Assembly: GCF_000002985.6 (NCBI RefSeq)
Contig: NC_003279.8
Coordinates: 4,526,001 to 4,590,000, forward strand
DNA: 64,000 bases
Source: Caenorhabditis elegans
Taxonomy: Eukaryota; Nematoda; Chromadorea; Rhabditida; Rhabditidae
Direction of reading: 5' to 3'
Both the position numbers and the translations under genes were made by a program. Shown here piece after piece: positions 1-64,000 of this stretch. Below the pieces are notes generated by a model, which was not told where the DNA came from, ran no database searches, and saw nothing but the letters and a program-made list of their open reading frames with translations. Positions within the stretch are counted from its first letter, which is position 1. Every line of letters begins with the position of its first letter.

Positions 1-204
1 AAATACGGAAGGCACCCCACTTAATCGTATAATTTTGATTTGAGTTCAATTCGAATTTCAGTGATTCCAGTTAAAGCATTTAAAACAGAGAGAGAGAGAG
101 TGATGTGGGAAATGGATGGGTAAAAATCAAGGGAAAGAATGACATGAAAGTAATCTTTAAAAAAAATAAAAAATAAACATGATAATTGTGTTGGTCTTTC
201 AAAG

Positions 205-206
<2 letters not shown>

Positions 207-246
<40 letters not shown>
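207..246. repeat. (AT)n microsatellite
   Basis: About 40 bp of uninterrupted AT dinucleotides lie downstream of bet-1. The rest of 1-394 is AT-rich 3' flank. It includes a short GA run near 90-101, and I see no gene in it. Confidence 0.95.
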
Positions 247-248
<2 letters not shown>

Positions 249-394
249 GCATTTGAGCATTTTGGGTCAATTGGGCTCTTATTACTGAGGATTGATTGAG
301 ATTTTTAACGAGAGAAAATAAAAGAGAAAAAACAAATAAACAAAAAAGTGAACAGAATAAAATAGGAAACAAGAAAACCGGGGCTGAAATATTA

Positions 395-3300
395 TTAATA
401 TGTATTATCAAATTCAAATGCAGCCATCATTTCCATTTGGTTTGACAACGAGACACTGCCTTCGTCTTCTTTTTGGCGGGCTCGCTTTGCCTGAAATTAT
501 TTGATTTTAAGAAAAGTTAGATATTTAAAAAATAGAAATAATTTTCTCACCTCCATCCGCATCCTCTGAATCCTGGTCTGCTCGTCTTCACCATTCTGAG
601 AAATTTGAGATTTTAAAATGGAAAAAAAGAAAATTTAAAATTAAATTACCCCGGGTTGGCTTTCCGTTGGTGATCTAATCGTAGCCGACGTTGTTGGTTG
701 CGACTGGAAAAACTTTGAAAAATTAATTTTGAGTTGTGGTGATTTTTTTTTCGTCTTTTTCTCGATATCTCTGCACTTAATTAATAACACAACCAAGTGT
801 CGATTTACACAGCTCGTGTACTCCCGCGCGGAGAAGTATACATTAATTTTTTGTAATTTTTGGCTAAATTACATGGTTTTAGATTTTTTTTTTCGTAACT
901 TACATCTAGATCGTCAATTTATTTCTTTTTATATCTTTTTTCCGATTTTTTAAAGCAAAACCGATAATTTCCGATATTTTCGGTGTTTTATTTGGATTTT
1001 TTTGATTTTTTTTTCGTTTTTTTTAATAAGAAAAACCGAAAATATTTGGTTTTTTCGATTTTTTTTTTGAACAAAACCAATAATTTTCAATTTTTCTGGG
1101 GGGTTTTTTGAACAAAACTGAAATGTTTTGTTTTTTTCGTTTTCTTCAGTAACAAAGAAATTAAATTCTCGTAAATCAAGTTCAGTCGACATCCAAAAAA
1201 GGTCGTTTTTCATCTGTAAATTCATCAATTTTTTTCTTGAAAACATGAAACTAAATTGAAAATTTGAATACTGATTACTAAAAAATTAGGAAAAATGGTG
1301 TATTAAAATTTTCAGTCATAATTTGTAGAATCTGCAAAATGCAAAAAATTAATAAACACCCAAAGAACACGAGTTCCGTGAATCGACAAAAAGTGGTTTT
1401 TGCCCCATGGCCTAGGAAAAGCAAAACCTCGGCCATCGGTTTATCCTTGATTTTTCATGTCGCATATTTTTTTAAGCTTGTCGACATTGGGCTTTCTACA
1501 GTTCCAAGCCGATTTTCGAGAAAAAAAAGAAATTTTTCACGGTACATTTTTCAGAAACTTGACTAGAATAGTCTTGAAAGAGGTATAGATTCTACCGTGA
1601 CGAATGAGCGTGGCCGAGTTTTCTTATTTCACGGCCACGTGCTAGCCTTCAGATTGATCAGAAAATTGCATGTGCCTTTAAATGGTGGCTAGCAGAGATT
1701 TTAAATGTCCAATTCAAAAATTGCATCGACCACCACAGTACCTGGGGAGGTGATGCTCCAAATGTATCTGGAAGTAGAGTATCAAGAATACTCGCTCCAC
1801 CCGTTTTCTTTGGTTTTGACGGTGGTCTCGGTGCTGCCGGAGGTCTTGATGATGTTGGTGCTGGTACTGGTGCAGGTTTTGGAGCTTCTAAAAACAAGGT
1901 TCGTTGAATTTTTTTTCGATTTCCATTTTTTTTTGTTGGAAATTTTTAAGTTTAATTTCCTGACAAAAAAACATCTGTAACCTGAAAAGCCCCTCTTTTT
2001 TTCATTTGTCCGGTGCAAGGAAGGAGGGAAATTAGAAAAAAAAGTAAAATATCAGGGAATAATATCAAATTTATTCACGAAAAATGATATTCGGCAATAA
2101 AAATCTCAAAAAAAAATCGGAAAATATTAGACGAGGGGGGATGGGGGGCATTGACAAAAATGATATATATCAAAAAAATGCGGAAAAATTTTTACATATT
2201 AAATATGAGAAATATATATATAGAAAACTCAAGAATTATTCAGCGACGACAATTTTTGTTAGTAAATTTTTCAAAAAAATTGTTATTAAACTAATTAATT
2301 TTTTTTCTGGAATTTCATTGAACACTAATGATAAAAATATATATTTTTGAAGAAAGAGAGAACACTGAAATTTAACAAAAATTTACCAGTAATTTGATGA
2401 TTTTTTTTTCAACTTTTAAAGGTGGAGTATAACTGTGAAAACAATTATAAAATTTTTCTGAACTTTTTTATTCAATTTTACAACAAAAAAAATTAAAATT
2501 GATTGGATTTTCTTTGTTTTAAAATTGCAAAACTTGATTTGTTTCAATTTTCTGACATTTTCCCGCAGAAAAAAAGTTTTTAAATGTTAAATTATCCATT
2601 TTTTAGGTAATTTTCGAAAAATTCCTGAGACAAATTAAGTTTTACACATTATAAAAAACAATTAAAACAATCATTTGTACTTTTTTTTTTGTAAAATTTG
2701 AACAAAAAAAATCATAAAAAATTTAGAAAAATTCTATAAATTTTTTAAACATTCATATAAAGATTCTACTCCAACTTTTAAAAGTTTTAAACTTGTAAGC
2801 CAATATTTTAAAACAATTTTTCGATAATGAAAACTAATTATTTTGTGGAAATGGAAGGGGATTGCCCCGGACAAATGGAATAAGAGAGACACAGACACAC
2901 ACACACACAGTTTTATGTGTATTATTGTCCTAACATAATGATAAATGCTCACGATATGAATTCGACGAGGCGGCTGCGTTGTTCTTTCCGATTGCTGATA
3001 CAGATGTGGATGATGATGCAGGTACTCGTGACATTGGTGGTTGTCCTCCCATTCCTCCCATTCGTGGTGGAGGAGCTGATGATTGATTCCATTCACGTGA
3101 TGTTGATGGTGGTTGACCTGATTTACGGGGAATACCTGAAACTGGGTTAGAATTGAAATCAGGTTTTTTTTTGGTATTTTGAGGAAAAATTAATTTTTTT
3201 GGTTTTTCGCAAATTTCAATTGTTTTGGTTCAAAAATATTCCCTGATTGTTATAGTTTTCTCAACAAATGGCAAAAACTCGGTAACTGCCACTTTTATAT

Positions 3301-6300
3301 GTCCTTGTGAGTAAAAAATATAAATTTTTTTTTGAAAAGTTTTACTATGACATTTGGACATTTTGGCACTATTAGAGTGGTTTTGGTTTTTTTCGCAAAT
3401 TTCAATTTTTTTTGTTTTTTGGTCCAAAATTAATTTTTGGAACTTTAAGGACTACTGTAGTTTCTAACTTCTCGTTGTTGTGGAATTCGCATTGATTTTT
3501 CCTAGTTTTTCTTTCGTTTTATAAAGTTGATTAAATTTTATAAATTTTTACATGCTTGCTTTTGAATAATGTTAAAATTAGGAAAAAAGAGGAAACGGAT
3601 AAAAAAATTAGGAAATATTGAAAAAAAATTCAGAAGCAACGAGGAACTACAGTACTCCTTTTAGGTGGGATTGAACTTGAAAAACTTCGCTTCTGGGTAA
3701 TAAAAAATGGTTTTCAAAAATTTCAATTCCCAACAGAGATAAATTATAATCTTTTGTGAACGTTACAGTCAAAAAAATAAGAGAATTTTGAAACAGCTCC
3801 TTTCAAATTTTTTTTTTCCAATAGAAAATGTTTCTCCTAAATTTCCCCAAAAAATGGTTCCCAAATCTTACTCGGCCTATCCTCATCATCTGAATCATCA
3901 TCACTGGACGAAGAGCTCTGTGATTCACTGCTCTCTCTCTTTCGACGTTTTCGACTATTCGACGTCTCATCATCCGAGGATTCGGACATATTGAAGTTTT
4001 TCTCTGAAGCTAGATTATTTGTTAGATATCAAGAAATTCAACAACAGAATTTCACAAACTTTTCTTTCCATTTTTGCTCTCCAACGACGACGAACCCTTT
4101 GATCCTGTTGCTCCAGAAGATGTCGGATTCGAAGACGTTTTCGGCTTCTCATCATCGCCATTTCCGTTTAATGTTGGAATTGTTTTGATAAATGCACCCA
4201 TTTCTCTCAGGCACATATCTCCAAGTGATTCGAAATCCAGTTCAACCTCACTGTCATCGAGTTGTTGTTGCATCAGCTGAAATTTTAAGAATTTTGAAAA
4301 AAAAAGTCACTGAAAGAGCAAAAATCTGGGCCCAATGTGGCATTTTTTCAAAATTGGAAAAACCTTCATGTGTCGATTTGCGTAACTTGTGTACTCCTCT
4401 AGGAGAAGGATAAGTGCGTTTCCTGACACTTTGCACGCTTTTGAAAAAAAAATTTTGTTGAGTTTTATTTGTATTTGACAAATTTAGCCAAAAAATCTAT
4501 AAACTTCTCCTCGGGGAGTACACGAGCTCCGTAAATCGACATTCTTCTAGAGCCAGTTTGGCGAGGAATTTGCAGAGAAAAAAAACCAACAGCGCTTCGT
4601 TCTCTCCGTTGAATAATCGAAATTATGGTGTTGAGTTGATTGTTGGGTAAATTATTAATCAGATTGCTCAAGTTTCGTTTTTCCTCATAAGTCAGTGCCA
4701 TCTTATTATCCTCATCATCCGAATCAAATTCGTAACCATAGAGACGTGCGGATGCTGCTTTTTTGCTTCGTCCGTTCTGAAAAAAAAAGAATTATTCTAA
4801 TTTTGTTCAAGTTGATTTTATTGGGAAATGTATTTTATTCTTTTAATATAATTTTTTCTGCTATTAACAGTGATCTTAGTTTTTTAATGGAAATTAAGAA
4901 TAAAAAACCGATTTTCCAATTTTTCCTAATGTCCCAGTTTGAGTTTCCTCCAAAATAAGAAGCCGAACCAATCAGCGTCCGTACACTTATTATTATTGGC
5001 TCAAAAATGTGCGGAGCGAATCGCTGATTGGTCGAAATTCTCATTTTGGAGGAAATTCAAACAGGGAACAAAATTGAAAAATCTCGTTTTTGAAGGTTTG
5101 ATTTTTCATTTTTTTGCGCTTTTTTGTATATTTTTTTTGAAGCAAAAATTGTTTTTTGTTGGTATTTTGGAACCAAAAAAACCACAAAAAATTACCTCGT
5201 GTACTTCAAACACTTTTTTGTTTTTTTCACAAATTTCAACTTTTGTTTTTTGGTCCCAGCTCTGATTGAGGCAGTTTTGCAACAAAAAATTGAATAGGTA
5301 GGCCATATTAATTCAATAAACACTGTATATTCTTTAGAAAATCAAAACAAACCCTCAAAGCAGCAGAAGAAGCTGAAGAACTTGAAGCATTTTGTCCAAC
5401 TTGCGTCGTGCACAAGGCTCTTGTCTCATTGATAAGCTTCTCCGGAAATGGCTCATTCGGATTATCTTCTCGTCGATTCTTCACACTCGTCAGTTTATCC
5501 TTTATCGCTTGTGCAGCGGCGAGCTCTGCTTTAAGCTTTTCCTCACGTTCTCGAATCATGCTCAACGCGTTGTTTATCTGCATTAAATCCTCCGATTTTG
5601 CACCGCTTGCTTCAAAAGTCGTCTCCTTTTTATGCTCTTTTCGAGACTCTTTCGGTTCTTTTGGAGCACTTGATTTTGCTACTTTCGGAGTTGGAGCAAT
5701 CGGAGCTGATTGAGGTGCAACTGATGAAGCACGAGAACTCGAATCACCTAGTTCAGCCCATCGTCTATCAAAAACTTCTTGAAACCTAAGACCAAAACTG
5801 TGAACCGGATCACCGACTGGATTATAAAGAAAACAATTCCTGAGCATTAAACGAACATCATGCTCGAAATCTGAAGGTTCCTTGTATGCTCCACTTTCCA
5901 TTTTTGCTTTCATTGATTTCAGATCCATTGGTTCTTTGATAATTTTATGATAATCATGGAGTCCCAGTTGTTCAGCGTCTACTGGTTCGTTGAATGGCCA
6001 AGCAAATTCCTATAATAATAGGGGTTTTTGAAAAACTTTTTATTTACATAATTTTTTTAATTGCGGAAAAATTGCTTATGAAAATTTTTTATCACGTTTT
6101 ATTAAAAGTGGAGTGGGAAAATTTTTGAAAAACTTCTAAAAATTTTGGAATTTTTTTTGTTTATTTCGAGTCAAAAAGTGGCAAAGACCCAAAAATTTTT
6201 CGCAAAATGGCATTTTTTTTTTCTTCAAAAATACGGGTCTCATAACCACCAATTGTCGAAAGTCTCAAAGTGTACGCGCCTTTAAGGTTTTTGGTTTTTA

Positions 6301-8798
6301 AAATTAAAATAGGTTTAAATTCAGAAATATTACAACAAAAAATTGCGAAAGAATGAAAAATTCAATGTTTAATTTTTCTTTTAATATCCTGTTTGAATTC
6401 CCTCTAAAATGAGAGCTTCTAAACACAAAATTTGGAAAAAAAACGTTTTAAAAGTTTTTTAAATTTAGTTTTCTAGATTTTTTAAAGATTTTATTGTATG
6501 GTTTTTTTTAGAATTTCAGAACACTTTAGAATTTTTTCTTTAAAAAAAAAATTAAAACTTAGATTCCAACACTTACCTGATATTTTTTTGTAGAAAAATC
6601 ATTGAGCAGCTTCAGACAGGGCTTCATACTTGGGAGCAATGGCTGATGAACTTCTTTTTTGACAACAGCCACCTCTCGTTTTGCTCTCAAAGGTTCCGGC
6701 TTCTCGTCATCTTCTGATTCGGCTTTTCGTTTTCCCGTCTTCTTTCCGGCCACTTTTCGTTCTGGCTGAAAATATGAATATATGATAATAAAATTTTTTA
6801 AAAAACATCACAGAAAATATCTTGGGTCCGCGATTTTTGAAACAAAATTTATTTTTGAAAAAAAAATTGAAAACAAAGTTAGTTGACAACAAAACCACAA
6901 AAACAACAGAAAATAAGAAAATTGAGCACAAAAAACACATAAATTGTCGCGGGACCCATAACAGAGGGAATTTGAACTTTAAAAGGTGGATCGCCGTCAA
7001 TTGGAATTTTATTTTGAAATACTCAAACTGGTCCTAGATACCGATGATTTTGGTGTTTTCCTTTTTTTTTGCCAACCAATTTGAATTACCGCGCTTTTGT
7101 CTCTAAACTCCTCCGTAGAACCATGCCGAACTTCGGTTTTTTTTTAAATTTCGACGCAAATTCTTCTCTTTTTTGTGTTGTTTTTCCAAATTTTAATGTA
7201 GAAAACTGTCATAAATGTTTTTTATTTTTCGTATTTCAGAAGTATTTTTAAAAATTCGTATCGAGTCAAGAAAATTATAAAAATACTTTTCAACATTTAT
7301 GACCTTTTTTGTAGATAAAAATTAGAAAAGCAACACAAAAAATAATTTGTGTCGAAATAAAAAAAAAACAAAACTGCGGCACCGTTCTATGGGCGGAGTT
7401 TAGAGACAAAAGCGCGGTAATTTGAGTGAGGGGATTTTTTCAAACTTAATGAATTTTTTCGTTTTTTTGTGGTATTTCGGAATTTGAGGCCAGTTTGAGT
7501 ATTTTAAAGTAAAATCCTCATTGCAACATTCAATCCCTCACCTTCGCGGCAACACTCGCAGACTCAGAAACCGTCGGGGCTGCTGCTGATGCTGTTGTTA
7601 CAGACGAAACTTCACTTCCAGCCTCTGACGGTGCTTCAGATGGTCCACGAGCATCATTCTTCTTGCTCGACGAAGATTTCGATCCACCGTCACTTTTTGC
7701 CGGTTTTTTCTTATTTTTTCCCCAATAAACATCCATATCATGCTCTTCGCGAGGTGCTTGTTCCAGTGACTTTTTTATCACTTCGTGCACATTTTGGGCC
7801 ATAATTGTCACGTCGTCCTCTTTCCCATTGAATGTGTAGCAGTTTTGGAAAACTGTTTCGATATCCTGAAATTAAAATTCGATTATTTTAAATGAAATTA
7901 ACGGGGGAAAATAACTGACATCAATGCATTCTTGAGCACATGTGTAATAAGTACTTTTCAGTCTATTCTCGATTGTTTTCAAGTCCATTGGTCGGGCGAC
8001 TCTCTCGTGATATAGCTGAAAACGTTTAAAATATTGATTTTTTTTTTGAATTTTTATAATTTAAAATTTAAATAGCTGTGACGAAAACGAGCGAATTTCG
8101 TCATTTAGCTAAAATTTGAAATTCAGCTCATTTTTCCATGTTTTAGCAGCTAGGATACAGTTTTTTATCGATTAATCTGTTTTAATAGAATATTTTCGCC
8201 GTTAATTCGTCGATTTTGACACATTTTAAGCGGATAGTCATCCAAATTATGCCAAACGACTTAAAAACTGTCTAAATCAATTAATTAACGCGATATAATA
8301 GACCAAAATATAAAATAAAGAATGATAATTTCTAAAAACTGTATTCCAGTTGCAGCGATATGAAAAGTTGACGAAATTTCTTATTTTAGAGGTATTTGGC
8401 TCTTTTTTCGAAATTTTTAACCGAAATTCGGTCCTTTTCGAGTATAAAAGTCTAATACAGCAAGCCCAAAAGCCTATAACTCTTACAGGAATACATAAAG
8501 CAACCGCATCGACGGGCTTCTGAAACGGCCAGACATGTTTATGTTTTCCAGCCTCTTTGAGTACTGTTGTCATAATGTAGTCCAGTTTGTTTGTGTGTCG
8601 TGTTGGCTTTCCGAATGGTGGAAGTACTCGTGGCTGTACGATTCCTTTGATTGGTTGCTGCAGAAATTTGAATATTGAGGTTTTTTTAAAATTAATTATC
8701 ATTAATAAAATTTTTAATTTGAGCTCTATCAAAATAATTACCTGTCGCGGACTTGCCCATGGTCGTTGTTGTGATTGGTCTCCGCTGCCCTCAGACAT
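395..8798 (-). CDS. bet-1: BET double-bromodomain chromatin protein
   Basis: This gene encodes a nuclear acetyl-histone reader; C. elegans BET-1 is known to maintain cell fates. Exons on the minus strand are 8742-8798, 8487-8657, 7920-8015, 7542-7865, 6577-6765, 5353-6009, 4591-4776, 4060-4276, 3872-4003, 2953-3135, 1742-1887, 650-703, 551-595 and 395-490. They join in phase to about 850 residues, close to the known length. Bromodomain 1 spans about residues 37-145 with KHVWPF and the acetyl-lysine-binding Asn of CYTFN (about 121). Bromodomain 2 spans about 262-365 with FAWPFNEPVDA and the Asn of CFLYN (about 342). The ET domain starts near 524 (MALTYEEKRNLSNLINNLP). A Ser/Asp/Lys-rich stretch (SESSDDETSNSRKRRKRE) and a Pro-rich tail follow. 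The start codon sits directly after a TTTTCAG acceptor, which suggests SL trans-splicing. The exon 7 donor is a weak GTTGGT. Introns hold several foldback repeats. Exon borders in the Pro-rich tail are the least certain part. Confidence 0.95.
798..1390. repeat. Dispersed inverted-repeat element in bet-1 intron
   Basis: The left arm near 798-836 (GTGTCGATTTACACAGCTCG and following) and the opposing sequence near 1366-1390 (CACGAGTTCCGTGAATCGAC) are imperfect inverted copies. The same arm sequence recurs at 4371-4540 and near 27909-27940, so this is a dispersed family. Confidence 0.6.
4371..4540. repeat. Inverted-repeat element in bet-1 intron 7
   Basis: The left arm at about 4371-4410 (TGTCGATTTGCGTAACTTGT, then GTACTCCTCTAGGAGAAG) is mirrored at about 4502-4540 (CTTCTCCTCGGGGAGTACAC, then GAGCTCCGTAAATCGACA). 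It belongs to the same family as 798-1390. Confidence 0.75.
4933..5066. repeat. Palindromic CCAAT-type foldback in bet-1 intron 6
   Basis: The arm at 4933-4976 (CCCAGTTTGAGTTTCCTCCA through CCAATCAGCG) is inverted at about 5022-5066 (CGCTGATTGG through TTCAAACAGGG). Related palindromes with an ACCAATCA core lie at 45815 and 51351. Confidence 0.8.
7081..7427. repeat. Foldback (MITE-like) element in bet-1 intron 4
   Basis: Terminal arms of about 45 bp are inverted. TTGAATTACCGCGCTTTTGT followed by CTCTAAACTCC sits at the left end, and GGAGTTTAGAGACAAAAGCG followed by CGGTAATTT sits at the right. The internal halves are also partly complementary around ACATTTATGAC / GTCATAAATGT. Confidence 0.8.
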
Positions 8799-9939
8799 CT
8801 GAAAATATCGATTTTTTTTATTGAAAACTTTTATTTGAATTAAAAGAAAACGCCGAATTTGCAGAATATTTTACAAAATTAATAATAAATGTTACTCAAC
8901 TAGCTTCCTATTTTGTTAAAATTCAATTAAAAATAAAATTTGAACCACGAAATTTGGAGGAAAAAACCGAAGCAGCTGTTAGCAATGACGTCAAGGAAGG
9001 CGGGAGACTCGATTTGAATTGGAGCGCGCTTGCCGTATCATTTTTTGTACTTTTAATTTGTCGGTTGCAGGAATTAGCGTTTCTAGAATACAAAGAAGTG
9101 ACTATTTTCGTATTCTTAAATTCCAAGAAATGTTATTTTCAAAGAATTAGTTGAAATCGCTAGAAGAACATGGGATTATTCTGACTAATATTTTTATTCC
9201 TGAAATATTTTAATAAAAATTGTATTTAATTAAACTTTGCAAATGGTGATTGCGGTGTTATTGATTTGATTTTTTTCAACGATAAAAATAATAAAATTTT
9301 GGGTCTTGTCACGAGGACCCATCGAAATCAGGTGTAGACGGCAATTCTAAAAAATTGCCTAATGCACCATGTTCTATCAATATTTTTTTGTCAAAAATCA
9401 GTGTAAAACTATAGGAAATCACTCGATTCGTCCGAAAAATACGTCTATTTCAGCAGAAACAATTGATAAACGGTTCAAAAGTGTGCTGAAAGTTGTCAAA
9501 TGTCGATTATTGGATAATTTTAGGCCATTTTTGAGCACTTTCTCAACTATTTCATATGAAATTAATGTTATTTTCTGACGAATCATGTGATTTTCTATAG
9601 GTTGACACTTTATCTTGATGTTCTACGAATTATCGGATAGTTCAAAATACCAATTTCGAAATTTCGGCAGAAAACCTTCGCTGTGGAATTTCAGATCGAA
9701 AGATAAAAAATGATAGATCACTCACTCCCTCTTACTGATATCGATTTTCTACATGATTTGTGATAAATTTCCAAGAAAATCATGTTACGGTCTTGAAACC
9801 CAAAAATTTGAAATCCTAGAGCTCTAAAATTTCTGGTGCGACCTCCCAACCCTTGCCCGGAGCCAATCGCAACAGGTTATCTCTCAACTTCTAATTAGCT
9901 GCAAGTTACAGTTGAAAAGCATTCAAAAATAGTGTTAGG

Positions 9940-10400
9940 TTGAAGCGGGGGCGGTCAGAGATAGAGAAACGAGACGCACATTAATCGATTCGCGTCGATT
10001 TTTGCGGAGCGCGCGCGCAGCACGCGTTTTGTATGACCATCTAGTCAGAAATGTCACCGCCGAAGAGAGAGAGAGAGGGAGAGAGAAATAGCGTAGCGGT
10101 TTGGGAGTTGATCGACACACGGTTAAGAGAAGACAGGCAGTGTGTGCGGCGGAACACGGACGGGACGACAATCACGAGATAGCAGGCAAAATGTGGAGAG
10201 AGATGGAGAAGAGAGAGAGAGAGAGAGAGCGAGAAGGAGACGGATGGATGAAGAGGTTTCGGGCATCGCATTCGAAGTGGATACACTAGAGACCTGTGGT
10301 CATAGAAGTGATGTTATGGAATGTTTGTGTGTGTGTATGGAAGAAACTGAAATTTGGACGAAGTGTGTGTGCATTGAAAGTTGCGCGGTATGCGATTAGG
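9940..10400. other. GC- and GA-rich tract upstream of bet-1
   Basis: Within the 3-kb gap between bet-1 and the Ig-domain gene (8799-11831), this stretch stands out from the AT-rich flank. It has GCGCGCGCGC around 10008-10017 and GAGA runs near 10060-10085 and 10205-10235. It may be promoter or outron sequence of bet-1. Reading frames across it lack any recognisable protein. The remaining parts, 8799-9939 and 10401-11130, show no gene. Confidence 0.35.
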
Positions 10401-11133
10401 CACGGAGCATGGTTCAGAGCTTCTCGGCAACACAAAATTCTCGGCGTATAATTAAAACGACCATAAAAGTCAAAATTCTAAAGAACAGGATTCTGAGGAC
10501 AAGTTTCTGCGTATAGATGAGTGAGGGAAAGTTAAACAGCCGCATTTTCATGTCAATTTGAATTAGAAATCGAAATATAGAAGTTGAAAATGCTTGTTAA
10601 ATTTAAAATCTATAAAAATAGTTGAAACACACCCGGAAATCTTAATTTTTTATTAAAATTCCGCTCAAATCGATCGATTTTCACATAGAAAATGTATTAT
10701 CACACGGATGATAGAGGATTAGTGTAAGCTTTCTTCGAGGAATCCAAATATATCAGTAAATAATTCGAGGGATTATATAACTCGGAAAACTACAAGTTCA
10801 ACTATTACGTGATGATGTGAAGAAAAAAACGAGCATGAGCTTTGCAAAACTTTTGACGAGAAGTATATAAATGTTTTCAAATTTTTACAGCGAGATCTCT
10901 TCTGGAATTTCGAGAGAATTAATGTCATTAGGGACAAAAATTAGATAAAGAAAGGAAAAATCGAATTTTTAGCGAAAAAATCCTCAAAAAAATCTCAAAA
11001 TCCGCAAATTCTGAGAGAAATTAGAAATTTTAAAAATAAATAAAAATGTTAATGTGAATTGCGCGTCAAACTTGATGTGAAATGTGTGAACACCGACACG
11101 TAAGAATGCACACTTTTGTAGTTTTTCGGCGCG

Positions 11134-11405
11134 CGCCGGAGACCCGAAGAACTCGGGGGATGTCCAATTGGGGGGATTACCAACTCGGGGGATTGGCCCC
11201 GCCCACAGTACCGTGGCTTGCAATACGCCCATTTCTGCAACTGCCGCACGGTTTTAAAATTATTTTTTCTTGTTAATTCTCGCTCTATTGAGAAAAATAC
11301 AGTTTTAAAACCGTGCGGCAGTTGCAGAAATGGGCGTATTGCAAGCCGTTGGTAATCCCCCCCAATTGGACATCCCCCGAGTTCTTCGGGTCTCCGCGCG
11401 CATAC
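11134..11405. repeat. Large near-perfect inverted repeat
   Basis: Arms of about 100 bp face each other around a short AT-rich centre near 11255-11300. The sequence AAAACCGTGCGGCAGTTGCA followed by GAAATGGGCG on the right is the reverse complement of CGCCCATTTCTGCAACTGCC followed by GCACGGTTTT on the left. The outer parts (GGAGACCCGAAGAACTCGGG) are also mirrored. This would extrude a long hairpin. Confidence 0.9.
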
Positions 11406-11831
11406 AAAAATTTTAAATTGTGTGGTTTTTTAGAGCAAAACTACTGTATTTAAATAACTATTTATTTTTTATAACTTGAATAATAAAAAATGTCAATTGA
11501 AAGAAAACTTACAAATATTATCCTGAAAAATGAATCGAATTTTTATTTTATATTTAGGCTCCTTCACCATTCACGATTCAAAAAAAAAAATAAATTGAAA
11601 ATCTTTTGAATTTTAAAGGCGCTAAATAAAAAATAAATGCAATATAGATTTTACGATTTTTCATTTGAGAAAGTGAGATAAAAAATCAGGAAATATCGAC
11701 TACAGTAATTGTTAAAGACGCACAATCGTTGGCACAATTTAACTATTTTTCGGTCGTGGCGAGACCGGTTACCGTACTTTTAAACAATTTTATAACTGTC
11801 GGAGAGTAGAAAAAATAAATCTGATAACATA

Positions 11832-13707
11832 TCAAAACATAAAAGCAATTGAAACAATTAATAGAACAAAGTAGCTTCCATAGGCGGACATTGAGCTCTG
11901 AAAAAGACAATTTTTATTTTCTATAATATTTCCAGTAAAGCATTCACTCACCTTTACTTTAAGCTTGAGCTCCTCATGCATAATATCCAAATCACCACGT
12001 ATCGACAATCGGAATTCATCATTTTCATGAACTTTATCGATTAAAAGACTTGTCCGATAACAATAAGAAATCGTGGATAATGGATCACTTCGATGTTTTA
12101 GAGTTGTTCTTTGTGACAGAGAAGTGACTGCAAATCTTGAAGAAGCTTTTTCCGGAGTGATGATTCCGTCGGTTGTGTGCCAAAAAACTTCTGGACGCGG
12201 ATTGGCGCACACCTGGAAATTAAAGGAAATGCTAATAACATTTGGCGACAAACAGTATTTTCAAACATTTTTAATTATTTTTGCCGGTTTTGTCATTTTG
12301 AAGAATTTTTCATAATTTTTAAGTCGAAATAATGTCTAAAACATTTAGTGAAAAGTGAGCAGGTGTTTTTTATTTGCTCGACGGATTTGCTGCCAAATAC
12401 CTATCGAGACCCATGACTCGGGGGCGGAGCGTTTTCAATTGGCCGTGGCCGAAACAGCACCTCTAAACTAATTTCTCCATTTTTGTCGCGTTGTAGACTA
12501 CTGGAAATGACTTTCACTGGTTCAATTCCAACTACATTAATTGCAAATTCGGAGCTGAATGCTCTGTATCTCTGCTCGTGATGATTGGGAATTGTGGCCG
12601 CACATTTGTAGGTTCCACTCATTTTCAGAGAATTCATTCGTACTTCACAATTTGATTCCACAATTATTTCTTCTTTTCTGCAAAATAAAGAAATTATTTA
12701 GCAGTCTGGCTGAAAGAACTCACTGGCAATTCTTGTGCTCTTCTTTTTTGGCACACGGAAATTCACGCCATTGTGCATTTACACTGTCTGATGGGCGGAA
12801 CATCCATTGAATTTGAACGGGTTGTGGAAGGGAAGTGAACGAGCAGTAAAGCTTCGCTACTCCGCTGTTGAGCTGGAAATTTTAGACAATAAATTTATTT
12901 GTATTGCTTTTATACATCCGAGGTATAACTTTATAAAAATCTCCTCATCTGAATTATTGGGTTTATTGCTCAAAATTGTTTTCTTCAAAATACCAAGAAA
13001 TCATAAAAATGCAATTTTTCTTTAAGAGTTCCACGATCCGTCAGATTTGTTAAATTTGAGTAGGAAGTTTTGATTTTAAGAATAAATATTTAAAAATATT
13101 TATATTCAAAATAGAGAAAAAGGAACCAGTTAAATACGAAGAGTCTGCGTCGGAAAAGGGCGTGGTTTAGAGACTAATAATGCAAATTAGAAAATTTAAA
13201 GTTCAAAAATAAATTGAAAATTTTTTACAAACTAATTTTTTTGATTTATTTTGTGATATATCGAGTGCGCGGAAATTGCCAGAATGCCCAAACCCTTAAG
13301 TTAAACATTTTAGTAAAAAATATGTAGTTAGGATTTTTGATAGTAGCGGCTCCTGGGGCTTCACCTATAAAAGTGTCGGTTGGAAATTTGGATTGGAAAT
13401 TTGTGTAAAATTGATTTTGTCTGACAAGGATTAGAAATTTGTGCGAAAAATTACGAAAAATTGCAGCCAGTTCCTAATTAACTTAAAATAAATCTCACTG
13501 CATAAGTGCCCAACGTCGAGGATTTCGTCTCATTTTTCAGCCAAACTCCACACGGTAGTGGGTATCCATCCTGAAAAATATAAAATAACTTAACTTCACT
13601 AAGATCAGTCTCAAACTCACAGGTGTACACGTGGATTCGCAAGAGTTATCCGCTCGAGAGAAGGTAGATGTGGTGAGAAGGAGAGCAACAACTGGTATAT
13701 ATATCAT
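11832..13707 (-). CDS. Secreted or membrane-attached two-Ig-domain protein
   Basis: Minus-strand exons 13621-13707, 13499-13570, 12724-12872, 12461-12677, 11952-12212 and 11832-11897 join in phase to 283 residues. The start MIYIPVVALLLTTSTFSRA is a signal peptide. Ig domain 1 has Cys63 (KLYCSF) and Cys128 in the classic YKC context. Ig domain 2 has Cys177 in EVCANPRPEVFW and Cys226 (SYCYR), 49 residues apart, as expected for an Ig fold. The last 20 residues are hydrophobic (SYFVLLIVSIAFMF), so the protein is probably GPI-anchored or has a short membrane anchor. It could act in cell adhesion or neuronal surface recognition, like other small worm Ig proteins, but I cannot name it. The exon 4 donor (GTGCTG at 12460) was chosen because reading on meets a stop and because it restores the Ig cysteine motif. 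A polypyrimidine-AG acceptor lies just upstream of the ATG. Confidence 0.85.
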
Positions 13708-14348
13708 TTAACAAGTTGAAAACCTAAAAAAAAACAAAATTCTACCAACTATTAGGATGACTTTTAATTTAAATTTGGTTATTCAGAAAAAAATTACGAT
13801 TTCAAAACTTTTCAGTGCTCAGCAAAAAGAGCATTCTTCTAAAAAAAAAAGGAAAATTTGATCAGTTGAGAAGAATGACAACATTAGTACCAAATGTACA
13901 GTAGAAAACAATGTTTATGGTCAAAACTGAAAAATATTTCCTTTTTCTCTTCCAAAAGACGAAAAAAAAACATTATTTTCAATATGTGTATAGTGTATAG
14001 AACTATTTATTCTTTCTTATCAACACAAACATTTCCAAATTTCCATCATTTTAATCAATTTCAATTGATAGAAACTAAAAAATTAACTGATTATTCTGTG
14101 TGTGGTGGCGGCAGCGTTGTTTGTTTGCCGCATTAAATTTTCAAAAATATTTCAGAAAATTCAATATTATTTCGTTTTGCCGAGTAACTATTGCATCAAA
14201 GTTTTCAGATATTTTGTTTCGATTGGGAAGAACATACACATTATACATATTTATTCACCGAAAAAAAAAACACACACTGCCGTTGAAACCACTGCTTGAT
14301 ATGAAATCACTGCTTGATATCAAAAAATTTTCAACATCCTGCTAAACT
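13708..14348. other. Intergenic, no gene seen
   Basis: This is AT-rich sequence between the Ig gene and the satellite block. Only short open frames occur, and none has a recognisable domain or a splice pattern that extends it. Confidence 0.5.
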
Positions 14349-17300
14349 AAAATATATTCCAAAACTTTTCTAAAATCCGCCGCAGTGCCATTTTTCTGAA
14401 ATCCGCCGCAATGCCATTTTTCTAAAATCTGCCGCAACGTCATTTTTCTGAAATCCGCCGCAATGCCATTTTTCTAAAATCCGCCGCAATGCCATTTTTC
14501 TAAAATCCGCCGCAATGCCATTTTTCTGAAATCCGCCACAATGCCATTTTTCTGAAATCCGCCGCAATGCCATTTTTCTAAAATCCGCCGCAATGCCATT
14601 TTTCTAAAATCCGCCGCAATGCCATTTTTCTGAAATCCGCCGCAATGCCATTTTTCTGAAATCCGCCGCAATGCCATTTTTCTAAAATCCGCCGCAATGC
14701 CATTTTTCTAAAATCCGCCGCAATACCATTTTTCTAAAATCTGCCGCAACGTCATTTTTCTGAAATCCGCCACAATGCCATTTTTCTAAAATCCGCCGCA
14801 ATGCCATTTTTCTAAAATCCGCCGCAATACCATTTTTCAAAAATCCGCCGCAATGCCATTTTTCAAAAATCCGCCGCAATGCCATTTTTCTGAAATCCGC
14901 CGCAATGCCATTTTTCAAAAATCCGCCGCAATGCCATTTTTCTAAAATCCGCCACAATGCCATTTTTCTGAAATCCGCCGCAATGTCATTTTTCTAAAAT
15001 CCGCCGCAATGCCATTTTTCTAAAATCCGCCGCAATGCCATTTTTCTAAAATCCGCCGCAATGCCATTTTGATAAAATCCGCCGCAATACCATTTTTCTA
15101 AAATCTGCCGCAATGCCATTTTTCTGAAATCCGCCGCAATGCCATTTTTCAAAAATCCGCCGCAATGCCATTTTTCTGAAATCCGCCGCAATGCCATTTT
15201 TCTAAAATCCGCCGCAATGCCATTTTTCAAAAATCCGCCGCAATGCCATTTTTCTAAAATCCGCCGCAATGTCATTTTTCTAAAATCCGCCGCAATGCAA
15301 TTTTTCTAAAATCCACCGTAATGCCATTTTTCTGAAATCCGCCGCAATGCCATTTTTCAAAAATCCGCCGCAATGCCATTTTTCTAAAATCCGCCGCAAT
15401 ACCATTTTTCTAAAATCCGCCGCAATGCCATTTTGATAAAATCCGCCGCAATGCCATTTTTCTAAAATCCGCCGCAATGCCATTTTTCTGAAATCCGCCG
15501 CAATGCCATTTTTCTAAAATCCGCCGCAATGCCATTTTTCTAAAATCTGCCGCAACGTCATTTTTCTGAAATCCGCCGCAATGCCATTTTGATAAAATCC
15601 GCCGCAATGCCATTTTGATAAAATCCGCCGCAATGCCATTTTTCTAAAATCCGCCGCAATGTCATTTTTCTGAAATCCGCCGCAATGCCATTTTGATAAA
15701 ATCCGCCGCAATGCCATTTTTCTAAAATCCGCCGCAGTGCCATTTTTCTGAAATCCGCCGCAATGCCATTTTTCTAAAATCCGCCGCAATGCCATTTTTC
15801 TAAAATCCGCCACAATGCCATTTTTCTGAAATCCGCCGCAATGTCATTTTTCTAAAATCCGCCGCAATGCCATTTTTCTGAAATCCGCCGCAATGCCATT
15901 TTTCTAAAATCCGCCGCAATGCCATTTTTCTGAAATCCGCCGCAATGCCATTTTTCTAAAATCCGCCGCAATGCCATTTTTCTAAAATCCGCCGCAATGC
16001 CATTTTTCTAAAATCCGCCGCAATGCCATTTTGATAAAATCCGCCGCAATGCCATTTTTCTAAAATCCGCCGCAATGCCATTTTTCTAAAATCCGCCGCA
16101 ATGCCATTTTTCTAAAATCCGCCGCAATGCCATTTTTCTAAAATCCGCCGCAATGCCATTTTTCTAAAATCCGCCGCAATGCCATTTTGATAAAATCCGC
16201 CGCAATACCATTTTTCTAAAATCTGCCGCAATGCCATTTTTCTGAAATCCGCCGCAATGCCATTTTGATAAAATCCGCCGCAGATGTCATTTTTCTAAAA
16301 TCCGCCGCAATGCCATTTTTCTAAAATCCGCCGCAATGCCATTTTTCTGAAGAGTCCGCCACAATGTCATTTTTCTAAAATCCGCCGCAATGCCATTTTT
16401 CTAAAATCCGCCGCAATGTCATTTTTCTAAAATCCGCCGCAATGCCATTTTTCTGAAATCCGCCGCAATGCCATTTTTCTGAAATCCGCCGCAATGCCAT
16501 TTTGATAAAATCCGCCGCAATGCCATTTTTCTAAAATCCGCCGCAATACCATTTTTCTAAAATCTGCCGCAACGTCATTTTTCTGAAATCCGCCACAATG
16601 CCATTTTTCTAAAATCCGCCGCAATGCCATTTTTCAAAAATCCGCCGCAATGCCATTTTTCAAAAATCCGCCGCAATGCCATTTTTCAAAAATCCGCCGC
16701 AATGCCATTTTTCAAAAATCCGCCGCAATGCCATTTTTCTAAAATCCGCCGCAATGTCATTTTTCTAAAATCCGCCGCAATGCCATTTTTCTAAAATCCG
16801 CCGCAATGCCATTTTTCTAAAATCCGCCGCAATGCCATTTTTCTAAAATCCGCCGCAATGCCATTTTTCTGAAATCCGCCGCCATGCCATTTTTCCGAAA
16901 TCCGCCGCAATGTCATTTTTCTAAAATTCGCCGCAATGCCATTTTTCTGAAATCCGCCGCAATGCCATTTTTCTGAAATCCGCCACAATGCCATTTTTCA
17001 AAAATCCGCCGCAATGCCATTTTTCTGAAATCCGCCGCAATGCCATTTTTCTGAAATCCGCCGCAATGCCATTTTTCTGAAATCCGCCGCAATGCCATTT
17101 TTCCGAAATCCGCCGCAATGTCATTTTTCTAAAATCCGCCGCAATGCCATTTTTCTGAAATCCGCCGCAATGCCATTTTTCTAAAATCCGCCGCAATGCC
17201 ATTTTTCTGAAATCCGCCGCAATGTCATTTTTCTGAAATCCGCCGCAATGCCATTTTTCTAAAATCCGCCGCAATGCCATTTTGATAAAATCCGCCGCAA

Positions 17301-18847
17301 TGCCATTTTTCTGAAATCCGCCGCAATGCCATTTTTCTAAAATCCGCCGCAATGCCATTTTGATAAAATCCGCCGCAATGTCATTTTTCTGAAATCCGCC
17401 ACAATGCCATTTTTCAAAAATCCGCCGCAATGCCATTTTTCTGAAATCCGCCACAATGCCATTTTTCTAAAATCCACCGCAATGTCATTTTTCAAAAATC
17501 TGCCGCAATGTCATTTTTCTAAAATCCGCCGCAATGCCATTTTTCTGAAATCCGCCGCAATGCCATTTTTCTAAAATCCGCCGCAATGCCATTTTTCTAA
17601 AATCTGCCGCAACGTCATTTTTCTGAAATCCGCCACAATGCCATTTTTCTAAAATCCACCGCAATGTCATTTTTCTGTAATCCGCCACAATGCCATTTTG
17701 ATAAAATCCGCCGCAATGCCATTTTTCTAAAATCCGCCGCAATGCCATTTTTCTAAAATCCGCCGCGATGCCATTTTTCTAAAATCTGCCGCAACGTCAT
17801 TTTTCTGAAATCCGCCACAATGCCATTTTTCTAAAATCCACCGCAATTTTATTTTTCTGAAATCCGCCGCAATTCCATTTTTCTAAAATCCGCCGCAATG
17901 CCATTTTTCAAAAATCCGCCGCAATGCCATTTTTCTGAAATCCGCCCCAATGCCATTTTTCTAAAATCCGCCGCAATGCCATTTTTCTGAAATCCGCCAC
18001 AATGCCATTTTTCTAAAATCCGCCGCAATACCATTTTTCTGAAATCCGCCCCAATGCCATTTTTCTAAAATCCGCCGCAATGCCATTTTTCTAAAATCCG
18101 CCGCAATGCCATTTTTCTAAAATCCGCCGCAATGCCATTTTTCTGAAATCCGCCGCAATGCCATTTTTCTGAAATCCGCCGCAATGCCATTTTTCTAAAA
18201 TCCGCCGCAATGCCATTTTTCTAAAATCCGCCGCAATACCATTTTTCTAAAATCTGCCGCAACGTCATTTTTCTAAAATCTGCCGCAACGTCATTTTTCT
18301 GAAATCCGCCGCAATGCCATTTTTCTAAAATCCGCCGCAATGCCATTTTTCTGAAATCCGCCGCAATGCCATTTTTCTGAAATCCGCCACAATGCCATTT
18401 TTCTAAAATCCGCCGCAATGCCATTTTTCTGAAATCCGCCACAATGCCATTTTTCTGAAATCCGCCGCAATGCCATTTTTCTGAAATCCGCCACAATGCC
18501 ATTTTTCTGAAATGCGCCGCAATGCCATTTTTCTGAAATCCGCCACAATGCCATTTTTCTAAAATCCGCCGCAATGCCATTTTTCTGAAATCCGCCGCAA
18601 TGCCATTTTTCTGAAATCCGCCGCAATGCCATTTTTCTGAAATCCGCCGCAATGCCATTTTTCTAAAATCCGCCGCAATGCCATTTTTCTGAAATCCGCC
18701 GCAATGCCATTTTTCTAAAATCCGCCGCAATGCCATTTTTCTGAAATCCGCCGCAATGCCATTTTTCTAAAATCCGCCGCAATGCCATTTTTCTAAAATC
18801 CGCCGCAATGCCATTTTTCTGAAATCCGCCGCAATGCCATTTTTCTA
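14349..18847. repeat. 26-bp tandem satellite array (about 172 copies)
   Basis: The unit is AATCCGCCGCAATGCCATTT plus TTCTAA or a variant, period 26 bp. Variants change the junction (TTTTTCTAAAA, TTTTTCTGAAA, TTTTGATAAAA, TTTTTCAAAAA) and single bases (GCCACAATG, TCTGCCGCAACGTC). The first unit is preceded at 14349-14361 by AAATATATTCCA, the same 12-mer that forms the array at 22877. Because 26 is not a multiple of 3, the minus strand reads through all three frames of the repeat and gives spurious periodic open frames (MALRRILEKWHCGGF...). These have no gene features. Confidence 0.97.
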
Positions 18848-21805
18848 ATGTGGCTTCCCACTATATTTGACTCTCTGTGGCTTCACCGATTATTTTACTC
18901 TCTGTGGCTTCACCGATTATTTTACTCTCTGTGGCTTCACCGATTATTTTACTCTCTGTGGCTTCCCACTATATTTTACTCTCTGTGGCTTCACCGATTA
19001 TTTTACTCTCTGTGGCTTCACCGATTATTTTACTCTCTGTGGCTTCACCGATTATTTTACTCTCTGTGGCTTCCCACTATATTTTACTCTCTGTGGCTTC
19101 CCACTATATTTTACTCTCTGTGGCTTCCCACTATATTTGACTCTCTGTGGCTTCCCACTATATTTTACTCTCTGTGGCTTCCCACTATATTTTACTCTCT
19201 GTGGCTTCACCGATTATTTTACTCTCTGTGGCTTCACCGATGATTTTACTCTCTGTGGATTCACCGATTATTTTACTCTCTGTGGCTTCACCGATGATTT
19301 TACTCTCTGTGGCTTCACCGATTATTTTACTCTCTGTGGCTTCACCGATTATTTTACTCTCTGTGGCTTCACCGATGATTTTACTCTCTGTGGCTTCACC
19401 CACTATATTTTACTCTCTGTGGCTTCACCGATTATTTTACTCTCTGTGGCTTCCCACTATATTTTACTCTCTGTGGCTTCCCACTATATTTTACTCTCTG
19501 TGGCTTCACCGATTATTTTACTCTCTGTGGCTTCCCACTATATTTTACTCTCTGTGGCTTCCCACTATATTTTACTCTCTGTGGCTTCACCGATGATTTG
19601 ACTCTCTGTGGCTTCACCGATGATTTTACTCTCTGTGGCTTCACCGATGATTTTACTCTCTGTGGCTTCCCACTATATTTTACTCTCTGTGGCTTCACCG
19701 ATGATTTTACTCTCTGTGGCTTCACCGATGATTTTACTCTCTGTGGCTTCACCGATGATTTTACTCTCTGTGGCTTCCCACTATATTTTACTCTCTGTGG
19801 CTTCCCACTATATTTTACTCTCTGTGGCTTCCCACTATATTTTACTCTCTGTGGCTTCCCACTATATTTGACTCTCTGTGGCTTCCCACTATATTTTACT
19901 CTCTGTGGCTTCCCACTATATTTTACTCTCTGTGGCTTCACCGATTATTTTACTCTCTGTGGCTTCACCGATTATTTTACTCTCTGTGGCTTCACCGATT
20001 ATTTTACTCTCTGTGGCTTCCCACTATATTTTACTCTCTGTGGCTTCCCACTATATTTTACTCTCTGTGGCTTCACCGATTATTTTACTCTCTGTGGCTT
20101 CACCGATGATTTTACTCTCTGTGGATTCACCGATTATTTTACTCTCTGTGGCTTCACCGATGATTTTACTCTCTGTGGCTTCACCGATTATTTTACTCTC
20201 TGTGGCTTCACCGATTATTTTACTCTCTGTGGCTTCACCGATTATTTTACTCTCTGTGGCTTCCCACTATATTTTACTCTCTGTGGCTTCACCGATTATT
20301 TTACTCTCTGTGGCTTCACCGATTATTTTACTCTCTGTGGCTTCACCGATTATTTTACTCTCTGTGCTTCACCGATTATTTTACTCTCTCGATTATCTGT
20401 ACTCTCTGTGGCTTCCCCGTATATTTTACTCTCTGTGGCTTCCCACGATATATTTTACTCTCTGTGACTTCACCGATTATTTTACTCTCTGTGGCTTCCC
20501 ACTATATTTGACTCTCTGTGGCTTCACCGATTATTTTACTCTCTGTGGCTTCACCGATTATTTTACTCTCTGTGGCTTCACCGATTATTTTACTCTCTGT
20601 GGCTTCCCACTATATTTTACTCTCTGTGGCTTCCCACTATATTTTACTCTCTGTGGCTTCCCACTATATTTGACTCTCTGTGGCTTCCCACTATATTTTA
20701 CTCTCTGTGGCTTCCCACTATATTTTACTCTCTGTGGCTTCACCGATTATTTTACTCTCTGTGGCTTCCCACTATATTTTACTCTCTGTGGCTTCCCACT
20801 ATATTTTACTCTCTGTGGCTTCCCACTATATTTTACTCTCTGTGGCTTCCACTATATTTTACTCTCTGTGGATTCACCGATTATTTTACTCTCTGTGGCT
20901 TCACCGATTATTTTACTCTCTGTGGCTTCACCGATTATTTTACTCTCTGTGGCTTCACCGATTATTTTACTCTCTGTGGCTTCCCACTATATTTTACTCT
21001 CTGTGGCTTCCCACTATATTTTACTCTCTGTGGATTCACCGATTATTTTACTCTCTGTGGCTTCACCGATTATTTTACTCTCTGTGGCTTCACCGATGAT
21101 TTTACTCTCTGTGGCTTCACCGATTATTTTACTCTCTGTGGCTTCCCACTATATTTTACTCTCTGTGGCTTCCCACTATATTTTACTCTCTGTGGCTTCC
21201 CACTATATTTTACTCTCTGTGGCTTCCCACTATATTTTACTCTCTGTGGATTCACCGATTATTTTACTCTCTGTGGCTTCACCGATTATTTTACTCTCTG
21301 TGGCTTCACCGATGATTTTACTCTCTGTGGATTCACCGATTATTTTACTCTCTGTGGCTTCACCGATGATTTTACTCTCTGTGGCTTCACCGATGATTTT
21401 ACTCTCTGTGGCTTCACCGATTATTTTACTCTCTGTGGCTTCACCGATTATTTTACTCTCTGTGGCTTCCCACTATATTTTACTCTCTGTGGCTTCCCAC
21501 TATATTTTACTCTCTGTGGCTTCACCGATGATTTTACTCTCTGTGGCTTCACCGATTATTTTACTCTCTGTGGATTCACCGACTATTTGACTCTCTGTGG
21601 CTTCACCGATTATTTTACTCTCTGTGGCTTCACCGATGATTTTACTCTCTGTGGCTTCACCGATTATTTTACTCTCTGTGGCTTCACCGATTATTTTACT
21701 CTCTGTGGCTTCCCACTATATTTTACTCTTTGTGGCTTCCCACTATTTTTTACTCTCTGGCTTCCCAGTATTTTTTACTCACTGGCTTCCCACTATATTT
21801 TACTC
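18848..21805. repeat. 27-bp tandem satellite array (about 109 copies)
   Basis: The 27-bp unit begins CTCTGTGGCTTC and exists in two main forms. One continues ACCGATTATTTTACT, with an ACCGATGATTTTACT variant, and the other continues CCACTATATTTTACT. The forms are interspersed in runs that look like higher-order blocks; for example, the stretch around 19200-19400 recurs around 20060-20240. The junction with the 26-bp array at 18847 is abrupt. The period is divisible by 3 and the unit lacks stops, so long open frames (up to 570 codons) appear in several frames; these are artefacts. Confidence 0.97.
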
Positions 21806-22016
21806 TAGAATAAAAAACTTATCACTACTTTGATTTACTCGATCAAAAGATCATTTTTGATCAAGTATAGAACTGTTGAAATTGATTTTACACCGCCATA
21901 CAGCGATATTACGAGCAGTGAGTCAAAAATCAGAGTTCTCTTCTAATGGTTTTCATTTAGATTTGGAAGAATTGTAAAAAAGTTTGAGGAGTACGAAGAG
22001 TTTTCAGTCAATGAGC
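21806..22016. other. Unique spacer between oppositely oriented satellites
   Basis: About 210 bp of non-repetitive AT-rich sequence separate the forward 27-bp array from its inverted counterpart. It includes the small palindrome GATCAAAAGATCATTTTTGA followed by TC. I see no gene. Confidence 0.7.
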
Positions 22017-22519
22017 GGCCACAGAGAGTAAAAAATACTGGAAAGCCAGAGACTAAAATATAGTGGGAAGCCAGAGAGTAAAAAATACTGGGAAGCCAGA
22101 GAGTAAATAATACTGGACAGAGAGTAAAATATAGTGGGAAGCCACAGAGGGAAGCCACAGAGAGTAAAATATAATGGGAAGCCACAGAGAGTAAAATAAT
22201 CGGTGAAGCCACAGAGAGTAAAATAATCGGTGAAGCCACAGAGAGTAAAATATGGTTGGAAGCCACAGAGGGAAGCCACAGAGAGTAAAATATGGTTGGA
22301 AGCCACAGAGGGAAGCCACAGAGAGTAAAATATAGTGGGAAGCCACAGAGAGTAAAATATAGTGGGAAGCCACAGAGAGTAAAATAATCGGTGAAGCCAC
22401 AGAGAGTAAAATATAGTGGGAAGCCACAGAGAGTAAAATATAGTGGGAAGCCACAGAGAGTAAAATAATCGGTGAAGCCACGGAGAGAAAATAATCGGTG
22501 AAGCCACAGAGAGTAAAAT
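22017..22519. repeat. 27-bp satellite family in inverted orientation
   Basis: Units on the plus strand read GAGAGTAAAATATAGTGGGA then AGCCACA, or GAGAGTAAAATAATCGGTGA then AGCCACA. They are the reverse complement of the array at 18848-21805. Several units are truncated (GGAAGCCACAGAGGGAAGCC). Together the two arrays form a very large inverted repeat with a loop of about 210 bp. Confidence 0.95.
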
Positions 22520-22688
22520 ATTCTAATTTTTATTTTTATTTTTATTTTTATTTTTATTTTTATTTTTATTTTTATTTTTATTTTTATTTTTATTTTTATT
22601 TTTATTTTTATTTTTATTTTTATTTTTATTTTTGTTTTTATTTTTATTTTTATTTGTGTTTTTATTTTTATTTTTATTTTTATTCTCA

Positions 22689-22719
<31 letters not shown>

Positions 22720-22870
22720 ATTTATTTATTTATTTATTTATTTTTAATTTTAATTTTAATTTCAATTTTAATTTTAATTTTAATTTCAATTTTAATTTTA
22801 ATTTCAATTTTATTTTTATTTTTATTTTTATTTTTTATTTATTTTTTATTTTTATTTTTTATTCTCATTT
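22520..22870. repeat. (TTTTTA)n simple repeat with TTTA and TTTTAA variants
   Basis: About 200 bp of TTTTTA hexamers is followed by TTTA tetramers and then TTTTAATTTCAA-type units. It directly abuts the inverted satellite. The long aromatic open frames here (FYFYFYFY, FNFNFNFN) are artefacts of simple sequence. Confidence 0.95.
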
Positions 22871-22876
22871 TTACCA

Positions 22877-22962
22877 GAATATATTCCAGAATATATTCCA
22901 AAATATATTCCAGAATATATTCCAGAATATATTCCAAAATATATTCCAGAATATATTCCTTA
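22877..22962. repeat. 12-bp tandem repeat (AATATATTCCAG, about 7 copies)
   Basis: There are seven units of AATATATTCCAG or AATATATTCCAA. The same 12-mer occurs once immediately before the 26-bp satellite at 14349-14361, so it brackets the whole satellite block. Confidence 0.9.
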
Positions 22963-24180
22963 TTGATCTTACGAAAACCTGAAACATGAAACTAGATTAG
23001 AAATGACCTATCTAACTGTTATACGGCTACAGTCCATTTTTAGCAGGCTTGGTTTCAGGGACCTGTCGTCCTCACACGAAGCTGGTTTTTGGCGCCTATA
23101 TGGAAGCCCTGTCTGCCTCATGCCTTTACCAATTTTCTATGAAATCTCCGGAGTTCGGTGTTTGCACTGTTAATTATAAGTTTATCATTTCAATTAATTT
23201 TTTGAAAATTCAATTCTAAAAACTTCAAGGTTCACGGTCATTCTGGCAATAGGCACACCATTTTTTTTATTGGATAAAATAGAAAATAGTGTCATTAGAG
23301 GTAATTTGAAATTTTAGAATCTGAAATTTTCAGACTCGATTCTTAAAATCAATGAAATGACGGATCTTTGTCAAGTTCGTCCTTTTTATTTTCTTGAGCA
23401 AACTACAAACTTTTTGGCATAGCCCATCAAATCACATCATTTCAAATTTTTCATATTTAGTCACTTTCCTTCAAAATAACAAAACCCACACACTTTCCCA
23501 CAACTTTTTCCATTTTTTGGCCAACCAAAAAAAAAAGTTTCAAGTTTTTGGACTTTTGTTGGCACAAATGTGTCAGTCCATATTTCTTCAAAACTGCCCC
23601 ACCGCCGCCGTCCGTCTCAGTGGGCGTCGACTCTTATCGATAGACTCCTGGGACCATTCACATGAAGCTCACCACACCGAAAAAGCCCAGCCTTCTTCTT
23701 TCTGAGACTTATCCTCTTCATTTTCTACGTTTTCCCCAAACGACTCGTGAGGGGACAATGAATGCCACCGCCGTGTGTTCTGCAAGATTTTTGGAATTTT
23801 TTTTCTGAAAAAAATTTTTTTGTTCGGAAAAGCGGAAATCGGAATCTCCATTTTGGTAAGTCTATGTCTTCACGCAGACCCCAAGACACCTGCATGCTTG
23901 CCTAGCTAGCTAGAAGCAGGTCTAGGCGTAGGTAGGCGGATGCTCAAACAAAGGTAGGAAAGTGTTTTAGTTGTAAACTTGATTGACTCGTAGGCACATA
24001 AACATGAATATATTCGATGTTAACGAAATGTATGGGTACATTAAAAACTCAGTTCATCTAATTGTTTTTGCCAAATTGAAATTCAAATTGCCTGAAAAAA
24101 AAACACTTCTTCAAGCCAACAAGTGTTATCCTAAAAAATTATGCGATTTCCATTGAACTTTTCAGTTTCTTTTATGTTCG
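22963..24180. other. Intergenic region upstream of TMEM26-like gene
   Basis: No gene is evident. The stretch at 23560-23780 is richer in GC (CCACCGCCGCCGTCCGTCTC) and may include promoter sequence of the downstream plus-strand gene. GTAGGTAGGC-type dispersed repeats occur at 23890-23945. Confidence 0.4.
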
Positions 24181-24234
24181 AGCCTAACTAAGCCTAAGCC
24201 TAAGCCCAAACCTAATAGTAAGCCTAAACCTAAT
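24181..24234. repeat. Interstitial telomere-like repeat
   Basis: AGCCTAAGCCTAAGCC and degenerate neighbours (AAACCTAATAGTAAGCCTAA) match the C. elegans telomere hexamer TTAGGC on the minus strand. About two exact and several imperfect units are present. Confidence 0.75.
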
Positions 24235-24477
24235 AAGTTTTGTGAAAACATCAAAAAAATAATTTTTTTTGTAACTTTATAATTGAAATTAAAACAAAAT
24301 AATATCGATTACAAAGAAGGAGAAAATTTTCAAATATTACAAAAAACGCATTTTAATTTTAATTTTTTTTTTAACTTTCGTAAATCGACGTGGGATACAA
24401 AAATGCTGGCTTACTATTTTCTGGCTTAGTTGTTCATTTTCTTCACTTTCAGAACTTCCTAAACCCTGCTAAGAATC

Positions 24478-26701
24478 ATGGATTCCATAGTATCCATCAC
24501 AAAAAACAACCGTCACCAGGCGAAGGTTAAGCAACGGCCAAGTAGTGTTGATGCTTCACATGTTCTCATTTCATGTCTCCGTGCAATTCTAGCACGTGGA
24601 ATATTTATTGTTCACTCGATTGTAACCATTCGGCAAACTGTGCTCATCAGCGAGAGGTAAGTGATGTTTGATGCTTGAAGAATCAATTTTTCACAAAAAA
24701 ACGGCGCAAGAAAAATGCAATTTTTGAATTGTTTCCAGAGAAAGTGTCTGGGGATTTGCACTTCTCTCGTTGCTCATCGTATTTGAAGGAGGATACGCGA
24801 TTATTATGCGAGCCGGAGATGAAAGAAAATGGTAAGAGATTTTATCGGAATTGTGCAAAATTTTTAGGTTAAAATTTTCAAACTTGACGATCGTAGGCAG
24901 AAAGGCAGGTATGTGCAGGCATGTGAGCATGCCTACGTTCCAACTCCTTACCTGCCTACTTATGTGCCTACCTATGTGAGATAATCTGAAAGCTAGGCAA
25001 TGTTTTTTTTCAAGTTTTAATTATTACACCCAGGTTCTGCACAAGTGTATTTCTGTACATTGTTGCCACAGCCCCACCAATTTGGATTTTGGAGACTCGA
25101 ATCTGTAATTGGAGAACTAATATGGAAAAAAACACGGAAGGTTTTGAAACACTTCAGCACCCTGTCGGTAGGTCAATGTTCAAATTAACCCAGGTTCATA
25201 GAATAATTCAGCTCTGAAAGATAATAGTGAGCTGCGGCTTCAGCTCCTTGAGCAGCTTCTTCTTGTAAATCTAATCGTTGGAAGATGGCTTCTCCCAAAA
25301 GGAGATATTTCAAGAGAACAGCTATCGCAGATTTTGTTGGCCTATTTGGTTGGTTTGAGTGTTTTACACTCGATACAAAAAATAACAAACCTTGAAAGCA
25401 CAAATTTTCAGGCAATTTCATCAGATATCGTAGAATTTTTCGATGTATTTAAGGAGAAAGTTGTTTATTCAAATAGTCGAGTTCAAACGATTGTACTTAC
25501 AGCCTGGACGGCAAGTTTCCTCTGAAATTCTAAAAAAACCATTATTTGAATTTTCAGTTGAGCCTCCTTCAATTCCCATTCGTACTCACAGTGAGTCGTG
25601 CTCGAAAAATGAGAGTTGCCATCACAAATGATTATGAGCAATTGTTTGCAAGACAGCGTCCTAGAAGTTGCTTTAAGGTACAGAAATCGGCTATTCAGTG
25701 ACAATTCAAAAATTTGATCTTTTCAGGCATTTTATGACGTTGATATTTGGGCAATTTTCCTTGCAAATGTGCTACAAGATGTTCCGTTTTTGTTGGTTAG
25801 ACTGTACTTGATGACTGTTCACAATTTGATCACATACACAATGATCTTCTTCTTCTTCAAAAATATGCTTATCATATTGCTACAAACTTATAGGTAAGGC
25901 GGGAAATTTCAGAAAGTTACGAAAAAAACTGATTTTGGTTGATCTGCGATACCTATAAGTATATTATAGGCATTGGCTAGATCACGGACAGCCTTGTAGG
26001 CACCCAGGTAGGCCTTTTAAGCCTGGGTGTCTTGTGTTACTGAACAAGTTTTCTATATCTTTGAGGGTAATATATAATGTTCATATGGGCAGATGTATCG
26101 GTGTTTGCACTTTTTTTTCGAAATTTTTTTTTTTACAAGAAGTCATCTTTATTAGTTTGGACAGAAACATGCTAAAGTAACAACTTGCTTAACTTTAAAA
26201 AATTCACAGAAAACGAAAGGACCGCAAATCTGTGATGTCAAATGCAATACATTATTCAAAGAAATGTTTTATTACAGATCGATAATAATCATCAATGACC
26301 GTTACATAAATCCAAAGCCCCCAGACATGGATATCATTGAGCATAATATGGATTTAATGAAATCTTCAAGAACAAATGATATTGATGATGATTATCCATC
26401 ATCTCCGTATTCTCATCATAAAACTCACAATAAACATTATGAGAAAATGAGCAAAAAAGAGAAGAAACGGGAGAAAAAATCAAAGAAGGCTGCTGCGGCG
26501 AACCACAAAAATGCAAGTCGAAATAATGGAAATGAGACGCCAAAAAAGACAAGAAGAAGCAGTTCAACGACTCCGACAAGAACGCCGAAACAGAGAAGAA
26601 GCTCAAGGATTCGGAGCATTTCTGATGAAAGAGAACAACTTTTTCCAAGGCATCACCATGGAAGACGACTGGATCGACTTGACACTTTGGAAGAAACTTA
26701 A
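24478..26701 (+). CDS. TMEM26-like multi-pass membrane protein
   Basis: Exons 24478-24656, 24739-24831, 25034-25167, 25212-25348, 25412-25510, 25558-25677, 25727-25893 and 26278-26701 join in phase to about 450 residues. Hydrophobic segments occur near residues 33-58, 61-83 and 92-112, with more after GRWLLPKGDISREQLSQILL. The order of motifs follows the TMEM26 family: IWILETR, GRWLLPKG, LSLLQFPFVLT, QDVPFLLVRLYL and a FFFFKNMLIILLQTYR block. The cytoplasmic tail is long and very basic (SKKEKKREKKSKKAAAANHK, then Ser/Arg-rich). Intron 5 uses a GC donor (ACG|GCAAGT, 25511). The exon 4 end is uncertain (25348 or 25360); 25348 was chosen because it keeps family spacing. A TTTCAG acceptor at 24450-24452 precedes the ATG, and AATAAA lies at 26767-26772. 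Family function is unknown to me. Confidence 0.85.
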
Positions 26702-28149
26702 TTTTTATTCTTTCTTTAATTTTTTAAACATTCAAATTGTTCGTTCAATTGCAGACTTTGGATAAAAATAAAGATTCATATAAAAAAAGAAAGGTTTATA
26801 TAATGGCAAAAAAAGGTTTTTTATTGAAATTTCAGAAAAAATCATTAAAATCAAATGTGTTTACTTTTAAAAATTTCAAATTCTTCAAGTAAACTTTGAT
26901 TTTTTAAATTTACCTTGATCCACCTCGAGTGCTCCATCCTCGGCTGCAAATGGTACCAATCCACGTCCTCCGCCAGCTCCATCCAACCAACACATCCTCA
27001 TCTTTGCCACGGCTGCTCCCCACCGGTCCCTGCTGCGCACTGCTGCTCCCAGCTGCTCCACGCTGCCCACCAGTGTCCTGCCAACCGAGCCGGCCAATGG
27101 TCCGACCAGACCATTGACCATACCAGAAGAGAGAGGTTTCCAAAACCTCGGACTGATTTTTGTACTGTTTTTCCGCCTTTTATAAAGCATCTGAGGTGGG
27201 GAGGCGGGGTTCAGTGAGGTTAGTGGATCAGGCGGTCACGATTATCTTATAAAGTTCATTTTCACTTTTTTGCCGGCTGCCGAAATTTTTCGGCAACTTC
27301 GGCAACTGCCGATATCAATGTCAAACATTTTGAAGCTCAGAAAAAAGCATTCAGAGAGCCTGAAAAATGCTGTATTTTCACTGTAAACGAAAAAAACGAC
27401 CATACTTTTTTCTAAAACGCTCAAAAGTATAATTTCAGCCAAAAAAACTTTAAAACCTGGTTGCCGGTTGCCGAAAAGTTGCCGGTTGCCAAAATTTTCC
27501 GTGTTCGGCAACTTCGGCAATTGCCGGTTGCCGAAATTTTTAGGGTTCGGAAACTTCAGCAATTGCCGGTTGCCGAAAATCTCGGTTGCCGCACAGCCCT
27601 GGTAGATAGGCGTCAAAACGCCAAGACTACTGTGACTAACACTAGCACTGGATATAGAAAATAACACCTTCTGGCTAACGTTCTTCCGATCTCTACATGA
27701 TTTTCTTCCACGTTAACTCCTAATCTCATTTTTTTTTATACTTTAAAATTTTTCAACTAACATTAATTTCCAAAAAATATTCATGCATCTCTAAATACAT
27801 GCTTCGTACCAAAAAGTGCATATTGTATGTTTGATGTTGAATGCAGAAAAATTTGTTAAATTAGTTCAAGCTGTAAAATCTACAAAAAAAAATGAATGCG
27901 CATTTTTTCTCGAGGAGTACACGAACGGCTCGCGTAAATTGGCACATGGTGTGAAGAATGACTCCACTCCAGCGTCTACCAGTGTGTTTTCGATTTTCTG
28001 TTGATTTTCGAAAAGAAAAGACACGTGGAAATTTTAATTTAAAAGAAAAACTGTAAAATCTGTTTTAAAAATAGAATTTGACGTTTCATATTCATTCCTT
28101 CCAACTATGCACAGAAATCTAACCATTTCTAAATTTTCACACAATCAAA
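26702..28149. other. Intergenic region with GC-rich island and repeats
   Basis: A GC-rich island at about 26915-27150 stands out. Its minus strand has two overlapping open frames rich in Gly/Ala/Arg but with no recognisable domain, start context or splice partners, so I do not call a gene. The TTGCCGG repeat at 27275-27595 and a CTCGAGGAGTACACGAACGG dispersed-repeat arm at about 27909 follow. Confidence 0.4.
27275..27595. repeat. TTGCCGG/CCGGCAA interspersed repeat
   Basis: Many copies of GTTGCCGGTTGCCGAAA and its complement (TTCGGCAACTTCGGCAA) lie in both orientations, with the densest cluster at 27460-27595. This is a typical low-GC nematode dispersed repeat capable of local hairpins. Confidence 0.8.
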
Positions 28150-29200
28150 ATGGTTTTGTCTCCGGAGCATCTGGGTTCGGATTATTGTAAGTTCGTCCGG
28201 ACGTGCATTATAGTTGGTCGCGAAATAGTTGGTGGCCGAGTTTTCTCTATTTCGAAAATCATCATTCTGTGATGTGGATTATCGAAATAAGCAAAAATTG
28301 AATGGCCGAAGGTTCACCTTTTCACGGCCACTCCTGTCATGTATCCTACAAAATATTTTCAGTGTGCTTCGTGGCCACCGCTACAATAACTAGCGTCGCA
28401 ATTACACTTGGGTGTACCGCCGGTCACCGTGAGATTTTCCGGAGAAGATCCAGCTCGAATTCAAAAAAGTCGAAAAAGTCGATGAAATCCAGGAAATCGA
28501 TGAAATCGAAGCGTGATCGTAGAACAAGTGAACGAGAAAGAAAATCGAGTAGAGATCGGAATAAGGTTAGTCGGAGGAGTATGAAGAGCTCGAGGGATCG
28601 GAAGAGTCGTCGGAGTTCCAAGGATCGGAAAAGCCATCGGAGCTCGAATCGGAAGAGAGACAGAGAAGATGATGTGAGAGACGGTTCACGGAAGGGAGTT
28701 AGAGATGGAAGAAGTCGGAAGTCTGGCAAGTCTCGAAAATCTCAAAAATCTCAAAAATCTACAAAACTTGAGAAAAAGAAGTGCTCGATCCGCTCCGAGG
28801 ACATCAAAACTCCACGGCATGACAGCGAGTACCGTCCAACTAATGAAGTTCGGTCGGTGTACGTGGCAACTGGACAATCCACGTATTCCAAGCCAAGTAA
28901 GCCCGAGAACGACAAATCATATTATTCGGTCCCTTCAAAAGATAAATCCACGTCGAAAAAGCAGAAGATGTTGAGAAGTGATATGGCGGATTCTGCTTCT
29001 CCGAAGAGCTTGAAAAAGATCAAGAGTTCGAAAGATCCATTGAGATCTTCTTCAAGAAAGACTACAAAACCGAGTAAGAAGTTGTCTGGGAGATCTTCGA
29101 AGAAGAACTTGGCGTCTAAAAAATCAAAAAAGAGGTTTGTGCTTTTAGGTTAAATTGTGAAAAGACTTTAATTGAACTACTTTTCAGATCCATGTGCTGA
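28150..29200 (+). CDS. Small membrane protein with long Ser/Lys/Arg-rich tail
   Basis: Exons 28150-28186, 28363-29134 and 29188-29200 join in phase to 273 residues. The short N-terminus (MVLSPEHLGSDY) runs into one hydrophobic segment (LCFVATATITSVAITLGC). A tail of about 230 residues follows, dominated by Ser, Lys and Arg (SKKSKKSMKSRKSMKSKRDR and SRDRKSRRSSKDRKSHRSSN). The tail resembles RS-type or highly phosphorylatable low-complexity sequence, but with no RNA-binding domain. The last exon adds only RSMC before the stop; reading through the donor would instead end FVLLG. AATAAA lies about 48 bp downstream. It is convergent with the next gene. I do not recognise a family. Confidence 0.7.
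28230..28340. repeat. GTGGCCGAG/CGGCCAC dispersed repeat in intron
   Basis: GGTGGCCGAGTTTTCTCTAT and the facing TTCACGGCCACTCC form an imperfect inverted repeat. Related pieces occur at 1608-1645 and near 31885. Confidence 0.6.
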
Positions 29201-29465
29201 CTCTCCTTCTCTGGGAAATTGAACTTATCATAAAAAAAGTCTAGTTGAAATAAAAAGTTTGGTCTTTTTTTCTATTTTCAGGGCCCATTAGTTTGTTAAT
29301 AAAAGTTGTCGATTCCTCGAAAAAGTATTGTAACCCGTGAAAATTGTTTTCTGTAATATATTTATGCTTAAAAATGTCTGAAAAACAAGACATAGTTTTA
29401 AAGGTGGAGTAGCCTTTCATCAAAATGGAAACCATTAAAAAACATTTAATAATCATAATTGAAAT

Positions 29466-30811
29466 TTAAATAGTATCATCAAATTGTGAAAAGTAGTTCA
29501 ACCCATCCGAACATTTCTCTTCGTGATGCCCAATTCCGCAAGAAAACTGATAATTGTCTCCTTGAGAAGATTCTGCTTCTTCCTGTTTCACTTCAAATTG
29601 TTCATTCATTTCATATTGGCAATATGCTTCTTCCTCTTGATATTGTTCAACTTCATCACCATCCAAATATTCCTCTATTTGATTTTTATCGATTTTTCCA
29701 GTTGTGAACAACTTTATCTGGTAGTGAACGATGTTGTTGGAGTCTAAAAATAAACTATTTGTCGTTTTTTTGGAATTTTAAGCAGTCAAGGCGCTACGAC
29801 GGCGCCTCTTAATTTTTAACAAAGCGTCAGATTTTACGCACAAACTATTGTGAAACCTTAGAAAATTATTACATACCTGTATAAATTGTGACGTCATCTG
29901 GAAAAACACTTTTGAGAAGTTCAAGTTGATCCAGACTGATTTCCTTCTTTTTTCGCTGCAATCGAGGTCTCGGTTCAACGGCCGGAGCGCGAACATTACG
30001 AACTTGATTAGAACACTGGAAAACAGAAATTACTGGTAAGAATAAAACATTTAGGAGCTTATCTGTCTTCTGGATACCCGAAGCCCTTCACTTTTTGCCA
30101 TCTCGTACACATCCTTTGATGATCCTTGTTTCAGAAGATCACGGATCCGTTCGGCGACGTTATCTGAAAATTGAACTTTATCGAAAACTTCCGTTCAGGT
30201 TACTGTACTGTTTGGATTACTGTAAGAATATAGAAAAAGTGGAACGCAAACCAGCACGACTTACCTGTAATCCTTGGTTTTTTCACTGAACCTTCCTCCG
30301 GCTCTTGATATACTCCTTTCCCAACCAGAAAATAATGGAAATAGCTATTATTTGCCACGTGGATTATCTAAGAAAAAACCCATGAAAAGGAATTAACTAG
30401 AATTTTAAATTTACATCTTTCCTGAAGTTTTCATTTCCAACAGATGTACATCTAATCGAGTGAAGAGGGCATCCTTGGACAACCATCTTTTTGTATGCAG
30501 GTTGATGACGTTGTGCGTCGCCTTCTGAGGAAAAATCATTGTTTTACTACAGATCCGAGACTTCAGGACTTTTGAAGGACCCTTTAGAAAATAAAAAAAA
30601 TGTAATAAAACTTACTCTGAGTCTGTGACCATCTGTGTCTATCATATGGAATCTTTGAGCCTTGGAGGCTTGTTTGAAAAAACAGACACTTTTTCTCGTT
30701 AAGCTTTTTCAGACTTTCTCCAGAAATTTGATCGACTATTTCAAACTGTTTATTTTCGATCAGCTCATCCCATTCTCGTCCCAACAAAAAGTGAGTGTAG
30801 GTTTTGGACAT
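29466..30811 (-). CDS. Unrecognised 303-residue protein, possible DNA/RNA-binding
   Basis: Minus-strand exons 30616-30811, 30415-30524, 30265-30367, 30078-30163, 29877-30015 and 29466-29743 join in phase to 303 residues. The N-terminal half contains KIPYDRHRWSQTQKGDAQRH followed by QGCPLHSIRC and a histidine at IIHVANN. This W...C...C...H arrangement could be a small zinc-binding fold of the FLYWCH/GCM type, but I cannot confirm it. A short helix-like segment (NVAERIRDLLKQGSSKDVYE) and a basic stretch (RPRLQRKKKEISLDQLELLK) follow. The C-terminus is acidic and Glu/Gln-rich. There is no signal peptide or membrane segment, so it is probably nuclear or cytoplasmic. A TTTCAG acceptor lies 5 bp before the ATG. 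It is divergent from the TMEM94-like gene. The exon 4 donor (GTATCC) is the weakest junction. Confidence 0.75.
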
Positions 30812-31690
30812 TTTTCTGAAAGTTTGAATTTCTGTAAATAAAAAAATCTTAAACACTGGGTTCTACAATAAATTGCATTTACAGTAACAAACACTATAAT
30901 TTGAAAAAAAAAATAGGGGGTACTGTATCATGATGTTTACGGATTTTTTCAATTACAGTAATCTAATGCTTAAAACTTTTTTAAAAATATCTTTTTTTTT
31001 TTCGACTCGAGGTTTTAATGAATTTCAACTCAATTTCGCTGGCAATGAGCTATACAATTTACAAAAAGGAACAAAAAGTATCGCAAGTTGTTTTTCTTCA
31101 AAAAAAAAACATTAAAAATGGTGCAAGAAGTCATTGAGATAGATAAAGTCATTGAATGAACAATTGAAAATGGCAAGTGACCCGACTGCCGTTCTATCTG
31201 CGTCTACACTAACCCGCATAGACTCTCACCCTTACTCTCACCTCCTACCCTCGCCCTCTCACTCACGTTGCAATAGCATTCGAACATAGGGAGACGCAGA
31301 CAGTGGGACAAATGCACATTGACGTAACCAACGGAGAGTTTGCAATGCTCTCATTTTGATTAATAATTTTAAGGTTTTGGTTAGGTCTAGTGTATAGGTG
31401 AACTGTGGGAATACTTTTCTACAGTAGAATGGGGATTAGCCCCGTCCATAGATTGCTCCAAATTTCTGGAGAGTTATTAGTAAAATTGCTTTGCTAGCAA
31501 ACTTTTTGAAATAATTCAGCCTTTAAAATAAAGTTTTCAGAAATTTTCAGAAAATCATGTTTTTGTTAAACATTTAAAACATTTTCAAAATTTTCAAATA
31601 AGTTCTCACAAAAACTATTCGATTATAAAATGACTATACAAATTCATTTTTCAGAGAACATGAATCGCCCAAAACAGTTCTAACCCAAAA
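30812..31690. promoter_or_regulatory. Divergent intergenic region
   Basis: This 879-bp gap lies between two divergent start codons and must hold the promoters of both. A pyrimidine-rich patch at 31205-31265 (CTCACCCTTACTCTCACCTC) stands out and is a candidate core promoter. A TTTTTCAG acceptor sits at about 31648-31655, upstream of the plus-strand ATG. Confidence 0.5.
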
Positions 31691-34600
31691 ATGGCAGAAG
31701 AACAAGAACTTGGTTTATCAAGTGATATTGCATTTGATAGACTGATTCTTGAAGCAAAATCATCAATTGCTGAATGGTATAGTGTGAATGTTGTCAAGTG
31801 CGTTCGTCTTGTTTTTGCTTTCTTTATTTTATTTTTTTTATTTGCAAAAAAAATATATATGGATTCACCGCATTTAAAAAATCGGTGGCCGAGTTTTACT
31901 TTTAAATTTTTTTTCTTCGAAATATCTTTTTTTCATTAAAAAATATTAAATTTTGGGAGTTTTTTTCCTAAGAGAGTGCCTCGAAAACTGTCCAAAATTA
32001 TATTTAATTTATTTTCCATCGTTTTCACTTCTAAAAGGTGGTCGAGTTTTTGTTTTTTCGCTAGCTATAGCTAAAGCCCACATGTACCAGTGCTAAAAGA
32101 AATAAAGCATCTTTTCGTAATGCATGTAAAATTGAAAATAATTCAGTTACATCATAATTTTCTTAACAAAGTCTGAGTTTATTTCAGTAAGCTCAAACCG
32201 GATGCTCATCGCCCCAACAAAGTATGTACATTCTCTCATTACTTCTGCACACGGACTTTTCTTTTTATTCGAATTTCATTGATTTTTCTGATCGTTGGAT
32301 CGGTTGATATGTGAGTTGTTCGGAATCAAATGAAATCTGAAATTGATGGAAAAGTTCCAGTTTGACAATGTTTTTTTATAAACTGTTAGGTCGTATTGAA
32401 TTCGTTAGCCTTCCGTGTTTTTAACAAGCAATTCAAATTTTCAAAAAAGTGCGGCAACTCAAAATAAAAACTTAGTAAGATTGGACCCCTGGATGCACTC
32501 AAATTTCAGTGAAAATCGTATAACGTATTCATCGGCGACCGTCTATGCTCTTCTACTTCTTTACACAATTTTATTGGAAGTATGGCAGAACCGTATTCGT
32601 TCAACAGCTTTTCAACAGAAATATCGGAAAGCATTTGATGCGATTTTAGAGATGGAAAAGCAGAAGCCCACAAAATTCAACTACAATCCGAAAAGTCTTG
32701 AAGCTGTAACCGATGACGTGGCAGTCTGTCAGTCGTGTTTCCGTGATGGACAAGTTATGGAAGTTCCGAGGATTCTGTTGGTCATTGGAGATGTGATTAC
32801 GTTTCGGCCAGGGCAGGTAAGGGGAAAAATCTTTGAAAAATAATTTATATTATTTTTTAAATGAGGTGATATGTAACTGGAATTTTTTTTTTGATAATCT
32901 GTTATAATTTTTTTTCAGTTGTATTGGCAAATAATCAAAAAATTAAACAAATTATGTAATTTATGGGAATTTTCAGGTGGCTCCATGTAACTGTGAGACA
33001 TTCGATGGCCGAGTTCTAGCTGAAGGCGATCGGCTCAGCTGGGATATCAAATCCGATAAGAAGTCTGGATTTGTAGATCCACTTGAGCCTGTTTATGTGA
33101 GCTCTTAATCATTAAAATTATAGTCAGTTACACCTCCACTTTACAGGCTCGCGTTACATGCTACCCAATCAAGAATCATCTAGAAACAGCCCTATCAGCT
33201 GATGATAGTCCTTTGCAATTTGACTATCAATTACAATATATGATCCATAATGTTTTTGAGCATTATGTGATACCAGTTGCTTTGCTCTGCTCAATTCTCG
33301 GAACAATTGTGCGATTCTGTTACTCTGACGATGAAAATTTATTCGGGACCAGGTAAACACTGTCTAGGAGCCGGAACTGATTTCCTTCCTCATCTTTCTC
33401 TATTTTCCCCCGTATCAATCAGTTTCATATCTTTAGATTTGTGTTCGCTGTGCCAAGTCTTACTGTGCTCCCACTTCTGATCCTTCAACTCCCACTTCTT
33501 CTTCATTTTGTCAAGTTTATAAATAATCGAGAAGTAGCAAAGTTCCTGGGATTACCAGATGATTTCGAGTCTTGTAAGGATTTGGTCAGCATATTATCAA
33601 GTATTACTGGGACCAGTTTTGTTGATAAAAAAGGCATTTTGTCATGTGCCCATCCGTCGATCGAGAAAGTCGTGTTTGCCACAAATCAGGCTGGTAAGTT
33701 AGAGGAGCCAGGCAAACTAGAGAAATAGTAAATAATTTTTAGTATTAGATAGGGTATTTTTCAGGTTACACTGTCAAACAAAACATTTCAGCTTGTCAGG
33801 TTTGTCCGAACTTACCATACCTAACGGCGCAAAGTCCAATCTTTTGATATCTCGTCAACGGCGGGAAATGAGCAGTAGGCCCTCATGTGGCAGGCAAGAA
33901 CATCTTTAAATGCCCTTGCCTACAGTGCAAGCCGTCATAATTTTAGGGAAACAACTACTGCTTGAAATAAATTGGCGCCTTATTCCAGATGAATCCGGAA
34001 CTCTTGGAATACACCTAGAAGTGATGAACTTGTCATCTGATCAGGAACCAACTATAAATTCATCTGGTCAACCATCAAATAAATGGACTCTTTCAATGGA
34101 TGACCCCAATTGGCAACGGTTTCTTCCAAATCTTCTTCCATTATCCTATAACTTACTTCTGAATTCTTGTAAGCAATCGGAATCCTTCCATCAGTTTGTG
34201 GATCATCTAGCTGTAGTGGCAACAAAAGTGAGTTCGTTGAAACTTAATCAGCTTAGGTTTTACTGATTTAGCAAAATGTATAATTTTGTATTTCCAGGTG
34301 CCCCGAACCATTGCAACTGCAAATCGTCGTTGCGTGTGCCAACTTCCCTCTCTTCTCGGCTTCACTTCGAAAAGTCTTGATAACTTTCAAGGACCTCCAA
34401 AAATTTTGGGTTTCTACAAAAAACAGCCGGGTGAAGCTGCTCTTCCAGGCCTTACAAAGCACCGGACACCTATTGAAATGGCATTTTGTACAATTCATGA
34501 TGATGCAAAGTCTCTTCATAGTCATTTAGCATGCCAGGGAACTGCCAATTTGGTGGTTGATGTGAGTGAAGAGAATTTCAAATTTTTAATTTTTTTTGAA

Positions 34601-37600
34601 ACAGTAAGTCCTAAGTAGTAAGGCAAGAGAGAAGGCAGATAGGAAAAAAAAGTTTTTTTACTAGTTATAAAATTAATTATTCTTAAAATCATAGAACATT
34701 TCAGGCTTGCACGCACATTTGGAATGGAACGGAAGTTATTCCAATGTCAAAAAGATTGAAATCTTCGGTAAAAGATTTTTATTTGAGACATTCAATGACT
34801 GGGCATTGCCTAGCTGTTTCATACCGTCCATGTTTCTCAAAGTTAGCAACTTCATTGGCTGGAAAGTATGTAGAAGTTCCATTGAATCAAGAACACTCGA
34901 AAATTGAAACAGCACTGCCAAGAAGTCACAGTAACGGTAATTTTTGAAAACTACAAAAATGTCCTAGTTATGAGAAAAATCAATTTTTCTTGTGTTTGGT
35001 CAATTATCTGTTGTTAGATACTTTTCGAATTTAAATTAATATTGCCGCTTCAAAAATGCAATTCCTAAATCTGTGTATTAAATATTGGATCCGTCTAAAT
35101 TTTGGCATGAAGTAGAGGCTCCGCCCATATCTTGGCTTCAAACACATAATCTACGAGACTTCTTCAGAATCGTTCGACGAAATTGACTACACAAAAACCG
35201 TTCGTACCGCTGACTCTGCAATCGATCAATATTTCACGGGTCAAATTCTGTGTGGACTCGTTGTTCTGCACTATGAACCAATTCCACAATCTGTTTCAAT
35301 TATTGAGAAACTGGATCAAATATGTGTTCGCCCTGTTTATTTTTCAAAAGAAAACGAGCTGCGGAGTAGAGTTTTTGCGGAGAAACTTGGAATTGAAGCC
35401 GGATGGAATTGTCATATTTCGTTAGCCGAAGAGGAATCGGCGCCTGTAAGGAAGGCTGGTGTGGCTCATGAACAATTTTTGGCGCAGAAACCAAGTAGAT
35501 CAAAGTTTTGGAGACGAATCGCATTGTAAGTTAATTCCAAAATAAACTAGTGAGCAAATCTAAAAGCGTCGAAGCCAGAGAACTTGAGTGTATCCAAAAT
35601 ATTTTGAACTTCAGAAGTGAATCTAACTTGGAAAGTCTGGACTGCGAATCTCTCGCCCGTGGATCTCCATCCCTTCGGAAAATGAGCGTGGTTTCTGCGA
35701 AAATGGCTCCAATCCCAAATATTGCACGACTCCCGACGGGTGTTCAGAATGTTCGGCCGCATTTGGATGAAGTAGATAATGTTCCACTTCTCGTTGGATT
35801 ATTCACAGATTCAAACACTTCTGCGGTCGAGGAAATGATTGAGATTATGCAGGTATTGATGAGTTTTGGATTTCCTAGATAATCAGGGTTTCAGGAAAAT
35901 GGAGAAGTTGTGATGGTAGTGGGAAGTTGTCGGAATGCGAGTAATTCAATGATCTACTCAAAAGCTAATATTTCCGTGTGTGTGGATGATGTAGAAGAAC
36001 CCGCATGCCGGCTATTGGATCATCCAGTTGAATCTGTGAACAATAATGTTATGCAGATTTCAAGTAGGCTTACTGCGTTAGCCACGGATTTTCGATTGGA
36101 TCATGTAAAGGTATTTTTCATTCTAGTTCATTTTTTAAACAGAATGTAGTTATCGTAGCTAAATTCAGTGGGAAAATGGTTTTTTTTTAAATTTTAATAC
36201 TTAAAGTTTTAAATTTTAACCATGGTTTTTTAGATTCATGTTCAAATACTGTTCGAACAGGAAAAAATGCGCTAAATTTCTCAAATAGCCAAAAAAACAT
36301 TTTCAAAATTTTTTCATGATGCTAAAACTCTGACTGAAAACATTAGAAAGTCTAAAAATTGTTAAAGATATTCAATTTCAAAAACTTCCCTTGCGCTACT
36401 CCTCTTTTAAAACAAAATTCTAACACTCTACAAAAATATTTTTTTTCTAAATTACAGCTTCTAAAAATGTCATCACTGATAGTATGTGCTCGTCATCGAA
36501 TGTCATCATTCCGTCATTCTCTTCTATTTATTCTATATGCTTCACTTTTATATTCAGTGACAATTCTCATGTCAACATTCTTCTTTCTACCAATTATTTT
36601 CACACATTCTCAAACTATTTTGACCTCATTTCTACATATTCCTGTATTGTTTTTGGGCACTTTATTCACAAGTTTTGAGCCAAAATCAAAGATAATAAGG
36701 ATCGCACCAAAGGTTAGTTATTTTAAAATTGAAAAAAAGTGGTTCAGGATTGACATAAAACTTACATTTTGTATGAGCTGTAAACTGTAAGAGTAAAATT
36801 ATATTGAAGTTTATGAGTTAAAGCATTTTGAGAAAACCCAAAAACTTTGTGTTCTTTGCAATTTCCAATTAAAATCCAAATATTCCAGAACTCATCTGAA
36901 ATTCCAAAAGTAGAAAAGCTGAAAACAGTGAGTCAGTTCATTTGGCAATTTGTTCCATCTGCTGTATACATCAACATTCTATTTCTCATCCTTTTAATGG
37001 CAAACTCCAATCTCATGTGCTCATTTTCCGATATTTCGTGCTTATTCAATACGGACGGATCTGCAGGTTCACAGCCACTTTTGGAATTTAATGAGACAAG
37101 ATTGGGACAAGTTAGTCTATCAACTGAGACAATAAGGCATATCATTGGATTACAGGTACGTTGAAAGAATTATCAAGAAATAATTTCGACTGAAAGACTT
37201 TCAGATAACTGTTATCTATTGTGTCTTGTCATCAAGTTTTGTCTACGGGCTATCTTCTCTATGGTACGAATTTCCAATTAAGTGTCTTCTTTGGGATGCA
37301 GCTGTCATTGTGTGTCTTATCACCCAGGTATGATTGAAGCGTTGAGAACTAATACTTGAATTGATTTTCAAACGTAGAAATTCGTTTTTTGCACACTTTT
37401 TGAGTTTTTCCCCTAGAAACCTCTATACTCTTCAATTTCCAGATTGGCTATTCATATCTTCGAGGTGTTCATCTTTCCGACCTCTTTTCCCTTCTTCCAT
37501 TGGGAATTTTATTCATATGGATATGTATTATTGTAATCGTCAATGAGTTGATCAAAATCCGTCGGATACGTCAATTCACTCGTGAACAAAGAAGAACCAA

Positions 37601-37643
37601 ATTCGAATTTGATACAAAACTCGGAATGAACTCACCATATTAA
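31691..37643 (+). CDS. TMEM94-like P-type ATPase relative
   Basis: Sixteen exons (31691-31797, 32188-32310, 32510-32816, 32977-33096, 33147-33352, 33437-33693, 33947-34227, 34298-34561, 34705-34936, 35168-35525, 35615-35852, 35895-36110, 36458-36712, 36889-37155, 37205-37327, 37443-37643) join in phase to 1184 residues. N-terminal membrane segments are followed by an actuator-like region (GDVITFRPGQ, FDGRVLAEGDRLSWD). At residues 351-357, DKKGILS stands where catalytic P-type ATPases have DKTGT. The hinge (ELRSRVFAEKLGIEAGWNCH) and DNVPLLVGLFTD follow, then six or so C-terminal membrane segments. This matches TMEM94, an ER protein linked to magnesium handling in mammals. The altered phosphorylation motif makes ordinary E1-E2 catalysis doubtful. 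AATAAA lies at 37737-37742. Confidence 0.92.
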
Positions 37644-38139
37644 TCACTTGCTCAAGAAAGTTTTGCACACGGGTCGTTGTATAGAATAGCGTGTAGATAC
37701 TACATATTTTTTTGAAAACATATGTTTAAAATTCAAAATAAATTATTTAACATTGACTGTTTATGTCTCAAATTGAAATACCATCACAATTAATGTCAAT
37801 GAAAAAAATGTGAAGTAAAGTTTTTGGAAAATTTATTTGAAACCTGAATTATTTTAGGAATTTCAGGTACCACTGTTCAAATTTCGTCTATCTAGACCAA
37901 TAACCATTCAAAATAGATGATTCACACTTGCCTGTTGATCATGAAAACAAGTTGTGTTTCGAATCGTTGTTCAATATCCGTGTCTCTATTTCTCTCTTGA
38001 TCAATTATCTCTTCTTCCTTTTCTCTTTTCACTTAATAACAACAGTTGTTAGGTTGGCTCAGTTGAAGAAAGCAACTCACATTTGTGTACCTGACATTAA
38101 CTATCGATTTAATTTTTTTCAATTTGAAGAGATTAAGAA
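37644..38139. other. Intergenic, no gene seen
   Basis: This short gap lies between two plus-strand genes and is AT-rich with no frame worth calling. A Cys-poor open frame at 37928-38146 overlaps the next start out of phase and is rejected. At about 500 bp it is longer than a typical operon spacer. Confidence 0.45.
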
Positions 38140-39924
38140 ATGCTGAAACTTCTAATAACTGTCGGTTTGGCAGTTGGGACCGTTTATTCGCTGACTTGTT
38201 ATAATGTGAGTTTCCGAAATTTTCAGAACATCTGAAAGTTGAGAACTCAGAAGATTAGGTTTAAATTTGTGAAAAAATATTGATTGCAGGGAAGTAAAAC
38301 GTTGGCGTTTCAAAGTGTAGGTGAGACAACAGAGGAGTGCCCCGAGTCATCATATTGCTATAATATGTCAACTTCTGCAATGGTTATGGTCAATTTTGTG
38401 AAGGCTGGATGTTCGAGATGGAGGTGTATGGTTAGTCTAAAATTCATGATTTCTAAACTTAAACTTGGGTTAGGGATGTATTTCTTGGCACTCACTTATT
38501 TCCCAAAATAGTTTTTTTCTAAATCTACAATCAGGTTGCCATTTCAGCTAGCAAAAGACACATGTATCTTCACAACCTTCCAAATGGTTCCAGTCAGTTT
38601 GTGCTGTTGTAGTTATGATCGATGCAATGTTGGTGGAAACCCTGTATATTCTGACAAGTTAGTTTCCATTTTTTAAACTCTAACTGTTCACTTGGAAAAA
38701 TTAAAATTTCTATTCAAAATGTTTTTATAGGAACTTGTTTGGTTGTTAACTACATATACCGTATATTTTTTATTAGTAATGTCTATTACTGTAACCTTTT
38801 TTCGAGAACAATTTATATTTGAAACAATTTAATGGAATTCTTCCTGCACTGCTCGATGGTTCCACAATAAATTACTCTAAAAACTTTTTTAATTAAAAGT
38901 TTTTTTCTGTTAAATTATTTCACAGTGTTCATAAATTTGTACTCAAAATATGAGCCTTTGTAAATGAATAATAATGTTCTCAATTTCAAAATAAGCTCTC
39001 AATAATTAGTACTGCAGAACATTTTCTAACAACTATGATTCTTTACTTCTAAGTGCACAACGGTCATTTTTTGTTTGAAAAAAGTTATTTTTGTCAAAAA
39101 TAATTTAATTACTAGCAATTTTTAATTTTTCCAGCCCGAAACAAATCCAAAATGGTGGTGGAAACAGTGGCAACTGGAACAGCGGAGGAAACAATAATGG
39201 AGCAAGCGGAGGATCGTGGGGAAATGGGAATGCTAATAATAATAATAATAATAATAATGGTGGATCGAATAACAATGGATGGGGAAATAATAAGTAAGCC
39301 TGTTTTTACAGGTGATATTGTTTAAAAAAGTGTATCTGGGTTTTGTAGAATTCCCTAATTTTTAAACCATTTTTTTAACCGTTTTCAGATGGCTTCCAAG
39401 TTTGAAATAACTTTTTAAAAAACTTATTCACTCGTATATTTACTGCAGAAATAGTGGCGCTTCATTTTAACTAAATTGTTTTTTTTTCAGTGACTGGAGC
39501 AGCAACTACAACTATGGAGGCTCAAATGCAGCCAACGAGCCAAAAATGTAAGAAATCTTTAACTTCAAACATTTCAAGAATTTAAATATTTTCAATTAAA
39601 AGTGTTTAATTAACCTTTTAAAGGACAAAACAAACAGTTGCTGGAGATGATTCATGGAACAAAAACAAATGGACAAACAAACAAGTCGAGGATATGTTCA
39701 AAAAATCCATTGATGATCGTGGGGACGAGATCCAACTGGAAGATGATTTCAAGAAAATCGATAAAAATTACAAGACACAATCAGTTCCTCAGGAGTCATT
39801 GAGAACACTTTCCGCGCGGAAGGAAGTCGAGAAAATTCCATTTGTAGCTGGAAAAAGCTCAGGAGTTGGAGCAAAGACCACAGCCAGTCCTACTACTGGA
39901 AAGTCCAAAGAAATTCAATTGTAA
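38140..39924 (+). CDS. Secreted Ly6-like cysteine-rich protein with Asn/Gly-rich linker
   Basis: Exons 38140-38205, 38290-38430, 38548-38657, 39135-39293, 39491-39547 and 39624-39924 join in phase to 277 residues. MLKLLITVGLAVGTVYS is a signal peptide. The next 85 residues form a compact ten-cysteine module (TCYN, ECPESSYCYN, AGCSRWRCM, DTCIF, SLCCCSYDRCN) ending in the CC...CN signature of Ly6/activin-receptor-like (ET-type) nematode modules. A Gly/Asn-rich linker contains eight consecutive Asn encoded by pure AAT repeats (about 39237-39260). A charged tail (VEDMFKKSIDDRGDEIQLED) has no membrane segment, so the protein is probably secreted rather than anchored. AATAAA lies near 39960. The ligand or partner is unknown. 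Confidence 0.85.
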
Positions 39925-40536
39925 AATTTAATGTTTTTATATTTAACAAGTTTATAAATAATAAAGTTTGAAAACCAAAGAAAAAAGACTATAAAAATTG
40001 TTTTAAAAACCTTAAAAATTATTTGGCATTCGAACTTTTTTTTTTTTACAGATTTTTTTACTCCATTTTCAAGCCAAGTTGCCAGAAAAGGTTGCAGTCG
40101 CAGTTGAGTAAAATCCACCTCCCATCCAATAAATCCGATTTCCGTTCAAAACCTGTTGATGCTTCTTCTTTGAGTTCCTCTTTTATGACTTTTTGTGTTC
40201 CGATTCACGTTTCTGTGAAGTAGTCCACGTAATCCGTGTTCCGTATGTGCCACAACCATCTGACCAATGACAATACAAAATGTGTTGTGTGTACAAGAGA
40301 GAATGAGGGAGCAAGAACACATAAAAAACAACAACAATAATGCTGCTCTCTCACTTTCTGTATTTCAATTGAATCAAAAATGTCCGTGCTCATTTATTTG
40401 CTCTCTGGGTTGTCCGCAGAGCCTGCTGCTGCTCATTGAGCTAACCAGTTCAGTGGTCTCCAATTCACGGATACATATAAATACAGATTGATGTATGCAA
40501 TTCACGTATTTCCCGCGTGTTTCAATCAAACTATAT
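39925..40536. other. Intergenic/promoter region
   Basis: This sequence lies between two plus-strand genes. No coding signal was seen. It presumably contains the promoter of the next gene. Pyrimidine-rich and AACAACAACAATAATGCTGC-type short repeats occur at 40327-40350. Confidence 0.4.
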
Positions 40537-42312
40537 ATGTTAGCTTTACTCATTTTATTACTGGCAGGTAATTTTTAAACGTTTGATCCTTTAAAGGGGT
40601 ACGGTAAGAAGAAACTACAAATTTACATATTACTTATAATCTAACACTGTAGGAGCTTGCGAAATTGTTCCAGATTTTTAGAAAAAGTACAACTTTTGCA
40701 AAAATTTAACAGAACAATTTTGGGAAAAAAAAAGAAATGTTAGTGTTTTTTCTATTTTGTGTTTTTATATATTTTAAGTCCATATTAGTATATTTTGACC
40801 TGATTAGCCTTCAGGCCTATGTGCCTATTTTTTTTTTCTTGCCTGCTCATTGCCAATTTTGTTTTGGTATGCACAGCGTTTGCATATCATTTCTAATATT
40901 TTAGATTTTATGAAAGGAAAAAACAATGATTTTTTTCACAAAAAAAATATATGCCGAAAACGAGATTGGCGCTAATATTCAGAGAATTAAACTATGGAAA
41001 TTCAATTCATTTTAAGTTTTGAAGCAATTCTCCATATTTAAAAAGTTGTAAAATTATCTAAAAAAAGCCAGTTCTCGAGATTTTTTTGGAATAAGAAAGT
41101 AGTTTGAACAGAACAATTGAGGGATGAAAACACCATTTTTCGCTAATTTGTGTTTCAATTTCCAGCACAGCAAATCACACCACAGTGCCAACAATGTGGA
41201 AATCGGCGAATAGTGCAACAATATAGGTCATATCCGCAGAAAAAGTTCAACTTTAATTTTGAACAATTTTTCAGCAGATTCCCCGGATTTACGTGAGTTC
41301 TCTGTATTTTGGAAATTTTTGAAAAAATTCTCTGAATCCAAAAATTCAAAAAAAAAGTAAAAACTTTAAAAACTCATAATCTTTTTCTATTCCAGATCTC
41401 CTCAACGTCAGCCACCCTCCCAACCTCGTGTATTTAATAGTTATGGTCAAGAAGCCGAAACATTTGGCTCAGCGATCGGAAAATCAATCGGGAGGAGAAT
41501 TCAACAGGTTTGTGTCAATATTGAAAGCAAAAAATTTCAAGGAAATTTGAAACTTTTCCGCGTGGATTGATCGGAGGAACAATAGAATAAAATGATTGAG
41601 ACTATGCAAATAATATGGGATTTTTGAAAAAAAAAAGAAACTATTGGACTCTGAGGTTTTTGAAAATCTTTTTTCTGTGACGTGCTCATCGCAATAATAA
41701 TAATAATAATAATGTAAAAATTATGGGAAAAAAGTGTATTTCCTCTAATAGTACTGCACCCCATTTCCCAGGTTTGGTGAAAAATTGTCAGCTAACAGCT
41801 AAATCAATTTTCGATTTTAAATTTAATAAATTTACATCTACTAAAAATATTATATTTCACCTAAGTTGTTATATTTCCAGGCAATGGCAGCACAAGACCC
41901 AGCATTTGACATCGAGTTTGCACAACCATCATCTCCAGCATCCACATCATCTACCGCATATTCCCCACCGCCTGCCACGTCATCCACAACATATGGATCC
42001 TCGATCCCATCCACATATCCCCCATCAACTTTTGCTCCATCAGCATACCCAACTTCTTCATCATGGGGTTCAACACATCCACCAGAAGATCTTCCAACTG
42101 TTCAACAAGCATTCCAACAACAGCAACAATCATATGGAACAGTTCAACCTCAAGTTTCACTTGCGCAAAGTTTAATCGGAAACTCAAACGGATTCGGTGG
42201 ATTACCGGGACTTTTGCCTCCACCAAGTAACGGAGACTGTCCATGGTGTTCAGGATATCGAGGAAAACGAGGTCCGGATACGGAAAAGGAAAAGAAAAAC
42301 GAGAAGATTTGA
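40537..42312 (+). CDS. Secreted Gln/Ser/Pro-rich low-complexity protein
   Basis: Exons 40537-40567, 41166-41292, 41396-41507 and 41881-42312 join in phase to 233 residues. MLALLILLLA is a minimal signal peptide interrupted by the first intron. The mature chain begins QQITPQCQQCGNRRIVQQYR. It continues with an aromatic stretch (FNFNFEQFFSRFPGF), a Ser/Thr/Pro/Tyr-rich middle (SSTAYSPPPATSSTTYGSSI) and a Gln run, and ends with CPWCSGYRGKRGPDTEKEKK. Two CxxC pairs, one at each end, are the only cysteines and could bind metal or form disulphides. It may be extracellular matrix or cuticle-related, but this is only a guess from composition. It is convergent with ceh-17. Intron 3 carries an AAT microsatellite at about 41692-41713. 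Confidence 0.8.
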
Positions 42313-42961
42313 GGCGTTTACTTATTTTTCGATTATTTATTTTAATGTTATTTACGCAAGTATTATTTCAAATTAATAATATATGTATATTTAAATTATT
42401 TCCTAATAGATGTGCTCCAGAGGTGTGCGGAACTTTTTTGCCGATGGTTTTTTGGAATTATATACAGAGTTATAGAGAAACATTCGTACTTTTTGAAAAT
42501 AATGATAATTTCAGTTGAAAAGTTTAAGAAGTTGCTCAAAAACATACTTAATGGGCCGGTCGGCATAAATAGGTTGCGGCTTTGAGACAGTTTTTGGGAA
42601 TTTTTTCAAAACTTTCAATTAAAGTTAGCATTATTTTCAAAACGCACAAATATTATTTCATATTTCTATATAAATTTCCAAATAAAAATTCAACACAACA
42701 ATCAGAAAAAGGAAGTTTCGTAAAAGTGCCGTAAAAATGGGTGTTACTAGTTTCAAGATTTTGAGAACTTATATTTATTCCTGAAAAAAACAATAAATTG
42801 AAAAAGTGAGAAGCAATGGGATTCTGGACAAAAAACTGACATAGAGACACATTCAGCACGGTTTTTTACTTTTATACAATTTTAAGTGAGCACTACTTTT
42901 GAATAATTACAAAAAGGAAGAGATAAATAGAGATCACAAGCAATTATTTTACATTTTTTGT
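42313..42961. other. Convergent 3' intergenic region
   Basis: This holds the 3' ends of the secreted low-complexity gene (+) and ceh-17 (-). It is AT-rich and no further gene is seen. Confidence 0.5.
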
Positions 42962-44024
<1,063 letters not shown>

Positions 44025-45213
44025 CGCCTGGAACAGATTGATAAATTCAGAAGTGTTAAACAAGAAGTTATATTAATAGAGGGAAAGGAAATAATTATTC
44101 GGTATATCACAAGTTGTGCTGAAGCAGCCGACACTTTACAGGTATTTGAGTAGAGTCAGAGTTAAGGTTAATCCTCTATGCTCTATGCTCAAATTCATAA
44201 GTTATTCTCTTCGATTAAATATAACATTAAAACAGAATATATTGCTCGTGTGCAATTTTTTCTTAATTTCATTGATTCGGTTTGAAATTTATCTGAATTC
44301 ATCGAAAATTTATTTAAAATCTTCAAATTTTATAACGGCACCGGAAAAATTGGTTAACGACACAAAATTGACAATAAAACGGGATTATCCAAAACAGATC
44401 CGGCAAGACTCGAGGGCGGGGTTGGAGCTCCAGAAGTGAGCCACAAAGTGGGAGGAGCTAGGGGGTACTGTAGGAAGGATTCTCGACAGCGTTTTTTTTG
44501 CAAAAAAATGTGCAAGCTTTTTTAAAATTTAAGCAATTTTAATTTTGTTCAAAGTCTTTTTTTTTCAATTTTCCAAAAGCGAACTTCTGTAGTTTAAAAA
44601 AAAAATTGAAAAATTTTAGTTTATAATTTTCTCACTTTCTGAACTTAATAATATGCTTAATTTCAAATTCCCCTGGTTGCCAGAATTTTAAAAATAATTG
44701 CGGTTCTTAAATCTAGCTTTTTTCAAAAATATAAAATCTGGCAAAATTCTCGCGGGTACGATAGCTGAAATATTTTGCCCGTAGCAGGACCTAGGTAGCT
44801 GCCAGTCTTTATTAAAAATCAGGTATTATTGCCAGCTAGGCCTCATGTCTGCCTGCCTGTCGCCTAGTTTTTGAATTTTGGCGTTAATTCTGGTGTTCTA
44901 CCTACTTCTTTTTTCATTGCAATCAATTTTCGATGTAAAACAGCAGGCATGCGTAGGTCTCCTTGCAGGCATGTTTGTGCAATTTCAATTCACTTCTTTT
45001 CTCACTAAATCCTACCAAAAACTCTGCGTCATATTGTATCCAACTGGTATTAGAGCGCACTTGACATCTCATTTCCTAAGTGTTTTCGCGTGGGGAGGGG
45101 AGGGGGATCCACCCTCCTCCCTCCCAAATGTATACGGTAAATTAGGGTCTAGTTTACACGCAATCACATCAAATTGAAGCCACACAACAGATGATGTCAA
45201 ATTGTTTATTTGA
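44025..45213. promoter_or_regulatory. Upstream region of ceh-17
   Basis: About 1.2 kb separate the ceh-17 start from the collagen 3' end. It should hold the ceh-17 promoter. The part at 44750-44960 contains AGGCATG/CTAGG-type dispersed repeats. No gene is seen. Confidence 0.45.
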
Positions 45214-48200
45214 TTAAGCTGACAACAAATTGTAAAATGGATTTCGTCGCGACATTGGCGGACACTCGCAGTAGTTTCCATCTCGTCCGGGACGGCCCGT
45301 GTGTCCTGGCTGAAAATTTGAAAAAAATGTATCGGCTGAAAATTGCTGGGCCTGCCTTAAATGTGCCAAACTTTTGAGTAAAATTTTCACTAAAATTTTT
45401 GTGTGCTTTAGCTAGGTACAAGACAAGAATAAGTTACACTTAAAGGTGAAACATTTAGTATGTCTTTGCTCAACTTTGGCAGCCTATGCCTTCAGTTTTA
45501 GCCGAAAATTGTCAACTGACAAAATAATTGTACTTTCTAGAGGTTTTCCAGAAAGAAAATGGTTTTCTCTATTATTTTGTTAATTGATTTTTTAAAAGAA
45601 TATAACAATTTTCCTTCAAAATTTTCCGTTTTTTAGAGAATTTTTAAAAAATTTTTGTGAATATTTATATCACAAAATAATTTACTAATTTTTCACTTAC
45701 ATGCCCAGTTGCCCCAGTCCTTCCATTCAATCCATTCTTGCCAGATCGTCCACTAGGACCAATGATCCCGGTGTTGTAAACTAAAAATTTATTAGCATTG
45801 ATGTCAGTTCAAACTCGCGCGCAAATAATCCGACCAATCAACGACGCCGGGCACGCCCGCTGCTCGTCGGTGATTGGTCGGCGCTCTTCTTTGATATCAA
45901 GGAGATTTCCAACAACAAAACAAGTAACTCACTAAATCCCGCATTTCCCTGTGCTCCTTGATATCCTTTTCGTCCAGCTCTTCCACGTGGCCCCGGTAGA
46001 CCAATATATCGATTTTTATTATTTCCAGGTGGCCCAACTGGTCCAACTGGTCCAGGAAATCCCGGGTAACCTTGCCATCCAACCTCCCCAGTTGGCCCGG
46101 GTAATCCAATCACCGCTTTCACCGATATTCCATTTTTCCCGTCTTTTCCCTTCTTTCCTCGTTTCCCCCTTTTGCCACGTGGCCCCGGTTTCCCGATATG
46201 GCATTGAATACATCCATTTGCAACAAGAACACTGATTCCAGAGAACCCGTTAGTCCCGTTAACTCCAGGTTCACCTGGTATTCCGTCTTTTCCTGGTTTT
46301 CCAGGGATGCCTGGTGGGCCTTCTGGACAATTTTTACTTTTTCGTTGGCAATCTGGAAATTTTTCATATTAGGTCAAGTGGTATCCCGTGGCATCTCAAA
46401 TGAAATATTTTTACTTCCATTAATACCTGCCAAACATATCTCCAAATAATTCTTCTTTTTCTCCAACTTCTTTCGACTTTTCACCAATTTCTCCTTTTTC
46501 CTCACATCCACCCCATTTATAGAACCCAGTGAGCTTCCATCAACTGCCGCAACCGCATCTGGAAGATGATGTTCTGATGCTAGAACGCCTGAAAAGGTTT
46601 CATAAATGAATCATAAAATTTCAGCATTTTCTGCCTACTTTGATAGGTGTCCGCAGGAACCATCTTCTGGACATAAAGAGTTGGATCGTACTGTTGGGTT
46701 CTGTACGAAGTGGCAAAACGCCGGAATCTTCGATGAGTTTTCAGAAGGTTAATCTCGTTCCAAGCTTCATTTGAGGCATACTGAAAAGTTATGAGAGTGG
46801 GAGTTCTGTCAAAATATACACAACCTTTTTTTTATTTTTCAAACCAGCCGCTGACCGCGCCTACGGCGCGGGCAACGACTGGCACCATTAAAAGTGTTTG
46901 ACACACATACCTTCAATCACTCAAAAAATTTCTCATCATGAAAAAAACTTGAAACACTTAAAACGCGGTTTACTGGCACTGTTACATGTATGTATTTTTC
47001 TACGACATGCATGTTTCAAAAATTCACAGACAGTATGAAAACTTTCTGTTACTTTTTGACCAAGACAGTAACCTTACAATACCACTACAGTACCTTGACA
47101 TTATCCTCCACCGACTCCTAACCCAATATCTCTTCAAAGGACAAAAAGTCAAATTTTCCAAAACTACAGTAACCCTACCGTATACCTACAGTACCCCTAT
47201 AGTACCACTACAGTACCTTGACTTGATCCCCCATCAACTCCCAAATAACTACCTCTTCTAAAGCTCTAAGCTCAATTTTTCGGAACATTCCAGAATTTTC
47301 TCGATTTTTCTAGAAAGTTCTGGAACATTCCAGAATTTTCTCGATTTTTCTAGAAAGTTCTGGAGCATTCCAGAATTTTCTCGATTTTTCTAGAAAGTTC
47401 TGGAACATTCCAGAATTTTCCCGATTTTTCTAGAAAGTTCTGGAACATTCCAGAATTTTCTCGATTTTTCTAGAAAGTTCTGGAACATTCCAGAATTTTC
47501 CCGATTTTTCTAGAAAGTTCTGGAACATTCCAGAATTTTCTCGATTTTTCTAGAAAGTTCTGGAACATTCCAGAATTTTCCCGATTTTTCTAGAAAGTTC
47601 TGGAACATTCCAGAAATTTCCCGATTTTTCTAGAAAGTTCTGGAACATTCCAGAATTTTCCCGATTTTTCTAGAAAGTTCTGGAACATTCCAGAATTTTC
47701 TCGATTTTCTAGAAAGTTCTGGAACATTCCAGAAATTTCCCGATTTTTCTAGAAAGTTCTGGAACATTCCAGAATTTTCCCGATTTTTCTAGAAAGTTCT
47801 GGAACATTCCAGAATTTTCTCGATTTTTCTAGAAAGTTCTGGAACATTCTTTTTTCCCGCCAAAAAATTTTTCTCAGAAAATTTAAATTTCCCGCCAAAA
47901 TATTTTTCACAGAAAATTTAAATTTCCCTCCAAAATATTTTTCTCAGAAAATTTAAATTTCCCGCCAAAATATTTTTCACAGAAAATTTAAATTTCCCGC
48001 CAAAATATTTTTCACAGAAAATTTAAATTTCCCGCCAAAATATTTTTCTCGGTGGGTCTCACCACGACGGGTCTCACCACGGTGGGTCTCACCACGATGG
48101 GTCTCACCACGATGGGTCTCACCACGATGGGTTTCGCCACGATGGGTCTCGCCACGACGGGTCTTATCACGGTGGGTCTCGCCACGATGGGTCTCACCAC

Positions 48201-49059
48201 GATGGGTCTTACCACGATGGGTCTCACCACGACGGGTCTCACCACGGTGGGTCTCACCACGATGGGTCTCACCACGATGGGTCTCACCACGATGGGTCTC
48301 GCCACGACGGGTCTTATCACGGTGGGTCTCACCACGGTGGGTCTCACCACGGTGGGTCTCGCCACGATGGGTCTCACCACGATGGGTCTCACCACGGTGG
48401 GTGTCACCACGATGGGTCTCACCACGGTGGGTCTCACCACGATGGGTATCACCACGACGGGTCTCACCACGATGGGTCTCACCACGACGGGTCTCACCAC
48501 GGTGGGTCTCGCCACGACGGGTCTCACCACGATGGGTCTCACCACGGTGGGTCTCGCCACGATGGGTCTCACCACGATGGGCCTCACCACGATGGGTCTC
48601 ACCACGATGGGTCTCACCACGAAGGATGACAGACCCCGCCCACAATTCTCAGTGACTTTGGGTGTGACGTCACAGACTACAAAGACTACATAGACTACAA
48701 ACTATGGAACAAACGGAATTATTTTTTTATATATAAGTAATGATTGTTCAGTTAATGAATTGGCAAATTGCCAAAGTTTAGAAAGTTTTAATTTTTGATA
48801 AAAAAATAATTTTCAGATGAAAATACTTGAAGCATAGTAAGCGTACTTTTAAAATTTTGATAAGCTTATAAATATTTAAATGAGATTTAAACTTGTTCTA
48901 AATTTTTTAACTTACCGAAAACTCCTTCATCTCCACTGCGACCATTTTCTGAAGTCCATGAATTTCGTGAATCATTTTAGAGAAAAAATGCGCGAAAATT
49001 ATCGATATAGTAGTGAATCCGATTAGGTAAACTGTGAGAATTAATGATTTAGTTTGCAT
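45214..49059 (-). CDS. Cuticle-type collagen
   Basis: Minus-strand exons 48916-49059, 46639-46780, 46427-46588, 45933-46352, 45701-45780 and 45214-45309 join in phase to 347 residues. An N-terminal hydrophobic segment (LILTVYLIGFTTISIIFAHF) acts as signal or membrane anchor. RRFRR at residues 65-69 matches the furin-type processing site of worm cuticle collagens. Gly-X-Y repeats run from about residue 161 and are broken by a non-collagenous stretch with two Cys (NGCIQCHIGK) followed by an unusually basic run (PRGKRGKRGKKGKDGKNG). The C-terminus ends with GNYCECPPMSRRNPFYN. AATAAA follows the stop by only a few bases (45205-45210). Intron 1 (46781-48915) is 2.1 kb and holds three tandem arrays, including heat-shock elements. 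I cannot assign the col number. Confidence 0.95.
45815..45895. repeat. Palindromic CCAAT-type foldback in collagen intron
   Basis: CCGACCAATCA at 45830-45840 faces TGATTGGTCGG at 45871-45881, around a GC-rich centre (CGCCGGGCACGCCCGCTGCT). It is related to the elements at 4933 and 51351. Confidence 0.8.
47050..47270. repeat. CTACAGTACCTTGAC degenerate repeat
   Basis: CACTACAGTACCTTGACATT and CACTACAGTACCTTGACTTG occur about 125 bp apart, with similar CTACAGTA pieces between them. The stretch directly adjoins the heat-shock-element array. Confidence 0.6.
47279..47852. promoter_or_regulatory. Tandem 40-bp repeats made of heat-shock elements (about 14 copies)
   Basis: Each 40-bp unit contains six contiguous alternating pentamers of the heat-shock element, TTCTA GAAAG TTCTG GAACA TTCCA GAA, then a spacer TTTTCTCGATTT or TTTTCCCGATTT. 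Fourteen or so units are nearly identical, giving about 80 HSF half-sites. The array lies in intron 1 of the collagen gene. HSF-1 binds TTCnnGAA arrays, and tandem elements of this kind carried by Helitron transposons have been described in C. elegans. Whether it drives the collagen or anything else is untested here. Confidence 0.9.
47853..48050. repeat. 35-bp tandem repeats with E2F-like core (about 6 copies)
   Basis: The units combine TTTCCCGCCAAAATATTT with TTCACAGAAAATTTAAA or TTCTCAGAAAATTTAAA. TTTCCCGCC matches the E2F/DP consensus TTTSSCGC. One unit is altered to TTCCCTCC. The array directly follows the heat-shock-element array. Confidence 0.85.
48050..48625. repeat. 15-bp minisatellite (about 38 copies)
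   Basis: The unit is GGTCTCACCACGATG with ACG and GTG variants. The period is a multiple of three and no stops occur, so both strands show long periodic open frames (TTMGLTTMGLTT on plus, HRGETHRGET on minus). These are inside a collagen intron and are rejected as genes. Confidence 0.95.
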
Positions 49060-49788
49060 ATTCAATAAATTAATAAATAGTGTCGAAAAAATCATTTATT
49101 TGTTTTCGTTTATATGGACAACCTAGAGGAATCTACGGAAAGTGGGAGGAAGATGGAGAAAGTAATAAGGGAAAAGTGGTAGTAGATAATTAAAGGAAAG
49201 TACCACAGTTAGCTATAGTTACAAGCCGACAAAAAACCAGAAGTAACAGTTATTTTGAAGAGGGAAAGGAAAGATATGACAATTATGAAGAAACATCGAA
49301 ATCACAGGATAAGTGGGTGTACCCAAAGAATAACAAATATCCTACTGGGGAAGAAAGAAAATGGCAAACTTGGCTTTGGCAAATGATAATTGGAATTTTA
49401 ATATGTTTTTTTTTTTGATAATTATATTATACAAACTAACTATTCAAACTGGCACATTCAAAAAGTTAGTTAGGTTCATTTTTAAGATAAGTAGCAATAT
49501 TGTTCCATAGACTGAAAATGGTTCAAAAATCCCACAATTGATAATGAGACTTCTCAAAAAAAAATTCAAACATTTTTTAATGTTTTTTTGAGAATTCTCA
49601 ACATGAAATTTGGTCTTTTGGGACATTTTTAGGCTATTAAAAATTTGTTAAAGTTTTGCTACTTTTCCTTTGTGCTTTCAAAAATTTATCAACTACAAAA
49701 GTGCACGTTGAATTATTTTCTACACTTTTGTAGTTGATAACTTTTTTATATCACTTGAAATAACATAACTACAAACTCTTTAACTGGC
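49060..49788. promoter_or_regulatory. Collagen upstream region
   Basis: This gap between the collagen start and the 3' end of the next minus-strand gene should contain the collagen promoter. No additional gene is seen. A small inverted repeat, AACTACAAAAGTGCA / ACACTTTTGTAGTTG, lies at 49690-49738. Confidence 0.45.
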
Positions 49789-51200
49789 TCACTTTTTTGA
49801 AAAAAAATTAGTAAAAGATGTGAAAATGGTTGTAATGCATGCATAGGTAAACGCAACAAAAGCAGTGATTATTTGAGGTGCTGAATTTATTTGGCGAGTG
49901 ATTGGAGATGAACGGACCATAGCTCGAGAATGTGATTGCGGGATTGTTGCGACTGGAACACCAATACTTTCCGCTGATAGCTTGCGAGAATTGGTTATTC
50001 TGGAACAAAAATGTTTTTAATAAAAATTCGAGTTCAATTTAATATTAAAAAATATAAGTTTTCAAATCGTTTTTTTTTAGTTTCAAAAAACTTTATTTAA
50101 AAATTTCACTTCAAATTTTCGAATTTCTTTGTTTCTTTTTTTTTTGAGAGATTCAGCCCGGGTCTCCATTTGATCCCCAATATGGGTGACGTCACACGTA
50201 ACAGTGGTATTTTATAGAGGTACACTAACTTATATGTTCACTTCATATGAAATGTTAAAATTTAAATTTTCGAAACAAGGAACAATTTCGTTCAAAGCGA
50301 TTTTTCCTATCTTTAATATTTTACATCTCGGAATTACGACGTCACAATCGTTTTTCAGTTATTTTGGTGTAGAAAATCGTGCGTGACGTCATCATGTACC
50401 ACATAATATAAAACTTACGTATAAACGGGCAAATGGTTCTCTCTGGGATGACTTGCTATACTTCTTGTAGTTATATCCCCATCCTCATTGAAAACTGCTT
50501 TTCGTGGTTTCGAATGTTTCCTCCTGATCTCAGGAATTTCTGGTATTTCGGGAATTGTTGGCATTTGAACAGCAGTCGACGAACCTGGAAACTTTTTTTT
50601 TGTTGCTAGCAAATCATTTAATGAATAAATAAAATAAAATAAACGCTAAAATAATTTTAGAAAATTTGCAGACAAGATGACAAACTTTCAAGTGGAAGCT
50701 TTACTTGGTTGAACAGCGGATACTTGAAGTGGTAATGGATCAGGTCGTGGTGTCACGTCGAGACCCTCTTCAATTCGAATCATTCGAATTAGATCTTTCA
50801 TTGGATGAAGCTTCCTGTAAACTGTTTCAGAATTTTCTTAGAATTGGTCATATTACTCAGACAAAATTTTGGCCCAAGTGATAAATACCTACCCATCAGA
50901 AAACGTCCTGGAAGTTCTAGCGGTCTCAAAAATATCCACATTAATTTCAGACAAGGTATCTGTCGCCAGAGGTACTGGAATTTCTGCGATCGCAGTTTGA
51001 GCTGGTTGGGTATTTGATGGTCGAATTGCCACGTGAGGAATCATCAGATGTGACTGACCATTTACTTTGATTTCAATTGGTTCTAACTGAGTACTTTGAA
51101 TATTTTCAAGATTTTGTTGTTGTTGTTGTTGGGAAGAAGAAGATCTTCGGAAATATCGAGAACAACAACATATTGATGAGGATGGACTATTTGGAGACAT
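49789..51200 (-). CDS. Unrecognised protein with C-terminal membrane segment
   Basis: Minus-strand exons 50893-51200, 50705-50814, 50419-50584 and 49789-49999 join in phase to 264 residues. The N-terminus is Ser/Cys-rich (SPNSPSSSICCCSRYFRRSS) and could be lipid-modified; a Gln run follows. The middle is hydrophilic with a short EIPEIPEIP repeat and basic patches (RRKHSKPRKAVF). The last 30 residues are hydrophobic (ITAFVAFTYACITTIFTSF), ending close to the stop, which suggests a tail-anchored or single-pass protein with a cytoplasmic N-terminus. There is no signal peptide. A TTTTCAG acceptor lies 4 bp before the ATG. I do not recognise a family. Confidence 0.75.
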
Positions 51201-52817
51201 TTGTCTGAAAATTTTAGAGACTTGGCGAGGTGTTGATTTTCAAAGAAATTTTCGAAAGGTCTCATAACGAAATTCAACCTTTAAAAAGCATTTTAAGTAC
51301 ACTAGTTTGACATTTCTGGAATTTAACTACTCTACCTTTAGAAGTCCTCTGAATTTGAAATTCGCGCTCGAGAATTGCGCTCACCAATCAGCAGTACACG
51401 AAGGACAAAGTGAACTCTGTTGATTGGTCGGCACAATTCTCAATAGCGCGCGAATTTCAAATATCCTCAGCAATTTGACTCTAAACTAGATGTATTTTTA
51501 AACAAAGTGGTCAAAGTCAATACGAAACAAAAAAGTTGAAAAGCTCGAACCAAAGTATATAAAAATCAGCAAAAAAAAGCGAAGCAAAACCTAACTCAGT
51601 TAGCTGTTACGAGAGCTCTTTTCCCCTCTCTCGCGTTTCTTGGCAACCGATATATTCTGTTAGGTTGACTGGTCGAAGGTGTTGTCAGAAAATATAAAAG
51701 AAAATATGGAGAGGGAGGGAGGGGAAGATGAAGGAGCTATGCGATCTGTGATATGATAAGTAATTAGAGGGTTTGTGTGTGTGTATGCATACGCATGAAA
51801 AGCTCGAAAGAAATGTTTTTCTTAGAATTTGAAACTTTTTTGAGGGTAAAAACGTTTTGAATAGAGGAGGGTAATTTCTAATTCGGTTGAGATTTTTTCT
51901 TTAAAAACTTCTAGAGAGGGAGTTTCTATGTAGGCATCAATAAATTCCTGTCTGCCTTTCAGCCTTCAAGGCCCCCTGTCGTATGTCTATATCTTAAGCC
52001 ACCACACGATTTCTAGGCCAAAATTCGTTCAGAAAAACATTAATTTAAAATTTTTTAAATTTCAACCTTTAATTAACTTTTTTCTCAAGTAGTTAAAAAA
52101 GCTGGGACGAGGGTATTTTATAAAATATTGGTTAAAAAAATACAAAAAGGATAAAAATTCAGCCTAGGATTTCCGAGTTTTTTATCCTTACTTTTCGAGG
52201 TCAATTTTGAAAAGTTTCACACAACGTCCGATGTCCTCCAACAATGTGGTATCTTACGATTCAAAGATACGGTAACAGGTCTCGACGAGACCGGAAGCAT
52301 TTCTAGTGTGCGCCTTAGCAAGTTTTTTTGAGAGCAATAAATGACAAACCAAATAGAAAATAGAAAGCTACAGTACTCTTTGATCGCGTCAGGACCTGGT
52401 ACCGGTCTTTTCTGTCAAAAATATGACTCCGCAACTAGATAAAAACTAGGTAAGGTAGGTATGTAGGTAGGTAAAAATTCAAAGGGCAAAAAAAACTACA
52501 GGAATAATTAAAAATTTGTGTTCAGTGAACAGAAAGTGTCAATCTATCTATAATGTATGTCATACTGAACCGCATAATAAAAATGATAAAAATGTTCACA
52601 AGCGCCTCCGGAAAACGTGGTTTTATCAGTAGTTTTGACTCAGGGTTCTTATCCATTTGGGTTACTGTAGTTGAGCTCGATTTTCCTGACATTTAAAATA
52701 TTATTTTTTATAACGTTCTTTGCATAAAACTGCAGGAAAAAATCAGAATTACAATCAAATTATTTTTTAAAAAAATAATAGAAATAAATTTTAAATCATT
52801 TTAGATTATTTAATTAT
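51201..52817. promoter_or_regulatory. Intergenic/promoter region
   Basis: This 1.6-kb gap lies upstream of the tail-anchored-like gene. A CT/GA-rich tract at 51615-51725 (CTCTTTTCCCCTCTCTCGCG, then GGAGAGGGAGGGAGGGGAAG) is a plausible core promoter. TAGGTAGGTA repeats occur at about 52450-52475, and GAGACCGG dispersed-repeat pieces at 52270-52400. No gene is seen. Confidence 0.45.
51351..51463. repeat. Palindromic CCAAT-type foldback
   Basis: GAATTTGAAATTCGCGCTCG through CACCAATCAGCA is mirrored by CTGTTGATTGGTCGG through GCGCGCGAATTTCAAAT. It shares the ACCAATCA core with the elements at 4933 and 45815. Confidence 0.85.
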
Positions 52818-53686
52818 TCACTTTTTTCCAACTTTTCGTCCCTTGCTCTTCCGGCTGCTGCTCTTCCTCTTATCTCTCGGCTGCTCATTCGAACTATCGG
52901 AAAGCCTTTCCGCGGCGCCTGAAAATCAATTTTACTGAAATTCTATCACAAATCATGTTCAGGCACACTATTTTACCTCTTTTTATCAGTTTGATAATGA
53001 CATCAGGCTTCTCACCAGACACTCCAGTTGCCACGTCATTAGTGGAGGCTTGTTCGGAAGCTGACGCGTTCTCTGGAAATGGAAACAGATGAAAATTATG
53101 TTGTTTTATGTTTGTTTGTTTTTATTTTAGATTTTCTATGCCAGAACCATGTGAAAATCCGTCCGAAATTGCTAATCAAGGTCCTGGCACGAGAAAAACG
53201 TTTTCGCTACCGTACCCACGCCTAAAAAACAAATATTGATTTTTCATATTTTTCACATAATTTATCGAATAAAATTACGAGTTATTCTGTTTTATTCTAG
53301 TTATTTGTTGATAAATGAGTATCTTTTTATTTAAAAGTTAGGAATAATCAACGAAAATTTCGCAGCATCAAAATTTCAAAACTACAGTAATCTTTAAAGG
53401 CGCACCCTCGTTTTTATTTAGAAAAATTATCTTTTCGAGACCGGGTACCGTATTTTGCGCAACAATGCAAAATTTCGCATCTGAAACAAAAATGTTCGTA
53501 GGAACTACTACGGTAGCTGAGAAAATTTCGCTCGTGCCAGGACCTTGGTCGGCATTTTTATTGTGAATTACATTTTTTGTAAAAACTGAATTTTAAAGAA
53601 TTCAATTTTTTTCAGAAATTAATACTCGTCTTACCCAAAATTAAAACAAGCAATAGAAAAGCAAACACTCGGTAGTTCAGAACCAT
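52818..53686 (-). CDS. Small secreted basic peptide precursor
   Basis: Minus-strand exons 53635-53686, 52977-53072 and 52818-52918 join in phase to 82 residues. MVLNYRVFAFLLLVLILENA is a signal peptide with cleavage expected near ASA. The mature chain has no cysteines. It contains VIIKLIKRGAAERLSDSS with a dibasic KR at 48-49 and a very basic C-terminus (DKRKSSSRKSKGRKVGKK). A secreted cationic or neuropeptide-like precursor is possible, but no known family is evident. Intron 1 contains a foldback element (53177-53547). An acceptor of T-run plus CAG lies upstream of the ATG. Confidence 0.72.
53177..53547. repeat. Foldback element with 17-bp perfect terminal inverted repeats
   Basis: CAAGGTCCTGGCACGAG at 53177-53193 is exactly inverted at 53531-53547 (CTCGTGCCAGGACCTTG). 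The interior includes CTACAGTAATCTTTAAAGGC and GAGACCGGGTACCGTA, pieces that recur at 11700-11775 and 62450-62720. Confidence 0.85.
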
Positions 53687-54021
53687 ATTTGACGGCTAAA
53701 ACACTGAAAAAAAAGAGAAATGACTATGTCTTCGGACTTTAGTTTTTTTTTGTTGAAAAGAATTTTATATCGTTTAGTAGTCGTCAAAGTGCCTCCCCAA
53801 CAACAATAACGTACATCTATTGTCAAAAGATGATTGCTCATTCATAGGTTGTTGAGCTGAAAGAGAAATTTCGAAATTTTTCCGGATAATTCGTGAAAAC
53901 GCACATTCGAAGATCGCTCCTGCACTTATAGAAGTTTTGCAGAAGAACCTTGAGAATAGAAATAGAAGAATAGAAAACTTTTATTATTTGAATTATTTAA
54001 TTTAATGGCAACACAATATCA

Positions 54022-54587
54022 TTAGATTTCTTCAACAAGTTTCAAAATTCGTTTCAGTACAATTGGAATGTCACAATAAAGGTTTGCATTATGGTAGGGT
54101 CTCTCAAATCGAACAGTTCCAGCGATGATGTATGTGCCATTAGGCTTCTCGACCACATCCAAATGATGAGATTTCAGATAGTTAACCACTCGATGAGCTC
54201 TCTTCTTGATATCTTCCTCTGAATCTTCAGCTCCACTGCTACCGCCTTCTATTCCGTCATTCTCGAAGTATTTCTCGATTGCCACGTGGATTTCCGGGTT
54301 TTCGGTATTTTTAAGTTTTCTGATCGATTTCACGGAGCAGCTTGGTATCCATTCAATCGATTTAATTGAAGTAGCTGGAATTTTGGATAATGAAGAAACG
54401 AATTTGTTAACTAAAAATAATAATTCTTACAATTTTCTTCAATTTTCGCAATTAATAGCGATTGGCTAACAGGATCCCTTGTCATCAAGTGTCCTGTCGT
54501 AGATTCTTGTCTTCTGACGTCACCCGTGTCAAGTTCAATTTGAATTTGGTGTCCGAGAAGGTCCCAAATTTGATCATTAGACATCAT
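54022..54587 (-). CDS. Gemin6-like Sm-fold protein (SMN complex)
   Basis: Two minus-strand exons, 54431-54587 and 54022-54374, join in phase to 169 residues, close to the usual Gemin6 length. The N-terminal part (WDLLGHQIQIELDTGDVRRQ, then GHLMTRDPVSQSLLI) has the pattern of the Gemin6 Sm-like fold, where a conserved DPVS motif sits in the beta sheet. The C-terminal part (HLDVVEKPNGTYIIAGTVRF, then ERPYHNANLYCDIPIVLKRI) follows the Gemin6 order of an IAG strand, a PY...N motif and a terminal helix. Gemin6 pairs with Gemin7 in the SMN complex that loads Sm cores on snRNAs. An acidic insertion (GGSSGAEDSEEDIKKRA) is specific to this copy. It lies 404 bp downstream of tmem-39 on the same strand. 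The family assignment is by remembered pattern only. Confidence 0.78.
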
Positions 54588-54991
54588 TTTAGATTTGAGA
54601 TCTGTAAATTTTGCTGAAATATAAATTGGTTCTCAATAAAAATCGTAGATATTATAATAGGGAGAATCGCCGTTCAATTCAACTCGAAAATAAAATTTGA
54701 AAAAACATACATTCGAAAGTATTATGCAATTATAATTTAGTACAATTCAAAATTAATGGAAAACATGAACACAGAATACAGATTAAAAGGGAAAAATCAC
54801 AATTGGGTAGTACCACAACCAAAACCCATGGGAGACAAGATAAAAAATGAACCAGTCATCACGAATTGAAAGGCAAGGGGCCGAGATGTTGGGGGGAAGG
54901 AATGATGATATTTTGAAATTTACATGGACTTTTTTTTTGTTTCAAAGTTTTGAATGAAAATTAATAATTAAGAGGCAGAATTATTGAGCAA

Positions 54992-57804
54992 TTATCGTTC
55001 TTGTTGAAGTTGATGCATAAGGAGAAGATCCTCTTGAGAAGGTTCGTAGATCCGGCTCAGAATTATTTTGTCTTTGAAAAGCTTGGCGAAGAGCAAGTAA
55101 TTCGCAAACATGAGCAACACGAAGGTGACAATGTGTTGCCAGTCGTTGGTGAGCACAAGCATCCAGAATTGAATGAATATCAGCAGGAATTCGAACGAGC
55201 ACATGATATTGATCAGATTGTTCGGTTTTCGGAGCACTTTCTGGAAATTTTTTTAATGGGAATTTAGAAACGTTTACTACGTTTAGTTTTCTAATTTAAT
55301 TTAAAATTTTCGAGAAAGGAGAGCTATTTATGTAGTTTCGGTAATACTACAAAATTACTTTTTTTATTAAAAATAGTGTTAAAATAAAGAAAATCACTAA
55401 ATCTATCTGAAAATAAGATTTGGTCAAGGTGAAGCAGTTGAATTTTTTTAAAGTCCTAAAAAATGATGTCATGTTATTTTCAAACGCTTTAGTAAATTGG
55501 AATAATATTCTCTGATAAATCAAGTGATATTCTATATTTTGACACTAATTTTTAATGAAAAAAAAAATTAAAAAATATTGAAACAACACGGCCGTGTTTT
55601 AATTATTCCGAATTAATTCTTATACGTTAATGTATAAATTTCAATTTCAAAACATTACTTACAAAGAAAGTGTTATGCCGAGAACTTTCCGGATGTGCGG
55701 CCACAGTTCTTATCGAATTCGAAGATTTGGCTCGATAGCACCTGCCGTCCGGCATTTGAACAGTCTCTCCGTCATTATAGAGACAAAACTCGCTCCATGG
55801 CGTTGGAGCCGAGCTCATACTTCCAGTATGGCCAATTCGTGGACCTTCAATTTGATGCCAAGATCCGAGATGAATAGCTGCTCGGTGTAGAAGATCCAAA
55901 TAATTTAGAGGAGATAGATATGCCACGTAGAGAGAGAAGGCAGTCAATCCGACGACAATTGCAAGTTGACATTCCCATACCTCGTTGATGAGGATTTTTT
56001 GTGGGATTCCTTGGCTTGTTTTGAACTGAAAAATCGTTGAATTTAGTAATCGATCGGTGAATTTTGCAAAAAAGCCGGGGTTTCTTAACCGTGTGGCACG
56101 GCTTTTTGTTGCTTTTTTTGAAAATAAAATTCAGATTTTGCCTTTTTTTTTTTTTTTGAACGAAAATGTTATTAAATTTGAATAATTCTCATAAGATTTT
56201 AAGGATATTTCATGTTTTTACAACCAATTTAGCATGAAATATCCTCAAAATCCTATAAGAACTAAAATTAATAAAATTTCCAATCAAAAAAGGAAATAAA
56301 ACAGGCAGAATCGAAATTTTATTGAAAAAAAAAATCAAAAGACCGTGCCGCAGGGTTGCGAAATTAAGTTCCGCTTCTTTCTCTGTGTACAGGTTACTGA
56401 AGGCACTTACGGGCACGAAAATGCATGGAAGCATAATACTGAGAAACGCTGTGGAAACTCCTGCAAATATGCTTTTTTTGACTCTGAGCACCAGGTCATC
56501 GATAAGAACTTGAATCTCTTCACGAATTTGAGCTGGACTATCACTGCACATGTGTAATACTGATTCTAAATCAATTTGGGCAGGTGGTGACTCCGAAAGA
56601 CGTTCACAAACATCTGAGAATTCGATTTCTCGTCGTCGCCATTTTCCAATTTGTTCACGGAACCGTCCGAGCCATCCGATGATTTCAGATCGGAAAATGA
56701 AGGCGTAGAATAAGATTCTGAAACAAATTTATTAAATATTAAATAATTTATTAAATAAGTTGAATTTTATCGATTCTTTATTAACTTTTCTATGAGTTGG
56801 ATTAATTGGTCTTTTTATCGATGTTTGGATTATCCAAAATGACCAATTGCGCCATTTTGTTCCAAAAGCTTTCATTAGAATAGAGAATCACTTTATTTAT
56901 TTTAAAATATCATTCATTTAAATGTAAGCATCTCAAAAAATGCACAAAAATGTCCTGAAACTTGTCAATTGCCTAAAAACAATGCTCGATAATTCGATAA
57001 TCGACAAATTTGCAATTTTCAGGTCATTTTTAAGCATTTCTTTGTTTAAACTGAAATAAATTATATTTTAATATATTTAAACAAAGTGATTTTCTATACT
57101 TTGACACTAATTTCTAATAAAAAATGCTGAAACAAGATGGCGCAATAGGTCAATTTGACTGTGTATTTGCAAAAATCCGACAACTTACGGAAATAAAAAC
57201 CAAAGCACAGATCTACTCGGAAAATCGTGACAGACTCGATTAAAACTGAAAAGGAAGCTCGTAATGATCAGTGTCATCACTGGTGTTTTAATTGCTGCAT
57301 ATTCTACAATCATCAGGCTCGACTGAATAAACTGCGACTGGTTGGCGGATATTGTGGCGATCACTTCAGTTATCTGCACAATTCTTTATTATTGATTTCT
57401 ATTTTAATAAATGTAAGGCATTACCGTTTTCCAGAAACAGACGGTTACCCTCCAGCCAAGTAAAAGGCCAACACATGACAGGAAATATGGATTTATGAGA
57501 TGGAATTTCTGAAAATAATGGACATATTGAATTTCCTGTTATCCTTTTTCACACTTACAAGTGAATAATGCCAATACGACTTCGGAAGCCACCAAAGAGT
57601 TTTGTATATATTCAGATATTGTAAAAATAAAGCCAATACTGAATATAAAAACAAAGTGCATTCGAAAAATAGCTCTCCTTGTGTGAACTGAATATCCGGC
57701 CATATAGGATGGACGGAAAGCGTTACACCACTCGCTCTTGGGATTGAAGCTGGCACGGAAGGAGCTTGTGGTGGAGGTGCCGGCACTCGTCTTCGAGGCG
57801 GCAT
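54992..57804 (-). CDS. tmem-39: TMEM39 family ER membrane protein
   Basis: Minus-strand exons 57559-57804, 57425-57508, 57189-57373, 56411-56717, 55663-56025 and 54992-55240 join in phase to 477 residues, matching the length of animal TMEM39 proteins. About eight membrane segments are present, starting with LFLYSVLALFLQYLNIYKT after a Pro-rich N-terminus (MPPRRRVPAPPPQAP). Family landmarks include GELFFECTLFLY, ILFYAFIFRSEIIGWLG, VAYLSPLNYLDLLHRAAIHL and a C-terminal LLFAKLFKDKIIL. TMEM39 proteins act at the ER with COPII components and are needed for collagen secretion; the worm gene is tmem-39, to my recollection D1007.5. The start lies only 137 bp downstream of the rps-10 stop on the same strand, so it is a likely SL2-spliced downstream operon gene. 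Intron 3 holds a foldback element. Confidence 0.93.
56841..57151. repeat. MITE-like foldback in tmem-39 intron 3
   Basis: GACCAATTGCGCCATTTTGT at 56841 is mirrored by AACAAGATGGCGCAATAGGT followed by C at 57131-57151. The inner part, GTGATTTTCTATACTTTGAC followed by ACTAATTT, recurs as a partial copy at about 55525-55600 in intron 5. Confidence 0.8.
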
Positions 57805-57941
57805 ATCTTACTTAAATTCCACAAAATGTATTACGATTCTAGGCAGAGTGACAATGTACTTGTTGATGGAAAATTCACCGTTTTGTTTATTGTATTAATT
57901 CAACTTTTGATGTAACAATTTCATTAGAAAAACAATAACAT
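57805..57941 (-). promoter_or_regulatory. Operon intercistronic region rps-10 / tmem-39
   Basis: Only 137 bp separate the rps-10 stop from the tmem-39 start. Two AATAAA signals on the minus strand, one overlapping the rps-10 stop and one near 57889, lie about 80-135 bp before the tmem-39 ATG. This is the usual spacing between the poly(A) site and the SL2 acceptor in C. elegans operons. Confidence 0.75.
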
Positions 57942-58491
57942 TTATTGTGGTGGTGGGGCTCCACGGCCGAATCCGGCTCTGTAGACTGGGGCTCCTCCTG
58001 GTCCAGCCTCGGTGACCTTCTCGGTTCTGTAGGCTTCACGGTCTCCCTTCTCGCCTTGAGCTGAATATTTTCAGCAATCAATAAAAGTACTTGTAGGACA
58101 AAACTTACCGGCGCGTGGGGCTCTATCCTCGTGTGGGACACGGATCTCTCTTGGCTTGGTCTTGATGGTGGCTGGGACGATCTCAGCTGGAAGAGCGAGG
58201 TACTCACGGAGGTACAAGATTCCGGCGTCGGTCAAGTACCAGTAGTAGTGGCGCCAGGCAAATTGCTCCTTAACCAACTCGCGGGAGGCAAGAGACTGTA
58301 ATCACAATAGATTATTGATTTTTTTAATTATGGGAAAAATAACTCACCTTCAAAGTCTTGATGACCTCAAGGTTGGAAACTCCCTCGATGTTTGGGTGAG
58401 TCTTGGCATTGAAGTCTTTCTTGGCGACAGTCACTCCCTCGTTGAAGAGGTACTCATAGATGAGCTTGGTGTGGCTTTTCGGGATGAACAT
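57942..58491 (-). CDS. rps-10: 40S ribosomal protein eS10
   Basis: Minus-strand exons 58348-58491, 58109-58295 and 57942-58060 join in phase to 149 residues. The eS10 winged-helix region is clear: [57 protein letters not shown] and [16 protein letters not shown]. The Gly/Arg tail ([10 protein letters not shown]) follows. Codon use is the C-ending, highly biased kind of strongly expressed worm genes. The start at FIP was chosen because it aligns with other eS10 proteins; a TTTCAG acceptor lies 15 bp upstream. It is the first gene of a probable operon with tmem-39 and is head-to-head with rpl-24.1. Confidence 0.98.
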
Positions 58492-59140
58492 GATGACCGC
58501 AAGTTCTGAAACAAATACACAATTTATAACAATGCACAATTTTTTACGAAATAGGAAGAGATTTTTTGGCGATTGGAGGAATCTTCAAAAGTAGGGCAGA
58601 AACAAGAAAAATCGATTGAGATGCATTATTTTTGGGACTCAACAGAATTCCACCTGGAAATTCAGGATTGATTGCTTATTAGAGTATAAATTTTCACTTT
58701 TTTAACACAATAAGTCACTAAATTTTCAAAGAAACGGGATTTTGGAAAAAAAAATTGAAAGAAAAGAGGTACAACGAAATTCTTCCGACTAATGCATTAC
58801 ATAGGGGCACACACGCAGCGACACAGAGAAACAAGTGATTTTGGTTAAATTCGCACAGCCGAAACGAGTGTTACCGTACTCTTGCTGCGTAGCGCCCCTA
58901 TCTTTTGCATTAGAGGAGTTTTGAAGAGAGGAAAGAATTTTTTCGTTTTTTTTTCGAGGCCTATCCCAACTCCTTGTTCACGAATGTTTTAATTTTGGGA
59001 ATAATTGATTATTGGAAATTAAATTCGTTATTTTTATAAGCTACAAACAGATCCTTGATAATTGTCGTTGATTTTACTTTATCCTAAATTTATCTCAAAA
59101 ATGTTGAAATTCAGATTCGTCAAGCGAGGGCCTATCAACA
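58492..59140. promoter_or_regulatory. Bidirectional promoter region rps-10 / rpl-24.1
   Basis: This gap of about 650 bp lies between two divergent ribosomal protein start codons. It contains a near-palindromic pair around 58795-58820 (ATGCATTACATAGGGGCACA) and 58885-58915 (TAGCGCCCCTATCTTTTGCA). Pyrimidine- and GAAA-rich sequence flanks the rpl-24.1 side. Shared regulation is inferred from arrangement. Confidence 0.6.
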
Positions 59141-60138
59141 ATGAAGGTCGAAACCTGCGTTTACTCCGGATACAAGATCCACCCAGGACACGGAAAGAGA
59201 CTTGTCCGTACTGACGGAAAGGTGAGTTCAGTTTCTCTTTGAAAGGCGTTAGCATGCTGTTAGAGCTCGTAAGGTATATTGTAATTTTACGAGTGTTGAA
59301 GTATTGCAAAAGTAAAGCATAATCACCTTATGTATGTGTTGGTGCTATATCTTCTAGTTTTTAGAAGTTATACCATCGTTAAGCATGCCACGTGTTGAGT
59401 GCGACAAACTACCGTTTCATGATTTATTTATTCAAATTTCAGGTCCAAATCTTCCTCAGTGGAAAGGCACTCAAGGGAGCCAAGCTTCGCCGTAACCCAC
59501 GTGACATCAGATGGACTGTCCTCTACAGAATCAAGAACAAGAAGGTACTTGAGATCCTTAAACGCAGTTGAAAATTGGTAATTTTACAGGGAACCCACGG
59601 ACAAGAGCAAGTCACCAGAAAGAAGACCAAGAAGTCCGTCCAGGTTGTTAACCGCGCCGTCGCTGGACTTTCCCTTGATGCTATCCTTGCCAAGAGAAAC
59701 CAGACCGAAGACTTCCGTCGCCAACAGCGTGAACAAGCCGCTAAGATCGCCAAGGATGCCAACAAGGCTGTCCGTGCCGCCAAGGCTGCTGCCAACAAGG
59801 TAAACTTTCTACAATATTTATTATAAACTTTAGCATGCTGTTAGAGCTTGTAAGGTATATGTGATTTTACGAGTGTTGAAGTATTGCAAAAGCAAAGGAC
59901 GGGCACAATTGCCATGTGTTGGTATTATTGCTTCAAGTTATTTGAAGCTGTAATATCAATAAGCATGTCTCGTGTGAAGTCCGACAATTTACCATATGCA
60001 TGAAATTTAAAAACAAGTTAATTTTGTCAATTCTTTATCATTGGTTTTCAGGAAAAGAAGGCCTCTCAGCCAAAGACCCAGCAAAAGACCGCCAAGAATG
60101 TGAAGACTGCTGCTCCACGTGTCGGAGGAAAGCGATAA
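59141..60138 (+). CDS. rpl-24.1: 60S ribosomal protein eL24
   Basis: Exons 59141-59221, 59443-59544, 59590-59799 and 60052-60138 join in phase to 159 residues. The N-terminal eL24 zinc-ribbon-like region is [20 protein letters not shown], followed by [20 protein letters not shown] and [12 protein letters not shown]. Only one of the archaeal-type cysteines remains, as in other animals. The basic coiled C-terminus ([20 protein letters not shown]) matches eL24. The codon bias is that of a highly expressed gene. Introns 1 and 3 each carry a copy of an H/ACA-snoRNA-like sequence. AATAAA at about 60161 ends the message, and a membrane protein gene begins 135 bp after the stop, probably in the same operon. 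Confidence 0.98.
59250..59409 (+). ncRNA. Putative H/ACA snoRNA in rpl-24.1 intron 1
   Basis: The first hairpin has CTCGTAA pairing with TTACGAG, followed by a hinge with a plausible H box (AAAGTA). The second hairpin has CTTCTAG/AGAAG around a T-rich loop. ACA lies at 59404-59406, three bases before the proposed end. A diverged copy occupies intron 3. Intronic location in a ribosomal protein gene is typical for worm snoRNAs. Target uridines were not assigned. Confidence 0.75.
59831..59989 (+). ncRNA. Putative H/ACA snoRNA in rpl-24.1 intron 3
   Basis: This is a paralogue of the intron 1 sequence. The 5' block (TTAGCATGCTGTTAGAGCTT) and the block around TTTTACGAGTGTTGAAGTAT are shared almost exactly, while the second hairpin differs (TTCAAGTTATTTGAAG). 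ACA lies at 59984-59986. Stem conservation with loop change suggests a functional RNA rather than a chance intron duplication. Confidence 0.75.
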
Positions 60139-60273
60139 ACGTTCTCGGTCCCGTTATTGTAATAAATTTTGTTGACCGTTAAAGTTTTAATGCAAGACAT
60201 CCAACAAGAAAAGTATTCTCAAATTATTATTTTAACAGAACTATCCGAATCTGTTCATTTGAGTTTGTTTAGA
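60139..60273 (+). promoter_or_regulatory. Operon intercistronic region rpl-24.1 / membrane protein
   Basis: AATAAA at about 60161-60166 is followed about 105 bp later by the acceptor TTTGTTTAG directly before AATGAGG. A T-rich tract (TTATTATTTTAACAG) lies between. This spacing matches C. elegans operon junctions using SL2. Confidence 0.75.
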
Positions 60274-63200
60274 ATGAGGACTCTTCGAATAGCCCAGTAC
60301 AGTGTTCTTACTGTTGGGTTCGCCATTTATATGTACCGACTGATTGAAGAAATTCCGATAGACATAAGGAATTTAAATTCGGATTCTCTCGAGGGGATCA
60401 TCAACTCCGATGAACTATGTGATGTCACCGTCAGCAATAGGAATCGTGGGCTTTTAGTTCGAAACGACTCTTTAGATCTTGATATTTTGAAAGCAAAATT
60501 CACTACATTTTTCAGCAAAAGATAGTTAGTTTTCTGGACTTATTAAAAAGGATAATATGGTTTCAAAAATTCAGTCTCACTCGATTTCTAAGCGAACAAG
60601 TTCCTTTTCTGCACGTGATCGATGAAGCTCTTCTCGTGAAACGATTTGTGATGTGTGCATGCTTTATGGTATTCTGTTTAACAGTGATCTGGTTTCTGGT
60701 GATTCGAAGAATGGGAAATCTCATTAAAAGATTGTCAGTGCTGAATCAGCTGGAAGATGCGGAATCTGTTGAATGGGCGAGATGCATCAGAGAGTTTACA
60801 CAAGAAAAGCTCGCAGTACTGTGCTTTTGCATAGTTCCACCGTTTGCACAGACGGATAAGTTAGTTTCAGACAAAATAAAGTTATTCCGGGAACACAAAA
60901 TTCTGAGAATTCGTAGTGTGCAACATATTTGACGCGCAAATACCTCGTAACGAAAACTACAGTTATTCTTTAAATCACTACTGTAGTGCTTGTGTCGATT
61001 TTCGAAGTGAATTTCTTTCCGAATTGTGACATCGATATTCTACTTTCCTTCGTTTCTTCGTAATAAGTTTTTTTTGCTAAGTTTTAATATTCTGTAAATT
61101 AAAAAAAAACGATTTTTACTCATGTCGAAACCCGAGCCCGTAAATCGACATAAACGCTACAGTAGTCATTTAAATAGTTACTGTAGTTTTCGCTACAAAA
61201 TATTTTCGCGCACAGCCTTCTCACGTGGAAATGACCCAACAAGGGGGCTTGCGCGTTTCTCGTGAGCGTGGGAAAATTTTACCGTTGAAAAGTGATTTCC
61301 TTCAGTTTTCACGGGTTTAAAATCGATTTCAAACTTTTTAATTACGTATCAATTGTAAAGCTAATTAAGGGCAAGGTGGAAAAAAAAGATTTTTGATTTT
61401 GGTTCAAAAATAAAAGCGCTGATATAAAAAGAAAAAACCGCTAAAAATTGAGTTTTTCTCATATTTCGTATATTTATCATCATTTTTCTAGTGGAATTTG
61501 ATGTTCATTTGAAAAGTAATCTTCCACCAAGGCTTATATTATGAAAAATATGAAGAAAAACAGTAAATTGAAACGTTTTCGGTAATTTCTCAATTTTGCA
61601 CGCGATGCACGAGAAGTGCGCCAACAAACCGATTTCCACTGGAGGAGACTGTGTCGCGTCGAATACGTTGTGTAATGTGCATTTTCAGAATTTAGTGTTC
61701 CCGTAATATTTAAAGTGTAAATAAATCGGTAAATATTTCCATTTCAGTAAACACTACATCGACTTCGGTGAATACGTTCGTGATACTTTTGCCCTTCGTT
61801 CTCGATGCACCGATTTGACATTATTCGCTTGTTGGTACTGTTTCATTGCAATCTGCCACGTGGCAACGAACACAATTTTCAGTCGATATGTCAAGGTTTC
61901 AGAAAAAGAAAAACAAAATGTTTTTTAATTCAGTTCATTTTCAGACGATACATCTAGTTCAAAGGCCGTTAAAAACTAGAATACGAGGCCAAGCCGTGTT
62001 TCTTGTGCAATTTTTCACGATGAATTCTATCGCAGCACTCGCTGCAATACTTTTTGGAGCCGCTGGACTTAGCTTCATGTTTATTCACTTTAATTATGCA
62101 GCTATTTTGTTTTTGGAGGTAATTCTGCAAGGAAACGGGAGACAGAATAACTATCAAATCTGAATCAGGGTTGTGGTTTTTTTGGCAAAAAATTATTTTT
62201 TTGGTGTTTTTCGTCCAAAAAACAAAAAGTGAGGGTCCTGATTTTAATTAATCCGGAAATTCAATGAAAAATATTAATTAAAATTTATTCAGAGCTATCG
62301 AGTATTTGTTCGATCCTTATTTGTGCTCGGTCGGCTATCAGTAAGCACTTCAACTGCTCGAATGAATGATATTGAAGAACAGGTGATTTTGATATTAAAT
62401 AAAGAATTTTTGAAGGTCTTCAAGCCAAATTTAGCAATTTTTTCGCCGATCCGGTCTTGACACGACAATTTTTGTTAAATTAAATTGGGTGCACCTTTAA
62501 AGATTACTGTAATTTCAAACTTCAGTGGCTTTGGAATTTTCTTCGTTTTTTTCATATTTTTTTCTTTAAAGTATATTCAATTATTGAGAGAAAAAACAGT
62601 AAAAACACATAAATTTTAAAAAGTCGATGAAAATTCCAATGTTTGAAACTACAGTACTTTTTCAAGGTGCACACCCTTTTACATTTAACAAAATTGTCGT
62701 GGGGAGACCGTGTACCGGAGGAAAAATTTTGCCAAAAATATTTGAAAATTAAATTTTTTTAAATAATCAAACATTTTAATTTTTTTTTTCCAGAAACACT
62801 TATCAGACGAAGAGATTACTGATTTGATTGTGAACAGCCAGAAAAGAATTGGAAAATATTTGAATTTCCGGAATATCTACATAACCTCTACGGTTTTCGT
62901 CACTTTTCTTCTCAATATTTTATATGCGGTAAGACATTAAGTCAGAAATCATTGAAAAATGTGATTTTTCCGGAAAAGTAACGGTTTTTTCAAACGAAAA
63001 TTATGGGTTATCTAGAAATTTGCACTGTGCAGGAAAAATTTAGTTTTTTAACTCGAAAAACCACTTGTATTTATAGAAGAAAGATGGCAATGAAGCTTAG
63101 TACAATTCAATTTTTGCAATAATTAATTTTTTTGCAATAAAATAATTTTTTGGTGGAAAGCAAAACACAGTCTTGGGTCTCACCCCGAAAATAAGATTAA

Positions 63201-63356
63201 CATTGTCAAACTTTTGAAATTCAAGATTTCTTTTTCCAGATCACGGGTCTCTTGATTAATCGAAAAATGCTTGCCTTCGGATTCGCGATCGGAGCCAACC
63301 AAGTTATCGATGATATTCTTAACGGGAGAGAATACGGTTCGACCGAATTATTGTAA
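60274..63356 (+). CDS. Unrecognised multi-pass membrane protein
   Basis: Exons 60274-60524, 60575-60859, 61748-61895, 61945-62118, 62293-62382, 62794-62928 and 63240-63356 join in phase to 399 residues. Hydrophobic segments: AQYSVLTVGFAIYMY near the N-terminus, VMCACFMVFCLTVIWFLVI, LAVLCFCIVPPFA, LTLFACWYCFIAICHVA, IAALAAILFGAAGLSFMFIH and ITSTVFVTFLLNILYAITGL. The first loop (about residues 24-80) is acidic. There is no signature of a channel, GPCR or transporter that I can name. The start codon follows a TTTGTTTAG acceptor by one base and lies 135 bp after the rpl-24.1 stop, so it is a probable SL2-spliced operon partner. Intron 2 (888 bp) and intron 5 carry foldback repeats. Confidence 0.85.
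60935..61205. repeat. Inverted-repeat element in intron
   Basis: The left arm (TAACGAAAACTACAGTTATT through CTACTGTAGTGCTTGTGTCG) is mirrored on the right (CGACATAAACGCTACAGTAG through TAACTGTAGTTTTCGCTAC). The outer ends GACGCGCAAATA and TATTTTCGCGC are also complementary. Confidence 0.85.
62450..62720. repeat. GGTGCACC/CTACAGTA foldback element in intron
   Basis: The left half (GGTGCACCTTTAAAGATTAC then TGTAATTTC) is mirrored by GAAACTACAGTACTTTTTCA then AGGTGCACACC. The ends CCGGTCTTGACACGACAATT and AATTGTCGTGGGGAGACCG are also inverted. It is related to the pieces at 11700 and 53380. Confidence 0.8.
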
Positions 63357-63599
63357 ATTATTTGTGTATGTTGTATATAAACAATTTGACTATATTTATT
63401 GAAATGATTTTGTTATTCAAGATCCAAGAGAAGCAGACATAGAAATGAAATGAAGAGAATTATGCATGAAAAATTAAGAATTTTCAAAAATTCCAAAACC
63501 CGTAATTGGAAAACGATGAGAAAGAGATTTGAGATCTAACTATAGAATAAGATTAATTTAATTTTTGGAGCAACAAAAAAAGATGAGGGAAACCATATT
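63357..63599. other. Convergent 3' intergenic region
   Basis: A short AT-rich gap separates the 3' ends of the 399-residue gene (+) and the last gene (-). No gene is seen. Confidence 0.5.
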
Positions 63600-63899
63600 T
63601 TAAAGCGGTTTTCTGAGTAAAAGACGAATTAAACGTGGCAATGACTCTTCTACCATTGGTTCCACAGGCCGTCTCCATATCGGATGCTTGATTTTCGTGC
63701 TTTCAGTGAGCAAAAACTGCCGTTTTCGATGAGCGGGATGAAGTGGGAGAGATCTTCGTTTCACATAATGTGTGCAACAACGGACACATTGAACTGGTGA
63801 CGTATAAATTGCACAGGATGAATTACAATCGCATTGGGTACTGTAGGTGACGTGGAATCCGAGAAGTATCAGAAGACCCAAACCGATGAGCCCAGGCAT
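63600..63899 (-). CDS. Small secreted cysteine-rich peptide precursor
   Basis: This single-exon frame encodes 99 residues. MPGLIGLGLLILLGFHVTYS is a signal peptide. Six cysteines cluster in residues 23-42 (CDCNSSCAIYTSPVQCVRCC), immediately followed by the multibasic site KRR at 47-49. A basic tail with a second dibasic site (HRKRQFLL) and no cysteines follows. A compact disulphide peptide released by proprotein cleavage is a reasonable reading, which would make it a neuropeptide- or hormone-like precursor. No known family was recognised. A TTTTTCCAG acceptor lies about 15 bp upstream of the ATG, so there may be a 5' exon or trans-splicing. Confidence 0.72.
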   Translation of the reverse strand: MPGLIGLGLLILLGFHVTYSTQCDCNSSCAIYTSPVQCVRCCTHYVKRRSLPLHPAHRKRQFLLTESTKIKHPIWRRPVEPMVEESLPRLIRLLLRKPL

Positions 63900-64000
63900 T
63901 TTTTGTGGAAGGGACTGGAAAAATATGAATGAAATTAGGTATTTTGAGAGAAAACTTCGGAGTATAAGGATTTACAGAGAAGTTCAAGAAGAAAAGGTGA

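Follow-up and report, generated by a model that had tools for sequence, protein, structure and literature searches.

Helitrons begin with TC at the 5′ end, terminate at the 3′ end in CTRR after a short hairpin, and insert between A and T without target duplication. In C. elegans, 11,527 of the 18,766 genomic heat-shock elements (HSEs) are reported to lie in Helitrons, HSF-1 and Pol II are generally higher at these HSEs on heat shock, and eight copies of HelitronY4_CE carry more than 100 HSEs (PMC6927752). Collagens are enriched among the heat-shock genes with Helitron HSEs, and three genes are induced less in wild isolates without the insertion; the published rule is framed for HSEs up to 2.5 kb upstream of start sites, and introns are not mentioned by that word in the available part of the account (PMC6927752). 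HSF-1 binds tetrameric and pentameric HSEs cooperatively (PMC9148306), and an autonomous element, Helitron1_CE, is described as heat-induced through HSF-1 (PMC6765114, PMC6927752). Helitrons packed with HSF-1 sites have already been published as a kind, and the copy described here is an ordinary one, a further case in which a transposon has supplied a gene with heat-shock sites. It lies in the window, the whole 64-kb stretch of C. elegans DNA that was analysed (C1:4526001-4590000), and was compared with a genome of 100,286,401 bases in seven contigs.

A complete Helitron with an HSE array

Followed on its own strand, the Helitron runs from the 5′ end through the 15-bp, 35-bp and HSE arrays, all three of them part of the element, to the CTACAGTA-rich part and the 3′ palindrome. 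From the 5′ to the 3′ end, with one smaller neighbouring array, the features are:

46844..48743, minus strand: complete non-autonomous Helitron, 1900 bp, with its 5′ end at 48743 and its 3′ end at 46844
48742..48743, minus strand: 5′-terminal TC, preceded by A on the element strand
48665..48672: single TGACGTCA near the element 5′ end, presumably CRE-like
48053..48622, minus strand: 15-bp array of TGGGTCTCACCACGA, 38 copies (TRF)
47853..48048, minus strand: 35-bp array, 5.6 copies (TRF), with TTTCCCGCC, which we take to be E2F-like, at five of the six TTTCCCNCC places
47282..47849, minus strand: HSE array, period 40 bp, 14.2 copies, 96% matches (TRF)
47164..47217: small 11-bp array, left of the HSE array (TRF)
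47065..47281, strand not assigned: CTACAGTA-rich inner 3′ part
46844..46882, minus strand: 3′-terminal 39-bp imperfect palindrome with the hairpin CCGCGCC-tac-GGCGCGG, ending in CTGG and followed by T

The consensus unit of the HSE array reads GAA TTC GAA TTC GAt TTC GAA TTC with two-base spacers between the pentamers, and so consists of seven consecutive perfect pentamers and a degenerate one (GAT). As 40 is eight times five, the GAA/TTC alternation continues across unit borders. Among runs of four or more perfect pentamers, twelve are 7 long, one is 5 and one 4; in the third unit (47362) one GAA is replaced by GAG, which breaks the run there, and a 1-bp deletion near 47707 causes the single register shift in the array. 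With an HSE defined as at least three alternating GAA/TTC pentamers, the array contains 67 perfect, overlapping trimers and the rest of the 64-kb window none; the collagen-locus stretch has 112 when up to one mismatch is allowed. Twenty simulated first-order Markov sequences, each 64 kb long, contained between 0 and 5 trimers, with 4 as the longest run. The initial annotation had proposed about 14 copies of an HSF-1-type site at a 40-bp period; the sites, copy number and period are as it described, but its unit of six pentamers has to be replaced by seven perfect pentamers plus one degenerate. It had also placed the array between two unusual arrays, and this does not hold, as both large arrays (35 bp and 15 bp) lie on the right and the left has only the small 11-bp array.

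Both ends of the element are well defined. Read on the minus strand it is A|TC ... hairpin ... CTGG|T, the CTGG at 46847-46844 standing behind a GC-rich hairpin as a CTRR terminus; with A at 46843 and T at 48744, the insertion is between A and T. A genome search with 46780-48920 returned 410 matches, and many dispersed genomic copies terminate at the same bases as the window element. Relatives agree from 46844 on (CCAGCCGCTGACCGCGCCTACGGCGCGG...) and differ before it: besides the window, 30 rows, overlapping loci included, diverge here or a few bases away, and two of them, L015 and L001, are altered near this left (3′) end. At the right end, 48743 or a base close to it is where matches to the terminal region break off. 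In the loci extracted, A precedes 39 of 41 5′ ends. A loose 3′-end motif matched 66 times, with T as the next base in 34 cases, G in 1 and C in 31; the C-followed matches, assigned as a group and not one by one, are interpreted as opposite-strand readings of the inner arm of the 39-bp terminal palindrome, and once they are dropped T follows 34 of 35 3′ ends. Pairing of ends in the extracted loci yields 21 two-ended copies of 1068-3783 bp, including that of the window, 20 of which have both the A and the T flank. That the array might be carried by a Helitron had been guessed initially, with an end search proposed over 46800-48650; the guess proved right, although the right end, at 48743, lies just past that span.

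No Rep/helicase gene is present inside the 1900-bp element, which is mostly arrays, and none of the 13 matches to PF14214 (Helitron_like_N) falls inside the 64-kb window. Rfam at gathering scores over 45500-51500 and a plasmid search gave no match. The identity and anatomy of the Helitron are firm; from the HSE density described in PMC6927752, we infer that it is of the HelitronY4_CE type.

Sister copies and the growth of the arrays

The 15-bp, 35-bp and HSE arrays occur in this order in 15 of the 21 two-ended copies. Two others have a multiplied HSE/15-bp pattern, one has the HSE array only and three the 15-bp array only, counts that depend on detection limits as poor alignments were dropped. 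When 30 loci, including the window, were chosen by their 5′ end alone from 41 matches (L063 and L064 overlap), an HSE was found within 1.5 kb inside the 5′ end in 28 and within 1.5 kb outside it in 2; L042 and L055 have no HSE within 1.5 kb inside.

This last result bears on the view that the array is an inert minisatellite, a 10-bp palindromic unit expanded by slippage that HSF-1 does not occupy and whose resemblance to HSEs is a by-product. TRF periods of HSE arrays are divisible by 10 in 162 of 171 rows (with some overlap between rows), as 10-bp slippage gives, and a 10-bp unit therefore seems to have been their starting point; among the non-HSE arrays of that DNA the figure is 16 of 375 rows, which also overlap. 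Phase-breaking deletions in the 18,375 aligned bases, 76 of them of 1 bp and 13 of 2 bp, also speak for this view. Against it stand the presence of HSEs inside 28 of 30 loci picked without regard to them, a consensus unit with seven consecutive perfect pentamers, and the reported binding of HSF-1 to related Helitron arrays (PMC6927752), and we regard an inert array as exceedingly improbable.

In the 35-bp array, TTTCCCGCC is an E2F-like motif. Such sites are present inside 27 and outside 9 of the 30 5′-end loci. In the 28 of 60 aligned arrays that passed the filter, the nine core positions of the 35-bp unit have 8.4 variant events each and the other 26 positions 9.4; with a core hardly quieter than the rest, the reading as an array of E2F sites was set aside as a side note. 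EFL-1 is listed among seven factors with at least 20% of their sites in transposon-derived DNA, HelitronY4 not being named in the available account of these sites (PMC8896005), and among the best-ranked titles of a literature search none paired Helitron and E2F.

Several further repeats were seen in passing. The region 47065-47281 resembles repeats elsewhere at ~82-87%, many of them at a spacing of 123 bp (for example at C5:3434630-3441083, C1:1371563-1373341 and C3:6567204-6572208), as if the inner 3′ part of the Helitron and a 123-bp satellite shared an origin. Matches at C4:4921383, 4923652 and 4925921 are exactly 2269 bp apart, as if a segment with a Helitron had been triplicated in tandem. 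At L044, sequence resembling the 3′ end of another Helitron begins a few bases after a Helitron 5′ end, so that two Helitrons seem to adjoin. Elsewhere in the window, a minisatellite of 26 bp × 172 copies (14366-18848) directly abuts one of 27 bp × 110 copies (18849-21806; both TRF), with further repeats continuing after 21806, up to 22959.

The host collagen gene

The Helitron sits in intron 1 of what appears to be a cuticle collagen gene and shares its orientation (minus strand); the exons are read as follows:

48916..49059, minus strand: collagen exon 1 (MQTKSLIL...KEFS), donor GTAAGT
46781..48915, minus strand: intron 1, 2135 bp, acceptor TTTTCAG; 235 bp without the Helitron
46639..46780, minus strand: collagen exon 2
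46427..46588, minus strand: collagen exon 3
45933..46352, minus strand: collagen Gly-X-Y exon, low end set by eye from a GTGAGT donor

More Gly-X-Y exons seem to continue below 45810 on the minus strand, and the Gly-X-Y repeats match PF01391 above the cut-off (E 2.9e-15). With a curated cut-off of 23.5 bits, Col_cuticle_N (PF01484) scores 21.0 bits (E 0.00036) on exons 1 and 2 joined and 18.1 bits (E 0.0029) on the whole collagen reading, and has no match in exon 1 alone, exon 2 alone or exon 1 with part of exon 3; as the match arises only across the joined exons, the Helitron-bearing intron appears to split the N-terminal domain. The N-terminal exon is absent from the 149 genome matches to Col_cuticle_N, obtained from scoring 150 of 178 candidates. 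The location in a collagen intron, as initially proposed, is thus borne out by the exon reading and by this weak domain match. Downstream of the collagen, near 43090 on the minus strand, is a homeodomain that we take to be of the ceh-17 kind.

The window collagen may or may not be col-52. If collagen numbers in the fifties lie on chromosome I, as they presumably do, the window gene would be favoured. As described in PMC6927752, the only paper in the literature searched to contain both col-52 and collagen as whole words, col-52 is a heat-induced collagen with 86 HelitronY4 HSEs upstream and a 3.5-fold rise. The wording "upstream" favours a second cuticle collagen, at C5:13441988 on chromosome V (L019), where another HSE-rich Helitron of this family lies ~0.9 kb upstream of the first exon, at C5:13439722-13441083. 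That Helitron contains 54 perfect trimers, or 85 allowing up to one mismatch; like the 67 and 112 of the window locus, these counts do not reproduce the exact cut-off behind the published 86. Judged by eye and against the HSE arrays listed, no other of the 149 Col_cuticle_N matches has such an array within a few kb.

Probable recruitment of HSF-1 and proposed transcription from the intron

Given the genome-wide results in PMC6927752, recruitment of HSF-1 to the window array is likely by analogy. It is highly probable, in our estimate, that a Helitron of the HelitronY4_CE type, inserted in collagen intron 1, carries an array that supplies an HSF-1-dependent enhancer or internal promoter. A transposase-less Helitron would have inserted in intron 1 in the orientation of the gene, its array giving the intron such an enhancer or promoter; on heat shock, HSF-1 would load cooperatively on the array, open the element and start or boost transcription there. 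Counting against this reading are the upstream position to which the published rule applies (PMC6927752), a Col_cuticle_N match below the curated cut-off, and single-unit variants as frequent in HSE cores as in spacers. The published binding results (PMC6927752, PMC9148306) would accordingly have HSF-1 loading on the array and driving transcription inside intron 1. Transcripts begun there miss exon 1, in which the N-terminal domain begins, so that the product of an internal promoter would often be without exon 1 and hence without the start of that domain, whereas a full-length collagen mRNA requires a start upstream of exon 1. This argues against the simple proposal that the array makes the collagen heat-inducible: as the insertion apparently splits the N-terminal domain, the product expected of array-driven transcription is a truncated one. 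The effect of the Helitron on the collagen is inferred and could go either way.

The array and its genomic sisters might instead soak up HSF-1 and damp the canonical response, in germ cells above all. There are many large HSE arrays genome-wide, and a 2022 review states that in heat-stressed germ cells HSF-1 prefers helitrons and that its activity is repressed (PMC9737000); a sink is therefore not a new idea. The 67 perfect trimers at this locus are, however, a small share of the 11,527 Helitron HSEs, which have also been linked with gene induction (PMC6927752), and we consider it unlikely that the array acts chiefly in this way.

Sequence variation within the arrays

Of 70 aligned HSE arrays, 26 (18,375 bases) passed the filter. 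Variant events per position number 5.0 in the pentamer cores, 12.75 in the spacers and 13.67 in the GAT pentamer, which was left out of the cores (position permutation p 0.0015, indicative only, as are the p values below, since the arrays share ancestry), and variation is lower in cores than in spacers in 25 of the 26 arrays. Variants confined to a single unit are equally frequent in both (14 in 9687 core bases, 12 in 7312 spacer bases, p 0.84), so that nothing shows present selection on the window array. When GAT is counted as core, the true layout gives 0.035/0.061 for cores and spacers and a layout shifted by one base 0.029/0.071, the shifted layout separating the data better. Inside the cores, C/G positions tend to vary more than A/T positions, and mutation bias may thus contribute. 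Selection on the HSE cores was rejected on the single-unit result and on the better separation by the shifted layout. The core and spacer rates, their consistency across 25 of 26 arrays and the single-unit variants would fit constraint on the transposon lineage and none on single insertions, although the shifted layout speaks against this, and mutation bias together with shared ancestry could lie behind much of the pattern.

These results also weigh on adaptive co-option, in which the insertion made the collagen heat-inducible and host selection has kept the array. Such a history would suit the enrichment of collagens among Helitron-HSE heat-shock genes and the 3.5-fold rise of col-52 (PMC6927752). 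The single-unit variants, with no excess in spacers over cores, count against it; the quieter cores in 25 of 26 arrays reflect shared, older variation and would speak for the lineage of the transposon instead, and it is the layout shifted by one base that gives the better separation. We judge adaptive co-option very unlikely.

Predicted folding of array transcripts

An intronic repeat of this kind could also seed silencing, by drawing repressive chromatin or by making double-stranded RNA (dsRNA), and so lower collagen expression. The minus-strand RNA of the array has a predicted fold of -261.7 kcal/mol against -136.2 ± 6.1 for 100 shuffles (z -20.7), the plus strand folds about equally (-270.4 kcal/mol, computed without shuffles), and repressive marks are reported near Helitrons (PMC6927752). 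The fold, however, comes from the GAA/TTC lattice itself. With the spacers shuffled, 77 of 300 units fold as well as or better than the real unit and 964 of 2000 match it in self-complementarity, whereas none of 200 letter-shuffled units folds as well; strong structure thus follows from the lattice and was rejected as a selected trait. Silencing seeded by the array seems improbable to us.

An apparently autonomous relative and the probable origin of the array

On chromosome II, L067 (C2:856273-859403) has a 5′ end at C2:857897 that is related to that of the window element (90% identity), behind which come a 15-bp array and, at 856458-856616, eight HSE trimers. On the same strand, downstream of both the 5′ end and the HSEs, is a match to Helitron_like_N (PF14214) at C2:854653-855000. 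This layout puts the HSEs between the 5′ end and the transposase gene of an apparently autonomous element, and the window element looks, by sequence, like a derivative that has kept the ends and the HSE region and lost the gene. The HSE array of the window would then be a swollen form of the HSE region upstream of the transposase gene in autonomous Helitrons, the non-autonomous copies having kept both ends and that region without the gene. In such a scheme the array would first have served the transposon, through heat-timed expression and perhaps mobilisation. L067 presumably belongs to Helitron1_CE.

A possible link between long HSE lattices and HSF-1 granules

The largest HSE array among the matches listed is on chromosome V, where HSE-unit matches tile ~8 kb (C5:7917313-7925021; L077, at least 96.8 copies) near two Helitron 5′ ends in opposite orientation, at C5:7914367 and C5:7915797. 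The putative binding sites of worm HSF-1 granules were described as unknown in 2019, and dsRNA foci formed on heat shock overlap these granules (PMC6453478). According to a 2022 review, the granules come back in similar places and are largely unknown in composition (PMC9737000); such recurrence implies a scaffold. We tentatively propose, as a distinctly unlikely but specific possibility, that the long HSE lattices of the family, the ~8-kb array on chromosome V first and the window array as a mid-sized member, scaffold HSF-1 nuclear stress granules, with their transcripts feeding the dsRNA foci. Since the GAA/TTC lattice is self-complementary, array transcripts would fold into dsRNA; induced by heat, they could supply the foci that overlap the granules, and the dispersed arrays would be the worm counterpart of human satellite III. 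The available parts of PMC9737000, PMC9261439, PMC6453478 and PMC12062965 do not link Helitron arrays with granules. As a class, the arrays are named, countable candidates for the granule binding sites and scaffold.

Comparison with known systems

The closest described system is HelitronY4_CE, likewise a C. elegans Helitron with scores of clustered, overlapping HSEs and with collagens among its neighbours (PMC6927752). It is reported upstream of genes, whereas the window copy is intronic by the exon reading, and the two are likened by description rather than by consensus. Helitron1_CE, if L067 is a member, shares with the window element a related 5′ end and a 15-bp array with HSEs behind them; it differs in carrying a Helitron_like_N gene and in having eight HSE trimers, compared with 67 in the window element. 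Human satellite III, the site of nuclear stress bodies, likewise consists of long tandem repeats bound by heat-shock factor, as far as it is described in the sources available, and the worm arrays are, like it, a possible seat of HSF granules. Satellite III forms a pericentromeric block, whereas the worm arrays are dispersed, transposon-borne and ~0.1-8 kb in length.
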